A stretch of 64,000 nt of DNA, taken from assembly GCA_024278975.1 (NCBI GenBank), contig JAJRSD010000039.1, positions 62,001 through 126,000 of the forward strand. Reading direction: 5' to 3'. Source of the DNA: Bacteroidota bacterium (GTDB lineage: Bacteria > Bacteroidota > Bacteroidia > Bacteroidales > Prolixibacteraceae). The position numbers and the translations under genes were made by a program. The notes beneath the pieces were generated by a model. That model saw only the letters and a list, made by a program, of their open reading frames with translations. It was not told the DNA's origin and did no database searches. This document shows, piece after piece, positions 1 through 64,000 of the stretch. Every line of letters starts with the position of its first letter. Within the stretch, counting starts at the first letter, position 1.

Positions 1-1991
1 GTTTGGTCAACACCTTCAGCAATAAAATCGGCGGGAAAAAGAGAAGCCCCACCCCGATTCTCCTTCAGGGGGAGGGAGTTAAGAAGAGAACCATTTTCAA
101 ACGGATAATGATGTTGTGCATATGGCATTGCACCAGAGTCGAACCAGACATCAATTAAATCGGGTTCGCGGAACATTTTTTTGCCAGAAGGTGAAACCAA
201 AAATATTTTATCGACATAAGGTTTGTGTAAATCTGCTTTATCGTAATTATCTTTCGAGTTGTTTCCAACTTCAAAACCTTCGTAAGGATTTTCATCCATA
301 AATCCGATTTCAATAGCTTTATCAATTTCAGTCATCAACTCTTTGGTTGAACCGATACAAATTTCTTCGGTGCCATCTTCAGTTCTCCAAATTGGTAGCG
401 GAGTTCCCCAAAATCGTGAGCGACTTAAATTCCAATCTACCAGATTCTCAAGCCAATTTCCAAAACGCCCGGTTCCTGTCGATTCAGGTTTCCAGTTAAT
501 AGTTTTGTTCAGCTCCACCATTCTTTCTTTTACTGCTGTAGTTTTTATAAACCACGAGTCGAGTGGGTAGTATAAAACTGGTTTATCGGTTCGCCAGCAA
601 TGCGGATAACTATGAACGTGTTTTTCAATTTTAAAGGCTTTGTTTTGCTGTTTTAACATTACCGCGATATCAATATCAACAGTGGTGGCGTTATCTTCCA
701 GTTTATCGTCAAACTCATTTTTAACAAACCTCCCACCAAAGTCGTGATAGTTTTCGATGTTTACGTATTTCTCAACGAAACTTTTATCCAGATTTTTTGT
801 GGGAAAAAACCGTCCTTGCTTATCAACCAAAGCTTGCATTTTCCCCTCTAAGTCTTCAACAATTAACGGAGATATGCCATTTTGTTTTGCAACCCAGTCG
901 TCGTCGGCACCAAAGGTAGGTGCAATATGTACAATTCCGGTACCATCTTCGATAGTTACAAAATCGCCGGTAATAACTTCAAAAGCTTTGCCTTTTGGTT
1001 TTACCCACTCAATTAACTGTTCGTATTGAACGCCTTTTAATTCGTTGCCTTTATATTCGCTTAAAATTGTATATGGAATATTTTTATCTCCTTTTTTATA
1101 TTCATCAAACAACAAGTCTGCGCCCTTTTCATTAAAATAAACACTGAAAAGATCTTTTGCCAAAATAAGTGTTGCCGGAATTCCAGTGTACGGATTAAAC
1201 GTTTTAACTTTTACATATTTAATGCCGGGGCCAACACAAAGTGCAGTGTTTGATGGCAGCGTCCAGGGTGTTGTTGTCCATGCCAAAAAGTAAACATCGC
1301 TGTCAACTCCTTCAAAAAGAAACTCTGATTTTTCGTTTCTGATGGCTTTAAACTGTGCAATCGCGGTGGTATCTTTTACATCGCGGTAACAGCCGGGTTG
1401 ATTTAACTCGTGCGAACTTAATCCGGTTCCGGCTGCCGGCGAATATGGCTGAATTGTGTATCCTTTGTACATCAATCCTTTGTCGTAAATTTTCTTTAAA
1501 ATCCACCAAACCGATTCGATATAACGATTGTCGAAGGTTACATACGGATCGTCCATATTTACCCAGTAACCCATAATACGGGTAAGTTCTTCCCATTCGC
1601 GCGTGTATTTCATCACCTCGGTTCGGCACGACTGATTATACTCTTCAACCGAAATTTTTTTACCAATATCTTCTTTAGTAATATTTAGTGCCTTTTCAAC
1701 GCTTAATTCAACGGGCAACCCGTGCGTGTCCCAACCGGCTTTCCGGTGAACACGAAATCCTTTCATTGTTTTGTATCGACAAAAGATATCTTTAATGGCA
1801 CGCGCCATAACATGATGAATTCCCGGCATTCCGTTTGCCGATGGCGGACCTTCGTAAAATACAAATGTTGGATTGCCTTCGCGGGTCGAAATACTTTTAT
1901 GAAAAGTATCATCATTTTCCCAACGTTTTAACATCTCCTTGTTAACCTGCGATAAATCTAACTGCTTATATTCCTGAAACTTATTACTCAT
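1..1991 (-). CDS. ileS: isoleucyl-tRNA synthetase, N-terminal part (runs off the window)
   Basis: Class I aminoacyl-tRNA synthetase that charges tRNA-Ile with isoleucine in the cytoplasm. About 663 codons are visible; the 3' part, including the KMSKS loop, lies outside the window. Reading leftward from ATG at 1989-1991 the protein begins MSNKFQEYKQLDLSQ. It carries the HIGH-type motif as GMPGIHHV near residue 56, followed by GWDTHGLPVE and the editing-domain signatures WTTTPWTLPSNTA and GTGIVHIAP. The reading frame is intact to the edge, ending in the conserved FPADFIAEGVDQ stretch. An atypical 18-residue segment (GSLLNSLPLKENRGGASL) sits between the conserved PFEN and FPADF and looks like an inserted repeat. 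A Bacteroidota promoter lies just upstream. Confidence 0.97.
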   Translation of the reverse strand, partial: MSNKFQEYKQLDLSQVNKEMLKRWENDDTFHKSISTREGNPTFVFYEGPPSANGMPGIHHVMARAIKDIFCRYKTMKGFRVHRKAGWDTHGLPVELSVEKALNITKEDIGKKISVEEYNQSCRTEVMKYTREWEELTRIMGYWVNMDDPYVTFDNRYIESVWWILKKIYDKGLMYKGYTIQPYSPAAGTGLSSHELNQPGCYRDVKDTTAIAQFKAIRNEKSEFLFEGVDSDVYFLAWTTTPWTLPSNTALCVGPGIKYVKVKTFNPYTGIPATLILAKDLFSVYFNEKGADLLFDEYKKGDKNIPYTILSEYKGNELKGVQYEQLIEWVKPKGKAFEVITGDFVTIEDGTGIVHIAPTFGADDDWVAKQNGISPLIVEDLEGKMQALVDKQGRFFPTKNLDKSFVEKYVNIENYHDFGGRFVKNEFDDKLEDNATTVDIDIAVMLKQQNKAFKIEKHVHSYPHCWRTDKPVLYYPLDSWFIKTTAVKERMVELNKTINWKPESTGTGRFGNWLENLVDWNLSRSRFWGTPLPIWRTEDGTEEICIGSTKELMTEIDKAIEIGFMDENPYEGFEVGNNSKDNYDKADLHKPYVDKIFLVSPSGKKMFREPDLIDVWFDSGAMPYAQHHYPFENGSLLNSLPLKENRGGASLFPADFIAEGVDQ
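39..92 (-). repeat. palindromic repeat-like insertion inside ileS
   Basis: The segment encoding SLLNSLPLKENRGGASL contains CCCTCCCCCTGAAGGAG followed by CGGGGTGGGGCTT on the coding strand. This G/C-block pattern is unlike the surrounding AT-rich codons and resembles small interspersed palindromic repeats seen between genes in Bacteroidota. It keeps the frame. That it is an insertion is inferred from the unusually long loop at this conserved place in IleRS. Confidence 0.5.
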
Positions 1992-2027
1992 AAGAAAACA
2001 CTTATTCTGCTTATTTTTAAAAACATG

Positions 2028-2056
2028 CAAATATAGGAATTTTTTCAGGGCAACAA
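2028..2056 (-). promoter_or_regulatory. ileS promoter, Bacteroidota type
   Basis: On the minus strand TATATTTG (2028-2035) matches the -7 consensus TAnnTTTG. A TTG element (2054-2056) lies 18 bases upstream. The ileS start codon is about 36 bases downstream. Confidence 0.7.
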
Positions 2057-2181
2057 CGGGGCAAATAAAACGATTTAACTTTGAATCTAATGTGGAATAT
2101 TCGCTTCCATTTTTATTATCCGGATATCTTAACGAATACTTTTTAGGTTAGCCATAATAATCAAACACGAATTATATTTTT

Positions 2182-2189
2182 TACTTTTG
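2182..2189 (+). promoter_or_regulatory. putative -7 element before a broken outer-membrane gene
   Basis: TACTTTTG matches TAnnTTTG and lies about 40 bases before the ATG at 2230. No clear TTG -33 element is visible. The promoter appears to survive although its gene is broken. Confidence 0.4.
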
Positions 2190-2229
2190 TCGCAAATTAT
2201 AGAATCTCTTGAATAGCTAAAACAAAACA

Positions 2230-2585
2230 ATGAAAAAACATCTATTAATATTAGGTTTAAAAATCGTATTTATATCGAAGCGGGACCTCAATTAGGGTTA
2301 GTTTACAAAGCCTGGGTTGAGTTCAATTCGACCGAGGGCAATAAAAATACCAAGATTAAAGATTATAACAACAATCTGATTAATTGGTTTAATGCAGGGG
2401 TTGCAGGGGGAGTTGGATATAAATTAAAAAAAGATAAAGGTGTTACAATTGGCATCAGATATTATCAGGGTTTAACAGATGTTTTTAAATACAGGGAAGG
2501 CACAAAACATAACTCTTTGCATTTTAATGTCAATATCCCAATTGGAGTAGGTAAAGCAGAAAAGAAAAAGAATCAAGGGGAATAG
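2230..2585 (+). pseudogene. outer-membrane beta-barrel protein (PorT-like) remnant
   Basis: The ATG at 2230 begins MKKHLLILGL, a typical signal-peptide start, but that frame stops after about 21 codons. From about 2259 a different frame is open to TAG at 2583-2585 and reads KNRIYIEAGPQLGLVY... VGYKLKKDKGVTIGIRYYQG ... LHFNVNIPIGV. The alternating strands and glycine/aromatic pattern are typical of PorT-family outer-membrane barrels in Bacteroidota. Start and barrel are out of frame and the middle of a usual ~200-residue protein is missing, so an internal deletion is the simplest explanation. The precise family is uncertain. A promoter-like TACTTTTG remains upstream. Confidence 0.65.
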
Positions 2586-2596
2586 AAAGAGATTAT

Positions 2597-2604
2597 TATC
2601 TTTG
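2597..2604 (+). promoter_or_regulatory. putative dxs -7 element
   Basis: TATCTTTG fits TAnnTTTG and lies 30 bases before the GTG start of dxs. It lies just after the stop codon of the upstream pseudogene. No convincing -33 TTG was found. Confidence 0.45.
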
Positions 2605-2633
2605 AAAATATTTTTCAAAAAAGAAAGGATTAA

Positions 2634-4532
2634 GTGAAGGAGAAGATACTTGACAATATTAACTTACCTGATGATTTAAAGAAGTTATCGCTTAAGGAAC
2701 TTCCGAAAGTTTGCGACGAATTACGAGATTTTATCATCGATGCTGTATCTACAAATCCCGGTCATTTTGGGGCAAGTCTTGGTGTTGTTGAACTTACCGT
2801 TGCACTACATTACATTTACAATACTCCCTACGATCAACTAGTTTGGGATGTTGGACATCAGGCATACGGACACAAAATCCTTACCGGCCGACGCGAAAAA
2901 TTTAATTCAAACCGAAAATATAAAGGAATAAGCGGTTTCCCAAAACGCAATGAAAGCGAGTTTGATGCTTTTGGTGTTGGTCATGCTTCTACTTCTATTT
3001 CAGCTGCGTTGGGAATGGCAGTTGCCTCGCAATTAAAAAATGAGAAAAACCGCAAAGTTGTTGCAATGATTGGCGATGGTGCAATGGCGGGTGGAATGGC
3101 GTTTGAAGCACTAAACAATGCCGGGGGAAACAATGCCGATTTACTTGTTATTCTGAACGACAACAATATGGCAATAGACCCGGCTGCCGGAGTATTAAAT
3201 CAGTATTTACTGAATATTTCAAAATCGGGGACATACAATCGTTTCAAAAAAGATGTTTGGGAAGGACTCGGGAAATTAGACACTTTTGGCAGGAAAACCC
3301 GAAAGTTTATTCAACGAAACCAGCATGCTTTAAAAAATATGATTTTTAAAGAGAATAACCTTTTTGAAGCGTTCGATTTTAGATATTTCGGTCCGGTTGA
3401 CGGGCACGATGTTGTATATCTTGCAAAGGCTTTAAACGATTTGAAAAATATTCCCGGCCCCAAACTTTTACATATAATTACGCAAAAGGGAAAAGGTTTT
3501 AAGCAGGCAGAATTAAATCAAACAAAGTATCATGCACCCGGAGTTTTTGATAAAAATACGGGTGAAATTTACTCCTGCGACTGCGAGGTTAATAAGGCAG
3601 AAAAATTTCAAAATGTTTTTGGTGAAACACTTTTAGAAATTGCTGAACAAAACGAAAAAATTATTGGAATTACACCGGCAATGCCAACTGGCTGTTCAAT
3701 GAATTTGATGATTGAAAAAATGCCCAACCGAGCTTTCGATGTGGGAATTGCAGAGCAACACGCGGTAACTTTCTCGGCAGGGCTGGCAACTCAGGGAATG
3801 GTTCCGTTTTGTAATATTTACTCTACATTTATGCAGCGTGCCTACGACCAGATTGTACACGATGTTGCAATCCAAAATTTACATGTAATTTTTTGTCTCG
3901 ACCGCGGTGGTTTAGTTGGCGAAGACGGACCAACGCATCACGGAGTTTTCGATATTGCATATATGCGTTCCATTCCAAATATTATTGTATCGGCACCGAT
4001 GGACGAAATTGAACTGCGCAATTTAATGTTTACGGCTCAACTTGCAGAAAACAGTCAGCCTTTTTCAATTCGTTATCCACGCGGTTGTGGAACCAAACCA
4101 AATTGGAAAAAATCTTTCGAAAAAATTGAGATTGGAAGAGGCAGAAAACTAGCCGACGGTAAAGACATTGCAATTCTGAGTATTGGAAAATCAGGAGTTT
4201 TTGCCCAACGTGCAGTAAAAAGTCTTGCCAATAAAAATGTTTCGGCAGCACATTTCGACTTGCGTTTTGTAAAACCATTAGACACAAGTTTATTAGCCGA
4301 AGTTTTTAAGAATTTCACCCAGATAATTACTGTCGAAGACGGTACAATTAAAGGTGGATTCGGAAGTGCAATTCTTGAGTTTATGGCTCAAAATAACTAC
4401 TCATCAACAGTAAAATTATTGGGTGTTCCCGATAAATTTATCGAACACGGTACAATTGAAGATTTGTATAAAGAGTGTGGTATTGATACAAAAGGAATTG
4501 TAAAATCTGCTCTGGAAATACTGGGTAAATAA
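2634..4532 (+). CDS. dxs: 1-deoxy-D-xylulose-5-phosphate synthase
   Basis: Thiamine-diphosphate enzyme that condenses pyruvate and glyceraldehyde 3-phosphate to DXP, the first step of the non-mevalonate isoprenoid pathway. It is 632 residues, close to the family length of 620-640. Seen: PGHFGASLGVVELT and DVGHQAYGHKILTGR near residues 42-85, the ThDP/Mg motif GDGAMAGG near 146, and the pyrimidine-domain motif EDGPTHHGVFD near 430. The start is GTG at 2634, preceded by AGAAAGGAT, one of the better ribosome-binding sites here; no upstream ATG fits the frame. A sensor kinase gene follows after 50 bases. The carotenoid-type lycopene cyclase gene elsewhere in the window would draw on its product. 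Confidence 0.97.
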   Translation: MKEKILDNINLPDDLKKLSLKELPKVCDELRDFIIDAVSTNPGHFGASLGVVELTVALHYIYNTPYDQLVWDVGHQAYGHKILTGRREKFNSNRKYKGISGFPKRNESEFDAFGVGHASTSISAALGMAVASQLKNEKNRKVVAMIGDGAMAGGMAFEALNNAGGNNADLLVILNDNNMAIDPAAGVLNQYLLNISKSGTYNRFKKDVWEGLGKLDTFGRKTRKFIQRNQHALKNMIFKENNLFEAFDFRYFGPVDGHDVVYLAKALNDLKNIPGPKLLHIITQKGKGFKQAELNQTKYHAPGVFDKNTGEIYSCDCEVNKAEKFQNVFGETLLEIAEQNEKIIGITPAMPTGCSMNLMIEKMPNRAFDVGIAEQHAVTFSAGLATQGMVPFCNIYSTFMQRAYDQIVHDVAIQNLHVIFCLDRGGLVGEDGPTHHGVFDIAYMRSIPNIIVSAPMDEIELRNLMFTAQLAENSQPFSIRYPRGCGTKPNWKKSFEKIEIGRGRKLADGKDIAILSIGKSGVFAQRAVKSLANKNVSAAHFDLRFVKPLDTSLLAEVFKNFTQIITVEDGTIKGGFGSAILEFMAQNNYSSTVKLLGVPDKFIEHGTIEDLYKECGIDTKGIVKSALEILGK

Positions 4533-4582
4533 TAAATAACTGTTTGTTGCGTTTTCAATTTTATACATAAAACTACTTCGCA

Positions 4583-5764
4583 TTGGATATTTATATTAAA
4601 AGACGACGTTGGAAGTTCTTACTCCTTATGGTGGCAGTAATTATTGGAGTTGGTTCGCTGGCTTACACCAATTGGTTAACAAATAAAATGGCGCAGGAAG
4701 AGCGCAATAAAGTTAAAATATGGGCAGAAGCAACAACTCTAATTAGTAATGCACCAACCCAAACCAACTCTCCCGAGATGGAAGCATTAAATAGCAACTA
4801 TTTAAGTTTTCTGATGATGGTTACATCTCAGAACACAACAATACCAATTATTATTATAGAACCTGATGGCACAATTAACAGTGATGCCAATATCAGTTAC
4901 AGCACCGAAAGGCGAGATGCTGTGCTTGCAAAAGAGTTGAAAATGATGAAAAAGGATGTTGAACCTATTCGTATCGACTTATCATCAACAAGTTATCTGT
5001 TACTTTATTATCGCGAATCAGACATTTTACGTAATCTTCGGTATTATCCATGGGTACAGCTTTTTGTAATTATTATTTTTATCGTTGTTGCCTACTTTGC
5101 TTTTAATGCAACGCAGCGAGCCGAACAAAATCAGGTTTGGGTTGGCATGTCGAAAGAAACTGCTCATCAACTGGGTACGCCAATTTCGTCGTTAATGGCA
5201 TGGATTGAAATATTAAAATTAAAAAATATTGACCCTGAATTGATAAAAGAGTTTGAAAAAGACACCCAACGTTTGGAACGAATTACTGAAAGATTCTCTA
5301 AAATTGGGTCGAAACCCGAACTGTTACGATTAAATTTAGTTGAGGTTTTAAGCACTACGGTAAATTATTTAAAAACTCGCTCGTCAAAAAAAGTAATTTT
5401 CGAAACTTCTTTTTCTGACAATGATTATATAGAAACTCCATTAAATGCTGCACTTTTTTCGTGGGTAATCGAAAATATTTGTAAAAATGCCATCGATGCC
5501 ATGGGAAACGATGGTACAATTTCCATCATTTTAAAAGAGAAAGGAGAGCAAGTTATAATTGATATTACCGACACTGGAATTGGTGTTGCAAAATCGCAAT
5601 TCAAAACCATTTTTCAGCCCGGATTCTCCACAAAAAAACGAGGCTGGGGTTTGGGACTCTCGCTTGCAAAACGAATTGTGGAGATATACCACAGAGGCAA
5701 AATATTTATAAAATCGTCGGAAATTGGGAAAGGCACTACTTTCAGAATTGTATTGAATAAGTAG
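4583..5764 (+). CDS. membrane sensor histidine kinase
   Basis: Two-component sensor kinase of 393 residues. A transmembrane helix near residues 12-30 and another near 152-172 bracket an extracytoplasmic region of about 120 residues with no recognised ligand fold. The dimerisation/phosphoacceptor motif is ETAHQLGTPISSL near residue 194, with Gln instead of the usual Glu after His, as in many Bacteroidota kinases. The ATP-binding domain has ENICKNAIDAM (N box), DTGIGV (G1) and GWGLGLSLAKRI (G2). The start is TTG at 4583: an in-frame TAA lies only 15 bases upstream and no ATG fits. No response regulator is adjacent, so the partner and signal are unknown. It may be cotranscribed with dxs. Confidence 0.88.
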   Translation: MDIYIKRRRWKFLLLMVAVIIGVGSLAYTNWLTNKMAQEERNKVKIWAEATTLISNAPTQTNSPEMEALNSNYLSFLMMVTSQNTTIPIIIIEPDGTINSDANISYSTERRDAVLAKELKMMKKDVEPIRIDLSSTSYLLLYYRESDILRNLRYYPWVQLFVIIIFIVVAYFAFNATQRAEQNQVWVGMSKETAHQLGTPISSLMAWIEILKLKNIDPELIKEFEKDTQRLERITERFSKIGSKPELLRLNLVEVLSTTVNYLKTRSSKKVIFETSFSDNDYIETPLNAALFSWVIENICKNAIDAMGNDGTISIILKEKGEQVIIDITDTGIGVAKSQFKTIFQPGFSTKKRGWGLGLSLAKRIVEIYHRGKIFIKSSEIGKGTTFRIVLNK

Positions 5765-5825
5765 AAATATTTCGAAGTCTCGCTCTTCTATCAGCTTCAC
5801 TGTTATCTGCACCCCATAAAAATTG

Positions 5826-6419
5826 TTACCCCGTAACTTTTACCCCAAAATCATTTTCAACAAAGTTTACCACATCATCCATAAAATCTGCAAAATTAAC
5901 TTCGAAAAACTGCATATTTGCTTCCATAATCTCGATAGCTTTTTTCGACTTTGGAGGAAGTGATGTATAACGACTCATTATTTCCAAGGACTTCTGAATA
6001 CCCTCAACCGTTGCATACGATTCTAATCTTCGGTTTTGAATTAATACGGGAAGAAAACCCTGCACTCTTCCCGGCAGATAAAAAAAGTTGGAGAGCAAAA
6101 CAGCATGTACCCATTTTGAATATTCGCGCAAATTGCGGGTAGAATAGTTATTCCAGTTTTTTGCTAAAAGATGGTCGTAAATCAAGTCGATAACAATGCC
6201 TGAATATAAACCGAATTCGGGCACCATAAGTTTTTTTGCTTCTCTGAATTTCAGGTGACTGTCGGTGAAATAATCAATCTGACGATGGAGCAAAATTCCC
6301 TGTTTTACAGAATCCTTATAATTTTCATACTTCCGCCCTTTTACAAAATCGCCAATAAAATTGCCAACCATTAACTTTTCGTCTTCACCCGACAAGTATA
6401 AATGTGCTAAAAAATTCAT
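5826..6419 (-). CDS. acyl carrier protein phosphodiesterase-like protein (AcpH/DUF479)
   Basis: 197-residue protein opening MNFLAHLYLSGEDEKLMVGNF and continuing FIGDFVKGR and HRQIDYFTDSH. These are hallmarks of the AcpH family, which removes the 4'-phosphopantetheine arm from acyl carrier protein in enterobacteria. The fold is HD-like and the conserved D and H residues of those motifs are present. In Bacteroidota the substrate has not been shown to my knowledge, so the activity is a family-level inference. It converges with the kinase gene across about 60 bases and stands alone on its strand before mutB. Confidence 0.85.
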   Translation of the reverse strand: MNFLAHLYLSGEDEKLMVGNFIGDFVKGRKYENYKDSVKQGILLHRQIDYFTDSHLKFREAKKLMVPEFGLYSGIVIDLIYDHLLAKNWNNYSTRNLREYSKWVHAVLLSNFFYLPGRVQGFLPVLIQNRRLESYATVEGIQKSLEIMSRYTSLPPKSKKAIEIMEANMQFFEVNFADFMDDVVNFVENDFGVKVTG

Positions 6420-6508
6420 TCAAAGTGTTTTTTAATGAACGAAATATCACTTAAAATGTTTTTAACAATTCGCCATTCAATTATAGTTTGGAAACTGTTA
6501 CACCCGAT

Positions 6509-8665
6509 TTAATCTTCTTTAAATGCCTCAATTAAAACCTCAAGGATTTTTTTCCCGGCGGCAGCAACACTGCTACCAGGACCAAAAATTGCAACTGCAC
6601 CTGCATCGTACAAATATTTATAATCCTGCGCCGGAATTACTCCCCCGCAAATTACCATAATATCGTCGCGACCAAGTTTCTTCAATTCAGCAATAACGGC
6701 AGGCACCAAAGTTTTATGTCCGGCAGCCAACGACGAAACTCCCAAAACATGAACATCGTTTTCAACGGCTTGTTTGGCAGCCTCCTCCGGAGTTTGGAAA
6801 AGTGGTCCCATGTCAACATCGAAACCAATATCGGCATAACCTGTTGCTACTACTTTTGCGCCGCGGTCGTGCCCGTCCTGCCCCATTTTGGCAACCATAA
6901 TTCGTGGCTGACGACCTTCCATTTCGGCAAATTTCTTCGCCAACTCCTGAGCTTCTATAAACTCACTTTTATTTTTTGCTTCCGATTTGTACACGCCTTC
7001 AATAGTTCTGATTACTGCTTTATATCTTCCTGCAACTTTCTCGCATGCATCGGAAATTTCTCCCAGCGACGCACGATTTTTTGCAGCTTCGATTGCCAAA
7101 GCTAATAAATTTCCTTCACCTGTTTCGGCTGCTTTTGTAATTGCTGCCAACGAATTTTGCACATCTGCCTCGTTACGTTCTGTACGTAATTTTTTTAATC
7201 TTTCAACTTGCGATGTACGAACCTCTGCATTATCGATTTCCAAAATATCAATCGGGTCCTCTTTTTCCAGACGATATTTATTTACACCAACAATTGTTTG
7301 TGTACCTCCGTCGATTTTGCCTTGTGCACGGGCTGCTGCCTCTTCAATTCGCATTTTCGGAACACCCGTTTCAATGGCTTTCGACATACCACCCAGCTCT
7401 TCAACCTCCTCGATTAATGCCCACGCTTTTTTTGCTATCTCGCTGGTTAATGTTTCTACATAATACGAACCTGCCCACGGGTCTGCCGCACGACAAATTT
7501 CAGTTTCCTGTTGAATATACAACTGTGTATTTCGTGCAATTCGTGCCGAGAAATCGGTTGGCAACGCAATCGCCTCATCAAGTGCATTTGTATGTAAACT
7601 CTGCGTTCCCCCTAATGTTGCAGCCATCGCTTCGATTACAGTACGACCGATATTATTATACGGGTCTTGCTCGGTTAACGACCACCCTGAAGTTTGCGAA
7701 TGTGTACGCAACGCCATCGATTTTGGATTTTTCGGGTTGAACTGTTTTACCAGTTTTGCCCAAATCATACGAGCCGCACGCATTTTTGCAATCTCCATAA
7801 AATGGTTCATTCCAACTGCCCAGAAAAACGATAACCGCGGCGCAAACGCATCAATATCCAACCCTGCTTTTACTCCTGTACGAAGATAATCCAGGCCATC
7901 GGCAAGTGTATAAGCCATTTCAATATCGGCAGTGGCACCGGCCTCCTGCATGTGATAACCCGAAATGGATATTGAATTAAACTTCGGCATTTTTTGCGAA
8001 GTGAATTCAAAAATATCAGCAATAATTTTCATTGAGAAATCGGGTGGATAAATGTAAGTGTTACGCACCATAAACTCTTTTAGAATATCGTTTTGAATGG
8101 TTCCGGAAAGCTGTTCCAAAGTTGCGCCTTGCTCCAGCCCGGTTACAATGTAAAACGCTAAAATTGGAAGTACTGCACCGTTCATTGTCATCGACACCGA
8201 CATTTTATCCAGCGGAATTTGGTCGAACAGGATTTTCATATCGAGAATAGAATCGATGGCAACTCCGGCTTTTCCAACGTCGCCAATTACGCGCGGGTGG
8301 TCTGAATCGTATCCACGGTGTGTTGCTAAATCGAACGCAACCGATAACCCTTTTTGCCCGGCGGCGAGATTCCTGCGGTAAAAAGCATTCGACTCTTCGG
8401 CGGTTGAAAAACCAGCGTACTGGCGGATCGTCCAAGGGCGCATTGCGTACATTGCCGAGTATGGTCCGCGAAGAAAAGGTGCAAGTCCGGCAGCATAATT
8501 CAGATGCTCCATCCCCTCCAAATCTTCCTTGGTGTAAACCGGCTTTACCGGGATTTGCTCCGGTGTTTTCCAGTTCTTTTCAATTTTGTTTTTAGCTACC
8601 CATTCAGAAATGTTTTCCTGCTGAGTAGCTGCTTTTATGTTTATGTTTTTAAAATTCGGTTTCAT
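6509..8665 (-). CDS. mutB: methylmalonyl-CoA mutase large (catalytic) subunit
   Basis: Adenosylcobalamin-dependent isomerase interconverting succinyl-CoA and (R)-methylmalonyl-CoA, used for propionate formation or utilisation. The 718 residues match the family. The N-terminal TIM barrel includes [21 protein letters not shown] and [16 protein letters not shown]. The C-terminal B12-binding domain has the base-off motif DxHxxG as [20 protein letters not shown] near residue 605, with [14 protein letters not shown] and GGVIPAQD following. It lies 200 bases downstream of the small-subunit gene on the same strand, and the gap holds a palindromic repeat. Both subunits were read without frameshift. 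Confidence 0.97.
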
Positions 8666-8743
8666 AATTTAAAGATATTAGATTTTAGATATGAATAATG
8701 AGACTAAAATCTGGTGTATGAAAAATTCCATTTTTTTTTATTA

Positions 8744-8830
8744 GAACGCAGATGACACAGATTAAACTGATTTACACAGATAATTTATATTCATCAGCAA
8801 TTATCTGTAACATCAGTGTTATCAGCGTTC
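8744..8830. repeat. imperfect palindromic repeat between mutA and mutB
   Basis: The left arm (8744-8785) starts GAACGCAGATGACACAG and ends ACAGATAATT. The reverse complement of the right arm (8799-8830) starts GAACGCTGATAACACTG and also ends ACAGATAATT. Sixteen of the first nineteen bases pair. The pattern is like interspersed intergenic repeats seen in many Bacteroidota. As transcribed RNA it would form a long hairpin between the two cistrons. Confidence 0.65.
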
Positions 8831-8864
8831 TTCTTATCAATTATAAATAAGTTGTATAACAATT

Positions 8865-10727
8865 TTAAATTCCAAGTTTCGACTGATACACCTTTAACTC
8901 CTCAAGAATATTACTTTTTACGTTGATGAAATTCGTAATTCCTTTTTCCTCCAGTTCGGCTCTGCAGGCAGGAGCTCCGGCAACAACGAGTATTTCATCA
9001 TCCAATTGTTCAGCCACATTAGGAACAATTTCTGCATATTCATCATCGGAGCTGCAAACCACAACAATGTCGGCATTGGCCTTTTTTGCAGCGGCAACAC
9101 CCTCTTCTACGGTGGCAAAACCATTATTGTCGATTACGGTAAATCCGGCAACAGCAAAAAAGTTACAGCTAAACTGTGCACGGGCTTTCCTGAAATTAAG
9201 GTTTCCAATCGTCAACATAAAAGCAACCGGACGTTTATTTTCTTTCGAATAAACATCGGTAGTGTAACGCAACGATTCAAAAGCCTGCGCCCCACGATAA
9301 GGTTTTAAAGTTTCAACCTCGGCATCGTCGGCAGCTAAATCAACTGCTTCAAAAAGAGAGCCGTCAAACTCAGTATCAATTTTTTCGTTGAAGTTAGGAA
9401 ACTGGTTTGTTCCCAAAAGATTTTCGCGGCGCAACGCAATATTTTTATCGCGTTTTGCAGCCATCTCTTTTATTTCATTCTGTATAAAACTCTCTTTAAA
9501 AGCAGCAATAAAACCACCTTTTTCCTGAACGGCGAGGAACAGTTTCCACGCCTCATCAACCAACGAAGCTGTTAAATTTTCAATATAATAGGAGCCGGCG
9601 GAAGGGTCTGCAATTTTATCGAGATACGACTCCTCTTTTAACAATGCCTGCTGATTGCGTGCAATCCTTTCAGAAAATTCGGTTGTCTCCTCGAAAATTG
9701 CATCGAACGGTAAAACGGTAATCGAATGTGCCCCGCCCAGTGCCGCCGACATCGTTTCGGTTTGTGTACGGAGCATATTTACATACGGGTCGTAAACAGT
9801 TTTATTAAACCGGTTTGTTTCGCTGTGAGCAATCAGTTTTGCTGAATCGTCGGACACGGGATTGTAAGATTTTACAATCTGTGCCCAAAGCAGACGAGCA
9901 GCACGCAATTTGGCAATCTCCATAAAATAGTTGTTGCCAATTCCGAAATTGAATTTTATTGATTTTGCAACCTCATCAATATTTAACCCGGCATCGGTTA
10001 GTTGAGTTAAATACTCGGCACCCTGCGCCAGCGAAAATGCCAGCTCCTGAACAATTGACGAACCGCTGTTTGCAAAAAACTTACCGTGCACTCCAACTAT
10101 TCTGAAGTTTGAAAGCTGACTTGTTTTTTCGATTGCCGGCTTTAATCTTGCTACTGCATTTTTATCTAATTTGCCCTTTAAAATAAAAGTTCCAATCGGG
10201 TCGATTGATGCCGATGCAATTACATTTTCGTTATTCCATTTTCCTTCAGAAACGTATTCTGCAAACAGTTTTGCACAGTTGCTACTGTCGGTGGGGCAAA
10301 CCAAATTAATTTCTGCTGACTCCAGACAGATATCTTTTAATAAAACTGCAAGGTCGGGTTTTGTAATTTTATTACAGTTGCTGAACAGAAATCCAAGCGA
10401 AGTAACACCCTTTCCAAGAATTTCGAGTGCCTTTTTATTAGCTTCGGCAAAATCGGTTACAAAAATGTTTTGACGAACTAACCAGTCGTTATCGGTTTTT
10501 TTATTCCCACGAACAAAAGGAAATTCCCCGGGTAGTGTATCGAGGTAATTTAGCTCTTTTAAATTTTCATCGCGGTAGTACGGGCGAACTTTAAAACCTT
10601 CGTAGGTTTTCCAAACCAGTGCCCTTTCGTAGTCTCTGCCTTTTAAATCGGCATTAATTTTTGCTTCCCATTCATCGGTTGTAACGGGTGCAAAATCGTT
10701 GAAAAGCTTTTGCTTTTTATCTGCCAT
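8865..10727 (-). CDS. mutA: methylmalonyl-CoA mutase small subunit
   Basis: Non-catalytic partner of MutB in the heterodimeric mutase, 620 residues. The barrel half is recognisable (WKTYEGFKVRPYYRDEN, PSAGSYYIENLT, RIARNQQALLKEES). The C-terminal Rossmann-like domain lacks the DxHxxG cobalamin motif: the equivalent region reads TIGNLNFRKARAQFS near residue 500. This is as expected for small subunits, which do not bind B12. It is the promoter-proximal gene of the pair. The upstream promoter TTG-N18-TAATTTTG is one of the clearest in the window. Confidence 0.94.
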   Translation of the reverse strand: MADKKQKLFNDFAPVTTDEWEAKINADLKGRDYERALVWKTYEGFKVRPYYRDENLKELNYLDTLPGEFPFVRGNKKTDNDWLVRQNIFVTDFAEANKKALEILGKGVTSLGFLFSNCNKITKPDLAVLLKDICLESAEINLVCPTDSSNCAKLFAEYVSEGKWNNENVIASASIDPIGTFILKGKLDKNAVARLKPAIEKTSQLSNFRIVGVHGKFFANSGSSIVQELAFSLAQGAEYLTQLTDAGLNIDEVAKSIKFNFGIGNNYFMEIAKLRAARLLWAQIVKSYNPVSDDSAKLIAHSETNRFNKTVYDPYVNMLRTQTETMSAALGGAHSITVLPFDAIFEETTEFSERIARNQQALLKEESYLDKIADPSAGSYYIENLTASLVDEAWKLFLAVQEKGGFIAAFKESFIQNEIKEMAAKRDKNIALRRENLLGTNQFPNFNEKIDTEFDGSLFEAVDLAADDAEVETLKPYRGAQAFESLRYTTDVYSKENKRPVAFMLTIGNLNFRKARAQFSCNFFAVAGFTVIDNNGFATVEEGVAAAKKANADIVVVCSSDDEYAEIVPNVAEQLDDEILVVAGAPACRAELEEKGITNFINVKSNILEELKVYQSKLGI

Positions 10728-10756
10728 TTTTGAATATGTTTTATAAAATCGTTCGG

Positions 10757-10785
10757 CAAAATTACTCTATTTAAGGTATTGACAA
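10757..10785 (-). promoter_or_regulatory. mutA-mutB promoter, Bacteroidota type
   Basis: On the minus strand TAATTTTG (10757-10764) matches TAnnTTTG, with TTG (10783-10785) exactly 18 bases upstream. The mutA ATG lies about 30 bases downstream. Confidence 0.75.
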
Positions 10786-10830
10786 TCAGAAACCGTACGG
10801 ATTTTACTGATTATTAACAAACTCTAATTA

Positions 10831-11083
10831 CTATCTAAACCGATATCCAATTCCAGCATTAATAAGTCCGCCAAATTCCCAGGCAGCCGATGATTTTAAC
10901 AATTGTTCTTCATTCCCAAAAATAAGCATTCCGCCAACATTGTAACACGGCTCCAAACTCGTGGATACCACCATTGGTTTTTGAAATTATAATTGCAACA
11001 TTGCGACCAGACCTTGTCGAATTGAAAGCAGTAACTTATTCAACCTGTGCATAAAACGATGAGAAATCGGGACAAGTTGTGTG
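10831..11083 (-). pseudogene. outer-membrane beta-barrel C-terminus, decayed
   Basis: Reading leftward, the last part in one frame gives VGGMLIFGNEEQLLKSS then AAWEFGGLINAGIGYRFR and TAG at 10831-10833. The ending in alternating aromatic/arginine residues is typical of a barrel C-terminus. Upstream the sense continues in another frame as VTAFNSTRSGRNVAIIISK then TNGGIHEFGAVL, with an in-frame TAA at 11036-11038. Before that comes CPDFSSFYAQVE. At least one stop and one frameshift (near 10940) therefore interrupt it, and no start remains. The original product is not identifiable beyond a probable surface barrel. Confidence 0.55.
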
Positions 11084-11292
11084 CTAAAGCTTATCATACT
11101 CGTTTCATTTGAAGTAGTTTAGTGAAGAATTATTTAAGATGTTTGATTGACAAAAACCACTCCACTATTATTAAATTAAACATATTTTAAAATCATCCTA
11201 AAAATTGTTGAATTTAAAAATTATTGACATTTATAGTTTGCGTCATTCAAAGTTATTTTCATAAATTGCAATTCAGATAGATAATATGTGAG

Positions 11293-11793
11293 ATGGAAAA
11301 ATTACAGTGGACAAAAGATATCTTAGGCTCGAAACTGGAGATTAAACGAGGGAACGAGCAAATTGGAAAAATTCATTGGGAGAACATGTTAAGTTCGAAT
11401 GCACAGGCAATGATAAATGGCAAATTGTTTACCCTGAACCGTGAGTTTTTTCTTTCGAAGCTCGAGATTTATGATGCAAACGACCAGTCGCTTTTGGGAA
11501 TGGTGATGGTAAATATGTTCAGTCCGCGAAGTGATGTGGTGGTTAACGGTAAACGTTTCGAGCTGGTGGTTCAGAATTTTTGGCAGTCGCGTTGGTCGTG
11601 GAAATATAACGGTAATGAGATAATTACTTTTATATCGAACGAATTTATTACAAAAGACAAAGGCGATATTGAACTCTACACAGCGCTGACCGAAGAGATT
11701 GAGGTGCTGATTCTTTTGGGCCTTTTTGTACGCAACCAGTTTGTGCTTTTTATGCTGTTGGGAATTTTGGTTGTGCTTTTGGTGATTATATAA
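11293..11793 (+). CDS. small protein with hydrophobic C-terminus, unknown function
   Basis: 166 residues beginning MEKLQWTKDILGSKLEIKRG. I do not recognise the family with confidence. Residues 1-115 look like an all-beta domain with repeated short strands (KLEIKRGNEQIGKIHW, KLEIYDANDQSLLG), somewhat like LURP-one/tubby-related folds; that resemblance is only an impression. The last 35 residues are strongly hydrophobic (VLILLGLFVRNQ, VLFMLLGILVVLLVII), suggesting one hairpin or two short membrane helices with the tail in the membrane. It is monocistronic: preceded by decayed DNA and convergent with metG. No clear TAnnTTTG promoter is present, although TTGACATTTATAGTTTG lies upstream. Confidence 0.7.
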   Translation: MEKLQWTKDILGSKLEIKRGNEQIGKIHWENMLSSNAQAMINGKLFTLNREFFLSKLEIYDANDQSLLGMVMVNMFSPRSDVVVNGKRFELVVQNFWQSRWSWKYNGNEIITFISNEFITKDKGDIELYTALTEEIEVLILLGLFVRNQFVLFMLLGILVVLLVII

Positions 11794-11844
11794 AACGATC
11801 TTTCTCGCTATTTAAATGAATAATCACATATCCTGAAAACAAAA

Positions 11845-11868
11845 ACCGCCCTTGCGTACAAAAGCGGT
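11845..11868 (-). terminator. probable metG transcription terminator
   Basis: The stem ACCGC/GCGGT (11845-11849 with 11864-11868) is followed on the minus strand by GCGGTTTTTGTTTTC, a U-rich tail. It lies about 90 bases beyond the metG stop. It could act weakly in the other direction for the gene ending at 11793. Confidence 0.5.
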
Positions 11869-11957
11869 CTGTTTATATTGAGTAAACTACCTATCCTACG
11901 TCAGCTGACGGACGGCAAGGCAATTCACGAAGAAGCACCAACAAGAGTTGGCACTTA

Positions 11958-13994
11958 CTATTTTATTTCCGAACCCGGTTTAACTTCTGCTTCTGGTGAA
12001 ACAGCCACCAGCGAACCATCGGCATTTTCGGCAAACAGAATCATTCCCTGCGACACAATTCCACGTAACTTTTTAGGAGCAAGATTTACCAAAACCGAAA
12101 CCTGTTTTCCAATTAAATCTTCGGGTTTATAATACTCGGCAACTCCCGAAACAATTGTTCGTTTGTCGGTTCCGGTGTCAACCAAAAGTTTTAAAAGTTT
12201 TTTTGTTTTTGCCACTTTTTCGGCTTCCAAAACAGTTCCTACCCGAATGTCCATTTTACCAAAATCATCGAACTCGATATTCTCTTTTACCGGTGTCACA
12301 ACTGCATCAGACAATTCGTTGGCTTTTTTAGTATCCAATAATTTTTGAAGTTGAGCTTCAATTACCTTATCTTCAATTTTCTCGAAAAGCAGTTCGGGTT
12401 TGTTCGTTTTATGTCCTGCTTTTAGCAGTTCGGTTTCACCAAATTTATCCCAGTCCAGTTTCCCCAAATCGAGAAAATCGCGTAATTTGTTCATACTGAA
12501 CGGAAGAAACGGCTCGAGACAAATAGTTAGGTTTGCGGTAATTTGCAAACTTATATTCATTATTGTTTTTACCCGTTCGGTATCGGTTTTTACCACTTTC
12601 CACGGCTCTTCGTCGGCAAGGTATTTATTTCCCAAACGAGCTAAATCCATTGCGTTTTTTAGCGATTCGCGAATACGAAAACTATCTAAACTTTTTTCAA
12701 CATCGGCTTTAATATTCGATATTTCAGTTAAAGTTCTCTTGTCGGTTTCCGTTAATTCGCCACACTCAGGAACAACACCATCGTAATATTTTTGAGTGAG
12801 TACCAGCGTGCGGTTTACAAAATTTCCGAGCACGGCAACCAACTCATTATTATTTCTGGTCTGAAAATCTTTCCATGTAAAATCGTTGTCTTTTGTTTCG
12901 GGGGCGTTGGCAGTTAAAACGTATTTTAGCACATCTTCTTTCCCCGGGAAATCTTCGAGATATTCGTGTAGCCAAACTGCCCAGTTGCGCGATGTGGAAA
13001 TTTTATCGTTTTCAAGATTCAGGAATTCGTTTGCCGGAACATTTTCGGGCAGGTTGTAGCTGCCTTCTGCTTTCAACACGCTTGGAAAAATAATGCAATG
13101 GAAAACAATATTGTCTTTTCCTATAAAATGCAACATCCGTGTTTCCGGGTCTTTCCAGTATTTTTCCCAGTCGGCAGTGAGCTCTTTTGTTGCCGAAATA
13201 TATCCTATTGGCGCATCGAACCAAACATATAAAACCTTGCCTTCAACTCCTTCAATGGGCACAGGCACGCCCCAATTCAAATCGCGGGTAACGGCGCGGG
13301 GTTGTAATCCGCTGTCGATCCACGATTTACATTGTCCGTAAACATTTGGTTTCCACTCTTTATGACCTTCCAGAATCCACTCTTTTAGCCAGGGTTCGTA
13401 TTGGTCCAGCGGCAGATACCAGTGTTTTGTCTCTTTTAAAACGGGCTGATTTCCGCTAATCATCGATGTTGGGTTTATCAACTCGGTTGGACTGAGCGAA
13501 GTTCCGCAACTTTCGCACTGGTCGCCATAAGCTTTTTCGAACCCGCATTTCGGACAAGTTCCTGTAATATAGCGGTCAGCCAGAAATTGTTTGTTCTCTT
13601 CATCGTAATATTGCGCCGAAGTTTTTTCTAATAATTTGCCATCATCGTATAGCTTCTTAAAAATCTCCGATGCAGTATCGTGATGAATTTTGGCACTGGT
13701 GCGCGAATAGACATCAAACGAAATTCCAAACTCCTGAAATGATTTTTTTATGATACCATGAAATTTATCAACCACATCTTGCGGCGTAATTCCTTCGTTT
13801 TTAGCCTTTAACGTAATTGGAACACCATGTTCGTCGGAGCCGCCAATTAATAAAACCTCCTCGTTTTTTAACCGCAGGTAGCGGGCATAAATATCGGCAG
13901 GCACGTAAACTCCGGCAAGGTGACCGATATGAATTGGCCCGTTTGCATACGGAAGTGCAGTGGTTATCAGTGTACGTTTGAAATTATTCATCAT
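11958..13994 (-). CDS. metG: methionyl-tRNA synthetase
   Basis: Charges tRNA-Met for initiation and elongation. 678 residues. The class I signature is [14 protein letters not shown] near residue 17. A zinc knuckle [18 protein letters not shown] lies near 145, placing it in the bacterial MetG1 type. The KMSKS loop is the variant DKISTSRNW near 333. The last ~100 residues form the oligonucleotide-binding tRNA-binding domain ([16 protein letters not shown] ... [16 protein letters not shown]) found in dimeric MetRS. Two adjacent ATG codons open the gene (13994 and 13991); either may be used. It is divergent from a HAD phosphatase gene, with a TATCTTTG -7 element in the shared region. Confidence 0.97.
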
Positions 13995-14021
13995 GAAAAT
14001 ATTATTCGATTTTTAAGGGTG

Positions 14022-14029
14022 CAAAGATA
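14022..14029 (-). promoter_or_regulatory. putative metG -7 element
   Basis: On the minus strand TATCTTTG matches TAnnTTTG about 28 bases before the metG start. No good TTG lies at the usual distance. Confidence 0.5.
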
Positions 14030-14068
14030 GTTTAAAAAATAGAAAGTTTTATTGAGATAAAAATGGAT

Positions 14069-14076
14069 TACCTTTG
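14069..14076 (+). promoter_or_regulatory. putative -7 element of the HAD phosphatase gene
   Basis: TACCTTTG fits TAnnTTTG and lies 17 bases before the ATG at 14093. It overlaps the region that would be coding if the upstream ATG at 14063 were used, so it argues for the shorter start. Confidence 0.5.
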
Positions 14077-14092
14077 GTGCAAATTCAAATTC

Positions 14093-14746
14093 ATGTCAAA
14101 ATTTACAGACATCATTTTCGACCTCGATGGAACACTAACCGACAACACGCAGGGAATTGGGAACTCGTTAAAATATGCATTGGGGCAGATGCAGATTGAA
14201 GATTATCCGACTGACATTCTGAAACAGTTTATTGGTCCGCCGTTGCAGTGGGGTTTTTCTGCTTTGTTTGGAATGAACGAGAGGAATACGGAGTTGGCAG
14301 TGGGATATTTTCGCGAGTATTATGCTGAAAAAGGATACATTGAAAATGAACCTTATCCGGGAGTTTTTGATATGTTGGAAGAGCTGCATACTGCCGGCAA
14401 GAAAATGTATATTGCCACTGCCAAGTACGAAAAATATGCTCAAAAAATTATGGAGCACTTTGGTTTCGACAAATACATTATTCAATTATTTGGTGCCGAT
14501 TACGGCGGCCGAAAAGCATCGAAAACGGGAATAATCGGAAGTGTTTTGGAAACGCATCAAATTAAACCTTCGCCTGAAATTGTAATGGTTGGCGACACAA
14601 TTTATGATATTGAAGGCGGAAATGATAACGGACTTTCAACTATTGCCGTAAAATATGGTTTTGGTAAAGAGACCGATTTGCAAAAAGCAGAACCTGATTT
14701 TTGGGCTGATGATGTGGAGGAGCTTTTTGAGTTGTTATCGTCTTGA
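14093..14746 (+). CDS. HAD-superfamily phosphatase, phosphoglycolate phosphatase-like
   Basis: 217 residues from MSKFTDIIFDLDGTLTD. The motif I DxDGT contains the nucleophile and acid/base aspartates. Motif II is the T of TAGKKMYIATAKYEKY, motif III the K of GRKASKTGIIG, and motif IV is MVGDTIYDIEGGNDNG. The cap is helical and inserted after motif I (C1 type), as in phosphoglycolate phosphatase and pyrophosphatase PpaX. The true substrate cannot be read from sequence. An in-frame ATG at 14063 would add ten residues, but a promoter element sits inside that extension, so 14093 is preferred. The frameshifted LD-carboxypeptidase gene follows after 44 bases. Confidence 0.87.
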   Translation: MSKFTDIIFDLDGTLTDNTQGIGNSLKYALGQMQIEDYPTDILKQFIGPPLQWGFSALFGMNERNTELAVGYFREYYAEKGYIENEPYPGVFDMLEELHTAGKKMYIATAKYEKYAQKIMEHFGFDKYIIQLFGADYGGRKASKTGIIGSVLETHQIKPSPEIVMVGDTIYDIEGGNDNGLSTIAVKYGFGKETDLQKAEPDFWADDVEELFELLSS

Positions 14747-14771
14747 TTCAGGTTTCTATTTTGTATCTTTC
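14743..14771 (+). promoter_or_regulatory. possible promoter of the LD-carboxypeptidase gene
   Basis: TTG (14743-14745) and TATCTTTC (14764-14771) are 18 bases apart, one mismatch from TAnnTTTG. The ATG at 14791 follows 20 bases later. Confidence 0.4.
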
Positions 14772-14790
14772 AGGATAAAAAGAATCTAAA

Positions 14791-15692
14791 ATGAAAACAC
14801 CACCCTTTTTAATTAATAATTCAAAAATAAGAATTGTTTCTCCGGCCGGAAAAATAAAAGAGGAACGAGTTACTCCTGCAGTTGTATGGCTCGAAAAACA
14901 AGGCTACAAAGTTGAGTTGGGGAAACACGTTTTTGCACAGCATTTTCAGTTTGCAGGAACCGACTCGCAACGCTTAGAAGATTTACAAACAGCATTCGAC
15001 GACCCCGAAACCGATGCAATAATTTGCTCGCGTGGCGGCTACGGAATGGTTCGTATTATCGACCAACTGGACTTTGCAGAATTTAAAAAACACCCAAAAT
15101 GGCTGGTTGGTTTAGCGATATTACAATTTTACATTCGTATTTGAATAACAACGAAACAGCATCGATTCATGGAGCGATGCCCCCTTTCTTTTTTGATGAA
15201 AAAGGTAAGCCAAACGAAAGTCTCGTTTCGTTAATGGATTTATTAAAAGGGGGAAATATCAGTTACCAGATTAAGCCAAACGAACGAAACAGAACTGGAA
15301 ATGTTACTGCTGAATTGATTGGTGGAAACCTTTCGATAATTGCCAGCTTACTTGGAACTAAATATGAATTGAAAACTGAGGGTAAAATACTATTTCTGGA
15401 AGATATTGATGAATACTTGTATCACATTGACAGGATAATGCGACAGCTTAAACTGGCTGGTGAATTAGAAAAACTTGCAGGACTTGTGGTTGGCGATTTT
15501 ACCGGTATAAAAGATAACGAAACGCCATTCGGACAAACTTATGAGGAGATAATTTGGGAGGTTGTAAAAGATTATAATTACCCGGTATGTTTTGGTTTTC
15601 CGGCTGGGCACGATAAAAAAAATCTGGCACTTACATTCGGTAAAAAATGGAATCTGAATGTTTCGCAAGAGACATCAACTCTAAACCTGTAA
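14791..15692 (+). pseudogene. LD-carboxypeptidase (S66 family), split by a one-base frameshift
   Basis: Serine peptidase family that trims the L,D-bond of murein tetrapeptides during recycling. The first frame (14791-15144) has FLINNSKIRIVSPAGKIKEE and the nucleophile motif CSRGGYGMVRIIDQLD, then KHPKWLVG before running into a wrong tail. The second frame resumes at once with FSDITILHSYLNN, IHGAMPP, FLEDIDEYLYHIDRIMRQL and FGFPAGHDKKNLAL, which supply the catalytic Glu and His. The joint is at 15108-15118, GGTTTAGCGAT; one extra T would give GFSDI, the usual family sequence. All else is intact and about 300 residues long. It is thus either a very recent mutation or a sequencing error at a short T run. 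Confidence 0.85.
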
Positions 15693-15713
15693 CTTTAAAC
15701 TCGAAACTTTCTT

Positions 15714-16076
15714 ATGGTAACCACTCGCGAATTAGGAAAAATTGCAGAAGGATTAGCTGAAAAACATCTGCTAAAACTTGGATACGAAATTAAGCATACC
15801 AACTGGTATTACGGACATTTGGAGCTGGATATAATTGCGCAAGATGGCGATGAACTGGTAATTGTTGAAGTAAAATCGAGAAGTGGAATCCGGTACGAAC
15901 ACCCGTCGGAAGCGGTTACAAATGGTAAAATAAAACGAATTGTTGAAGCTGCCGACGCTTACATTCAGGAAAATAATATTGATTTGGAAACACGTTTCGA
16001 TGTGATAACGGTAATTTTTATTCGACAAAAATATGAGTTGGAACATTTTAAAGATGCTTTTTATCCAACAATGTAG
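15714..16076 (+). CDS. YraN/UPF0102 family nuclease-fold protein
   Basis: 120 residues, the usual length. The start MVTTRELGKIAEGLAEKHLLKLGYEI and the core LELDIIAQDGDELVIVEVKSRSG show the PD-(D/E)xK pattern: D in ELDII, E and K in VEVKSR. Members are Holliday-junction-resolvase-like; the cellular role is unsettled. It follows the LD-carboxypeptidase gene by 21 bases and may be cotranscribed with it. Confidence 0.9.
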   Translation: MVTTRELGKIAEGLAEKHLLKLGYEIKHTNWYYGHLELDIIAQDGDELVIVEVKSRSGIRYEHPSEAVTNGKIKRIVEAADAYIQENNIDLETRFDVITVIFIRQKYELEHFKDAFYPTM

Positions 16077-16151
16077 CAGGGCACTAATCAAATTAAAAAT
16101 CATTTTATTTTTAACTTTATTCTGCTACTTTTAAAACTCTAAATTTCGCAA

Positions 16152-16502
16152 ATGAATATTGAAGAAATCAGAGATTATTGTTTGTTAAAGAGAGCGGTTA
16201 CCGAGAGTTTCCCTTTCGAAGAAACTACCCTTGTTTTTAAGGTGATGAACAAAATGTTTTGTCTGCTTAGTCTCGATGAAGCGCGGGTAAATCTTAAAAA
16301 CAGTCCTGAGAAAAACATTGAACTTCGGGCTCATTATCCGGCAATAATTCCGGGTTGTCACATGAATAAAGAACATTGGAATACCATCGGTCTCGATGGA
16401 ACAATTCCGCCAAATTTAATTAAAGAATTAATCGACGAATCGTATGGATTAATTGTTAAAAATCTGCCAAAAAAGAGACAAGAAGAATTAAATAATTTAT
16501 AG
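16152..16502 (+). CDS. MmcQ/YjbR family protein
   Basis: 116 residues with the family opening MNIEEIRDYCLLKRAVTESF, then PFEETTLVFKVMNKMFCLLS, and the ending HWNTIGLDGTIPPNLIKELIDESYGLIVKNLPKK. The YjbR fold is related to a double-wing DNA-binding domain, but the family's function is not established. A TACTTTTA sequence about 20 bases upstream may be a degenerate -7 element. The C1 peptidase gene starts only 10 bases after the stop. Confidence 0.9.
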   Translation: MNIEEIRDYCLLKRAVTESFPFEETTLVFKVMNKMFCLLSLDEARVNLKNSPEKNIELRAHYPAIIPGCHMNKEHWNTIGLDGTIPPNLIKELIDESYGLIVKNLPKKRQEELNNL

Positions 16503-16512
16503 ACTATATATT

Positions 16513-17595
16513 ATGAGAATATTATCGCTATTTGTTGTGTTCGTATTTATTTCGATATTAACACTGTTTGCACAAGAGGAGAAGGAAACTTTTTTAATTG
16601 TAAAAGAGATTAAACACCTTCCTGTAATTAGTCAGGGGAGAACAGGATGTTGCTGGAGTTTCTCCACAACCAGTTTTATCGAGTCAGAAATTATTCGTTT
16701 GGGATATCCCGAAACTGACCTTTCGGAGATGTATTTTGTTGATTATGGATATCAGGATAAAGTGCAGAATTATTTGATGTACCATGGAAATAATAATTTC
16801 GGGCAGGGTGGTTTATCGCACGATGTAATGAATACTTTGCGTAAACATGGAATGGCTACATACGAAGCTTTCCCCGGGAAAAAGATAGATGGGAAATTTC
16901 AGCATAGCGAGCTGGAGAAAAATATAAAAGAGGAAATTGCTGAAGCAAATAAAAAGAGAAAAAATTTTGATTACGAAGCGGTGATGGAAGATGTTTCGGA
17001 AGAGCTGACTGAGCAAATTGGCGAGATTCCGAAAAAAATAAAAACAGACAAGAAAAAACTTACTCCCATGGATTTTCGTAATAGTCTGGGGATTAATCCC
17101 GACGATTATATCGAACTTAGCTCGTACACTCATCATCCGTTTTACAAACAATTTGTTTTGGAAATTCCTGACAACTGGGCACACGAATCATACTATAATC
17201 TGCCCATCGACGAATTGATGGAAGTTATGTTTTATGCTTTAAATTCGGGCTATTCGGTTTGTTGGGATGGCGATGTTAGCGAAAAACTATTTCAGCATAA
17301 AAATGGGAAAGCCGATTTACCAGAAGAGCAGATTGGCAAAGTTAACCAGGAATTACGTCAGAAAACTTTTTTAGACCGTACAACTACCGACGACCATTTA
17401 ATGCATTTAGTGGGAATTTCTAAGGACTCGAAAGGCAGAACTTGTTTATACACCAAAAATTCGTGGGGTGCCGAAAGCAATTCTTACGGCGGATATTTAC
17501 ACATGACAGAAGATTATGTGAAGTTAAAAACCGTTGCAATAATGATTCATAAAGATGCACTTCCTGAAAATATAAAAGTGAAATTAGGTTTGTAA
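16513..17595 (+). CDS. secreted C1 (papain-fold) peptidase, bleomycin-hydrolase-like
   Basis: 360 residues with a signal peptide (MRILSLFVVFVFISILTLFA, cleavage near AQEE). The papain catalytic set is visible: the oxyanion Gln in VISQGRTG, nucleophile Cys in GCCWSFSTTSF near residue 47, His in DDHLMHLVGIS near 296, and Asn in YTKNSWGAES near 316. This order matches the C1B aminopeptidase/bleomycin hydrolase group, but the protein is shorter than the ~450-residue cytoplasmic enzymes and is exported. The insert at residues 120-200 is charged and lysine-rich. The stop codon overlaps the start of the next gene (TAATG). Confidence 0.88.
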   Translation: MRILSLFVVFVFISILTLFAQEEKETFLIVKEIKHLPVISQGRTGCCWSFSTTSFIESEIIRLGYPETDLSEMYFVDYGYQDKVQNYLMYHGNNNFGQGGLSHDVMNTLRKHGMATYEAFPGKKIDGKFQHSELEKNIKEEIAEANKKRKNFDYEAVMEDVSEELTEQIGEIPKKIKTDKKKLTPMDFRNSLGINPDDYIELSSYTHHPFYKQFVLEIPDNWAHESYYNLPIDELMEVMFYALNSGYSVCWDGDVSEKLFQHKNGKADLPEEQIGKVNQELRQKTFLDRTTTDDHLMHLVGISKDSKGRTCLYTKNSWGAESNSYGGYLHMTEDYVKLKTVAIMIHKDALPENIKVKLGL

Positions 17596-17801
17596 TGCGC
17601 GAGTTTAAACTTACCTCGGAATATATTGAGCTGGTAAAACTACTCAAGTTATTGCAGATTGCTCAAACCGGTGGTCATGCGAAAATTATTGTCGCAAACG
17701 GCGAAGTAATCCGAAACGGAGAGCCGGAATTCAGGAAGCGGGCAAAATTACGCGTTGGTGATAAAATTGAAGTTATGGGCGAAAAGGTGACGATTATTTA
17801 G
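17595..17801 (+). CDS. S4-domain RNA-binding protein (YbcJ/YaaA-like)
   Basis: 68 residues forming a single S4 domain: YIELVKLLKLLQIAQTGGHAK, IIVANGEVIRNGEPE and LRVGDKIEVMGEKVTII. The family binds RNA, probably ribosome-related. The start overlaps the peptidase stop (TAATG), so translation is probably coupled. It converges with the ceramidase-like gene across about 77 bases. Confidence 0.88.
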   Translation: MREFKLTSEYIELVKLLKLLQIAQTGGHAKIIVANGEVIRNGEPEFRKRAKLRVGDKIEVMGEKVTII

Positions 17802-17878
17802 TTTCTAACGCAAATTTTTGCGCTGAAAATCATCTAATTACCGGACCTGCTTTAATAATAAGTTTTGGTTTTAAATTA

Positions 17879-20545
17879 TCACTTTTTTCGAAAAGGATTT
17901 GGAATTTTAATCAAATCTTCAACAACTTTTCTATCATGCTCAAAGCGGGCGAGTGTATAAACATTCCCTTCGAAGTCGATAGCAATAGAGTTTACATACG
18001 TTGGTCTTGTTCCGTCAGGATAAAAAACGGCTCCGTTATCGGTATATTCCGACTTTAAAATATCGTAGGTAATTAAGTGAAGATCCTCCAGACCTTTTGC
18101 AGCACCCATCGCTATTTCATCAACTCCTTTTACTCTTTTGCCATCAATATAAATTGGTCCGCCGGTTAAGTAATATAAAGTATGTTTATCGTGCCCGAGT
18201 TCAAATCCCAGATAGCCATAACTAAACTGGTCGAACATGCCACTTGCTTTCGAAGGTGCTGAAGTAATTCTGTCAACAATTTCTATTTTTGGAATGCGCG
18301 GATTGAACTTAAACAGATACCCCGAATTTCCGTGAACTCCGTACGCAACTTCTTCCTGTTCATTCCAGACAATTCTGCGCCAGTTATATCCCATGCTTCC
18401 TGCTCCGGTAAAATCGTATTCACCAAAATAATCGAGCCTGAGATTTACACCATCTACTTTTTTTATTGAGGCAGAACCCGGAGAATAAGTGTAAATATCT
18501 CCCTCGGCAGTTGAGTAATAAACCGCTCCGTTTGCAGGGTCAACAAACATCGACCGGCATAAAACACGATAGTCGTCGCCCGGCTTACCTGCCTCGCCAT
18601 TTAATGAAATTAAGCCGAGATTTTTCAGTTTGTCATTTTTAATATCGTAATGAATAAAATATCCTTTTGGCCAGGTAATACCATAAATTTGCCCACGGTC
18701 TTTATCTAATGTCATGGTAATTATTCCCTCTCCATCGGGTGCAATTGCTAAATCTTCAAACTTGCCATCAGCAAGATTATACGATAAAATATGCCCACCC
18801 GGATAGAGATTATAACCGGTGGGGGCGTTAACCGGCAAACACTCACTGCCGTCAATCATTTCGTAAAATCCTACATGAGTTGCAAAATATAGTTTACCGT
18901 CTTTTTCCTGAAAATTTACATGACTTTTTCCCTGCGCAATTGCTTTTGCATCTTTTTCGTTACAAACATCTGTTAAGTCGGCAATCCATTCGGTTGAATC
19001 TGTTTTGGGATTATAGCGATACATTTGTCCGCCTTTATTGTATCGTTGCGACGAAAGCACGTAATATATATTTCCATCGCTTGCCGACGAAATTGCGTTG
19101 TATGTGTCGTGCGCTTCATCGAACCCTGAGAAATAGCGTTTCGCCGTAAGATGTTGATTTGGGTTGGGTTGCTCCAGCTTTTTTATACCTGCCTCATCTG
19201 CTAAATTTACTATCCCATCTAAAATAACCGATTCTATATTTGCCATCCAGGGAGCCGGCAATCCATAAACAACATGCGACATTGAACCCTCGTAACCGCC
19301 CTCTTTTAGTATTGTTGTTGAAGGAATGTAACCTTTTACATCGTTTGTATAACTAAAAACAAAAATATCATGTCCGAAAAATTGTTTTAGTTTAATCGAA
19401 TATTCTGTTACTACCTCGCCACCCAAACTAAAAATTTGCTGATTTCCGATTTGCCAAATCTGTACCGGTAGCGGGTAAAATGTTGGCAGTGGTTCGCCAT
19501 TTTCCATTTTACTCAAAAACCGGTTAGCCCAACGTTTTTGGTATTCTATATCTGATTCAGCCAATTTTAACAACTCTTTTTTTGTTGAAGGTTTACCAAA
19601 AGGCAACTCTATTTCGGTGTACGAAGTCGTCAGCTTTGGTGCGAGTTTACGCATATCTTCACTTAAAACTCTATCGACTGCGGCGGCCAAATCTTTACCA
19701 TATTGTTTAGCAAGAGCAACAGAACGGCGCGGCATTGGATTTTGGTCGGCACCGGTACCCTGCATAAACATTGCTGTTGCTCCCCGATGGTTTTTCTCAA
19801 TCTCTATTTGTGCAAACCCGGGATAATCGCCCGACCATTTGTTTATATCTAAAACAGTTGCATGGCAAGCATATCCAAAAACAATTGCAACTGTTTTCCC
19901 TTTCCTGTTTTCAACTTTCAGAACCGGAACAGAATAATCGTTTGGTCCTTTCAGTTCTGTTTGTTCAATTAAAGTCGATTCATTGTTATTGCGTCGGTTT
20001 ACCTGAAAACGGGAAACACCATTTTCGGCATAAATATTTACTGGTTTTGAAGAGCGAAAAGCTTTATCAACTAATGCAATAATCTCGTCTTCGAGCCAGA
20101 TTGTGTATGCTTCAATTTTAGCAATCTCGACCGGGTTTAACGGGTAAATATCGTAAAGTGCATTTTTAAGAACCGGTCCGCTGTGTGTATGCGAACTGTT
20201 AATCATTATTTGAGCTGCCGACAGATTAAATTTTTCTTTTAATCTACGACGAATATTTCTGGTAAACTCCTTTGTTGTGCCCAATAAATCTGTTGTTATC
20301 AGCACTGCTTGATTTCCAACCGAATCTTCAATTACCAGAGCTTTTGCCCAGATGTCGTGTATTTTACCTTCCGATGGAGTTGTGCGACTGGCATATCCTG
20401 CCATCCACATCGACTGTTTTGGCGTTATTATTTTTTTGGCAACTCCGGCTTTCCATCCCTCTCCGCTACCATAAATATTTGTTGAATTTCCGAGAAAAAG
20501 AATCAGGAATATAAAAAGAATTGAATAGCTGGTTGTTTGTTTCAT
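17879..20545 (-). CDS. neutral ceramidase-like hydrolase with C-terminal beta-propeller
   Basis: 888 residues. A signal peptide (MKQTTSYSILFIFLILFLGN) precedes a domain like the N-terminal catalytic domain of neutral/alkaline ceramidase: GWKAGVAKKIITP, the metal-site motif SSHTHSGPVL near 121, and FGYACHATVLD near 223. From about residue 480 to the end the sequence is a series of repeated strands (DGNIYYVLSSQRYNKGG, GKLYFATHVGFYEM, GQIYGITWPKGYFI, GAVYYSTAEGDIYTY, VAYGVHGNSGYLFKF), a probable propeller absent from classical ceramidases. It is likely exported. The substrate may be a sphingolipid-like or sulfonolipid amide, or something else; many such bacterial proteins are uncharacterised. 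Confidence 0.8.
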   Translation of the reverse strand: MKQTTSYSILFIFLILFLGNSTNIYGSGEGWKAGVAKKIITPKQSMWMAGYASRTTPSEGKIHDIWAKALVIEDSVGNQAVLITTDLLGTTKEFTRNIRRRLKEKFNLSAAQIMINSSHTHSGPVLKNALYDIYPLNPVEIAKIEAYTIWLEDEIIALVDKAFRSSKPVNIYAENGVSRFQVNRRNNNESTLIEQTELKGPNDYSVPVLKVENRKGKTVAIVFGYACHATVLDINKWSGDYPGFAQIEIEKNHRGATAMFMQGTGADQNPMPRRSVALAKQYGKDLAAAVDRVLSEDMRKLAPKLTTSYTEIELPFGKPSTKKELLKLAESDIEYQKRWANRFLSKMENGEPLPTFYPLPVQIWQIGNQQIFSLGGEVVTEYSIKLKQFFGHDIFVFSYTNDVKGYIPSTTILKEGGYEGSMSHVVYGLPAPWMANIESVILDGIVNLADEAGIKKLEQPNPNQHLTAKRYFSGFDEAHDTYNAISSASDGNIYYVLSSQRYNKGGQMYRYNPKTDSTEWIADLTDVCNEKDAKAIAQGKSHVNFQEKDGKLYFATHVGFYEMIDGSECLPVNAPTGYNLYPGGHILSYNLADGKFEDLAIAPDGEGIITMTLDKDRGQIYGITWPKGYFIHYDIKNDKLKNLGLISLNGEAGKPGDDYRVLCRSMFVDPANGAVYYSTAEGDIYTYSPGSASIKKVDGVNLRLDYFGEYDFTGAGSMGYNWRRIVWNEQEEVAYGVHGNSGYLFKFNPRIPKIEIVDRITSAPSKASGMFDQFSYGYLGFELGHDKHTLYYLTGGPIYIDGKRVKGVDEIAMGAAKGLEDLHLITYDILKSEYTDNGAVFYPDGTRPTYVNSIAIDFEGNVYTLARFEHDRKVVEDLIKIPNPFRKK

Positions 20546-20802
20546 AAGTTTATCGTCTAAAATTCGGTATTATAACTTGTTATATTTTTTTACTTTACGT
20601 TGATAGAAATTGTAATTTTGTTTAGTATTTCAGTATTTCTATCAATTCTTTACGATATGTTTTTTGTGCTTTTTCTTGTACTATTATATTTTGAATGTGC
20701 CCCTAAATATACAAAGAATAGCCCATGTTGTAAAACAGTAGCTTTTATTACCTGCTGAGCTCTCTTTATTTCTTCCTGATTTAAATCTCTCTGATATGAA
20801 CA
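20546..20802. other. intergenic region between the ceramidase-like and helicase-fusion genes
   Basis: No gene is recognised. After the helicase stop codon the same minus-strand frame stays open for about 45 codons (QRDLNQEEIKRAQQVIK and on). A TAATG overlap would also start a 40-residue peptide in another frame. Neither resembles a known protein, and both may be chance in this AT-rich stretch. Confidence 0.3.
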
Positions 20803-23800
20803 TTACCTTTCAAAATACAACTCCGGTAACACAATTTTAATTTCTTTCTCATCATCAGTATTTTCATTGTTGCTTTCCCAAAATAATATAAACCTTATCT
20901 TAGATTCAATTAATTTATAACCTTGGTTATCTAATGATTCTTTTATCAATTGAAAGTTTTTTGAAAATTTCACTATTTGTTCGTTATCCAAATTAATCAA
21001 ACCTTCTTCATTAACTTTTAAAGTGTCTCCACTTGACAATGAATTTAATCTTCTTTGGATAAAAGCAAAATATCCCAGATTAATGTCCCTGTGATTCAGA
21101 TGATATACTAAATGATTGGGTAAAGGGTGCTTCTCGTTATTTTCTACCCTAATAGTATCTTCTGCATTAATATTATTAAGGTAGTCGCCATTATAATGAA
21201 TAGTCAGATTTTGTTTTGCCCTAGTCATTGCTACATATAGCAGGCGTTTGGAATCATCTGAATTTGCGTTGAAATTATCAAGCATCAAGAATACATTATC
21301 AAACTCTTTTCCTTTTGCTTTATGAATTGTGGAAACAATAATAGTTTCTCCTTTTTGAGCAACGAAATCTTCCAGTTTTGATTCTTTAATAAAAATCTCA
21401 AAGTCGGAGTTGTATTTTACTTTTGGGTTTGTTTCCTGAAAGTCTATAAGAAGTTGTTTGCAAATATTATAATTTGAACTTTTCTTATATCTCTTTGCAA
21501 ATTTCCTTTTTGCATTGTTCCATGCATCAAGACTTATTGTAGGTGTTGAATTATTTAAGTCTAAATATTCAATAAACGACCTTATCTCAATCAGATCATA
21601 AAGGCTAAAACCATCGTTGGATTGTATTAATTTTGCAGGCAACCCGCTTTTCAGAAGTAACCCTGTGATTTTTAAAGCTTCATCGTTGGTTTTTGTTAGC
21701 ACACCGGTAGTGCCGGACAAACCTGTTGAACATATTTCGTTTACAAAGGGAACCACAAAGTTATCGTTGCTGTAGTTTACGATTCGAATACTCCCGTTTC
21801 CCTTCTGAACAGATACAATTGGTGTTGTCTTTAGGCGATGACGTATTTGCTCAACATACTTATTTGTAAACTCAACCAGATTCTTTTTAGACCTGTAGTT
21901 TTCGACCAATTCATATTTTGTTGCGCTCTTTTCCGTAATAAACTGCTCAAAATATTTCGAATCAGCCCCTCTGAAAGTGTAGATGTTTTGGTCATCATCA
22001 CCAACAGCAACTACTCTCATCTCCTCATTTTTCTCCATTAGAGATTTTATCAAATAAAATTCATGTACATCCATATCTTGTGCTTCATCAATCACAAGTA
22101 CGCTTTTCACAATTCTGTTGGGTTCAACTTCTCCACTCCTTATCTTTTCAATAGTAAGCTGAAGAATCTTGTCAGATTTTTCAATGCTCCCAACTCTCCC
22201 AAGTAAGTCAAAACAGTAGGAGTGAAATGTTTTTATTTCAATAAAATTAGCAGCATTACCTATTAGTTTAATTAATCTTTTTTTGAATTCGGTAGTGGCT
22301 GCTCTGGAAAATGTCAGCATTAACAGTTGTTCGTGTTTAACATCTTCCATTAATAAAAGAGAGGCTAATTTATGAACTAAAACCCTCGTTTTTCCGCTGC
22401 CGGGGCCGGCCGCAACAAGGATGTACTGATTTAGATTGTCTTTTATTATTTTAAGCTGCCGGGGTGATAATTCACCAAAAAGTTGCTTAAATTTCTTTGG
22501 TGTAATATTCCTTTGAAGCTCATCTTTGCGACTTCCCGGAAAATATTTATTTAGAAATGAGCTGTAATTCAATTGGAAATAGTCCTCAACAAAACTTAAT
22601 GCTTCCCGGTAATCAACAAGCATCTTTTTAGCGTATTCTCCAACTATATGAATCTGCTGCATTTTATTATTATAAAACTGCTCAAGTTGGCTGTAGTCAT
22701 CCTTTTTATACTGTATCTGATTATTTTGTTCAAGCCTGTCAATTGTTAGTTTATTGTAAACAACCAAAAAACCACCCTCAATTTTGATTGCTTCGATTCT
22801 TGACAGATAAAAAAGAGCATCTTCAATATCTTCAATAGATGCATCTATCTTAAACAGAGAGGATGCGTTTACATAATTGTCTCTTAATTCGTGAACGGAA
22901 AATTCGACTAAAATTTCATTCGACTCAACTGTATTTTTATCCTGAGTGTTTCTTGTTTTATCGAAAAGATATTTTAAAATAAATTCAGACAGCAAGTGCC
23001 TTTTCTCAAGTTTATCCTTTAAAATATCTTTTGGTTGATTACAAATTATTGAGACATGGTTTTTCGAATAATTATGATTGTGTTTTTTAATCCAATTTTT
23101 AATTGCCCAAAAAATCAGAATAGTTTTTATCTTGTTTGGATTAACACCGGTGCAATTGTTCTCCATAGCATCTTCGTTTAACTCTTTAAGGTTAAACACC
23201 CTTTCTTGTTCTTCTAATTCGGGTAAAAGAAAGTTCTCAATTTTCGCAAATGATTCTAAAATGGACAAGGAACGATTAACATTATCATCTTTCTTTATAA
23301 AAGCCGTTAAGTCTTTGGTGTCCGCTAATATTTTTTCCTCGCGAAGTAGTGTAATAATTTTTATCACTTCTTCCTTTACGATACCCAAATGGTCAGAAAT
23401 GTAATCAACTCTTGCCTCCGGCACTTCGTCATTTAAATGCTTTTTACTTTTAGTAGAAAATAGCTTTTTAATAATGCGAATTGCCCTGATTTTCTGTTGC
23501 TCATCAAATCTTGAAGACTTATTTATCTTTTCTATTGCTTGTTGGGCATTTTTTGACAAAATACTATTTGCAAAAATCCGGGGTATATTTTGCCCCCGCT
23601 TTAAATATCCTGCATGTTCAAGTGCAGCGATAGCCGTTGTTACGCGGGTTTCTATTTCAATGACGTTATCATCCCACCCGGCTTTTCGGGCAATCTCTAA
23701 GGCCGAGTTAGAAACAGAGGAGCGAAACTTTGTAATCTGTTTTATTGCTCTCCATATTTGCTGAATCTCTTTTACCGATAGTTTGGTTTGATTGAGTAAA

Positions 23801-25638
23801 ATAAAATGTTTGTTCAGGTCTTCTTCGTTAAATAACACAAAACAGTCTGCCGAAATATTCTCGTCGCGCCCTGCCCGCCCTGCTTCTTGCACATAGTTTT
23901 CCAATGAGTCGGAAATATCATAATGGATTACCACCCCGACATCTTTCTTATCGACACCCATTCCAAAAGCTGAAGTAGCAACCATAATTTGAACATCGCC
24001 GGCAATAAAACCATTCTGATTCTCTGTCTTCTCTTTAGCCTCCATCTTTCCATGGTATGGTTTGGCATTAAATCCATCCTTACTTAATCGTTCAGCAAGG
24101 TCATAAGCCTTTCTTGTCCTTGAAACATAAATGATTGTAGGGCAAGATTTCGACTCAATTAACCTTCTTGCACTATTGTACTTGTCCTCTTCGTTTGTAC
24201 TATTATAAACCTTGTATTGCAAATTTGTCCTTGTACTGTTTGCTTTGAAAACTTCAAGCTTCAGAGATAATTTCTCTTCAAAGTATTGACAAATGTCAGC
24301 GATAACATTTTGTTTGGCCGTTGCTGTAAAACAGGAGACCGGGATTGGGTCTAAAAGATTTTTCTTTTCCTGAAGTTGTTTAATGAAATCACCAATGTAT
24401 AAATAATCGACCCGAAAGTCTTGTCCCCATGCCGAGAAACAGTGTGCTTCATCTACTACAAAGCGAACGATATTTCTTCCTAACAGTAATCGTTCAATAG
24501 TTTTGGAACGAAGAGATTCAGGAGAAATATATAAAATAGACGCAGAACCATCTTCAACCCTCTCAAAAGATTTACCTCGCTCTATTGGGTCGAGCAATCC
24601 ATTAATGGTCACCGCTTCCGTTATTCCGGCTTTTTCAAGGTTGTCAACCTGGTCTTTCATTAATGATTGTAACGGAGAAATGATGACTGTTAAGCCTTTG
24701 GTGTTTCTGCCTGCCATTAAAGCAGGGATTTGAAAAGTGAGTGATTTCCCTCCTCCGGTTGGAAAAACAGCCAAAAGCGACTTATTATTAATTGCCGCAT
24801 TAACTGCATTTTCCTGTAGTGGTTCTCCATTAAAAGTACGGTACAAGTCGAATCCGAAAAATTCTTTTAGTCCTTTTTTTGCATCTAATGCTTCATCACA
24901 ATATTTGCAACCTTCTATACATGGTCTGTTTCGAAGCAAGTACATTATACTTTCTACTTCAGGATAATTCATCAAAACCCAGGGTGGGGTTATAGAATAA
25001 CGGTCTGTACTATTAATTAATGCCAGGCAGTAAGCAAATTCAATTGGGTGGTTGTATATGAATGTTTCTATTGGAGCATTTGAGCAAAACCTGTTTTGAA
25101 AATGTTCATTTATTAATTTTGTTAGAAAGGCTTCTTCGGAATATGAAAAAGAGATGTATTTAAAGAAATAGAAGAACTCTTCATGTTCTTTTAATAGTAA
25201 ATAGTAAATCCGTTTTAAAGATTCATCAAGATTATTGAAAGCAGTTATTTCGTCATAAAACAGATCCTTTGCCTTTTGAGAATCGTTTACCGGATTGTTT
25301 AATTCATCTGTTTGTATTTTATCGTCCTTTAGTAATCGATGATAGGGTTTTGTGGGAAATAGTAGAGGAGATAAAAATAAAGTATCTATATACTGTAAAT
25401 TATTTTTCCCTTGAAATGAAAGATATTTTTGAATATACCTCAAGTCATGTCTGATTATATTATGTCCACAAATGAAATCTGTGTTATTCAGAAAGCCTAC
25501 AAAATCTTTTACAGAGTTCGAATGAAAAACAGTCCCATCACTTTTCACACCTCCAATGTCAAGAATCCTCTTGCTTCTTGGATCTATTTCGGTGTCAAAA
25601 AAGGTGATAGGTTTCATCTTTCGTTTCAATATTTTCAA
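20803..25638 (-). CDS. DEDD exonuclease-RecQ helicase-UvrD helicase fusion protein
   Basis: A 1611-residue multi-domain protein. Residues ~10-170 resemble a DnaQ-type 3'-5' exonuclease: FFDTEIDPRS (Exo I D and E), CGHNIIRHDLRYI (Exo II), YHRLLKDDK ... NNPVNDS (Exo III). A cysteine cluster CIEGCKYCDEA follows near 240. A complete RecQ SF2 helicase comes next: Walker A FPTGGGKSLTFQIPA near 296, VDEAHCFSAWGQDFR near 396, ATSAFGMGVDKKDV, and QEAGRAGRD near 586. The C-terminal part is a UvrD/Rep SF1 helicase: AAGPGSGKTRVLVHKL near 1078, VIDEAQDMD near 1185, GDDDQNIYTFRGAD, HKAKGKEFDNVFLML and LLYVAMTRAKQNL near 1471. Roles in recombination, repair or defence are inference. It heads leftward from an inverted-ended element at 25674-25802. 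Confidence 0.9.
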   Translation of the reverse strand: MKILKRKMKPITFFDTEIDPRSKRILDIGGVKSDGTVFHSNSVKDFVGFLNNTDFICGHNIIRHDLRYIQKYLSFQGKNNLQYIDTLFLSPLLFPTKPYHRLLKDDKIQTDELNNPVNDSQKAKDLFYDEITAFNNLDESLKRIYYLLLKEHEEFFYFFKYISFSYSEEAFLTKLINEHFQNRFCSNAPIETFIYNHPIEFAYCLALINSTDRYSITPPWVLMNYPEVESIMYLLRNRPCIEGCKYCDEALDAKKGLKEFFGFDLYRTFNGEPLQENAVNAAINNKSLLAVFPTGGGKSLTFQIPALMAGRNTKGLTVIISPLQSLMKDQVDNLEKAGITEAVTINGLLDPIERGKSFERVEDGSASILYISPESLRSKTIERLLLGRNIVRFVVDEAHCFSAWGQDFRVDYLYIGDFIKQLQEKKNLLDPIPVSCFTATAKQNVIADICQYFEEKLSLKLEVFKANSTRTNLQYKVYNSTNEEDKYNSARRLIESKSCPTIIYVSRTRKAYDLAERLSKDGFNAKPYHGKMEAKEKTENQNGFIAGDVQIMVATSAFGMGVDKKDVGVVIHYDISDSLENYVQEAGRAGRDENISADCFVLFNEEDLNKHFILLNQTKLSVKEIQQIWRAIKQITKFRSSVSNSALEIARKAGWDDNVIEIETRVTTAIAALEHAGYLKRGQNIPRIFANSILSKNAQQAIEKINKSSRFDEQQKIRAIRIIKKLFSTKSKKHLNDEVPEARVDYISDHLGIVKEEVIKIITLLREEKILADTKDLTAFIKKDDNVNRSLSILESFAKIENFLLPELEEQERVFNLKELNEDAMENNCTGVNPNKIKTILIFWAIKNWIKKHNHNYSKNHVSIICNQPKDILKDKLEKRHLLSEFILKYLFDKTRNTQDKNTVESNEILVEFSVHELRDNYVNASSLFKIDASIEDIEDALFYLSRIEAIKIEGGFLVVYNKLTIDRLEQNNQIQYKKDDYSQLEQFYNNKMQQIHIVGEYAKKMLVDYREALSFVEDYFQLNYSSFLNKYFPGSRKDELQRNITPKKFKQLFGELSPRQLKIIKDNLNQYILVAAGPGSGKTRVLVHKLASLLLMEDVKHEQLLMLTFSRAATTEFKKRLIKLIGNAANFIEIKTFHSYCFDLLGRVGSIEKSDKILQLTIEKIRSGEVEPNRIVKSVLVIDEAQDMDVHEFYLIKSLMEKNEEMRVVAVGDDDQNIYTFRGADSKYFEQFITEKSATKYELVENYRSKKNLVEFTNKYVEQIRHRLKTTPIVSVQKGNGSIRIVNYSNDNFVVPFVNEICSTGLSGTTGVLTKTNDEALKITGLLLKSGLPAKLIQSNDGFSLYDLIEIRSFIEYLDLNNSTPTISLDAWNNAKRKFAKRYKKSSNYNICKQLLIDFQETNPKVKYNSDFEIFIKESKLEDFVAQKGETIIVSTIHKAKGKEFDNVFLMLDNFNANSDDSKRLLYVAMTRAKQNLTIHYNGDYLNNINAEDTIRVENNEKHPLPNHLVYHLNHRDINLGYFAFIQRRLNSLSSGDTLKVNEEGLINLDNEQIVKFSKNFQLIKESLDNQGYKLIESKIRFILFWESNNENTDDEKEIKIVLPELYFER

Positions 25639-25673
25639 TTTATGTTATATTGTTTCTCGCTCTTCGCCTTGCA

Positions 25674-25802
25674 GATAACGGCTCGGCTATGCGTAGTGTG
25701 GGATTTTGAAACGCCATACTTTTAGATTACCACTTAATTTCATTGCTTGCATAATCTTTCTATTTATCACTATCTCCCGCATTACGTATAGCTTTTGTTA
25801 GC
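25674..25802. repeat. inverted-ended element 1 (copies A and B)
   Basis: The left end (25674-25703, plus) reads GATAACGGCTCGG then CTATGCGTAGTGTGGGA. The right end (25775-25802, read on minus) is GCTAACAAAAG then CTATACGTAATGCGGGA. The two ends are therefore terminal inverted repeats of about 30 bases around 70 bases of AT-rich DNA. The right end overlaps the last codons and stop of the truncated DUF1016 gene; the left end is about 35 bases from the helicase-fusion start. Confidence 0.7.
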
Positions 25803-26309
25803 TAAATCAGATTTTGGTTTTGGCAGTGAGTTTGAAAAGTTTGTTATTACTTTTCCTTGTCTTGCATACAAATTATTTTCTATTTGCATATCAAGTATAT
25901 CACGTGACCAATTATTTTCAATCGTTTCTTTCAAGTAAAATATCGCCTTTTCTATATTATCCAATTTGCTGAATATCTTAATATTATGACCCCACGGAAT
26001 TTGTGCAACAAGTTGTTGCACTTTTTCAAAATCGGTTTTATAAAACAGATAGAAACTCTTCATATAGAAAAGATTTCTTCGTGAAAATCCTTTCATTGCC
26101 GGAAATTCGGTTTTCAAATCTTTCGAAAGAGTTTCGACAACAGCATTTCCCCAATCTTGTTTATCAAACAATTCCTTTCCAATTTCCCAATAGAGTTTTA
26201 TCAACTCTGAATTTACAGAAATTGCCGCTTTTATTTGAGCCTTCCCTATTTTGTCTTTCAGCTCATTAAGCCATTCAATATAGTCTTTATGCTGTTTCTC
26301 TAATTTCAT
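25782..26309 (-). pseudogene. DUF1016/YhcG-type protein, truncated before the nuclease domain
   Basis: About 175 residues from MKLEKQHKDYIEWLNELKDK. The N-terminal DUF1016 domain is clear: ELIKLYWEIGKELFDKQ, FPAMKGFSRRNLFYMKSFYLF, VAQIPWGHNIKIFSKL and ITNFSNSLPKPKSDLANK. Full YhcG-like proteins run 340-370 residues and continue into a PD-(D/E)xK nuclease domain, which is absent. The reading frame passes into the repeat end at 25775-25802, and the stop TAA (25782-25784) is part of the repeat. An upstream ATG at 26369 is in frame, but a -7 element TATCTTTG (26325-26332) lies inside that extension, favouring 26309. Such proteins often accompany restriction systems; this copy is probably non-functional as a nuclease. 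Confidence 0.75.
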
Positions 26310-26324
26310 ATTTTCCCTTTTCAA

Positions 26325-26332
26325 CAAAGATA
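26325..26332 (-). promoter_or_regulatory. putative -7 element of the truncated DUF1016 gene
   Basis: On the minus strand TATCTTTG matches TAnnTTTG, 15 bases before the ATG at 26309. It shows the gene carries its own promoter within the repeat-bounded unit. Confidence 0.45.
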
Positions 26333-26374
26333 ATCTAACTTTTTTTATTGCTGAAATCTTTATTTTCAATAACC

Positions 26375-26562
26375 GCTAACGGTTAGTGTATGTGGAGTGC
26401 GGAATTAAAACTGATGAACTTTCAAAACCGTACGGAGCCAATTCGTTTATTCAATATTTCAAATTTTAGCCAAGACGTCAAAGACGAATTGGCGGTGTTG
26501 CAACAACGAGCTACAGCCCAAAAAACCGCTGAAACCCGCATTACATATGACACTTTGTTAGC
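26375..26562. repeat. inverted-ended element 2 (copies C and D)
   Basis: The left end (26375-26403, plus) reads GCTAACGGTTAG then TGTATGTGGAGTGCGGA. The right end (26535-26562, minus) reads GCTAACAAAGTG then TCATATGTAATGCGGG. Inside, a perfect 10-base inverted repeat GCCAATTCGT/ACGAATTGGC (near 26430 and 26490) would add a second stem. The ends match those of the element at 25674-25802. It separates the divergent starts of the DUF1016 fragment and the sigma-factor gene. A 70-codon open frame across it (26390-26602) is read as chance. Confidence 0.7.
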
Positions 26563-26615
26563 GCATCATTATTTTTTATCTCTCAAATATACAGCCAGTT
26601 AATCAATTCCTGAAT

Positions 26616-26623
26616 TATTTTTG
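26616..26623 (+). promoter_or_regulatory. putative -7 element of the sigma-factor gene
   Basis: TATTTTTG matches TAnnTTTG 55 bases before the ATG at 26679. No TTG at the expected -33 distance is obvious. Confidence 0.4.
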
Positions 26624-26678
26624 TGTTTTTTTGTAATAAATTCTTCTCGAAAGATACTTTATTAGAAACGAGCCAAAT

Positions 26679-27182
26679 ATGGAATCATTGAAAAAAGAGT
26701 TTCTCGAAATATTATCCAATTATCAAGGAATAATTTACAAAGTCAGTTTAGTTTATTTTAAAAGCAAAACTGACAGAGAAGATAATTTTCAAGAAATAGT
26801 TTATCAACTGTGGAAGTCCTACCCAAAACTGAAGAATAAAAATAGTATTGGGTCTTGGACATATGCGGTCTCAATAAATACTTCTATTTCAAGGATTAAA
26901 AAAGAAAAGAAAATTGAATATCAAGAAAATGTGCCAGAATTGCCTGATAAATCAAATATCATTGACGAAATAACAAAGAATGAATCATTGCAATTGTTGG
27001 TAAATGCTATTTATAATCTTGATGAAATAGACAAATCAATCATGCTACTGTATTTAGAAGAAAAGAGTTATGATGAAATTGCTGAAATCATTGGCGTTTC
27101 AAAATCAAATGTCGGCGTGCGAATCAACAGAGCTAAAAAAATATTGAAACAGAACCTTAAAAATTTGAATCATGGAAAATAA
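26679..27182 (+). CDS. ECF-type RNA polymerase sigma factor
   Basis: 167 residues, typical ECF length. Region 2 is seen as YFKSKTDREDNFQEIVYQLWKSYPKL then GSWTYAVSINTSISRIKKEKK. Region 4 is seen as LDEIDKSIMLLYLEEKSYDEI then AEIIGVSKSNVGVRINRAKK, the helix-turn-helix that reads the -35 element. Codon use is AT-rich. The gene overlaps the next by 11 bases, the usual arrangement for a sigma factor and its membrane regulator. It lies between inverted-ended element 2 and a half-element at 27797. Confidence 0.92.
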   Translation: MESLKKEFLEILSNYQGIIYKVSLVYFKSKTDREDNFQEIVYQLWKSYPKLKNKNSIGSWTYAVSINTSISRIKKEKKIEYQENVPELPDKSNIIDEITKNESLQLLVNAIYNLDEIDKSIMLLYLEEKSYDEIAEIIGVSKSNVGVRINRAKKILKQNLKNLNHGK

Positions 27183-27801
27183 TGAGCTACAAAAAATATG
27201 GAAAAGTGCTGATTTTGAAATCAATAAAAAATCCAAAGATGAACTGAATTTGTTACTGACTTCAAAAGCTAAACAAACCCTTAAAGAACTTATTATTCTG
27301 GATATTATTGCAATTCCCATTTGTGTGGGAGTTGTGGTTTGGTTAATCATTAGTTCGATAAATAGAATAGATGATAAATTATATCTGGCAAATAATATAT
27401 TACTTGGGATATTTATATTGATAGCACTCATTTATTGCATATGGTTTTGGGCTAAATTTCAACGCAATAAATTCAATCTATCAATAAAAAGTTGGTTAGC
27501 AGAAAGAATTAATTTGCAATCTATATGGCTGACTGGAAGGTTTAGGAAATTAGAATTCTATCTATTCCCATTAATATATATCCTTACAAATTTATCAATC
27601 CATGTTTACTATACAAACCTGTATTTTAACGATGTCTTTGTATCAGAAAAGTTTTTGGAAGAAGATATGTGGGGTATGATTATTTTTACAATCATACTTC
27701 TTGCTGGCGGTTTTTATGGTTTGATAAAAATTCGTGAATACCACATGAAAAAACTCGAATTTCTCAAAGATTTGTATGGTCGTCTGCACAATGTGTGCTA
27801 A
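27172..27801 (+). CDS. membrane protein, probable partner or anti-sigma factor of the ECF sigma
   Basis: 209 residues. An N-terminal cytoplasmic segment (MENNELQKIWKSADFEINKKS) precedes four predicted membrane helices: IILDIIAIPICVGVVVWLII, ILLGIFILIALIYCIWFW, LFPLIYILTNLSIHVYY and MIIFTIILLAGGFYGLI. No classical zinc anti-sigma motif is visible. Its role as anti-sigma is inferred only from the 11-base overlap with the sigma gene and the soluble N-terminus. The stop codon TAA (27799-27801) is part of a GCTAACG half-repeat. Confidence 0.75.
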   Translation: MENNELQKIWKSADFEINKKSKDELNLLLTSKAKQTLKELIILDIIAIPICVGVVVWLIISSINRIDDKLYLANNILLGIFILIALIYCIWFWAKFQRNKFNLSIKSWLAERINLQSIWLTGRFRKLEFYLFPLIYILTNLSIHVYYTNLYFNDVFVSEKFLEEDMWGMIIFTIILLAGGFYGLIKIREYHMKKLEFLKDLYGRLHNVC

Positions 27802-27827
27802 CGTATTTGTATAAGTACCTTATAATG
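27797..27827 (+). repeat. half copy (E) of the island repeat end
   Basis: GCTAACGTATTTG then TATAAGTACCTTATAATG. The first half matches the repeat ends at 25674, 25802, 26375 and 26562; the GCGGG part is decayed and no partner end was found to the right. It starts on the stop codon of the membrane-protein gene. Confidence 0.5.
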
Positions 27828-27868
27828 TAAATTTATTTATATTCTTACACTATCCGAGTCTTAAAAAC

Positions 27869-29233
27869 TCAAATCTTACTATCAATATCACCGGCATTTT
27901 TTTGAATTTTACTGATTGCTTCTGCAATTCCATCCATATCCGGCTTTTCGGTAAGCAGTACATTCTGAGGTAACCAAATCATCTCTTCGTTACACAGTTT
28001 ATCGTTTACCGGGCACTGATTTCTTTCCATAAACAGATTATAATCAAGCATCTCTTTGGGGTACATTTTCTGAAAGTTTTTCGACTGAAGCGCATTATTC
28101 AGATAAGGCATTGTATTTAATGTTGAGTATCCTTTTGAGCAGGAGACTCCTTCAGCATTAAGTGCCTGCAAAAATTTAGCCCGTGGCAAACCATCAAATT
28201 TTTCGCTGTTATATTTAAACGGGAAAAGATGATATGCGGCTCTTGTAACGTTGTCGTACAGTTTATACGGAGTAATTCCGGGGATATTTTTTATCTGCGA
28301 TTTCAGATATCCTGCATTTATATTTCGTGTTTCCGTTTCGCTTTCCAGCCTTTTTAGCTGAGCCAAACCAATTGCAGCCTGATATTCGGTAATACGTAGT
28401 TTTGTACCTGCAATTGCTGTTCCTGCTCCCACCTCTCCAACCATTGCTCCGTACGGATTTCCGTAGTTGTGGTACGAATAACATCTGTCTATAAAATCGT
28501 CGTTGTCGCTAACAATTGCACCGCCCTCGCCAATGGGTAAATTTTTCGAATTCTGGAAACTAAAACATCCGGCATCGCCGAAAGTCCCCATCTTTTTATA
28601 ATTTATTTCGGCAAGCCACGCCTGACAAGCATCTTCAACTACAACAAGATTATGGTTATTTGCAATTTGCATAATTCGCTCCATATTGGCAGGCAGTCCT
28701 AAAATATGAACGGGTAAAATTGCACGTGTTCGCGAGGTGATTTTTGCCTCAATTTTTTCGGTATCTATTTGAAATGTTTCCGGGTCGGTATCGACAAAAA
28801 CAGGCATTGCTCCGGTTGCCAGAACTGCGGCAATTGTAGCAATAAAAGTATATGGCGGTACAATCACTTCGTCGCCGCCACCAATATTTAACTGAACAAG
28901 TGCTGCAATAATTGCATTTGTTCCGTTTACCACTGCGAGTGCGCGTTTTGCTCCCACCGTTTCTGCCCACTTCTCTTCGAACTCAGTTACAACTTTATTA
29001 CGCGACCAGACTCCGCTACGCAAAACTTCTATAATTTGTGCTTCGTCTGTTTCCGGATTCCATCTGGGCCATTTTGGCCAGCTTTCGGTGCGTACAGGTT
29101 TGCCGCCCAAAATTGCAGGAATATCAGAATCTTTCGTGATATTAAAAATTATGGAAGGAGTTACAATAGCTCCCACTCCGGCAAGAGAATTCTGTTTGAT
29201 AAATTTGCGTCTTGAATACTCATTTTTTTTCAT
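27869..29233 (-). CDS. DegT/DnrJ/EryC1/StrS-type aminotransferase with Tat-like signal
   Basis: 454 residues from MKKNEYSRRKFIKQNSLAGV. The opening is a twin-arginine motif (SRRKFIK) with a hydrophobic stretch, then the PLP fold: SGVWSRNKVVTEFEEKWAE, VNGTNAIIAAL, EVIVPPYTFIATIAAVL, VVEDACQAW, and the probable PLP lysine in SFQNSKNLPIGEGGAI near residue 229. Members aminate keto-sugars or dehydrate sugars. Export of a folded PLP enzyme is unusual but recurs in Bacteroidota sugar clusters. An in-frame start at 29284 would bury the Tat motif, so 29233 is chosen. Gfo/Idh oxidoreductase and esterase genes lie upstream on the same strand beyond mazEF. Confidence 0.88.
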   Translation of the reverse strand: MKKNEYSRRKFIKQNSLAGVGAIVTPSIIFNITKDSDIPAILGGKPVRTESWPKWPRWNPETDEAQIIEVLRSGVWSRNKVVTEFEEKWAETVGAKRALAVVNGTNAIIAALVQLNIGGGDEVIVPPYTFIATIAAVLATGAMPVFVDTDPETFQIDTEKIEAKITSRTRAILPVHILGLPANMERIMQIANNHNLVVVEDACQAWLAEINYKKMGTFGDAGCFSFQNSKNLPIGEGGAIVSDNDDFIDRCYSYHNYGNPYGAMVGEVGAGTAIAGTKLRITEYQAAIGLAQLKRLESETETRNINAGYLKSQIKNIPGITPYKLYDNVTRAAYHLFPFKYNSEKFDGLPRAKFLQALNAEGVSCSKGYSTLNTMPYLNNALQSKNFQKMYPKEMLDYNLFMERNQCPVNDKLCNEEMIWLPQNVLLTEKPDMDGIAEAISKIQKNAGDIDSKI

Positions 29234-29353
29234 AACAAAATGGTTTAGTTTATTTACGATTGAAAAGTAGCAATTATTACGCACTCACTCTCATATTTTA
29301 AATGACTAAAACATAATTTGTGGATTTAGATTAAAGAACAGCTTCTTAGTTTA

Positions 29354-29677
29354 TTAATCTACAAATGCTTCTTTAATTACTAATTTTACTTCTTTTATTT
29401 CTGGCTTTGTCATCTTTCCAAGTACCTTAATTATCCTCTGTTTGTCAACTGTTCTAATTTGGTCGACTACTATCCATCCTGTTTTTCCGTTATGTTTAAT
29501 TTTAATTCTTGTTGGGTAGCTTTTCGAACTTGTTGTCATAGGAGCAATTACAGTAGTACTCAAATATTTATTCATTTCGTTTGGAGAAATAATAATACAA
29601 GGTCTTGTTTTCTTTATTTCGCTGCCTATTGTTGGATCCAGATTTACCAAAACGATATCATATTGATTTAATTCCAT
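29354..29677 (-). CDS. mazF: MazF/PemK-family endoribonuclease toxin
   Basis: 107 residues. YDIVLVNLDPTIGSEIKKTRP then CIIISPNEMNKYLSTTVIAPM is the MazF fold with the conserved Gly-x-Glu...RP pattern near residues 17-27, and GWIVVDQIRTVDKQR near 70-85. MazF toxins cut single-stranded RNA at short sequences; the cut sequence cannot be predicted. The gene overlaps its antitoxin by 10 bases. It has no promoter of its own. Confidence 0.93.
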   Translation of the reverse strand: MELNQYDIVLVNLDPTIGSEIKKTRPCIIISPNEMNKYLSTTVIAPMTTSSKSYPTRIKIKHNGKTGWIVVDQIRTVDKQRIIKVLGKMTKPEIKEVKLVIKEAFVD

Positions 29678-29913
29678 TCCTCAAGTGTTTCGTCCTCAAA
29701 AATGTCATTAAATAACAATTTATCATCTCCATTTTCATTCATTTCTTTGAATGCTTCTTCCCAGCCTTTTCTTGGAGTTGACAGCGGCTGAATGATTATT
29801 TTTCCCTTTTCAAGAATTAAATCTACTTTGTCTTTAATGTTGTACTTTTCTAAAATTGTTTTACTAAAACGTATTCCTTTAGAATTTCCTATTTGTATAA
29901 CTGAAACTTCCAT
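29668..29913 (-). CDS. mazE: MazE-type AbrB-fold antitoxin
   Basis: 81 residues. The N-terminal swapped-hairpin DNA-binding domain is MEVSVIQIGNSKGIRFSKTI then KYNIKDKVDLILEKGKIIIQPL. The acidic C-terminus (MNENGDDKLLFNDIFEDETLEEW) is the toxin-binding tail. The fold and the overlapping toxin gene make the assignment firm. A palindrome upstream that overlaps the promoter is the likely autoregulatory operator. Confidence 0.92.
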   Translation of the reverse strand: MEVSVIQIGNSKGIRFSKTILEKYNIKDKVDLILEKGKIIIQPLSTPRKGWEEAFKEMNENGDDKLLFNDIFEDETLEEWN

Positions 29914-29922
29914 AATATTTAC

Positions 29923-29963
29923 TTGTAATTACAAAGTTATTACAAATAATCAATTTCCCCAAA
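29923..29963 (-). promoter_or_regulatory. mazEF promoter with overlapping operator palindrome
   Basis: On the minus strand TTTG (29960-29963), 20 bases, then TAACTTTG (29932-29939) fit the Bacteroidota promoter. The perfect 12-base palindrome TTGTAATTACAA (29923-29934) overlaps the start-proximal side, and a related half TTTGTAATAA lies within the spacer. Binding of MazE here would block transcription; that is inference from AbrB-type antitoxins. Confidence 0.65.
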
Positions 29964-30020
29964 TTAATTCTAACCGTACTAAGTTTAGCTGTTTTTACCT
30001 CGTTACAAAGAATGTTATTA

Positions 30021-31076
30021 TCACGAGTTTTGTGCAATAAACTCATCTAATTTTACCACAGAATTTAGTTTCGACGATTCGTAAATTGCAAGTACAATTG
30101 CCAGCGATTTCAGACTTTCTTCGCCCGAAACCGGCGGTGTAGAATTTGTATTTATTGCATCAACAATTGCTTCGAACTGTTTTTTGTGTGGCTCAATTGA
30201 AAATCCGGCAAGCGGACTGGAAGCACCACTGGCTTTCGTTTCGGTCTCTTCGGCTGCCGGGCTGTTTTGTTGAGATTCAGTTTTAACCTCAACATTGTTA
30301 TCATCGATAATTACACTGCCTTTTTTACCATGAAGTTCTATACGTCGCGACTGCGCAGGCTGCACCGATGTTGAACCTTCGATTACTCCAATTGCCCCGT
30401 TTTTATATCTCAATACTGCCACTGCACTATCTTCGCCCTCAATATTTTTATGAGTGAAAATATCTGTTTGTCCGTAAATTGTATCAACATCGCCCATAAA
30501 CCATTGTAGTAAATCTATTGTATGAATTCCCTGATTTATAAGTACCCCGCCGCCATCGAGTTTAAAAGTGCCACGCCAAACTCCACTATCGTAATAGTCC
30601 TGACCACGAAACCATTTTATATAAGCATCGCCCATAAAAATATCGCCTATTTCGTTGTCCTCAATTTGCTGCTTCAGTTTTTGAATTTCGGTAACAAACC
30701 GGCTTTGATAAATTACCGCCAGTTTAACATTATTGGCTTTGCATTTTTCTATTAATCTGTTTGCCCGCTGAAGAGTTACTTCGATGGGTTTTTCAACAAT
30801 AACATGCTTGCCTGCTTCGGCAGCTTTTTCTCCATATTCAAGATGATTTCCGTTTGGAGTACAGATTGAGACAATATCTAAATCGGGGTCGGAGATAAAA
30901 CTTTCCCAGTCGTGGTCCCACTTGACATTATATTTTTCGCCACACTTTTTGGCGTTTTCGCTTGTGCGACTATATACCGATTGCAACTCTGCATTTTTCG
31001 ATTCGATAATTGCCTGCGCCTGAATATCGGCAATTGTTCCACAACCTACTATTCCAATTTTTAGTTTTTTACTCAT
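30021..31076 (-). CDS. Gfo/Idh/MocA-family NAD(P)-dependent oxidoreductase
   Basis: 351 residues. The N-terminal Rossmann motif KIGIVGCGTIADIQAQAI is followed by SICTPNGNHLEYGEKAAEAGK and the catalytic EKP in HVIVEKPIEVTL. The C-terminal domain carries GVWRGTFKLDGGGVLINQGIH then TIDLLQWFMG, whose His and Asp are typical of sugar and inositol dehydrogenases. The substrate is unknown. A low-complexity acidic stretch (QQNSPAAEETETKASG) near 265-285 is an unusual insertion. The start is 6 bases after the esterase stop, so the two are an operon. The DegT aminotransferase further left may belong to the same pathway. Confidence 0.92.
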   Translation of the reverse strand: MSKKLKIGIVGCGTIADIQAQAIIESKNAELQSVYSRTSENAKKCGEKYNVKWDHDWESFISDPDLDIVSICTPNGNHLEYGEKAAEAGKHVIVEKPIEVTLQRANRLIEKCKANNVKLAVIYQSRFVTEIQKLKQQIEDNEIGDIFMGDAYIKWFRGQDYYDSGVWRGTFKLDGGGVLINQGIHTIDLLQWFMGDVDTIYGQTDIFTHKNIEGEDSAVAVLRYKNGAIGVIEGSTSVQPAQSRRIELHGKKGSVIIDDNNVEVKTESQQNSPAAEETETKASGASSPLAGFSIEPHKKQFEAIVDAINTNSTPPVSGEESLKSLAIVLAIYESSKLNSVVKLDEFIAQNS

Positions 31077-31082
31077 ATCTGC

Positions 31083-33116
31083 CTACTTTGAATTAATTTC
31101 TTGCAGAACATTTTTAACCGTTCCATCCAGCTTAACAAAATTATCTTCTTTACTTAATTTCGAATAGATGTTCTCTGTCCAGTCGAAACCTGATTTTTTA
31201 TTTCCATATAAAACAATTGTTCGTGGATAAATTAGTCCTGCAAATTGAGGAATATTACCATATTTCAGCACATTAAAAAGAGCTGTATTACAGTTCGACT
31301 CGATTATGGGTGTAATTCCGATATGTGCATCTGGTGCATTTTCTAAAATCACTCCGGCAACATTTTTTTTGTTTACAACAGCACTGTATATAACAGGTAC
31401 AGCGAGGTCGCCCTCTCCCCATAAATAGATTTCAGAAGATTTGACACTACTTTCTGGTTTAATGTTTTCGATTGCAGCAAGTATATCGTTAATCTGCAAC
31501 GAAGCCTGTGTGTGTCCGCAAAGTTCGGCAAAACGTGATAGTTTCCAATGACTGTCAGTTAGCCAGGGATTGTTGCCGGTTCCGGTAATTTCGGTACAAT
31601 ATAAATTAAAACCGTCTGGAAGATAGCTGCTTTTAAAAAGAGATTTTAACTCCGAAAGATTAATTTTTTCTTTTGAAATAAGGATAACCGTTTTACCCTT
31701 TTCGCCCGGTTTGTACAGGTAGTAACCATTATGAATAATTGAATTATCATTCATTCCAAGTTGTTTCTGTTCAACAATAAAACCCTGCTCTTCTGTTTTA
31801 TTTGTTGTTTTTATTTCTGAATTGATGGGTAGAAAAGCCGTGCAAATAATTTTGCTTTGCAAAGCCGTCATCAATGTTTTTTTATAGGCCTTAAAATCTT
31901 TTTTATTTTGAATGTTCCAATTGGGTGTTTTAGGTGTAAAAACTGTTTCAACATGTGCCATGTCAGCCGGCTCTCCATCAGGGAAGCAGGTTAATTCGGC
32001 ATCGAATCTCTCTTTGTAAATTGTTAAGGGTGAATTGCCATTTCGCAGCCATTTGTCCATCCAGGCATTTTCTGCATTCCAAATAGGATCGGAGTATGCG
32101 TGTTCTTGTTCGTAGCTTTTATAAGCGAATGAATCGGATGCTCCGTACAAACTGTAAACGTTTTTTAAATAGTTAATTACAGGCAACGGATTTGGATATA
32201 GTTTATCTAAAGTACCGTTTTGAATCAAAAGTTTTCTTGGTGCAACTAAACTGAACATTTCGCCATACGAAATTCCATAATAATTATAAAAAAGGTGAAT
32301 GTCGCATGTGCTGCTTATTCCTCCCGGTTTATTATAATGTTCAATGGCGTTTACTCCCTGGTTTACAACGGCAACCGAAATACGCGGGTCGGCAATTGTT
32401 GTTAACATGGCTCTTATAGAACCACCGGAAAGACCTGCAATTCCTATTTTGTTTTGGTTCACTAATTTTGTTCCCGTTTTGTTGGTTAATGTAAGCAGGA
32501 AATCAACAGTTCTTATTCCGTCCCAAATAGTTGGTGCAGCGGCCGAATAACCGGTGTTGTACCAGTTTAAATGACCGAGATATTGGGCGTGTTCTCCGCA
32601 TGCATCCCAACCTGCTCCAATTTTTCCTTCTTCGCCAACCATGGGCAGTTCAATTGCCACAAAACCGTTTTCGGCGTAAGTTCGTGCATGCGGTCTGTAT
32701 TTGTCTCTCCGGCTATGACCTGGAGCATGGATAACTGCCGGAACCGGGAAGGTTACATTTTTAGGAATAAACAGATGTGCTGCAACATATACTTTTGGGC
32801 GACTTTCGTACACTACACGCTGGAAGTAACAATTCCCCAAATCAACTTTGTCGCCAACATATTTAATATTCAAAGGTGTTTTTTCCTGCATCGGATTTAG
32901 TCCGATTATATCCAGAACTTTTTCTTTTAATTCAGAACGTTGTTTTTTTAGTTTGGCAAGTGTTGCCGGTGCTGTTCTTTCTGTGGTTATTTTGTGCGCA
33001 ATATAATTCAGATTATTCATAATAGCAGTGCTGTCTTGTGCTATGCTCTGCCCCATAGTAATAATTGTGCTAAAAACTATTACTGAAATATGGCGTATCA
33101 AGTTTTTCTTCATCAT
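31083..33116 (-). CDS. secreted alpha/beta-hydrolase, acetylxylan-esterase-like
   Basis: 677 residues with a signal peptide (MMKKNLIRHISVIVFSTIIT, cleavage near SIAQ). The first half is a complete alpha/beta-hydrolase: VIHAPGHSRRDKYRP, nucleophile in GIAGLSGGSIRAM near residue 230, Asp in IQNGTLDKLYPN near 303, His in EQEHAYSDP near 338. This is like carbohydrate esterases acting on plant or algal polysaccharides. The second half (from about 410) has LWGEGDLAVPVIYSAVVNKK then VAGVILENAPDAHIG, resembling a second, degenerate hydrolase domain without an obvious catalytic serine. It is upstream gene of the operon with the Gfo/Idh enzyme. Confidence 0.8.
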   Translation of the reverse strand: MMKKNLIRHISVIVFSTIITMGQSIAQDSTAIMNNLNYIAHKITTERTAPATLAKLKKQRSELKEKVLDIIGLNPMQEKTPLNIKYVGDKVDLGNCYFQRVVYESRPKVYVAAHLFIPKNVTFPVPAVIHAPGHSRRDKYRPHARTYAENGFVAIELPMVGEEGKIGAGWDACGEHAQYLGHLNWYNTGYSAAAPTIWDGIRTVDFLLTLTNKTGTKLVNQNKIGIAGLSGGSIRAMLTTIADPRISVAVVNQGVNAIEHYNKPGGISSTCDIHLFYNYYGISYGEMFSLVAPRKLLIQNGTLDKLYPNPLPVINYLKNVYSLYGASDSFAYKSYEQEHAYSDPIWNAENAWMDKWLRNGNSPLTIYKERFDAELTCFPDGEPADMAHVETVFTPKTPNWNIQNKKDFKAYKKTLMTALQSKIICTAFLPINSEIKTTNKTEEQGFIVEQKQLGMNDNSIIHNGYYLYKPGEKGKTVILISKEKINLSELKSLFKSSYLPDGFNLYCTEITGTGNNPWLTDSHWKLSRFAELCGHTQASLQINDILAAIENIKPESSVKSSEIYLWGEGDLAVPVIYSAVVNKKNVAGVILENAPDAHIGITPIIESNCNTALFNVLKYGNIPQFAGLIYPRTIVLYGNKKSGFDWTENIYSKLSKEDNFVKLDGTVKNVLQEINSK

Positions 33117-33481
33117 GATTTTTCTACGATAGAAAAGAGTTTAAAGTTTAAATTATTACTATAAATTATCTTCGTTATAAAACTTGAGCAGAATAGATGA
33201 AAATCCTGCCCTTAAATACACGTTAAAGATATAATTTTATAACACATCAATGCTATATTTTACACCGCCGGGTATAAAATTTTATTGATTGCTAATTTAT
33301 TGTAATCTAAGCTAGAATAAATTATATCGGCGTGTTTGCCAACTTATGATGAATCTTTTTCTTCGAATGCATATAACAATTGTCAGGTTTTTGGTATCCA
33401 TATTAATTTCTTACATATTATCTAAAATTTCTGTTTAGTCCACAACTTTATGAAATGAGCCCGGGTAGTTTCTAAAAATAA
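33117..33481. other. non-coding gap between the esterase gene and the infB terminator
   Basis: About 365 bases of AT-rich sequence. I see no convincing coding frame, no TAnnTTTG promoter facing the esterase gene, and no repeat. Confidence 0.5.
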
Positions 33482-33506
33482 AAAGGCCGGGAAACCCCCG
33501 GCCTTT
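33482..33506 (-). terminator. strong intrinsic terminator of the rimP-nusA-infB operon
   Basis: A perfect 10-base stem AAAGGCCGGG/CCCGGCCTTT closes a 5-base loop. On the minus strand it is followed by TTTTATTTTTAG, a U-rich run. It lies 22 bases after the infB stop. Confidence 0.9.
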
Positions 33507-33527
33507 CAAAAAACTAAAAAATATTTT

Positions 33528-36509
33528 TTATAATGTTTTTGCTACCTCAATTTCGTGGTAAGACTCAACGTGGTCACCCACTTTAATGTCGTTGAATCTG
33601 TCGATATTTAATCCACATTCGTAGCCGTTTTTCACCTCTTTCACATCGTCTTTAAAACGTTTAAGCGAACCAAGTTTTCCGGTGTAAACTACAATGCCGT
33701 CGCGGATAATTCTGATTTTGGAATTTCTGGTAATTTTACCATCGCGAACAAGGCAACCTGCAATATTTCCTACTTTAGTAATACTAAATACTTCGAGCAC
33801 TTCAACAGTACCCAAAATTTCTTCCTTAATTTCCGGTGATAACATACCTTCCATTGCAGCCTTAATTTCGTTTATCGCATCGTAAATAATAGAGTATAAA
33901 CGAATATCAATTTGCTCTTTTTCAGCTAATTTTCTTGCTTTTAACGAAGGGCGCACCTGAAATCCGATTACAATTGCTTCGGATGCAGCAGCCAGAAGAA
34001 TATCCGATTCCGAAATCTGACCAACTGCTTTATGTTTTATATTCACCTGAATCTCTTCGGTCGAAAGTTTTATCAAAGCGTCAGAAAGTGCTTCGATTGA
34101 ACCATCCACATCTCCCTTAACAATAAGGTTCAGTTCCTGGAAGTTTCCAATGGCAATCCTTCTGCCAATTTCGTCAAGTGTAATATGTTTCTGAGTTCTT
34201 AAACCTTGCTCGCGAGCCAACTGCTCACGCTTATTTGAAATGTTCCGTGCTTCGCGTTCGTTATCCATAACATTAAACTTGTCGCCGGCTTGCGGCGCAC
34301 CATTCAATCCCAGAATAATTGCAGGTTCTGCAGGTCCAACACTTTTAATACGTTGGTTACGTTCGTTAAACATTGCTTTTATGTGACCAAAATACTGGCC
34401 TGCCAAAATAATATCGCCAGCATTTAACGTTCCACTTTGTACTAACAATGTGGAAACATATCCACGACCTTTATCTAACTCCGATTCAATAATTGTTCCC
34501 TGTGCATTTTTATTTGCATTTGCTTTCAGCTCCAACATTTCAGCTTCAAGCAAAACTTTTTCAAGCAAGTCTTCAATACCAATTCCATTTTTAGCTGAAA
34601 TATCGTGCGACTGATATTTACCACCCCACTCTTCAACGAGGTAATTCATCTCTGCTAATTCTTTCTTTATCCTTTCGGGATCGGCACCGGGTTTGTCAAT
34701 TTTATTAATTGCAAATACAATTGGAACACTGGCTGCGGCAGCATGATTAATTGCCTCAATAGTTTGTGGCATAACGTTATCGTCGGCTGCTACAATAATA
34801 ATTGCAATGTCAGTAACTTGTGCACCACGCGCACGCATAGCTGTAAATGCTTCGTGCCCAGGTGTGTCAAGAAATGTTATGAACTTACCATCTTTTAGCT
34901 TAACGTGGTAAGCACCAATATGTTGAGTAATTCCACCGGCTTCTCCTGCAATTACATTGGTGTCTCGAATATAATCGAGTAACGATGTTTTACCGTGGTC
35001 AACGTGCCCCATTACTGTTACAATTGGTGGACGTGATTTTAAATCTTCAACTTTGTCTTCAACTTCATCAATTGCTTCCTGAATTTCGACACTTACAAAT
35101 TCAACTTTAAATCCGAACTCTTCGGCAACCACCGAAAGTGTTTCTGCATCTAAACGCTGGTTTATCGAAACAAATAAACCAAGGCTCATACACGAAGAGA
35201 TAACCTGAGTTACATTAACGTCCATCATGGTTGCAAATTCGGCAACCGAAACAAATTCGGTTACTTTCAGAACTCCCTGGTCTTCAATTTGTTTGTCGAT
35301 ATCAGCCTGCACTCTTTCACTTGCTGCAGCCCTTTTGTCGCGTCTGTATTTAGCTCCTTTTTTACTTTTTCCTTTTGAAGTTAATCGGGCTAAAGTATCT
35401 TTAATTTGCTTTTGTACATCTTCCTCGTTAACCTCTTTTTTAAGTGGTCGTTTCCTTTTACTTCCCTGTTTATTAACAACAAAGTTACCTTTTGGTCTGT
35501 CTCCGGGTTTCCTTTCTACATTTACTTTACCGGTATCTTTTTGTATTCTTCTTCTTCGTTTTTTACGCGACGAACTTCCTTCTCCTGCTGCATTTGCCTT
35601 TTGTAAATCAATTTTTCCCAAAACAGTTGGACCTTCCAATTTCCCTGCTTTGGCTTTTATAACTTCAATTTTACCACCTTTACCTTTTTCGCGTCTTCCT
35701 TCGCCGCCTTTTTCAGAAAATTTCTGTTTTTGTCGCTCTTTACGCTCCTTATCTTTTTCTGCTTTCGATTTTTTTGCAGGACGTGTTTTCTGATTAATAT
35801 TTTTTAAATCAATTTTGCCAATAACTTTAACTTCATCAACTTTAGGAATTTCGGCAGCTATCAATTCTTCTTTTGGTTTTTCAGGAACAGCAACTTTTAC
35901 TGGCTCTTTTTTTATGGCAACCGGTTCTTTTTTTGTTTCTTTCTTAACCGGATCCTTTTTCGGTTTTGGTTTCGACTCTTTTATTGGCTCTTTTACCGGC
36001 TCTTCTTTAACTTTTTCAATAACTTTTGTAACCGGCTTCTCGGTTTTAACAGATTCCTTTTTTGCCTTTTTAGGTTTCTTCAATTTGTTTAAATCAATTT
36101 TACCAAGAATCTTTACCTTCTCTTCCTTTACAACAGGTTTTATCTCCTCTGCAGGTTTCTCTTCTATTTTTGGTTGAGGTTTTACAACTTCCTTCTTCTC
36201 AACTATGACCTCAGCAACAGGTTCTTCTTTTATCTCTTCTTCAAGTGGCTCGCCTTCAGGATTATCAATGCTGATAACCTCTTTTTTCGGACGATGACTT
36301 TTTAAGCTTATTTTTTTCGACTCTTTCTTTAATAGGATGTCAACTTTGTACTCTTTTTCAAGAAGTTGCACAGCTTCTACAGAAATTTTAGTATTAGGAC
36401 TTGATTCGATTTCAATACCCTTTTTATGCAAATATTCAACAATGGTGTGTGTGCCAACGTTAAATTCTCTTGCAAGTTTACTAAGCCTTATTGATTTGCC
36501 TGCTACCAT
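33528..36509 (-). CDS. infB: translation initiation factor IF-2
   Basis: GTPase that brings fMet-tRNA to the 30S subunit. 993 residues. The N-terminal IF2N motif ([20 protein letters not shown]) is followed by roughly 320 residues of lysine, glutamate and proline-rich repeats ([17 protein letters not shown]) and a basic linker, longer than the enterobacterial linker but usual for Bacteroidota. The GTPase core begins near 490: [15 protein letters not shown] (G1), [15 protein letters not shown] (G3), NKIDKPGAD (G4). The C-terminus ends with the fMet-tRNA-binding barrel ([20 protein letters not shown]). Third gene after rimP and nusA, with a strong terminator after it. Confidence 0.98.
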
Positions 36510-36599
36510 AAAAATACTTTTTCTTTACTTTTCAATGTGCCAAAATCTCTGTTTACAATTGTAGCGAAATGCTGTTACTGTAATTCAATTTTAACCAAT

Positions 36600-37835
36600 T
36601 TATTCAAATTCCGATTTTAAAATACTTAAAACATGATCGATTGTTTCTTCTTCCAAATCGGTACGTTTTATTAATTCAGCACGAGGAATATTCAAAACAT
36701 TTTTAGCTGAATCGCATCCAATTCCTTTTAACGAATCTATTACCCAGCTTTCAATCTCATCTGCGAACTCCTCTATATCAACATCTTCGTCGTCTTCTTC
36801 TACTTCGCGATAAACATCTATTTCGTACCCGGTAAGTTGACTTGCCAAACGAATATTTAACCCGCCTTTACCAATTGCCAACGAAACTTCTTCGGGCTTC
36901 AAATAAACTTCAGCTTTTCTTGAGTCTTCAATAAGTTTAATTGAATTTATTTTTGCCGGGTTTAGAGCACGTTTAATAAACAGTTGTGTATTTGCCGAGT
37001 AATTAATTACGTCGATGTTTTCGTTTCTCAGCTCACGAACAATTCCGTGTATTCTCGAACCTTTCATTCCAACGCAAGCTCCAACAGGGTCAATCCTTTC
37101 ATCGTACGACTCAACGGCTACTTTTGCACGCTCGCCCGGTACCCGAACTATCTTCTTGACTGTAATTAGCCCATCAAAAATTTCAGGAATTTCGAGTTCG
37201 AATAACCTCTCTAAAAAAGTAGGTGCTGTACGCGATAGTATAATTAATGGGTTATTATTTCTTAATTCTACCTTTGAAACAATTGCCCGAACGTTATCTC
37301 CCTTACGGAAAAAATCGGATGGAATTTGTTCTGATTTAGGAAGAATAAGTTCATTGTCCTCATCATCTAAAACTAAAATCTCTTTTTTCCAAACCTGATA
37401 AACTTCTCCTGTAACAATATCTCCAATTTTTTCTTTGTACTTACCGTATATATGGTCTTTCTCAAGTTCCATAATCTTACTGGCAAGATTTTGTCGGAGA
37501 TTCAAAATTGCACGCCTTCCAAAATCAACTAATTTAACTTCGTCGGTTACCTCTTCTCCAACTTCATAATCATCGTCAATTTTTTGTGCATCGGTTAATG
37601 TAATTTGTGCGTTGGGATCTTCCAATGCATCATCTTCCACAACTTCGCGGTTTCTCCAAATCTCAAAATCGCCTTTGTCGATATTAATAATAATATCAAA
37701 GTTATCATCGGTTTCATATTGTCTGATAAGCACACTCCGAAAAACTTCTTCAATAACGCTCATCATTGTAGCTCTGTCAATGTTTTTCAGTTCCTTAAAC
37801 TCAGCAAATGAATCTATCAGATTAATATTTTCCAT
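36600..37835 (-). CDS. nusA: transcription termination/antitermination factor NusA
   Basis: 411 residues: an N-terminal RNA-polymerase-binding domain (FKELKNIDRATMMSVIEEVF), an S1 domain (IGDIVTGEVYQVWKKEILVL), then two KH domains (VGACVGMKGSRIHGIVREL and EVSLAIGKGGLNIRLASQLTG). An acidic tail (EVEEDDEDVDIEEFADEIES) follows, then a short helical module. NusA modulates pausing and termination. It lies 10 bases after rimP and 90 bases before infB, the standard arrangement. Confidence 0.97.
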   Translation of the reverse strand: MENINLIDSFAEFKELKNIDRATMMSVIEEVFRSVLIRQYETDDNFDIIINIDKGDFEIWRNREVVEDDALEDPNAQITLTDAQKIDDDYEVGEEVTDEVKLVDFGRRAILNLRQNLASKIMELEKDHIYGKYKEKIGDIVTGEVYQVWKKEILVLDDEDNELILPKSEQIPSDFFRKGDNVRAIVSKVELRNNNPLIILSRTAPTFLERLFELEIPEIFDGLITVKKIVRVPGERAKVAVESYDERIDPVGACVGMKGSRIHGIVRELRNENIDVINYSANTQLFIKRALNPAKINSIKLIEDSRKAEVYLKPEEVSLAIGKGGLNIRLASQLTGYEIDVYREVEEDDEDVDIEEFADEIESWVIDSLKGIGCDSAKNVLNIPRAELIKRTDLEEETIDHVLSILKSEFE

Positions 37836-37845
37836 CTCTCAATAT

Positions 37846-38310
37846 TTATTTAAATGAAATAACTGCTTTTGCACTTTTTATTTCATCGTATTTTAAAATA
37901 TGTTTTTTTACTATTAATTGTTTTTTCTTATGCCCCTCCACTTTCTCACGTGTCGAGGTTTCCAACACAAAATCATCCTCACCAACTTCAAGTAATATTC
38001 CTTCCAGTTTTTTACCCTCTTCCGGCACAACTTCAATTGCACGTCCTTTATACTTTATGTACTGTTCCTTAACTTTAAACCCTTCTGTTAATCCGGGCGA
38101 CGAAACATGTAACTCAAAATCTTCCTCTTCACGGTCGAGGCTGTGTTCAACATGGCGACTAATGGCAACGCACTTACTAATTGGTAACCCATCGAAACTA
38201 TCGACAAAAACATCGATTACGTTTCTTTCGTTCACCTTTATATCAACCAGAAACATTTTGTCTTCAAGTTGTTCGTTTACCAAACTTACTATTTGCCTTT
38301 TGTCTATCAT
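37846..38310 (-). CDS. rimP: ribosome maturation factor RimP
   Basis: 154 residues; needed for 30S subunit maturation. Seen: NVIDVFVDSFDGLPISKCVAI, SRHVEHSLDREEEDFELHVSS, SPGLTEGFKVKEQYIKYKGR, then a C-terminal SH3-like domain. The ATG at 38308-38310 is preceded on the minus strand by GGAGGTAATTA, the strongest Shine-Dalgarno-like site in the window. First gene of the operon, with a near-consensus promoter about 65 bases upstream. Confidence 0.95.
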   Translation of the reverse strand: MIDKRQIVSLVNEQLEDKMFLVDIKVNERNVIDVFVDSFDGLPISKCVAISRHVEHSLDREEEDFELHVSSPGLTEGFKVKEQYIKYKGRAIEVVPEEGKKLEGILLEVGEDDFVLETSTREKVEGHKKKQLIVKKHILKYDEIKSAKAVISFK

Positions 38311-38328
38311 TAATTACCTCCAACAAAA

Positions 38329-38349
38329 TAGGAGACCAGAGGCCTCCTA
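38329..38349 (-). promoter_or_regulatory. small hairpin in the rimP leader
   Basis: TAGGAG/CTCCTA forms a 6-base stem around a 9-base loop in the leader between promoter and Shine-Dalgarno site. Its upstream arm contains AGGAGG, which resembles a second ribosome-binding site. Function unknown. Confidence 0.3.
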
Positions 38350-38374
38350 AAAACTTGTTTTAGAAAAATCACCG

Positions 38375-38406
38375 CAAAAATAGTAATTTAATCTAATACA
38401 GCCAAA
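38375..38406 (-). promoter_or_regulatory. rimP-nusA-infB promoter, Bacteroidota type
   Basis: On the minus strand TTTG (38403-38406), 20 bases, then TATTTTTG (38375-38382). Both elements match the consensus exactly. Confidence 0.8.
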
Positions 38407-38409
38407 TAT

Positions 38410-38577
38410 CTATTGGTTTATCATTCGAATGGTTTTCCCCTGATTTAGTGGAGATACCAGAGCAAGCCTTGAGTAAGGGTAGGGTGGCAGTGGGGTAAAA
38501 AAGACAATGTCAATTATATCTGTTTTTTTGAAATCTGGATATTTGTCGTACACCCAGAAAATTATAGACAAACTTGC
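38410..38577 (-). pseudogene. possible gene tail of unknown family
   Basis: On the minus strand a frame without stop reads WVYDKYPDFKKTDIIDIVFF, TPLPPYPYSRLALVSPLNQ, GKTIRMINQ and ends TAG at 38410-38412. It begins right after an in-frame TAA and has no start codon. The composition looks protein-like, but I cannot name a family. It could be chance. It occupies part of the 414-base gap between rimP and the SDR gene; the rest holds nothing I recognise. Confidence 0.25.
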
Positions 38578-38724
38578 TTAAAAAGTTGTTTAAAGTCTAA
38601 TTGCCACGAAGTGATTCCAAGGGAAAAAATTTGAAATAATATCTTGTTGTTCAATGAGGAACTTTTTTTATAAACAAATACTTGCACAATAATGTTTGTA
38701 ATAACATATAACATAATCAGTAAA

Positions 38725-39516
38725 ATGAAAAAAGTAGCATTAATAACCGGAGCCTCAACAGGTATTGGGAAAGAACTTTCAAATATTCATGCTGAAAAAG
38801 GTGGTGATTTAGTAATAGTTGCCAGAAGTAAAAATAAGTTGGAGGCACTAAAAACGGTGTTGGAGAAGAAACATTCGATAAAAGTAATGATAATTGTTAA
38901 AGACCTTGTTCGGCCTGAAGCAGTTAAAGAGATTTACAATGAAGTTAAAGACGCAGGTGTTGAAATAGACTATTTAATTAACAATGCAGGTTTTGGTGGA
39001 CTTGGAAAATTTCACGAACGAGATTGGGAATTAGATTTAGCCATGATTAACCTGAACATTGTTGCTTTAACGGCGTTAACGAGATTTTTCTTACCTGATT
39101 TTGTAAAAAGGAATGAAGGTAGAATATTAAACGTATCGTCAACTGCAAGTTTAATGCCGGGTCCGCTGCAAGCAGTTTACTTTGCAACTAAAGCTTATGT
39201 AACATCTTTTAGTAATGCAATTGCCGAGGAATTGCACGACACAAATATTACAGTTACTAATCTGATGCCGGGAGCTACAGAAACAGAGTTTGGTTCGGTT
39301 TCGGGAATGGACAAAACAGAGATGTTTAAAAAAACTGTTAGTGCGCGAGGAGTTGCCGAAGATGGATACGATGGAATGATAAAAGGTAAACTTGATGTTA
39401 TATCCGGGTTGACTTTCTCTCAAAAACTGATGATTTCGATGGTGCCGTTATCACCAAAAAAGATGGTTCTTAAACAGATTCGCCAAATGCAGGAAGTAAA
39501 ATATAATCTCGAATAA
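38725..39516 (+). CDS. short-chain dehydrogenase/reductase
   Basis: 263 residues from MKKVALITGASTGIGKELSN. The cofactor motif TGxxxGIG, the NNAG motif (YLINNAGFGGLG), the catalytic Ser in ILNVSSTASLMPG, and the YxxxK pair in AVYFATKAYVTSF are all present. The family reduces or oxidises carbonyl compounds with NAD(P); the DltE/YqjQ-like subgroup is likely. The substrate is unknown. An in-frame ATG at 38692 adds eleven residues (MFVITYNIISK) ahead of the conserved strand and is less likely the start. It converges with an SGNH hydrolase gene. Confidence 0.9.
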   Translation: MKKVALITGASTGIGKELSNIHAEKGGDLVIVARSKNKLEALKTVLEKKHSIKVMIIVKDLVRPEAVKEIYNEVKDAGVEIDYLINNAGFGGLGKFHERDWELDLAMINLNIVALTALTRFFLPDFVKRNEGRILNVSSTASLMPGPLQAVYFATKAYVTSFSNAIAEELHDTNITVTNLMPGATETEFGSVSGMDKTEMFKKTVSARGVAEDGYDGMIKGKLDVISGLTFSQKLMISMVPLSPKKMVLKQIRQMQEVKYNLE

Positions 39517-39545
39517 ACCTTTATCTCAAAGAAAATAACTTATAA

Positions 39546-40211
39546 TCATTTCAAAAACTCACCAATTACTTTCGCCCACAAATCGTATCCTTTTTTATTC
39601 ATGTGCAATCCGTCTTCAATAAAAATATCGGTGTAAACCTTTCCATTTTCGTCGAGCATAATTTCCCAAACATTGGCAAATTCTACATTGTCTTGTTTTT
39701 TGCAAAGTTTCGCCAGTTTTTTGTTGAGTTTGTTGTAATCCTTTTTTAGATTCCAGCGTGCAATACTGGGTTTTGGGGCGATAAAAACAATTTTAGTTTT
39801 AGGCAAATCTGCTTTAATCATTGCAACTAATCCTTTGGCTTCTTTAAATATTTTCGAGGGTTTTTTACCGGCAGAAATATCATTGTCGCCTTCGTAAATA
39901 AATAAAATATCAGGTGTGTTTTTGGTAATTAGTTTATCGTAAAAATATATTAAATCGCTAAAATGCGAGCCACCAAAACCATTGTTAATTACATTATATT
40001 CCGGGAAATAATCGGGTACATCTTTCCACATTAAAACGCTGGAACTACCTGTAAATACAAGCAGTTTTTTGTCGGGGTTAAAATCGTACTCTTTATTATA
40101 AAGTTCATCAACATAACCTTTAAAACGGTTTGGGTCTTGCGCGTTTGATGATAGAAATCCGAATAATAAGATCGCAAGAACAAGGAGTTTGAATTTGATT
40201 TTTTGTTTCAT
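39546..40211 (-). CDS. secreted SGNH/GDSL hydrolase
   Basis: 221 residues from MKQKIKFKLLVLAILLFGFL, a signal peptide ending near SSNAQ. The SGNH blocks are visible: block I as VFTGSSSVLMWKDVP (Ser), block II Gly in NNGFGGSHFSDL, block III Asn in YEGDNDISAG, and block V as FIEDGLHMNKKGYDLW with the Asp-x-x-His pair. Likely an esterase for acylated polysaccharide or lipid. An upstream ATG at 40286 would add 25 residues ahead of the signal peptide and is rejected. The methyltransferase-like remnant lies just upstream. Confidence 0.88.
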   Translation of the reverse strand: MKQKIKFKLLVLAILLFGFLSSNAQDPNRFKGYVDELYNKEYDFNPDKKLLVFTGSSSVLMWKDVPDYFPEYNVINNGFGGSHFSDLIYFYDKLITKNTPDILFIYEGDNDISAGKKPSKIFKEAKGLVAMIKADLPKTKIVFIAPKPSIARWNLKKDYNKLNKKLAKLCKKQDNVEFANVWEIMLDENGKVYTDIFIEDGLHMNKKGYDLWAKVIGEFLK

Positions 40212-40236
40212 AGTAATATTTTTAAAATTGATATTT

Positions 40237-40536
40237 TTAATAAACCCAGGGAATAAATTTCTTTGTTTTATTTTCATATTCAACAAATTGTTCTTTGTAT
40301 TTTTCTTTTAAATATTTATCGAGTTCCGGAATATGTTGAAACAAAAAGCCCAGCGTAATCAACACCGGAACTAATAAAGCCAGCATGCAACCTGTTAATA
40401 GGGCAAAGCTGGTAAAAAGAATTGTATCGCCCAAATAATTTATGTGCATCGAATATAGAAATAAATTATCGGTATATAATTTCCCTTTGATCGAATGAGT
40501 TGATTTTTTCTTTATGGTAAATAGTAAGTATTGCAA
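40237..40536 (-). pseudogene. isoprenylcysteine-methyltransferase-like membrane protein, 5' truncated
   Basis: Only the C-terminal ~100 residues remain: LFLYSMHINYLGDTILFTSFA, then MLALLVPVLITLGFLF and ELDKYLKEKYKEQFVEYENK. This is the conserved end of ICMT/DUF1295-type membrane methyltransferases, which are normally over 200 residues. The only possible start is TTG at 40534-40536. The same frame continues upstream (LFWFFCVWLTYL) until an in-frame TAG, without ATG. The break falls next to the modification-methylase promoter, so arrival of the restriction-modification unit probably truncated it. Confidence 0.6.
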
Positions 40537-40576
40537 ATATGTTAGCCAAACACAAAAAAACCAAAAGAGCTAAATT

Positions 40577-40608
40577 TTTGCCTGCGCACTTAAGAATGAC
40601 TATTTTTG
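40577..40608 (+). promoter_or_regulatory. modification-methylase promoter, start codon 4 bases after the -7 element
   Basis: TTTG (40577-40580), 20 bases, then TATTTTTG (40601-40608), an exact match to the Bacteroidota consensus. The ATG of the methylase is at 40613. Transcription usually begins a few bases after the -7 element, so the message would have almost no leader. Confidence 0.7.
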
Positions 40609-40612
40609 TATA

Positions 40613-42211
40613 ATGACGAAAACAGAATTGAAATATCGATTTCCATCAGAATATGCTGAAAAAATTGGATTTGAATATTCCAATTCAACTTCAAACGAGC
40701 ATAAGAAAGAAAGCGGACAATTTTTCACATCAAAAGAAATTTCCGATTTCATGGGGAATTTAGCTCAGCCAAAATCTGACAAAATTTCTATTCTTGATCC
40801 AGGATGTGGAACGGCAATTTTAAGTTGTTCATTGATTGAAAAATTAATTGAAAAATATTCCATTCAAGAAATTAATTTGAGTCTTTTTGAAACTGATAAA
40901 ATAATAATTGAAGAGACTGAAAAAGTAATCTCATTTTTAAAAAGGTGGTTACTTGAGATGGGAATAAAATTAAATGTGAAAATTGAACAAACAGATTTTA
41001 TTCTTTTTAATTCTGATGTCTTTTCAAACAATATCTTATTTGGGAATGATGCGGTTCAGGAATACGATTATATAATTTCAAACCCACCGTATTTTAAGAT
41101 TTCAAAGTCAGACAATCGTGCACAAGTTGCGAAAGAATTGGTTTATGGACAACCCAATATTTACTCCCTTTTTATGGGAATTTCAGCCAAACTTTTGAAA
41201 CCTAATGGCGAATTAATTTTTATTACACCAAGAAGTTTTGCGGCAGGGAATTATTTTAAAGCGTTCAGAAATTCTTTTTTTAGAAATGTGAGCATCTCAA
41301 ACATTCACATTTTTGAATCGCGAAAAAAAATGTTTAAAAATGACAATGTTCTACAAGAAAACATTATAATTCGTGCGACAAAAGAAAAAACTTCGACTAT
41401 AAATATTACAGTAACAGAGTGTGCAAAAGATTTGAATAAACCTCAAAAATATAATTACAAAACTGAAGAGTTGATTGATTCAAATTCCAAAGAAAATATT
41501 TTGTTTATTCCATCGAATTCTATGGAAGCAAATACGATTAACGTTTTTCGACAGTGGCAAAATACTTTGAATGATTACAATATTCAGATTTCAACGGGTC
41601 CTGTTGTTGCATTTCGTTGTAATGGCTTTTTAATATCTGACCTTGCCCTCAAAGTTTCGGTTGCTCCCTTAGTTTGGCTGCACAATATTAAAGAAATGGA
41701 ATTTGTTTATCCATTGAAAAAAGGAATAAAACAAAGTTATATTCTTGATTCTGAGGAATCGAGAAAGGTGTTGTTAAAAAACAAAAATTATGTTTTAATC
41801 AGACGGTTTAGTTCAAAGGACGACAAAAGCAGGTTGGTTTGCTGTCCCTATTTTGCCTCATATTTGAAGTACAAAAGAATTGGAATCGAGAATCACATAA
41901 ACTATGTTTATCGTCCGAATGGAGAATTGTCTGAAGAAGAAATTTGGGGAATTTCAGCATTGTTCAGCAGCAAACTTTTCGACACGTATTTCAGAACATT
42001 CAATGGCAACACACAGGTTGGAGCATCGGAATTGAAACAAATTAATATGCCGCCACTGGAAAGAATTATAATGATTGGTAAAATTCTTAAATCCACTTTT
42101 AAGCCGACAAAAATTGAAATAGAAAATATAATAAATAACGTATTATTTGAAACTGCTTATGTCAAAAATAGAAGAAGCACAAACAATTTTGAAAGAGTTG
42201 GGACTGCCTGA
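40613..42211 (+). CDS. N6-adenine DNA methyltransferase of a PstI/BsuBI-type system
   Basis: 532 residues. The SAM-binding motif I is LDPGCGTAILSCSLIEKL near residues 61-78 and the catalytic motif IV is DYIISNPPYFKIS near 155. An N-terminal GQFFTSKEISDFMGNL is typical of gamma-class methylases. Size and the neighbouring BsuBI/PstI-type endonuclease fragments indicate the M.PstI group, whose known members act at CTGCAG; that specificity is inference. The 3' end overlaps the endonuclease reading frame by about 53 bases. Promoter and ATG are almost adjacent. Confidence 0.9.
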   Translation: MTKTELKYRFPSEYAEKIGFEYSNSTSNEHKKESGQFFTSKEISDFMGNLAQPKSDKISILDPGCGTAILSCSLIEKLIEKYSIQEINLSLFETDKIIIEETEKVISFLKRWLLEMGIKLNVKIEQTDFILFNSDVFSNNILFGNDAVQEYDYIISNPPYFKISKSDNRAQVAKELVYGQPNIYSLFMGISAKLLKPNGELIFITPRSFAAGNYFKAFRNSFFRNVSISNIHIFESRKKMFKNDNVLQENIIIRATKEKTSTINITVTECAKDLNKPQKYNYKTEELIDSNSKENILFIPSNSMEANTINVFRQWQNTLNDYNIQISTGPVVAFRCNGFLISDLALKVSVAPLVWLHNIKEMEFVYPLKKGIKQSYILDSEESRKVLLKNKNYVLIRRFSSKDDKSRLVCCPYFASYLKYKRIGIENHINYVYRPNGELSEEEIWGISALFSSKLFDTYFRTFNGNTQVGASELKQINMPPLERIIMIGKILKSTFKPTKIEIENIINNVLFETAYVKNRRSTNNFERVGTA

Positions 42212-42871
42212 TGCCCAACAAAATGAAATATCGGGATACACTCTACTTGCATTGTGCAATCTCAAAGAAAAAGACAAGTGGTCAAAAGCTTTCAAGCAAA
42301 GCCATGGTATTTCAAAAGGAATAATGGCATTTATTGCAGAAAACTTCAGAAAAGAATACGCTCCAAATACAAGAGAAACTTTCAGAAGACAAGTATTACA
42401 CCAATTAGTGCAAGCAGGTATTGTTGATTACAATCCTGACATTCCTAATTTGCCAGTAAACAGTCCTCGTGCGCATTATGCCATTTCCGAAAAGGTTCAG
42501 TTTTACTTTATTCAGGCGACACCGAGAAGAAAGATTTACACATTGATAAAAAGAAATTAAAGAGCATTGGAATGCCAATCACCGAACATAGTAAACTTCC
42601 TGATGTCGTGATTTATGATGAATCAAAAAATTGGTTGTATTTAATTGAAGCTGTTACTTCTCATGGTCCAATGTCGCCAAAAAGAATCGTTGAATTGGAA
42701 GAATTTTTAGTCAACTGTAAAGCAGGTAAAATTTATGTTTCAGCATTTCCAGATTTTTCGGAATTTAAAAGACATACTAAAAACATTGCGTGGGACACCG
42801 AAGTTTGGATTATGGAATTTCCTGAACATATGATTCATTTTAATGGAGATAGATTTTTAGGTCCGAGATAG
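42159..42871 (+). pseudogene. BsuBI/PstI-type restriction endonuclease, internally deleted and frameshifted
   Basis: The first frame (ATG 42159 to TAA near 42558) gives the N-terminal winged-helix domain: [48 protein letters not shown]. After about 42505 the sense moves to another frame: [56 protein letters not shown], the C-terminal catalytic core with the PD...EAVTSHGP signature. The total is about 236 residues against 316-326 in BsuBI and PstI. Some 80 residues between the domains are therefore missing as well as the frame. The enzyme is most likely inactive, leaving an orphan methylase. Confidence 0.8.
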
Positions 42872-42913
42872 CTTTTTCATAATTGATATTTACAATTTGA
42901 GCCCTCAAACATT

Positions 42914-44425
42914 TTAACCATACCATTTCCGCGAACGTCCCTCGAGATTTTCCAATACATCAATTGTTGTATTTACATCGTTTACCACCTGAAAATCGAA
43001 CATCCCGACACAAATAAAATCGGCACCATTTTTAAATGCCCAGTTAAAACCATCATCGGGGCGGATTGCACCGGCAGCGAGAACTTTAAATCCCATAACC
43101 GGAACTTTTGCCCGCTGCACGAACTCGGTTGTCCGGTCGGGGAAAAGACAGAAAATATTGTTGTGAAACTTATTATGGTCTAGGTAATTTTTGCCGTCCA
43201 CTTCAAAAGGTACGCGGTTTTCAATCGGGTGCGCCGACCAATATTTGTCGTGGTGCATGGTTTTCATATAATAGTCGGGAATTATTCCCTGCTCTTCGCA
43301 AGCAATTAACGCATCAACAGTGTGCGAAGCAAGTCCGGCGGTGTATCCTTGCGAGCGAATCCGCGCCATCATTTTCTCGATAACATCAATTTTATTATCA
43401 CGTACTAACCAGTCGCACCAGTTTCCCTGTACCTGAACAATATCAACGCCCATATCGATGGCTTTGTCGATATTAACAAAATAGTCGTTGTTTTTCATGT
43501 CGGGTGCAACCTGTGAAATAACCTTAATTTTGCTACCGGTAATTTTTTTATATTTCTGTAATAATTCATTCGTTGGGAAACCAATATTAATAGAATTTAT
43601 TCCAGCCTTTTCAGCTAATATTAATGTTTCAAATATCTTTTTTTCGGTGTTGTATGCACGAAACAGCGACGATACGTAATGTAAATCTCTTGCGTGTGCC
43701 CAACCTCCAATCAGATTTCCGCCTGCAACAAGGCGACTGATTTCGTGTTCGCCAATTTTACCTTTCGGAAGATCACCTTTTAACTCGCTAATATTAGCAC
43801 CTCCAATTTGTATTGTTGCCCCCGACAGAGTATCGACACCAAACTGTTGCTGGTTTCGAAAAGCACCCCAACCCAAAACTCCAAGAGCAGGAATAGTTGC
43901 CAGATTTTTTATAGCTTCCCGTCTTGAGTTATCCGTAGTTTCTGTTTTTGCATCCTTAACTTTATCGCTATTTTTTGCTGAAAAAAGTTTCAGAGCGTAA
44001 AGTCCATATCCTTTTTCGTTAATGAATAGAAGAACAATTAAAGCCAGAGCTTCAATCATATTTTTATTAACAATATAAAGATTTCCTTCAATTTGTCCGG
44101 TCAGAGAACCGCCAAACGGAGGGTATGCAAAATAGTAGAGCATTAATAAAATAATTCCCGAAACAGAAGATAAGCGAATTGCCAGGCCAAATAAAAGTCC
44201 AAGCCCGATTAAAATCAGAGCAATAATATTTGCCGGGTCAACAATATTCATCAAACTTTCCGAACTTCCCATCCATTGGTAAAACGCAGAAAATGGACCG
44301 GTTGAATTTGACAGATAACCTGCCGCACTCCAGTTTCCAACTACTAATTTCGAAACTCCTTCGTATAAAAAATGCCACCCAATTGTAATTCTAAAAACTG
44401 TGATTATTAATTTTTTCCAGTTCAT
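42914..44425 (-). CDS. DoxX-type membrane domain fused to a TIM-barrel-like domain
   Basis: 503 residues. The first ~150 form four membrane helices of DoxX type (ITIGWHFLYEGVSKLV, IIALILIGLGLLFGLAI, SGIILLMLYYFAYPPF, MIEALALIVLLFI). A Tat-like segment follows near residue 167 (SRREAIKNLATIPALGVLGW). The C-terminal ~300 residues look like an aldo/keto-reductase-like TIM barrel (EHEISRLVAGGNLIGGWAHA, EKAGINSINIGFPTN, DMGVDIVQVQGNW, GYTAGLASHTVDA, VPVMGFKVLAAGAIRPDDG), but the usual AKR catalytic Tyr/Lys motifs are not evident. The barrel would probably lie outside the cytoplasm. Function unknown. Confidence 0.7.
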   Translation of the reverse strand: MNWKKLIITVFRITIGWHFLYEGVSKLVVGNWSAAGYLSNSTGPFSAFYQWMGSSESLMNIVDPANIIALILIGLGLLFGLAIRLSSVSGIILLMLYYFAYPPFGGSLTGQIEGNLYIVNKNMIEALALIVLLFINEKGYGLYALKLFSAKNSDKVKDAKTETTDNSRREAIKNLATIPALGVLGWGAFRNQQQFGVDTLSGATIQIGGANISELKGDLPKGKIGEHEISRLVAGGNLIGGWAHARDLHYVSSLFRAYNTEKKIFETLILAEKAGINSINIGFPTNELLQKYKKITGSKIKVISQVAPDMKNNDYFVNIDKAIDMGVDIVQVQGNWCDWLVRDNKIDVIEKMMARIRSQGYTAGLASHTVDALIACEEQGIIPDYYMKTMHHDKYWSAHPIENRVPFEVDGKNYLDHNKFHNNIFCLFPDRTTEFVQRAKVPVMGFKVLAAGAIRPDDGFNWAFKNGADFICVGMFDFQVVNDVNTTIDVLENLEGRSRKWYG

Positions 44426-44502
44426 ATTGGTTTAGTTTATTTGTCTTAACAACTTAATTTTTAAGTTTATTCATCTAAAGTAACCGTTTTATTGTCAATG
44501 TT

Positions 44503-46068
44503 TTAGAAGTCTATCTTTTTATCGATTAATTTGGCAATAATAATTTGCCCCTCTTCGCTTAAATGAACTCCGTCGTGAGAAAGGAGATTAAATATCGGTT
44601 TTAACGGAGTATGGATATCTAAAAATTCAACTCCCGTTTTCCTGGCTACTTTTTCAAACTCCGTAGTTAAATAACTAACTCTTTTAGCACCGCCTTTATA
44701 CTTTTCTTTTAAGATTTCGTCTGGTCCGTAGGGTGGTGGCGATACTACAATTATTCGCAGAGTTTCGTTAAATTTTGTTGAATTTTGAATTGATGAAATG
44801 AGCCTCTCCAAATTTTTTGGAACCTCTTTTAATTGGTCAGCAAAAATTGCTTTGCAGTCGTTTGTTCCCAAAAGTATTACAACACAATCTATCGTTTTCG
44901 CATTCGCAACCCCTTTTTGAATGTACGAATCTACCATTGTAAGAGTATTTAGCCGCGGTAAATTCGCATTATTGAATCCAATTGTATTTCCCGAAACCGA
45001 TGTGTTTACAATTAAATCGGCACTTCTTATTTTTTTAAGCTGATTTGCCCAGCCATTTTCTGCTGCACCGTTTGAGTCGCCAATTGTTAAAATACTTTTC
45101 GATGGAACGTGATTCAATGCTGTTTCAACTATCATTTCGTGTCCACCTTCAAACACATTTAAATACACTTTATCCTGAAAAGAGTTTTGGTAGATAATTT
45201 TTCTGCCGCCCAGTTTCTCCTCTATTTTAACACCCGGAAGATTTTGCTGCCTGACCATTGTTTCCACAATTTCGGTCGGAACTTTTGATTCAGTATTTTC
45301 TGGCTGAAAATCATCAACCACTTTGTTATAAAAATCGATTGTTTGTGTAATTGGAACCGAACCCGAATATCCGTCGTGTACCCCACAATACAAAAATAGT
45401 TTGCTGTTCTTTCGTTGTTCAACTGGTGTTTTCATAAAAACTGTGGAGCGTGAAATTGCATCGTCAATATCAATATTTAAAGTGTCGCCGGTTGTTGCCA
45501 GTGCAATGTGCCGGGCGTAATTATTTCCTCTGCCCAACGATTCGTAATACCATTTCACCAAATTAGAAATACCCACCCACGCCGAAAAACTCCGAATCGT
45601 ATGTTTCGTTTTCATATAAGAAAGCATGGTTGCAAACCCGCCTCCGCTAACTCCGATTATGTGAATATTTGTTGAATCTACATTTGCATTTTTAAGAGCA
45701 TACGAAATAGCATCGTCGATGTCGGAAACAACAAATTTACTGCCGCATGCTTTGGGTGTTTTATTTGGTCCCCTAAAATCAGGATGAATATAATTCCAGT
45801 CCGTCTCCATTATTTTTTTTGTCAGCGGGTCTTTTTGAGTAAAATCTCCGCTCCAGGTATGCAAACTGATAATTAACGGTTTGGGTGTTTTGCTTTTTGA
45901 AAAATGGATAAATGCTTTTTGAATTTCGCCGTCTAACGAAGAAGGAATCTCGATTTTACTAAACTGCTTTGGCCAGTTTTTATCGACTGTATTGTCCCAT
46001 TTAGGATTGTTTTGTGCTTGAATAATTCCTGTAATCACAAGTAAAAATATTATTAGGTTTAGTTTCAT
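44503..46068 (-). CDS. secreted alpha/beta-hydrolase fused to an SGNH hydrolase
   Basis: 521 residues with a signal peptide (MKLNLIIFLLVITGIIQA). Residues ~25-280 are a prolyl-oligopeptidase-like alpha/beta-hydrolase: LHTWSGDFTQ, HPDFRGPNKTPKACGS, nucleophile in IHIIGVSGGGFATM near 145. Residues ~330-521 are an SGNH hydrolase: block I LTIGDSNGAAENGWANQL, block II VSGNTIGFN, block III LLGTNDCKAI, block V LSHDGVHLSEEG. Two esterases in one exported polypeptide suggest removal of two kinds of ester from one polysaccharide. The substrate is unknown. Confidence 0.82.
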   Translation of the reverse strand: MKLNLIIFLLVITGIIQAQNNPKWDNTVDKNWPKQFSKIEIPSSLDGEIQKAFIHFSKSKTPKPLIISLHTWSGDFTQKDPLTKKIMETDWNYIHPDFRGPNKTPKACGSKFVVSDIDDAISYALKNANVDSTNIHIIGVSGGGFATMLSYMKTKHTIRSFSAWVGISNLVKWYYESLGRGNNYARHIALATTGDTLNIDIDDAISRSTVFMKTPVEQRKNSKLFLYCGVHDGYSGSVPITQTIDFYNKVVDDFQPENTESKVPTEIVETMVRQQNLPGVKIEEKLGGRKIIYQNSFQDKVYLNVFEGGHEMIVETALNHVPSKSILTIGDSNGAAENGWANQLKKIRSADLIVNTSVSGNTIGFNNANLPRLNTLTMVDSYIQKGVANAKTIDCVVILLGTNDCKAIFADQLKEVPKNLERLISSIQNSTKFNETLRIIVVSPPPYGPDEILKEKYKGGAKRVSYLTTEFEKVARKTGVEFLDIHTPLKPIFNLLSHDGVHLSEEGQIIIAKLIDKKIDF

Positions 46069-46168
46069 TTACGATAAATTTATTAGCTAACAAAGTTGAA
46101 AAATATTATTGAGAAATACTCAACACAGACTCTTAATTTCACAAATTGTTTTTTAAACTTCATTTACA

Positions 46169-46197
46169 TTGGAATCCGCTCTCATTTTATATTTTTG
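46169..46197 (+). promoter_or_regulatory. cysteate synthase promoter, Bacteroidota type
   Basis: TTG (46169-46171), 18 bases, then TATTTTTG (46190-46197). The ATG at 46212 follows 14 bases after the -7 element, giving a short leader. Confidence 0.75.
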
Positions 46198-46211
46198 TAA
46201 TTCAATAAAAA

Positions 46212-47516
46212 ATGAATGAAAATATGAGTATCAATTTTACACCAACCAATTATAAACTACAATCAGTAAAAACCGGAAAAGTATTTAATGACAAAGGCTG
46301 GATGCTGGATGCACCCGGAGAAACCGACCCAACGTTAATACGGGCAATTTACGAAAAAACTCAAATTGATGTTAAACCCGATTCGTGGGGATTATACAAA
46401 TTTGCCGACTGGCTTCCAATCGGCAGGACTTTAAAAGGTTCGTCGGCGCCTATGACCTATAAAAGCAAGGGGCTTGCAAAAGAGCTGGGTCTCGAAAATC
46501 TCTGGATAACTTTTAGCGGATATTGGCCCGAAAAAGGTATAAAAATGAAAACCTGCTCTTTTAAAGAGACTGAGTCGTATTCTGTTTGTGGTAGAATGAC
46601 TCCTGAAATGGATAAAATTTTGGTGGTTGCTTCGGCAGGAAATACTTCGCGTGCATTTGCACAGGTTTGCTCCGACAATAATATTCCGCTGCTTATTTGT
46701 GTTCCCGAAGATAATTTAAGTGCGCTTTGGTTCGATGCTCCGTTAAACGACTGTGTAAAATTAGTTTCCAGTAAAACTGGTAGCGACTATTTCGATGCAA
46801 TTCATCTCTCGAATATTATTGCCGGATTTGATGGTTTTGTTGCTGAGGGAGGTGCAAAAAATGTTGCGCGCCGCGATGGAATGGCAACTACAATGTTATC
46901 GGCAACCACTACAATCGGACAAATTCCTGATTACTATTTTCAGGCAGTTGGCAGCGGAACAGGTGCGGTTGCAGCATGGGAAGCCAACTTACGATTAATT
47001 GAAGACGGGCGTTTTGGTTCAACTAAAATGAAATTGAGGGTTGCACAAAATCTTCCGTTTACACCCATTTACGATGCATGGGAAATAGATTCGCGGTCGA
47101 TGTTAGTTCTCGATAACGATGTTGCCAGAAAACAAGTTGAAGAGATGGATGCAAAAGTACTCTCGAACCGGAAACCTCCATACCCAATTGCGGGTGGTTT
47201 GTACGATGCGTTAAAAGATTCTGATGGCGAGGTTCTAAGGGCAACCAACCAAAAAGCCCGCGAAGCTGGTATTTTATTTCAGGAAACCGAAGGTATCGAT
47301 ATTCATCCGGCAGCGGCAGTTGCAACAGCAACTTTAATTGAAGCAGCAAAAAACGGGGATATTGAAAAAGATGCAATAATAATGTTAAATATCACCGGCG
47401 GCGGCGAGGAAAAATTCAAAGCAGAGAATAAACTTTTTTATTTAAAACCTGAAATAATTTTTGATATTGAGCCTGACGAAGATGAGGTTAGGAGACAAAT
47501 AGACAAACTTTTCTAA
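46212..47516 (+). CDS. cysteate synthase (threonine-synthase-like PLP enzyme)
   Basis: 434 residues. The PLP lysine lies in MKTCSFKETESYSV near residue 116; VVASAGNTSRAFAQVC and the phosphate-binding QAVGSGTGAVAAWEA follow. The pattern is that of cysteate synthase rather than threonine synthase: a long N-terminus (FNDKGWMLDAPGETDPTLIR) and the phrase SGYWPEKGIKMKTCSFKE. Cysteate synthase makes L-cysteate from O-phosphoserine and sulfite. In Bacteroidota this feeds capnine and sulfonolipid synthesis; in methanogens, coenzyme M. No acyltransferase partner is adjacent, so the sulfonolipid role is inferred. An alternative in-frame ATG lies four codons downstream (MSINFTP). Confidence 0.85.
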   Translation: MNENMSINFTPTNYKLQSVKTGKVFNDKGWMLDAPGETDPTLIRAIYEKTQIDVKPDSWGLYKFADWLPIGRTLKGSSAPMTYKSKGLAKELGLENLWITFSGYWPEKGIKMKTCSFKETESYSVCGRMTPEMDKILVVASAGNTSRAFAQVCSDNNIPLLICVPEDNLSALWFDAPLNDCVKLVSSKTGSDYFDAIHLSNIIAGFDGFVAEGGAKNVARRDGMATTMLSATTTIGQIPDYYFQAVGSGTGAVAAWEANLRLIEDGRFGSTKMKLRVAQNLPFTPIYDAWEIDSRSMLVLDNDVARKQVEEMDAKVLSNRKPPYPIAGGLYDALKDSDGEVLRATNQKAREAGILFQETEGIDIHPAAAVATATLIEAAKNGDIEKDAIIMLNITGGGEEKFKAENKLFYLKPEIIFDIEPDEDEVRRQIDKLF

Positions 47517-47519
47517 ATG

Positions 47520-48845
47520 TTAAAAAAGGGGTAATCTGTTTTTTAGAAATGTTTCAATTCCATAAAATGGAAGCGATAAAATTGGTTTTCCTTCAGCAAA
47601 AGGAGCTTGGGAAATTTTTAGTGCTACCTTACTTTTGTATTTTTCAATAAATAAATGCATACTTTTCATACGTCCTTTTGAACCTGATTTTATCTCTATA
47701 GGAACAACACTTCCCTCTTTCTCAGTTAAATAGTCGATTTCAGCAGTACTGCTTTTTGCCTTTCGGCTCCAATAATATAATTCGGCTCTTGTATTTGGCG
47801 ATTGATAAACAATTAATTCCTGTCCGGCAAATTGCTCGGCAACTGCGCCCTTAAAAATTGCAGTAAAATCTTCCTCTTTTGCAGTTTCACCGTAGATACC
47901 GCTAATAGAATGAAAAAGCCCAATATCGAGGAACAATACTTTATAAAACGATTCGTGTACACCTGCAGCAAGTGGAAGACCAGAACCTCCGGTTTGCCTA
48001 ATTCGTGTTAATATACCTGCCGTTTCAAGTAATTCCACTGCTTCTTTCAAATCTCTCGATTTTATAGAACGGTCAACTTGTGCATAAACAAATTTCTTCC
48101 CAACCATACCGGGAACTACATTAAATATTGCACGTAAATAAATATGCTTTGTAACTTTTGAATATTTGGCAAAATCATCTATGTAAGTATCAAGAATCGA
48201 ACGTTGTATCCGTTGACATTTAATAATATTGTGCCCGGTAATATATTCTTTTACAACTGCTGGCATACCACCTATAACAAAGAATTTCCTAACATACTTG
48301 TTCAGTTTTTCGTGAAGGGAACGAGGTAACTTCTTTAATCCTGAATAGTCGGAAATATAGTGTCTCAGTTCCGTTTCCCCCAGTGCATCAAGGAATTCGC
48401 CAAAAGATAGTGGGTACATATAAAGGTATTGAATCCTACCAACCGGCATTCTGAAATCTTCTGATGAAAGTGCAAATTCAAGAAGCGAACCTGCACCAAT
48501 TACATGCAATTCAGGTATCTCTTCAAAAAAATAGCGCAGTGAAATTATAGCTTCAGAACACTCTTGAATTTCATCAATAAATAATAAAGTTTTGCCGGGT
48601 ACAATTTTTTTTGCCGTAAACAATGCAATCCTCTCAATAATTTCAGTTGGGACTCTTGTATTAAATATTTCCGTGTACTCCGGATTTCTCTCAAGATTTA
48701 GATAGGTGAAATTGCTAAATTCCTGTTTTCCAAATTCGCTAACTATAAATGTTTTACCCGTTTGCCTTGCCCCTCTAACAAGCAATGGATGCCTGTTTTT
48801 GGAGTTCTTCCAATCAACTAATACACTATAAATATCTCGATTCAT
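47520..48845 (-). CDS. AAA ATPase with C-terminal DUF4143 domain
   Basis: 441 residues from MNRDIYSVLVDWKNSKNRHP. The Walker A is VRGARQTGKTFIVSEF near residue 27 and Walker B is LLFIDEIQECSEAIISLRYF; the arginine-rich region around GAGSLLEF completes the ATPase. The C-terminal DUF4143 domain ends in a PD-(D/E)xK-like half (STAEIDYLTEKEGSVVPIEIK). These ATPases are abundant in Bacteroidota and of uncertain function. An in-frame ATG at 48902 adds nineteen hydrophobic residues (MYFSQILLILTLYFSQKII) that are encoded by the direct repeats, so 48845 is chosen. Confidence 0.88.
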   Translation of the reverse strand: MNRDIYSVLVDWKNSKNRHPLLVRGARQTGKTFIVSEFGKQEFSNFTYLNLERNPEYTEIFNTRVPTEIIERIALFTAKKIVPGKTLLFIDEIQECSEAIISLRYFFEEIPELHVIGAGSLLEFALSSEDFRMPVGRIQYLYMYPLSFGEFLDALGETELRHYISDYSGLKKLPRSLHEKLNKYVRKFFVIGGMPAVVKEYITGHNIIKCQRIQRSILDTYIDDFAKYSKVTKHIYLRAIFNVVPGMVGKKFVYAQVDRSIKSRDLKEAVELLETAGILTRIRQTGGSGLPLAAGVHESFYKVLFLDIGLFHSISGIYGETAKEEDFTAIFKGAVAEQFAGQELIVYQSPNTRAELYYWSRKAKSSTAEIDYLTEKEGSVVPIEIKSGSKGRMKSMHLFIEKYKSKVALKISQAPFAEGKPILSLPFYGIETFLKNRLPLF

Positions 48846-48853
48846 TATTATTT

Positions 48854-48909
48854 TTTGGCTAAAATACAAGGTTAAAATTAATAATATTTGGCTAAAATAC
48901 AAGGTTAAA
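48854..48909. repeat. two 23-base direct repeats upstream of the DUF4143 ATPase gene
   Basis: Copies at 48854-48876 and 48887-48909 are identical. Each begins TTTGGCTAAAAT and ends AAGGTTAAA, separated by 10 bases (period 33, about three helical turns). They lie immediately before the ATPase start on the minus strand, between the divergent ATPase and beta-galactosidase genes. This is the layout of paired operator sites. Confidence 0.75.
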
Positions 48910-48946
48910 TATTTTTTTAATATGTAGGTTTAATGGGTGTAAAGTG

Positions 48947-48954
48947 TAAATTTG
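48947..48954 (+). promoter_or_regulatory. putative -7 element of the beta-galactosidase gene
   Basis: TAAATTTG matches TAnnTTTG 45 bases before the ATG at 48999. There is no TTG at the usual -33 place. Confidence 0.45.
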
Positions 48955-48992
48955 TCGTTTAAATAATTTAAGTAAATTAGGACTAAAAATAA

Positions 48993-52211
<3,219 letters not shown>

Positions 52212-52227
52212 TATTTCTAATTTTTAA

Positions 52228-52473
52228 GTGTTGAAACAGCAAGTTAAAAGGAACATAGGTAGATTTCCCGATGATTTCATGTTTGAGTTAACAAAAGAGG
52301 AGTTTTCCAACTTGAGGTCACAATTTGTGACCTCAAGTTGGGGAGGTATCCGCTATTTACCAATGGCATTTACAGAACTTGTTTTTAATTATCTCGATGA
52401 GTTGATTGAAAAGCATAAAAACCCGATTCCAAGAAAACAGATTGAGTATAAACGGCAGGGTAAAGGGAAATAA
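52228..52473 (+). pseudogene. ORF6N-domain protein remnant
   Basis: 81 residues from a TTG start. [21 protein letters not shown] then [19 protein letters not shown] and MAFTE is the ORF6N domain seen in phage and mobile-element DNA-binding proteins, missing its first ~30 residues. Directly after MAFTE the text jumps to [20 protein letters not shown], which is normally the far C-terminal end of such proteins. So both the start and the central ~70-90 residues have been lost. It lies 16 bases after the beta-galactosidase stop. Confidence 0.65.
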
Positions 52474-52487
52474 GCAAAACCAAAAAC

Positions 52488-53177
52488 ATGGAGTTTAAAA
52501 ACTTTTCGTACTTATTAATTTTAATTGGAACTATTGCAGTGCCGCTGTTTTTTAGTTACGAAAAACAACTGCGCTTTTACAGCAATTTAAAATACCTGCT
52601 GCCGGCAATGCTTTTTACAGGTGCAATTTTTATTATAATGGATTTGCGCTTCGAACAGCGGGTGATTTGGCAGTTCAATTCTGAGTTTACAATAGGTGTA
52701 AATATTTTAAACCTTCCCATCGAAGAGTGGCTCTATTTTCTTGCTGTTCCGTTTTTAGGAGTTGCCGTTTACGAGTTCTTGAATTCCCGGCTTTTTAACT
52801 TCGAGCATCCAAAAATATTTCTGGCATTAAGCCTGTTTTTATTGATATTGTTTGGAGTTGCTGCATATCTCTCACGACAAAAATTATATCCATTTTTTAT
52901 ATTTTTTCTGCTTGCCATCTACTTGGGTTACACTATTTTCAGGGAACGGTTTACAAAACATTACACAAAATTCTATCTTTCATATTTTGTTTTGCTCATC
53001 CCGTTTTTAATTATTAGCGGACTTTTAACTGCTTTGCCAATAATAGAATACAACCCCGAATTTAATTTAGGAATTCGGCTGTTTTCTATTCCAATCGAAA
53101 ATTTTGCTTCCCTGTTTTTATTAATGTTGATGAATATTACTATTTACGAATTCATAAAAGAGCGGCGTATTTACTAA
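52488..53177 (+). CDS. lycopene cyclase-domain membrane protein (CarR/CrtYcd type)
   Basis: 229 residues with about seven hydrophobic helices. Two similar halves are seen: LNLPIEEWLYFLAVPFLGVA then VYEFLN near residues 75-100, and FSIPIENFASLFLLMLMNI then TIYEFIKE near 200-225. The duplicated P-I-E-(E/N) motif is characteristic of heterodimeric-type lycopene cyclases fused in one chain, as in CarR/CrtYcd of other bacteria. These convert lycopene to cyclic carotenes in the membrane. No other carotenoid gene is beside it. The waaA gene starts 16 bases after its stop. Confidence 0.85.
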   Translation: MEFKNFSYLLILIGTIAVPLFFSYEKQLRFYSNLKYLLPAMLFTGAIFIIMDLRFEQRVIWQFNSEFTIGVNILNLPIEEWLYFLAVPFLGVAVYEFLNSRLFNFEHPKIFLALSLFLLILFGVAAYLSRQKLYPFFIFFLLAIYLGYTIFRERFTKHYTKFYLSYFVLLIPFLIISGLLTALPIIEYNPEFNLGIRLFSIPIENFASLFLLMLMNITIYEFIKERRIY

Positions 53178-53193
53178 CTTCCAAAATATTAAA

Positions 53194-54444
53194 ATGTTAC
53201 TACTTTATAAAATTGGCATATTTCTCTATTCAATAATAGTTCGTCTGGTCTCTCCATTTAATGAAAAAGCACGGCAATTTGTTGTCGGGAGAAAAAGCTG
53301 GAGAATAAGTCTTCAAAATCAGGTTGAAAAAGATGTTAGTTATATTTGGTTTCATTGTGCATCGCTGGGAGCGTTTGAACAAGGTCGCCCGGTAATGGAA
53401 GAGATAAAAAAGCAATTTCCCGAATATAAAATTGCACTTACTTTTTTCTCTCCATCGGGTTACGAAGTCAGAAAAAACTACGATGGTGCCGATATAATTT
53501 CATATTTGCCGTTGGATACAAAATCTAATGCCCGTGCATTTATCGACATTATAAAACCCGAAAAAGTTTTCTTTATTAAATATGAGTTTTGGTATTTTTA
53601 TATTTCTGAATTGAAAAAGCAAAAAATACCACTATACATTATTTCTGCTATTTTTCGCGAAAACCAACAATTTTTCAAAAATACAGTTTGGGGGAAATGG
53701 TACCGCGAGACACTTTTTAAATTTGAACACTTTTTTGTTCAAAACGAAACTTCGGCAAAATTGCTCAAATCCATCGGACTTAATAACATTTCGGTATCGG
53801 GCGACACTCGTTTCGACCGTGTTGCGGAGATTGTAAAAGCTGCAAAAAAAATTCCGGTTGTTGAAAAGTTTAAAAACAACGAGCTACTAATTATTGCCGG
53901 TAGTACGTGGAAACCAGACGAAGAACTGCTTATAGAGTTTATTAACCAAACCCCAAACATAAAGTTTATAATAGCCCCGCACGAAGTTTCTGATGTCAAT
54001 ATTAACAGAATTCATCAATTGTTGAAAAAGCCTGCAATATCGTATAGTAAAGTGGACGAAACAGAGATAAGTAACTATCAGGTGTTGATAATTGATTCAA
54101 TTGGGTTGCTATCATCTCTGTATCAGTATGGTAATGTAGCTTATATTGGTGGTGGCTTTGGAGTTGGTATCCATAATATTTTGGAGGCTGCAACTTTTGG
54201 CATGCCTGTTATTTTCGGTCCGAACTATCTGAAATTTAAAGAAGCTGTAGATTTAATCTCAAACGGTGGAGCATTCTCTATCACTAATTCTAACGAACTT
54301 GTAGCAAGAATTAATCGATTGATTTCTGACGAAAAAAGCCTTAAAATATCTTCGCAAAATAGCAAGAATTATGTTGAAAAAAATGTGGGATCTACAAAAA
54401 TTATCATAAAAAAAGTTTTCAACAACGATAACCTTTTGGATTGA
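53194..54444 (+). CDS. waaA: 3-deoxy-D-manno-octulosonic acid (Kdo) transferase
   Basis: 416 residues; inner-membrane-anchored glycosyltransferase adding Kdo to lipid A precursor. A membrane anchor (MLLLYKIGIFLYSIIVRLVS) is followed by WFHCASLGAFEQGRPVMEEI, the catalytic-Glu region, and EKVFFIKYEFWYFYISEL. The GT-B C-terminal half has IAGSTWKPDEELLIEF, IIAPHEVSDVNI, and the donor-binding AYIGGGFGVGIHNILEAATFG then MPVIFGPNY. Full length and intact. Confidence 0.95.
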   Translation: MLLLYKIGIFLYSIIVRLVSPFNEKARQFVVGRKSWRISLQNQVEKDVSYIWFHCASLGAFEQGRPVMEEIKKQFPEYKIALTFFSPSGYEVRKNYDGADIISYLPLDTKSNARAFIDIIKPEKVFFIKYEFWYFYISELKKQKIPLYIISAIFRENQQFFKNTVWGKWYRETLFKFEHFFVQNETSAKLLKSIGLNNISVSGDTRFDRVAEIVKAAKKIPVVEKFKNNELLIIAGSTWKPDEELLIEFINQTPNIKFIIAPHEVSDVNINRIHQLLKKPAISYSKVDETEISNYQVLIIDSIGLLSSLYQYGNVAYIGGGFGVGIHNILEAATFGMPVIFGPNYLKFKEAVDLISNGGAFSITNSNELVARINRLISDEKSLKISSQNSKNYVEKNVGSTKIIIKKVFNNDNLLD

Positions 54445-54747
54445 AATTTGTTAGCTGTTTTTCACTCAAAAAAAGTCGGATTTCTGATTCAAATATTCGA
54501 TAAATATTTTCTAATTCTTTTTCATAGAATTTTTATTTTGGTAAACTTTACTTTACACAAAAAATGGCTATCAGCTTAGTATCAGCAATATAACATATAG
54601 AAGTTGATAACTTATAATTTCTTTTTCTAAAAAAAGCTACAAATATTTTGAATTCTGCCTTATCTTGCAGACCACTTTCGCCAGGTGAAAAAACAATTTT
54701 TCAGAACTAAAATTTTTAAAAGTTTCACACTCAATTAATTGTAACAA
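54445..54747. other. non-coding gap upstream of nrdJ
   Basis: About 300 AT-rich bases. I looked for a cobalamin riboswitch, because nrdJ is B12-dependent, and did not find a convincing B12 box. A short dyad TTTCGCCAGGTGAAA (about 54678-54692) is the only local symmetry. No exact TAnnTTTG element with a TTG was found. Confidence 0.4.
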
Positions 54748-57303
54748 ATGATGCAAAACGAAGTATCTGTAAAGACTATGACAGGCAAAAAAATTTATTC
54801 ACAAGAAGAAGCAATTAGTGCCTCGCTCGAGTACTTCAAAGGTGACGATTTAGCAGCACGAGTTTGGGTAAATAAATATGCCCTAAAAGATTCGTTCGGA
54901 AATATTTTCGAACTTACGCCAAACGATATGCACAAACGTTTGGCGAAAGAAATTGCCCGAATCGAAAAACGGTATCCAAATCCTCTTACCGAAGATGAAA
55001 TATTTAACGTACTAAAAGAGTTCAAATATATTGTTCCACAGGGTGGACCGATGTCGGGTATTGGAAATAATTATCAGATAGGTTCATTGTCGAACTGTTT
55101 TGTTGTTGGGAATGACGGTAATTCAGATTCGTATGGCGGAATTATGAAAATAGATCAGGAGCAAGTTCAGTTAATGAAACGTCGTGGTGGAGTTGGTCAC
55201 GATTTATCACACATCCGCCCAAAAGGTTCGCCGGTAAAAAACTCGGCATTAACGTCAACCGGAATTGTTCCTTTTATGGAGCGCTATTCGAACTCCACAC
55301 GTGAAGTTGCCCAAGACGGACGGCGTGGTGCGTTAATGTTATCGGTTTCGGTAAAACATCCTGATTCGGGCAGTTTTATAGATGCTAAAATGGAGCAGGG
55401 AAAAGTAACCGGTGCAAATATCTCGGTTAAGTTGCAAGACGACTTTATGCAAGCATTAGAATCGGGAACACCATATACTCAGCAATATCCTGTTAATTCA
55501 GACAAACCAGTGTATCAAAAAGAAATTGATGCCAGTAAACTTTGGACAAAAATTGTGAAAAATGCCTGGCAGTCGGCCGAGCCGGGAATACTTTTTTGGG
55601 ATACAATTATTAAAGAATCGGTACCAGATTGTTATGCCGATTTGGGTTATCGCACTGTTTCAACTAATCCTTGTGGCGAAATTCCTCTTTGTCCGTACGA
55701 TAGTTGCAGGCTTTTGGCAATTAATCTTTATTCGTATGTAGATAATCCTTTCACCACTCAGGCAAAATTTAATTTCGGATTATTTAAAGAGCATGTACAT
55801 TATGCACAGCGGATAATGGACGATATTATTGATTTGGAGCTGGAAAAAATTGATGCTATTCTTGATAAAGTAAATTCGGACCCCGAAGATGAAAATATTA
55901 AATACACAGAGAAAAATTTATGGGAGAACATAAAACGTAAAGCTAAAGAAGGACGTAGAACCGGTGTTGGAATAACTGCGGAGGGCGATATGCTTGCAGC
56001 ACTTGGCTTACAATATGGAAGTGACAACGCTACCGACTTTGCCGAAGAAGTGCATAAAACTATAACACTCGAAGCTTATCGTTCGTCGGTTTATCTTGCA
56101 AAAGATCGCGGAGCATTTAGTATTTACGATAGTAAGCGAGAAGAGAATAATCCATTAATCAATCGCATTAAAAACGAGGATGCCGGGCTTTATGAGAAAA
56201 TGACAGAATATGGTCGGCGAAATATTGCACTGTTAACAATTGCACCAACCGGAACAACCAGTTTAATGACCCAAACCAGTTCGGGAATTGAACCTGTTTT
56301 TATGCCGGTTTATAAACGTCGTCGAAAAGTAAATCCAAACGATAAAAATGTTCGTGTTGATTTTGTTGATGAAATGGGCGATAACTGGGAAGAATACACC
56401 GTTTTCCATCATAAATTTAAAATATGGATGAGTATTAACGGGCATGAAACTAACCGTGACTATACTCAGGAGGAGCTTGATAAGTTGATTAAAATTTCGC
56501 CTTATCATAAAGCAACTGCAAACGATGTTGATTGGTTGGCGAAAGTAAGGATGCAGGGTAAAATACAGAAATGGGTTGACCACTCGATTAGTGTTACAAT
56601 AAATTTACCAGCCGATGCAAAAGAGGAGTTGGTTGGCCAGCTTTATGTTGAAGCGTGGAAAAGCGGATGTAAAGGAGTTACTGTTTATCGCGATGGTTCG
56701 CGTTCTGGAGTACTGGTTGCAAACGATGAAAAAGCAGATAAAAAAGGTGGTTCTTTCCCTACAAAACGTCCTGAAATATTGGAAGCCGATGTTGTTCGTT
56801 TTCAAAATAATAAGGATAAATGGATTGCATTTATGGGTGTAATAGACGGTAAACCTTACGAAATTTTCACTGGTCTGTCAGACGATGAAGATGGAATTTT
56901 ATTGCCACGTTCGGTTACAAAAGGATTTATTATAAAAAGCTGGGACGGCGATGAAGTTTCTCGTTATGATTTTCAGTACACAAATAAAAGAGGATATAAA
57001 ACTACCATTGAAGGACTTTCGCATAAGTTCAATCCGGTTTACTGGAACTATGCAAAACTTATTTCGGGAACATTAAGGCACGGAATGCCAATTCAAAAAG
57101 TGGTTGAGCTTGTTACAAGTTTGCAATTCGATAACGAAACTATTAACTCGTGGAAAGCCGGTGTTGCTCGCTCGCTTAAAAGGTACATTCCCAACGGAAC
57201 AATGGCCGACGATGCCAAATGCGAGGAGTGTGGTTCGAATGATGTGGTTTATCAGGAAGGTTGTTTAACCTGTTTAACCTGTGGGTGTTCTAAGTGTGGG
57301 TGA
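54748..57303 (+). CDS. nrdJ: adenosylcobalamin-dependent (class II) ribonucleotide reductase
   Basis: 851 residues; reduces ribonucleotides to deoxyribonucleotides using B12 and independently of oxygen. Seen: GNNYQIGSLSNCFVVGN near residue 110, MKRRGGVGHDLSHIRP, the active-site STNPCGEIPLCPYDSC near 308, and APTGTTSLMTQTSSGIEPVF. The C-terminus has a cysteine-rich zinc-ribbon (CEECGSNDVVYQEGCLTCLT then CGCSKCG), the usual redox-active tail. No ATP cone is evident at the N-terminus. Together with mutAB it shows B12 dependence. The gene converges with rodA. Confidence 0.96.
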   Translation: MMQNEVSVKTMTGKKIYSQEEAISASLEYFKGDDLAARVWVNKYALKDSFGNIFELTPNDMHKRLAKEIARIEKRYPNPLTEDEIFNVLKEFKYIVPQGGPMSGIGNNYQIGSLSNCFVVGNDGNSDSYGGIMKIDQEQVQLMKRRGGVGHDLSHIRPKGSPVKNSALTSTGIVPFMERYSNSTREVAQDGRRGALMLSVSVKHPDSGSFIDAKMEQGKVTGANISVKLQDDFMQALESGTPYTQQYPVNSDKPVYQKEIDASKLWTKIVKNAWQSAEPGILFWDTIIKESVPDCYADLGYRTVSTNPCGEIPLCPYDSCRLLAINLYSYVDNPFTTQAKFNFGLFKEHVHYAQRIMDDIIDLELEKIDAILDKVNSDPEDENIKYTEKNLWENIKRKAKEGRRTGVGITAEGDMLAALGLQYGSDNATDFAEEVHKTITLEAYRSSVYLAKDRGAFSIYDSKREENNPLINRIKNEDAGLYEKMTEYGRRNIALLTIAPTGTTSLMTQTSSGIEPVFMPVYKRRRKVNPNDKNVRVDFVDEMGDNWEEYTVFHHKFKIWMSINGHETNRDYTQEELDKLIKISPYHKATANDVDWLAKVRMQGKIQKWVDHSISVTINLPADAKEELVGQLYVEAWKSGCKGVTVYRDGSRSGVLVANDEKADKKGGSFPTKRPEILEADVVRFQNNKDKWIAFMGVIDGKPYEIFTGLSDDEDGILLPRSVTKGFIIKSWDGDEVSRYDFQYTNKRGYKTTIEGLSHKFNPVYWNYAKLISGTLRHGMPIQKVVELVTSLQFDNETINSWKAGVARSLKRYIPNGTMADDAKCEECGSNDVVYQEGCLTCLTCGCSKCG

Positions 57304-57415
57304 TAAAACCAACTCTTCAAAAAGAAGGCGAAAAATAAAACTTTTCAAATATACAAAAATCAGGGAGATAATAAAAAGATATTAACATGCTATCAGGCTA
57401 CTAAACCGGCAGCTA

Positions 57416-58837
57416 TTAAAATTGGTCAAACCGGCTGGCATCTAACCTGATAAAAATAAAAAGTAGAATTGTGAACGACCAAAGTGAAGATCCGCCATAA
57501 CTAAAAAATGGTAATGGAATACCTATTACAGGCATCAATCCAATGGTCATACCAATGTTTACCATAAAATGGAAGAATAAAATAACTGCTACGGAATAGC
57601 CGTAAATTCGCGAGAACCCAGAACGTTGACGTTCGGCCAACCAAATCAGTCGCATCAGCAAAAACAGAAATAGAGCAATTACGACAGAAGTACCCGCAAA
57701 CCCCCACTCTTCGCCAACAGTGCAGAAAATAAAATCGGTACTTTGTTCAGGCACAAAATCGAATTTGGTCTGCGTTCCCTTTAAATATCCTTTACCCCAG
57801 ATACCGCCCGAGCCAATTGCAATTTTGCTTTGGTTTACATTGTATCCTGCACCCAGTAGATCAGACTCGATACCCAGTAATTCGTTAATGCGCGCCTGAT
57901 GATGTGATTCTAAAAAATTTTCGAACCCATAATCAACTGAAAGTGTAAACATAATAGATCCTAAAAATACCAATGAGATTATACTGTAATTACGTAGTCG
58001 TTTTTGTAAACTTATCAGCAAAATTACTACCGAACCAAGTATAGAGCCTGCCACTAAAATATCTGCAAAACTGTACTCTTTTTCAACAAATAAATTTAGC
58101 ACAAAAAACAGTGTAGTACTAATTAAATATGCGGCAAAAACACGCCCAAACTGAACAAGTTTTGTACTGAAAATTAAGAATACTAACAGAGTAACTCCAG
58201 TTAATACAGTGTAAAGTGTAAGAGGCGAAATTACCAAAGCTAGCACAAAAAGTATCGCTATTAACGACCCAACAAATAATACAATACCTGATAATCCTTC
58301 GCGATAAAGTACCAAAACAAATGCGAAATATACCAGTGCAGAGCCGGTGTCGTTTTGTAATAAAATGAATATTACCGGTGTAAAAATTATTGCTGCAATA
58401 ATTCCGAGAGATTTTAATTTATGGATTTTAAACCCAAAAGTACTCATGTAACGCGCCAGCACAAGTGCCGTTGCAAACTTCATAAATTCTGATGGTTGAA
58501 AACCAAAACTTCCAATTGTAAACCACGATCGCGCCCCGTTTATTTCTTTACCTACAAATAGAACCAGTATCAGCAAAAAAATAAGTATTCCGTATAAAAT
58601 ATAGGAGAAGAAAACATAAAAATTTGTATCGATAATAAGTATTGTAAAGGCAAAAACAAAGGCAGCACCAATCCAAATTAGCTGTTTCCCGTAACGTTGC
58701 GAGGTGTCGAAAATGCTTTGAAATTCTTCGTTATAAGCGGCAGCATAAATATTTAACCAACCCATAAAAACTAACAACATAAATAACAGGATGGTTATCC
58801 AGTCGATATTTGCCCATATATTGTTACGTTTTGCCAT
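57416..58837 (-). CDS. rodA: rod-shape SEDS glycosyltransferase RodA
   Basis: 473 residues with 10 or more membrane helices. The SEDS signatures are RSWFTIGSFGFQPSEFMKFA, FILLQNDTGSALVYFAF, AIGSGGIWGKGYLKGTQTKFD and FVPEQSTDFIFCTVGEEWGF, ending GIPLPFFSYGGSSLWSF. RodA polymerises glycan strands during elongation with PBP2. Longer than enterobacterial RodA (370), with additional helices near residues 195-300. It directly abuts mrdA (stop and start adjacent). Confidence 0.96.
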   Translation of the reverse strand: MAKRNNIWANIDWITILLFMLLVFMGWLNIYAAAYNEEFQSIFDTSQRYGKQLIWIGAAFVFAFTILIIDTNFYVFFSYILYGILIFLLILVLFVGKEINGARSWFTIGSFGFQPSEFMKFATALVLARYMSTFGFKIHKLKSLGIIAAIIFTPVIFILLQNDTGSALVYFAFVLVLYREGLSGIVLFVGSLIAILFVLALVISPLTLYTVLTGVTLLVFLIFSTKLVQFGRVFAAYLISTTLFFVLNLFVEKEYSFADILVAGSILGSVVILLISLQKRLRNYSIISLVFLGSIMFTLSVDYGFENFLESHHQARINELLGIESDLLGAGYNVNQSKIAIGSGGIWGKGYLKGTQTKFDFVPEQSTDFIFCTVGEEWGFAGTSVVIALFLFLLMRLIWLAERQRSGFSRIYGYSVAVILFFHFMVNIGMTIGLMPVIGIPLPFFSYGGSSLWSFTILLFIFIRLDASRFDQF

Positions 58838-60655
58838 CTATTTTGGTTGAATAGGATTTAATAAATTGGCATCAATCATTCTCTTCTCAATATATTTTCT
58901 TCGTGTCGAGATTGAATCTGTCAGATATCTTTCAACCATTAAACTTGCCATTGGCGCGGCATAACGAGAACCCCAGACACCATTTTCGACATAAACAAAA
59001 ATTGCTATCTCTGGATTTTCGCGTGGCGCAAATGCAACAAAAACCGAATGGTCGGAACCATGATTATTCTCGACTGTTCCCGTTTTTCCGCACATCTCAA
59101 TCTTTGGTATTTTTGAAGTATATACAAGATTAGTATTATGAACAGTTTGCGACATCCCTTCAATTACAGGTTCAAAGTATTTTTTATCAATTTGCACTTC
59201 ATGCTTAATTTTAAAACTTTGCGAAATGGTATCATTTTCAATTTCTTTTATAATATGAGGTTTAAAATAGTAGCCACGATTTGCAAGAATTGCCCCATAA
59301 TTTGCCATCTGTAAAGGTGTAACTCCCAGCTCTCCCTGCCCAATCGCGAGCGAACGCACAGTCAACGCATTCCAGTGTCCCTTGCCGTAAATTTTATTAT
59401 AATCTGCTTCCGTTGGTAAGTCTCCTTTAAGTCCGTTGGAGAAATCGCTGCTTATATTCTGTCCAACTCCAAAACTGGCAACATAATCGTGCCATGCATT
59501 AAATCCTTCAGCCGATGTTTTTGAGTTGTTTATTATAGCCCGGAAAGTATTCCATAAAAAAGCATTGCATGACTCACGAATTGCCTGTACAACATTTGTT
59601 GGAGTAACATGGTTGTGTGTACAACGAATTGGTCTCGAATCTTTTCCAGAACAGGTAAATCTGGAGTTTGTATTAATTGCATGTTCCTGCAACCCGATTA
59701 ATACATTCATAGGTTTAAAAGTTGAACCTGGCGGATATTTTGCCTGCAACGATCTGTTAAAAAGTGGTTTTAAAGTGTCGGCTAAAAGTTTCGAGTAATT
59801 CTTCCCACGCACCCTTCCAACCAAAAGTCCGGGGTCGTATGTTGGTGCGCTAACAATTGCCAGCACTTCACCGGTTGCGGGCTCGATTGCAACTACACTT
59901 CCCTTTTTATTTTGAAACAGTTGTTCTGCATATAATTGTAAATCTAAATCGAGGGTAGAAGTTATGTTCTTACCTATTTGTGCAGGAATATCTTCCTTAC
60001 CATCACGATAACTTCCTTGCAAACGGTTATGTACATCAACCAAATTCTTTTTTACTCCTTTAACTCCGCGAAGTTGTTTTTCGTATGTTTTTTCAATTCC
60101 GCTAACTCCAATATAATCGCCGGATTTATAATACTTATCTTTTTTAATATCGCGATTTGATACTTCGCCCACATAACCTAAAGCATGCGCTGCTGCAGTA
60201 GTTGAATATTCGCGTAACGTTCTCGATTGTGTGCGAAACCCCTGGAATTTATATAATTGCTCCTTTAAAACTGCAAATCTTTCGGGCGAAATTTGTTTAA
60301 TTAAAATTGAAGGTTTGTATGGTGAATACTTTGTTGCTTTTTTAATTCCTACATCCAGATCTTCAATCGAAATATCCAACAAATTACAAAACAGGGTAGT
60401 ATCGAATTTGGTAACTTCGCGTGGTGTGATTAATAAATCGTAAGCTGTTTTATTGTAAACGAGAAGTTTTCCGTTTCGGTCGAAAACCAAACCACGAGCC
60501 GGATATTGCGTTACTTCGCGTAATACATTGTTTGTTGCGTATTGCTTATATGTAGGGTCGAGAACCTGTAGTCTGAACAGGCTGATAATAAATATTAATC
60601 CAATGACACCGAAAACGGCTAACACTACAAATCTACGTTTTGAAGAAACTTTCAC
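58838..60655 (-). CDS. mrdA: penicillin-binding protein 2 (transpeptidase)
   Basis: 605 residues. One N-terminal membrane helix (FVVLAVFGVIGLIFIISLF) then the dimerisation domain (YPARGLVFDRNGKLLVYNKT). The transpeptidase has SxxK as KYPPGSTFKPMNV near 307, SxN as RESCNAFLW near 363, and KTG as MCGKTGTVENNHG near 525. Cross-links peptidoglycan in elongating cells as partner of RodA. The N-terminus is the usual place for interaction with MreC. mreD starts 10 bases upstream. Confidence 0.96.
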   Translation of the reverse strand: MKVSSKRRFVVLAVFGVIGLIFIISLFRLQVLDPTYKQYATNNVLREVTQYPARGLVFDRNGKLLVYNKTAYDLLITPREVTKFDTTLFCNLLDISIEDLDVGIKKATKYSPYKPSILIKQISPERFAVLKEQLYKFQGFRTQSRTLREYSTTAAAHALGYVGEVSNRDIKKDKYYKSGDYIGVSGIEKTYEKQLRGVKGVKKNLVDVHNRLQGSYRDGKEDIPAQIGKNITSTLDLDLQLYAEQLFQNKKGSVVAIEPATGEVLAIVSAPTYDPGLLVGRVRGKNYSKLLADTLKPLFNRSLQAKYPPGSTFKPMNVLIGLQEHAINTNSRFTCSGKDSRPIRCTHNHVTPTNVVQAIRESCNAFLWNTFRAIINNSKTSAEGFNAWHDYVASFGVGQNISSDFSNGLKGDLPTEADYNKIYGKGHWNALTVRSLAIGQGELGVTPLQMANYGAILANRGYYFKPHIIKEIENDTISQSFKIKHEVQIDKKYFEPVIEGMSQTVHNTNLVYTSKIPKIEMCGKTGTVENNHGSDHSVFVAFAPRENPEIAIFVYVENGVWGSRYAAPMASLMVERYLTDSISTRRKYIEKRMIDANLLNPIQPK

Positions 60656-60665
60656 CCTGAAATAT

Positions 60666-61175
60666 TTAATCTCTAAAAACTATTAACTGACTTAGAATAA
60701 TCACAAATATCGAAAATACCGAACTTAAAAACATACGAAATAATGTACCCAGGAAGTTGGAAAATGTAAAGACTTCGAGATAAAACAGAACCGTATGGTG
60801 AATGACAACCATAATAGTTATGTATTTTAAAAACCAACTGATTTTGGTTTGCATCAACCCGGGATAATCGCTCATATCCTCTTCGCGGCTTGAAATTAAG
60901 CGAATTACAAATGGTCGTAAGTAAGCTGCAAACACAGTTGCAAAAGCATGAACTCCCAAACTGTTTGAAAAAATATCGACTGTAATTCCGATTAAAAAAG
61001 CCATAACAAGAACAACATAACGAGGAGAACTTAATGGAAGTAAAAGAACGAACAAAATATAGATATACGGATTTACAAAACCACTAAACTGAATGTGGTT
61101 CAGCACTAAAACCTGCGTTAATACCAGGCCTGTAAACATTAATCCGTATTTAATTATCTGCCGACCCATTTTCAA
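60666..61175 (-). CDS. mreD: rod shape-determining membrane protein MreD
   Basis: 169 residues with about five membrane helices (MFTGLVLTQVLVLNHIQFSG, YIYILFVLLLPLSSPRYVVL, VMAFLIGITVDIFSNSLGV). Short and poorly conserved as a family, but its place between mreC and mrdA is diagnostic. The start overlaps the end of mreC by 26 bases, so translation is probably coupled. An alternative ATG lies two codons downstream. Confidence 0.88.
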   Translation of the reverse strand: MKMGRQIIKYGLMFTGLVLTQVLVLNHIQFSGFVNPYIYILFVLLLPLSSPRYVVLVMAFLIGITVDIFSNSLGVHAFATVFAAYLRPFVIRLISSREEDMSDYPGLMQTKISWFLKYITIMVVIHHTVLFYLEVFTFSNFLGTLFRMFLSSVFSIFVIILSQLIVFRD

Positions 61176-61995
61176 TCAGATTATTTAATTTGTACAATTG
61201 TGCTTTATCCAAATTGTCAATCACTTCGACATAATGAATAGATTTAAAATCGGTAGCAAGTTTTATATTTATCTGATAAAAACTCTCACCTTTGGGTTGT
61301 TCGAAAGAGTGAACTGTTCCAATTAATATTCCCTCGGGAAAAACAGCCGAATAACTGCTGGTAACAATTGTGTCGCCAACGGCAATTTCAACATGAAATG
61401 GTATTTCCTTTAGTTTTGCCATTTGGTAATCGCCGCCACTCCATTCAACCGGACCAAAATAACCACTCTTTTTAAGCTTTGCAGATGCTCCCCATCTTTT
61501 ATTCAACACCGAAAAACCCATTGCATAATTTTCTGAAACAGCAACAACAACTCCAACAATTCCCTCTGGCGAAACAATTCCCATGTCTGGTTTTACACCA
61601 TCTTTTCGTCCTTTGTTAAGGGTAATATAATTCAACACTTTATTAACTGAATTATTGATTACGTGAGCCGAGATATATCTGTAATTAGAGTTTGATTGAA
61701 TAAAATTAGATGAAACAGAATCTGTTGTATTGGCCGTTTGAGACGATGGTAAGGCAGGCGATTTAAGTTTTGCATTTTCTTCGGCCAGACTTTGGTTTAC
61801 TTTTGCCAGTGCAAAATACTTTATAACAGAATGAAAAGAGTTATAAACCGATGCTGTTATTTGGTTCGATGAATTCAGGTATTGAACTCTCTGGTATTTG
61901 TTAAAATTAAAAACAAATAATAACGAAACTACTTCTAATAAAAGAAAAAGAAGAAAAGCGTAATTCTTTATTAAATACCTGAGCAGACTTCTCAT
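61150..61995 (-). CDS. mreC: rod shape-determining protein MreC
   Basis: 281 residues: a membrane anchor (KNYAFLLFLLLEVVSLLFVF), a helix around KVNQSLAEENAKLKSP, then the periplasmic double beta-barrel (YITLNKGRKDGVKPDMGIVS, PEGIVGVVVAVSENYAMGF, VGDTIVTSSYSAVFPEGILIG). It activates PBP2 and links it to MreB. The start MRSLLRYLIKNY sits 21 bases after mreB. Confidence 0.94.
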   Translation of the reverse strand: MRSLLRYLIKNYAFLLFLLLEVVSLLFVFNFNKYQRVQYLNSSNQITASVYNSFHSVIKYFALAKVNQSLAEENAKLKSPALPSSQTANTTDSVSSNFIQSNSNYRYISAHVINNSVNKVLNYITLNKGRKDGVKPDMGIVSPEGIVGVVVAVSENYAMGFSVLNKRWGASAKLKKSGYFGPVEWSGGDYQMAKLKEIPFHVEIAVGDTIVTSSYSAVFPEGILIGTVHSFEQPKGESFYQINIKLATDFKSIHYVEVIDNLDKAQLYKLNNLIENGSADN

Positions 61996-62016
61996 CGCTT
62001 AAAAATATTCTAACTT

Positions 62017-63039
62017 TTATCGAATCAGGAATGAGAAATTATCCACGTTTTTCAAAGCGATTCCTGTTCCACGAACTACTGCGCGTAAAGGGTCTTCGGC
62101 AATATGAAACGGAATACCGATTTTATCGGTTAATCTTTTATCGAGTCCTTTTAAGAGAGCGCCACCACCTGCCAGCCAAATTCCTTTTACCACAATATCG
62201 GCATATAATTCAGGCGGAGTTTGTTCCAATGCACTTAAAACCGCAGTCTCAATTTTCGAGATTGATTTTTCGAGACAGTGTGCAATTTCCTGATACGAAA
62301 CCGGAACTTCAATTGGTAAAGCTGTCATTTGGTTTGGTCCCTGAACCACATAATCTTGCGGTGGCTCTTGCAGTTGCGAAAGTGCTGACCCAACATGAAT
62401 TTTAATCTCTTCCGCTGTACGCTCACCAATTTTAATGTTGTGCTGATGGCGCATATATTCCATTATATCGGCGGTTAAATCGTCGCCGGCAATTCTTATG
62501 GATTTGTTGGTAACAATACCACCCAGCGAAATTACCGCGATTTCTGTTGTTCCGCCACCGATATCAACAACCATATTTCCTTCCGGTGCTTCAACATCTA
62601 ATCCAATACCAATTGCTGCGGCAAGAGGTTCGTAAATCATATAAACATCGCGTCCTCCGGCATGTTCCGATGAGTCGCGCACCGCACGAATCTCAACTTC
62701 GGTACTTCCCGACGGAATTGCAATAACTATTTTCAGTGCCGGAGAAAACATTCTTGGCTTTGGGTTTATCATTTTTATCAATCCCCGAATCATCTGTTCC
62801 GCAGCGTTAAAATCGGCAATCACACCATCGCGTAGCGGGCGGATTGTTTTTAAATTAGCGTGCGTTTTTCCTTGCATTTGCTTGGCTTTTTCGCCAATTG
62901 CAACCATCTTTTCGGTTTTTAAATCGATGGCAACAATAGACGGTTCGTCAACCACAATTTTATCATTATGAATGATAATAGTATTTGCAGTCCCAAGGTC
63001 CATTGCAATCTCTTGCGTTAAAAATGAAAATAGTCCCAT
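62017..63039 (-). CDS. mreB: actin-like rod shape-determining protein MreB
   Basis: 340 residues; the cytoplasmic filament that guides cell elongation. Actin-fold phosphate motifs: EIAMDLGTANTIIIHNDKIV near 10-30, VVDIGGGTTEIAVISLGG near 157, adenosine motif WLAGGGALLKGLDKRL near 290. Nothing unusual. The upstream gap to purH is only 42 bases and holds TTGACGCTTTTATATAG but no TAnnTTTG element, so the gene may depend on purH transcription. Confidence 0.97.
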   Translation of the reverse strand: MGLFSFLTQEIAMDLGTANTIIIHNDKIVVDEPSIVAIDLKTEKMVAIGEKAKQMQGKTHANLKTIRPLRDGVIADFNAAEQMIRGLIKMINPKPRMFSPALKIVIAIPSGSTEVEIRAVRDSSEHAGGRDVYMIYEPLAAAIGIGLDVEAPEGNMVVDIGGGTTEIAVISLGGIVTNKSIRIAGDDLTADIMEYMRHQHNIKIGERTAEEIKIHVGSALSQLQEPPQDYVVQGPNQMTALPIEVPVSYQEIAHCLEKSISKIETAVLSALEQTPPELYADIVVKGIWLAGGGALLKGLDKRLTDKIGIPFHIAEDPLRAVVRGTGIALKNVDNFSFLIR

Positions 63040-63081
63040 ATAAATTTACTGTTTATCTATATAAAAGCGTCAAAAAAAATT

Positions 63082-64000
63082 CTAATGTTTAAAATGTCTT
63101 CTCGCGGTAAATGCCATTGCAATACCATATTCGTTGCATGCCTCAATTACCTCTTTGTCGCGAATACTGCCACCCGGTTCAACAATATATTTTACTCCGT
63201 ATTCGTTGGCTGCTTCAATACTATCGCGGAAAGGGAAAAATGCATCCGAAATCAGAATCGAGTTTTTAATATCAACTCCCTCTTTCATATTAAAACGTGG
63301 CATTGTTAAATTCTTCAAACTATCTAAACGGTTGGGTTGCCCCATTCCTGCACCGGTTAACCAAAACGAACCATTTTCGCCTTCAGAAACAACTGCAATA
63401 GCATTACTTTTTAGATGTTTGCAAGCGGTAATCCCAAATTTTGCAAGGTTTACTTTTGTCGAATCGAACTCTTTTGCAGTTACAGTTTCCAGTTTAGAAT
63501 CCATTCCCTCATCTTCGTCCTGCACCAACATTCCTCCACTTACCGAACGATATAATTTCTCATTTGTTATCTCATTTTTTATAGGAATAACAAGTACTCG
63601 CAGGTTTTTCTTTTTACTGAAAACTTCTAAAGCTTCATCGGTAAAAGCTGGTGCCATTACAATTTCGATAAACTTTTTAGCAAACCACTGAGCAACCTCT
63701 TTTGTAACGGTATCGGTAAAAAACAGGATACTTCCAAAAGCACTAATCGGGTCGCCTGCCCACGCCATTTCCAACGACTGCATAATATCTCCGCTAACTG
63801 CCAGCCCACACGGATTAAGGTGTTTTATAACCGAAACAGCAACTTTATTATCGATATGATTTACCGAATGAAAAGCATCGCTCGATGATTTCCATGCTGC
63901 ATCGGCATCGAGCATATTGTTGTACGAGAGTGCTTTGCCTTGTAAAACTTCTGCATCGGCCAAAGTAATATTGCCCGGTGTATTTTTAAATTTAAAGAAA
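63082..64000 (-). CDS. purH: bifunctional purine synthesis protein PurH, C-terminal part (runs off the window)
   Basis: About 306 codons are visible, the AICAR formyltransferase domain of the bifunctional AICAR transformylase/IMP cyclohydrolase. Seen: NTPGNITLADAEVLQGKALS, NMLDADAAWKSS, VIKHLNPCGLAVS, AWAGDPISAFGSILFF, SNAIAVVSEGENGSFWLTGA, GMGQPNRLDSL, ISDAFFPFRDSIEAANEYGV, and the C-terminus GIAMAFTARRHFKH. The N-terminal cyclohydrolase domain lies to the right of the window. Frame intact to base 64000. Its position ahead of mreBCD is common in Bacteroidota. Confidence 0.96.
   Translation of the reverse strand, partial: FFKFKNTPGNITLADAEVLQGKALSYNNMLDADAAWKSSSDAFHSVNHIDNKVAVSVIKHLNPCGLAVSGDIMQSLEMAWAGDPISAFGSILFFTDTVTKEVAQWFAKKFIEIVMAPAFTDEALEVFSKKKNLRVLVIPIKNEITNEKLYRSVSGGMLVQDEDEGMDSKLETVTAKEFDSTKVNLAKFGITACKHLKSNAIAVVSEGENGSFWLTGAGMGQPNRLDSLKNLTMPRFNMKEGVDIKNSILISDAFFPFRDSIEAANEYGVKYIVEPGGSIRDKEVIEACNEYGIAMAFTARRHFKH

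Follow-up and report, generated by a model that had tools for sequence, protein, structure and literature searches.

The attC sites of canonical integrons carry the core RYYYAAC / GTTRRRY. Resolution of chromosome dimers is the task of the Xer enzymes. The integron-bearing lineages in the passages of PMC8618304 and PMC2426708 drawn on here include Bacteroidota or the Bacteroidetes/Chlorobi group, and the portion of the IntegronFinder 2.0 paper used (PMC9024848) gives a single complete integron from a true Bacteroidetes, that of Salinibacter ruber. A literature search covering titles and the starts of abstracts of open-licence PMC papers did not find an integron of Bacteroidia without IntI described.

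We analysed a stretch of 64,000 nt (positions 62,001 to 126,000 of contig JAJRSD010000039.1, assembly GCA_024278975.1, forward strand), hereafter the window. A sequence-only reading had recognised in it repeated ends reminiscent of attC sites and had suggested a gene-capture system of Bacteroidota; this suggestion is now supported by arrays in relatives that are headed by a recombinase gene. From comparison of these loci, we estimate a probability of about 90% that the elements serve as attC-like recombination sites in a cassette system of Bacteroidia that resembles an integron. With this widespread system, members of the class seem to gather genes in the form of small mobile cassettes and to shuffle them.

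The elements of the window and their island

Two full elements lie on the minus strand of the window. Element E1 (25674..25802, 129 nt) has the right core GTTATCTGC on that strand, and element E2 (26375..26562, 188 nt), in which the loop is enlarged, has the right core GTTAGCGGT. Read on the minus strand, both are imperfect palindromes that start with GCTAACAA and finish with CCGTTA; the pairing arms of E1 include TATACGTAATGCGGG and CCCACACTACGCATA. A further end, at 27797..27849, reads CTTATACAAATACG|TTAGC on the minus strand and resembles the right arm of full elements; by eye, we take it to be the right half of an element or an entry site. The sequence-only reading had paired five ends into two elements and a half copy, which proved correct, and the ORF positions bear out its remark that gene borders coincide with the elements. 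It had also held that all five ends share GCTAAC. This is true of those at 25802, 26375, 26562 and 27797 (GCTAAC or GTTAGC), but the end at 25674 reads GATAAC.

A covariance model, R1, was built from 28 aligned elements, E1 among them. Palindrome scans served only as seeds for this model, because mononucleotide shuffles gave about half as many matches as the real sequences at the low thresholds used (83 vs 39; 129 vs 68). R1 scored E1 at 93.8 bits, which is partly so by construction as E1 is one of the 28. E2, which stands outside the training set, scored 54.3 bits on the minus strand, and the half end matched weakly (7.9 bits, E 0.77 with filters off). Three copies of the pattern GCTAACN{3,20}TGCGG are present in the 64-kb window, where 0.25 would be expected, and none of 100 shuffles contained three or more. 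In the whole genome, an exact-pattern search returned 3 copies only. The further copies that the earlier reading had called for were found with R1, which gave 16 matches on nine contigs of the window's genome at E ≤ 1 (the weakest at 0.005). Contig C5 carries a copy of E2 that is 89% identical. In six complete genomes of the genus, it gave 37, 45, 118, 41, 30 and 53 matches at E ≤ 0.001.

The elements delimit two cassettes. Cassette 1 (26563..27797, minus strand), the ends of which agree at 8 of 9 bases, carries the gene of an ECF-type sigma-70 factor of 167 aa (26679..27182, plus strand; Sigma70 domains by Pfam and NCBIfam) and that of a 209-aa protein (27172..27801, plus strand), membrane-like by eye and without a Pfam or NCBIfam match. 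Both genes are oriented opposite to the array direction. Cassette 2 (25803..26375, minus strand), with ends agreeing at only 6 of 9 bases, carries a DUF1016 gene that matches the PADLOC model PDC-S02; the ORF spans 25782-26369 and its stop codon lies inside E1. Beyond E1, a helicase-like gene of 1611 aa (20803..25638, minus strand) is a possible third cassette cargo. A closing element was looked for beyond this gene and none was found, apart from a possible remnant near 20543-20584, and the outer end of E1 has no matching partner. The window would hold a small cluster away from the recombinase, made of two cassettes and perhaps a third, that of the helicase, beside a half site.

The island that contains these features (20460..27870) is missing between the same two flanking genes in the relative G022. 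The flanking genes (aminotransferase, 77%; gene ending at 20545, 73%) are about 190 bp apart in G022 and 7.4 kb apart in the window. The sequence-only reading had asked whether gene content at such borders is constant among relatives; compared between these flanks, it is not. The difference reflects either a gain here or a loss in G022, where the empty site could not be placed to the exact base.

The recombinase and its distribution

The earlier observation that the window holds no integrase is right, and the genome-wide look that it called for placed the recombinase gene on another contig. A search of the window's genome for IntI gave no match above the cut-off and led to a tyrosine recombinase of 354 aa on a 4.9-kb contig (C78), of which the first ~100 bases are part of an attC-like element. 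This protein scored 221.7 bits against the IntI model TIGR02249 (cut-off 265), and it passes the NCBIfam model NF040815, 'site-specific tyrosine recombinase/integron integrase'. In an alignment, the spacing between KxxR and HxLRH was 57-62 residues in all 34 members of the new family that were tested, as against 98-99 in 10 of 10 IntI, which included IntI1, IntI3 and a phage IntI. The IntI-specific insertion was present in all 10 IntI and in none of the 34. An additional domain near patch III is a defining trait of IntI in the section of PMC9668308 used here, and in that of PMC8138268 the insertion is not fully conserved within its integron-like subgroup.

The site cores were assessed in 207 of the 210 model rows. 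The right core was GTTR in 204 of these 207 and GTTRRRY in 15, in keeping with the remark of the sequence-only reading that GTTRRRY is not strictly matched. The lack of the IntI-specific domain, together with the GTTR cores, puts the recombinase outside the IntI family. Judged from sequence comparison, the system works like an integron and yet departs from integrons in these two features.

In a phylogenetic tree, IntI formed a clade (support 100/99) and the new family was one side of a branch with a support of only 62/64, so that its monophyly is not firmly shown. Two rows had been left out, X_L009 (a wrong ORF with an end branch of 10) and X_L006 (the same Xer in a second copy); a tree that still included X_L009, though not X_L006, did not have the new family as one side of a branch (AU p 0.0215). 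Long branches lead to the Xer rows. The predicted structure of the recombinase (pLDDT 84, pTM 0.51) was nearest to VchIntIA and XerA. Its N-terminal ~80 residues matched Pfam HARP in 3 of 22 proteins (best 3e-4) and DUF5710 in 4 of 22 (best 0.0028). A profile comparison reached the HARP domain of SMARCAL1 at E 0.62, behind an unrelated globin, and the first two Foldseek ranks both went to the same HARP structure (probabilities of 0.90 and 0.87; E-values of 0.045 and 0.066; TM below 0.5). These weak, agreeing signs suggest that the domain may be HARP-like. HARP recognises single/double-strand junctions. A phage origin of the recombinase was also considered and rejected, as no phage record covers 80% of the protein; among the virus-contig loci, the best of the 80 kept matches residues 50-374 at 47%.

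A homologue of the recombinase was present in 85 of 149 relatives (E ≤ 1e-40). At E ≤ 1e-70, 146 of the 295 class genomes sampled had it, as did 90 of 156 genera, which compares with the single complete integron from a true Bacteroidetes given in the cited portion of PMC9024848. Elements (E ≤ 1e-4) were found in 188 of the 295 genomes, namely in 129 of the 146 with the recombinase vs 59 of the 149 without it (odds ratio 11.6, uncorrected for kinship).

These elements could belong to ordinary IntI cassettes whose movement depends, or once depended, on a canonical IntI working in trans, the adjacent recombinase being a bystander. The general anatomy of the sites is alike, other classes of the phylum often have canonical IntI (above the cut-off in 84 of 296 phylum genomes), and G153 has such elements at 4-7 kb from an IntI gene. 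However, only one of the 84 genomes belongs to the class of the window, and the window's own genome has no IntI above the cut-off. Among 20 IntI-bearing genomes of other classes, picked from the 84, 9 had elements and 7 had the new recombinase (E ≤ 1e-50), and it was the latter that the elements tracked: they occurred in 6 of the 7 genomes with it and in 3 of the 13 without it. In three stretches from these genomes, 7 of 8 neighbouring pairs agreed at 8 or 9 of 9 bases in the end signature described below. The elements, with their GTTR cores, lie directly downstream of the new recombinase. We regard a role of canonical IntI as very improbable.

Arrays, cassette ends and site folding

The arrays were explored in two sets of loci. 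The first comprised the 81 R1 matches that 25 sources gave at E ≤ 1, of which 79 had an E-value below 1e-3. In eight genomes of the same genus (one to five contigs each), both flanks of the recombinase gene were examined; matches below 1e-3 lay only on the side of its 3' end, and L067 (E 0.13) lay on the other. Among the matches listed, elements were spread over 66 kb behind the recombinase in G029, and the complete genomes also had secondary groups (G013, G031) and single sites. For the second set, public genomes were searched with the recombinase alignment A3, and the best 80 of at least 574 relatives were used. In these 80 loci, 39 contained a total of 129 elements (E ≤ 0.01), of which 127 were downstream and 2 upstream of the recombinase, and all 129 were on its strand; the sequence available was 724,676 bases upstream vs 299,650 downstream, i.e. 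2.4 times more upstream. In the same best 80, an element was present in 31 of the 33 loci with at least 3 kb downstream, and a contig end lay less than 2 kb away downstream in 40 loci and upstream in 3, as expected of repeats that break assemblies.

In integrons, attI stands beside the integrase gene and the first cassette is joined to it at G|TT. A comparable junction was found in 37 of 47 arrays (L105 and L061, which are one array, being both counted), where the end sequence of the first cassette occurred 42-169 bp past the recombinase gene, always after a G. In 4 further arrays the match was more than 1 kb away, and in 6 it was absent. Several of these attI-like junctions are preceded by an inverted or direct repeat, e.g. 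GATAAACGCAATTGCGTTTATCCAATTG|TT in L097.

If circular cassettes were inserted at G|TT, the outer bases of an element would come from two cassettes and the two ends of one cassette would match. The two sides of a cassette were indeed observed to carry the same ~9-base end (GTTNNNNNN). From the first set, 78 of the 81 matches (without L016, L067 and L011) and 65 of the 67 pairs of neighbours were used. The three bases that follow GTT all agreed across the gene in 52 of these 65 pairs, as compared with 10 of 78 within the element; 2,000 permutations gave a mean of 7.2 pairs and a maximum of 15. The second set (best 80 of at least 574 loci) gave 77 of 88 across the gene (permutation maximum 23) and 17 of 125 within the element, 2 of the 88 pairs coming from L105, an array that is also in the first set, as L061. 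Another set gave 34 of 39 and 1 of 48, respectively, and in 35 of these 39 pairs at least 5 of 6 bases agreed (permutation maximum 8). The match extended to base 9 and often to base 10; base 11 agreed in 1 of the 88 pairs from the best 80 of at least 574 loci. Some of the mismatching pairs are one-base shifts, e.g. GTTAAGCGCC vs GTTAGCGCC.

Matching ends (at least 8 of 9 bases) were found in 129 of 150 cassettes (L105 left out). The longest ORF of these 129 was co-oriented in 116, reversed in 9 and missing in 4, and the start codon of the co-oriented ORFs was at a median of 32 bp past the junction. As in integrons, the units are gene plus attC-like site, mostly co-oriented, with ends common within the cassette. 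From 118 ORFs, 112 cassette proteins were retained (2 repeats and 4 others left out); they matched 146 Pfam families, none of which occurred in more than 4 proteins, SMI1_KNR4 and SUKH_6 being found in 2 each. Cassette proteins also matched PADLOC models, among them mad3, AriA, KwaB, AbiLi and type IIG restriction enzymes. In L063 (1,065 bp), L055 (674 bp) and L052, identical cassettes occupied two array positions with different neighbours, the identity stopping at CGTT on both sides; one side of a duplicate cassette in L165 was cut by the end of the locus. Taken together, the loci compared here point to recombination.

The inverted repeats of ~9 bp at the cassette ends would also suit independent transposons or MITE-like units with 9-bp terminal inverted repeats, each moved by an unknown transposase. 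Yet adjacent units share one element whose two sides differ in bases, the elements are oriented one way along the array, the first unit lies at a near-fixed distance from the recombinase, and the 9 bases vary between cassettes. We give this explanation even less credence than cassettes of canonical IntI.

The integron-like reading also agrees with the anatomy of the sites. Most elements are ~130 nt long and some ~190 nt. In the 28 training elements, compensatory changes were found in 14 of 14 predicted pairs. In 128 distinct elements found by R1, 91.6% of cells were paired, vs 57.3% after shuffling, and covariation amounted to 0.717 vs 0.139, with 0 of 500 shuffles as high; pairing is favoured here because alignments A2 and A4 were made to fit the structure of the model. 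The covariation and the folding described below agree with the hairpin of attC, with its R and L boxes, spacer and bulges. On these comparisons, the elements of the window are attC-like sites, i.e. imperfect palindromes in which pairing is conserved while the sequence drifts, and such drift suggests that a folded single strand is recognised, as for attC. That the palindromes, which are intergenic and hairpin-forming, act instead as intergenic RNA elements or as terminators of transcription, and owe their spread to homologous recombination, is the least credible explanation, since the one-sided (wobble) changes, 0 in the training set, and the G-U cells, 22 of 1759 in the 128 elements, point to DNA, an Rfam scan of four loci gave no match up to E 1, and the bases outside the hairpin agree across genes, which a terminator would not need.

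Folding with DNA parameters was used to compare the integrated site with the same site carrying the start of its own cassette on the right, as in an excised circle. The excised-circle form was the more stable one in 145 of 147 cases for the top strand and 146 of 147 for the bottom strand (median difference 5.4 and 5.3 kcal/mol, respectively), because the cassette ends match. The bottom strand was slightly preferred (95 of 147). This set was without cassettes with poorly matching ends, bodies above 160 nt or equal ends, and without L105.

Proposed mechanism and relation to known systems

We propose that a cassette usually consists of one compact gene and one imperfect palindrome. This site would most likely fold as single-stranded DNA, with a cassette-specific R stem of 9-10 bp (GTTNNNNNN), an unpaired spacer and a bulged L stem, and a dedicated tyrosine recombinase would cut it between G and TT. 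The position and strand of the recombinase gene, the attI-like site and the co-occurrence with elements argue for the new recombinase as the catalyst. A circular cassette would enter the attI-like site just behind the recombinase gene, or other sites; arrays would grow away from the recombinase by repeated insertion, and excision would reshuffle them. The cassette-specific stem, full in the excised circle, may favour integration over excision.

The best match to the recombinase in the plasmid collection came from Parabacteroides distasonis (NZ_OY725747.1; 49% identity), where Tdi1-type and SMI1/KNR4 genes come next. A system of such gene make-up, rAID (recombinase-associated acquired interbacterial defence) of gut Bacteroidales, is described in PMC12247911, which in the part drawn on here calls its biogenesis an open matter and does not use the word integron. 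In the one rAID locus that we compared, a rAID-type tyrosine recombinase accompanies conserved intergenic motifs, and this recombinase is nested inside the Bacteroidales part of the new family in the tree. The abstract of the 2019 paper naming rAID-1 reportedly takes the structure to suggest that genes are actively acquired, and the main text may go further. The hairpins of the locus, read by eye and then with a script, measure 44-48 nt (~46 nt), are missed by R1 and have CCATTA ends in 8 of 9 cases; of the 8 pairs of adjacent elements, 7 have cassette ends in common (5 or more of 6 bases), vs 2 of 73 other pairings.

A wider reading, which is tentative and to which we assign somewhat less than even odds, is that these arrays represent a second integron lineage, a gene-capture platform extending across Bacteroidia. 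Its integrase would never have had, or would have lost, the IntI domain and would read folded attC hairpins by means of the HARP-like N-terminal domain; the outer stem of 9-10 bp, specific to each cassette and complete only in the excised circle, would bias the reaction towards integration, and the rAID arrays of the human gut would be one specialised branch. The integron-like reading of the arrays, if true, would change what is required of an integron integrase and open a large unsearched pool of cassette genes, some matching defence models. It would also make directly testable how rAID immunity arrays acquire their genes, the question left open in the cited part of PMC12247911.

Compared with known systems, the arrays share with integrons a tyrosine recombinase beside the array and, for entry, an attI-like site with G|TT. 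In both, the hairpins (attC or attC-like) show an R box, a spacer, an L box and bulges, most cassettes hold a single co-oriented gene, the ends are common within the cassette, and clusters occur away from the integrase. They differ from IntI integrons in that the recombinase is without the IntI insertion and has an N-terminal domain of ~80 aa, which may be HARP-like, the core is GTTR followed by 9-10 cassette-specific bases rather than GTTRRRY, most elements are ~130 nt long, and the recombinase gene is turned towards the array with its 3' end. The catalytic part without the IntI insertion is shared with archaeal XerA and bacterial Xer; unlike Xer, the new recombinase has an extra N-terminal domain and its gene heads a cassette array. 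With rAID, as judged from one locus, the arrays have in common the recombinase family and the cassette-end signature, whereas rAID has elements of 44-48 nt and mostly immunity-like genes, and the arrays studied here carry diverse genes.

Putative cargo in the window and on a second contig

Parts of a 1611-aa protein encoded at 20803-25638 of the window match DpdF- and GajB-type helicase models, and this protein may be cassette cargo. The start of its gene directly adjoins the attC-like element at 25674..25802 (minus strand). Two small ORFs at 29354-29913 are candidates for a MazF/MazE-type pair, as judged by eye.

Three elements are found on another contig of the same genome (C5, 1266-10640), where two of them enclose an interval of 8 kb whose genes resemble, by eye, a type I restriction-modification set. 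The interval also holds another DUF1016-like gene (again by eye), besides the one carried by cassette 2 of the window. The ends match only partially; the interval would be either a single cassette of unusually large size or a cassette that has lost a site.

Recombinase genes in other genomes

The recombinase was also present in MAGs labelled as lineages other than Bacteroidia (loci L090, L093, L100, L144, L150 and L151; labels Rhodobacteraceae, Neomarinimicrobiota, Desulfurellales, Cloacimonadota, Spirochaetes and Ignavibacteria), which represents contamination or transfer. In the recombinase tree, the L151 protein clusters with Flavobacterium. Contig C1 of genome G062 gave 13 recombinase matches, 11 of them near-identical 294-aa frames matching at 37% identity, and these copies look as if a different type of element were spreading.

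Element loops and neighbouring known systems

Many elements of the 28-member alignment used to build the element model share, in their loop part, a motif approximating GCCCGCTTCAA ... TGACAGGAA; this is where a variable loop is expected.

The rAID array of Parabacteroides distasonis lies on 'plasmid 2' (NZ_OY725747.1, 174 kb) together with glmM, rpe and other housekeeping-type genes, because of which this 'plasmid' may be a piece of chromosome.

In G153, a genome from a class other than the window's, the distance between a canonical IntI gene and four attC-like elements (L290, 6838-9507) is about 4-7 kb. End sequences are seemingly swapped there between two adjacent cassettes (GTTGTATGC / GTTGTGTGC). 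Cassettes may be exchanged between IntI integrons and the new recombinase system.
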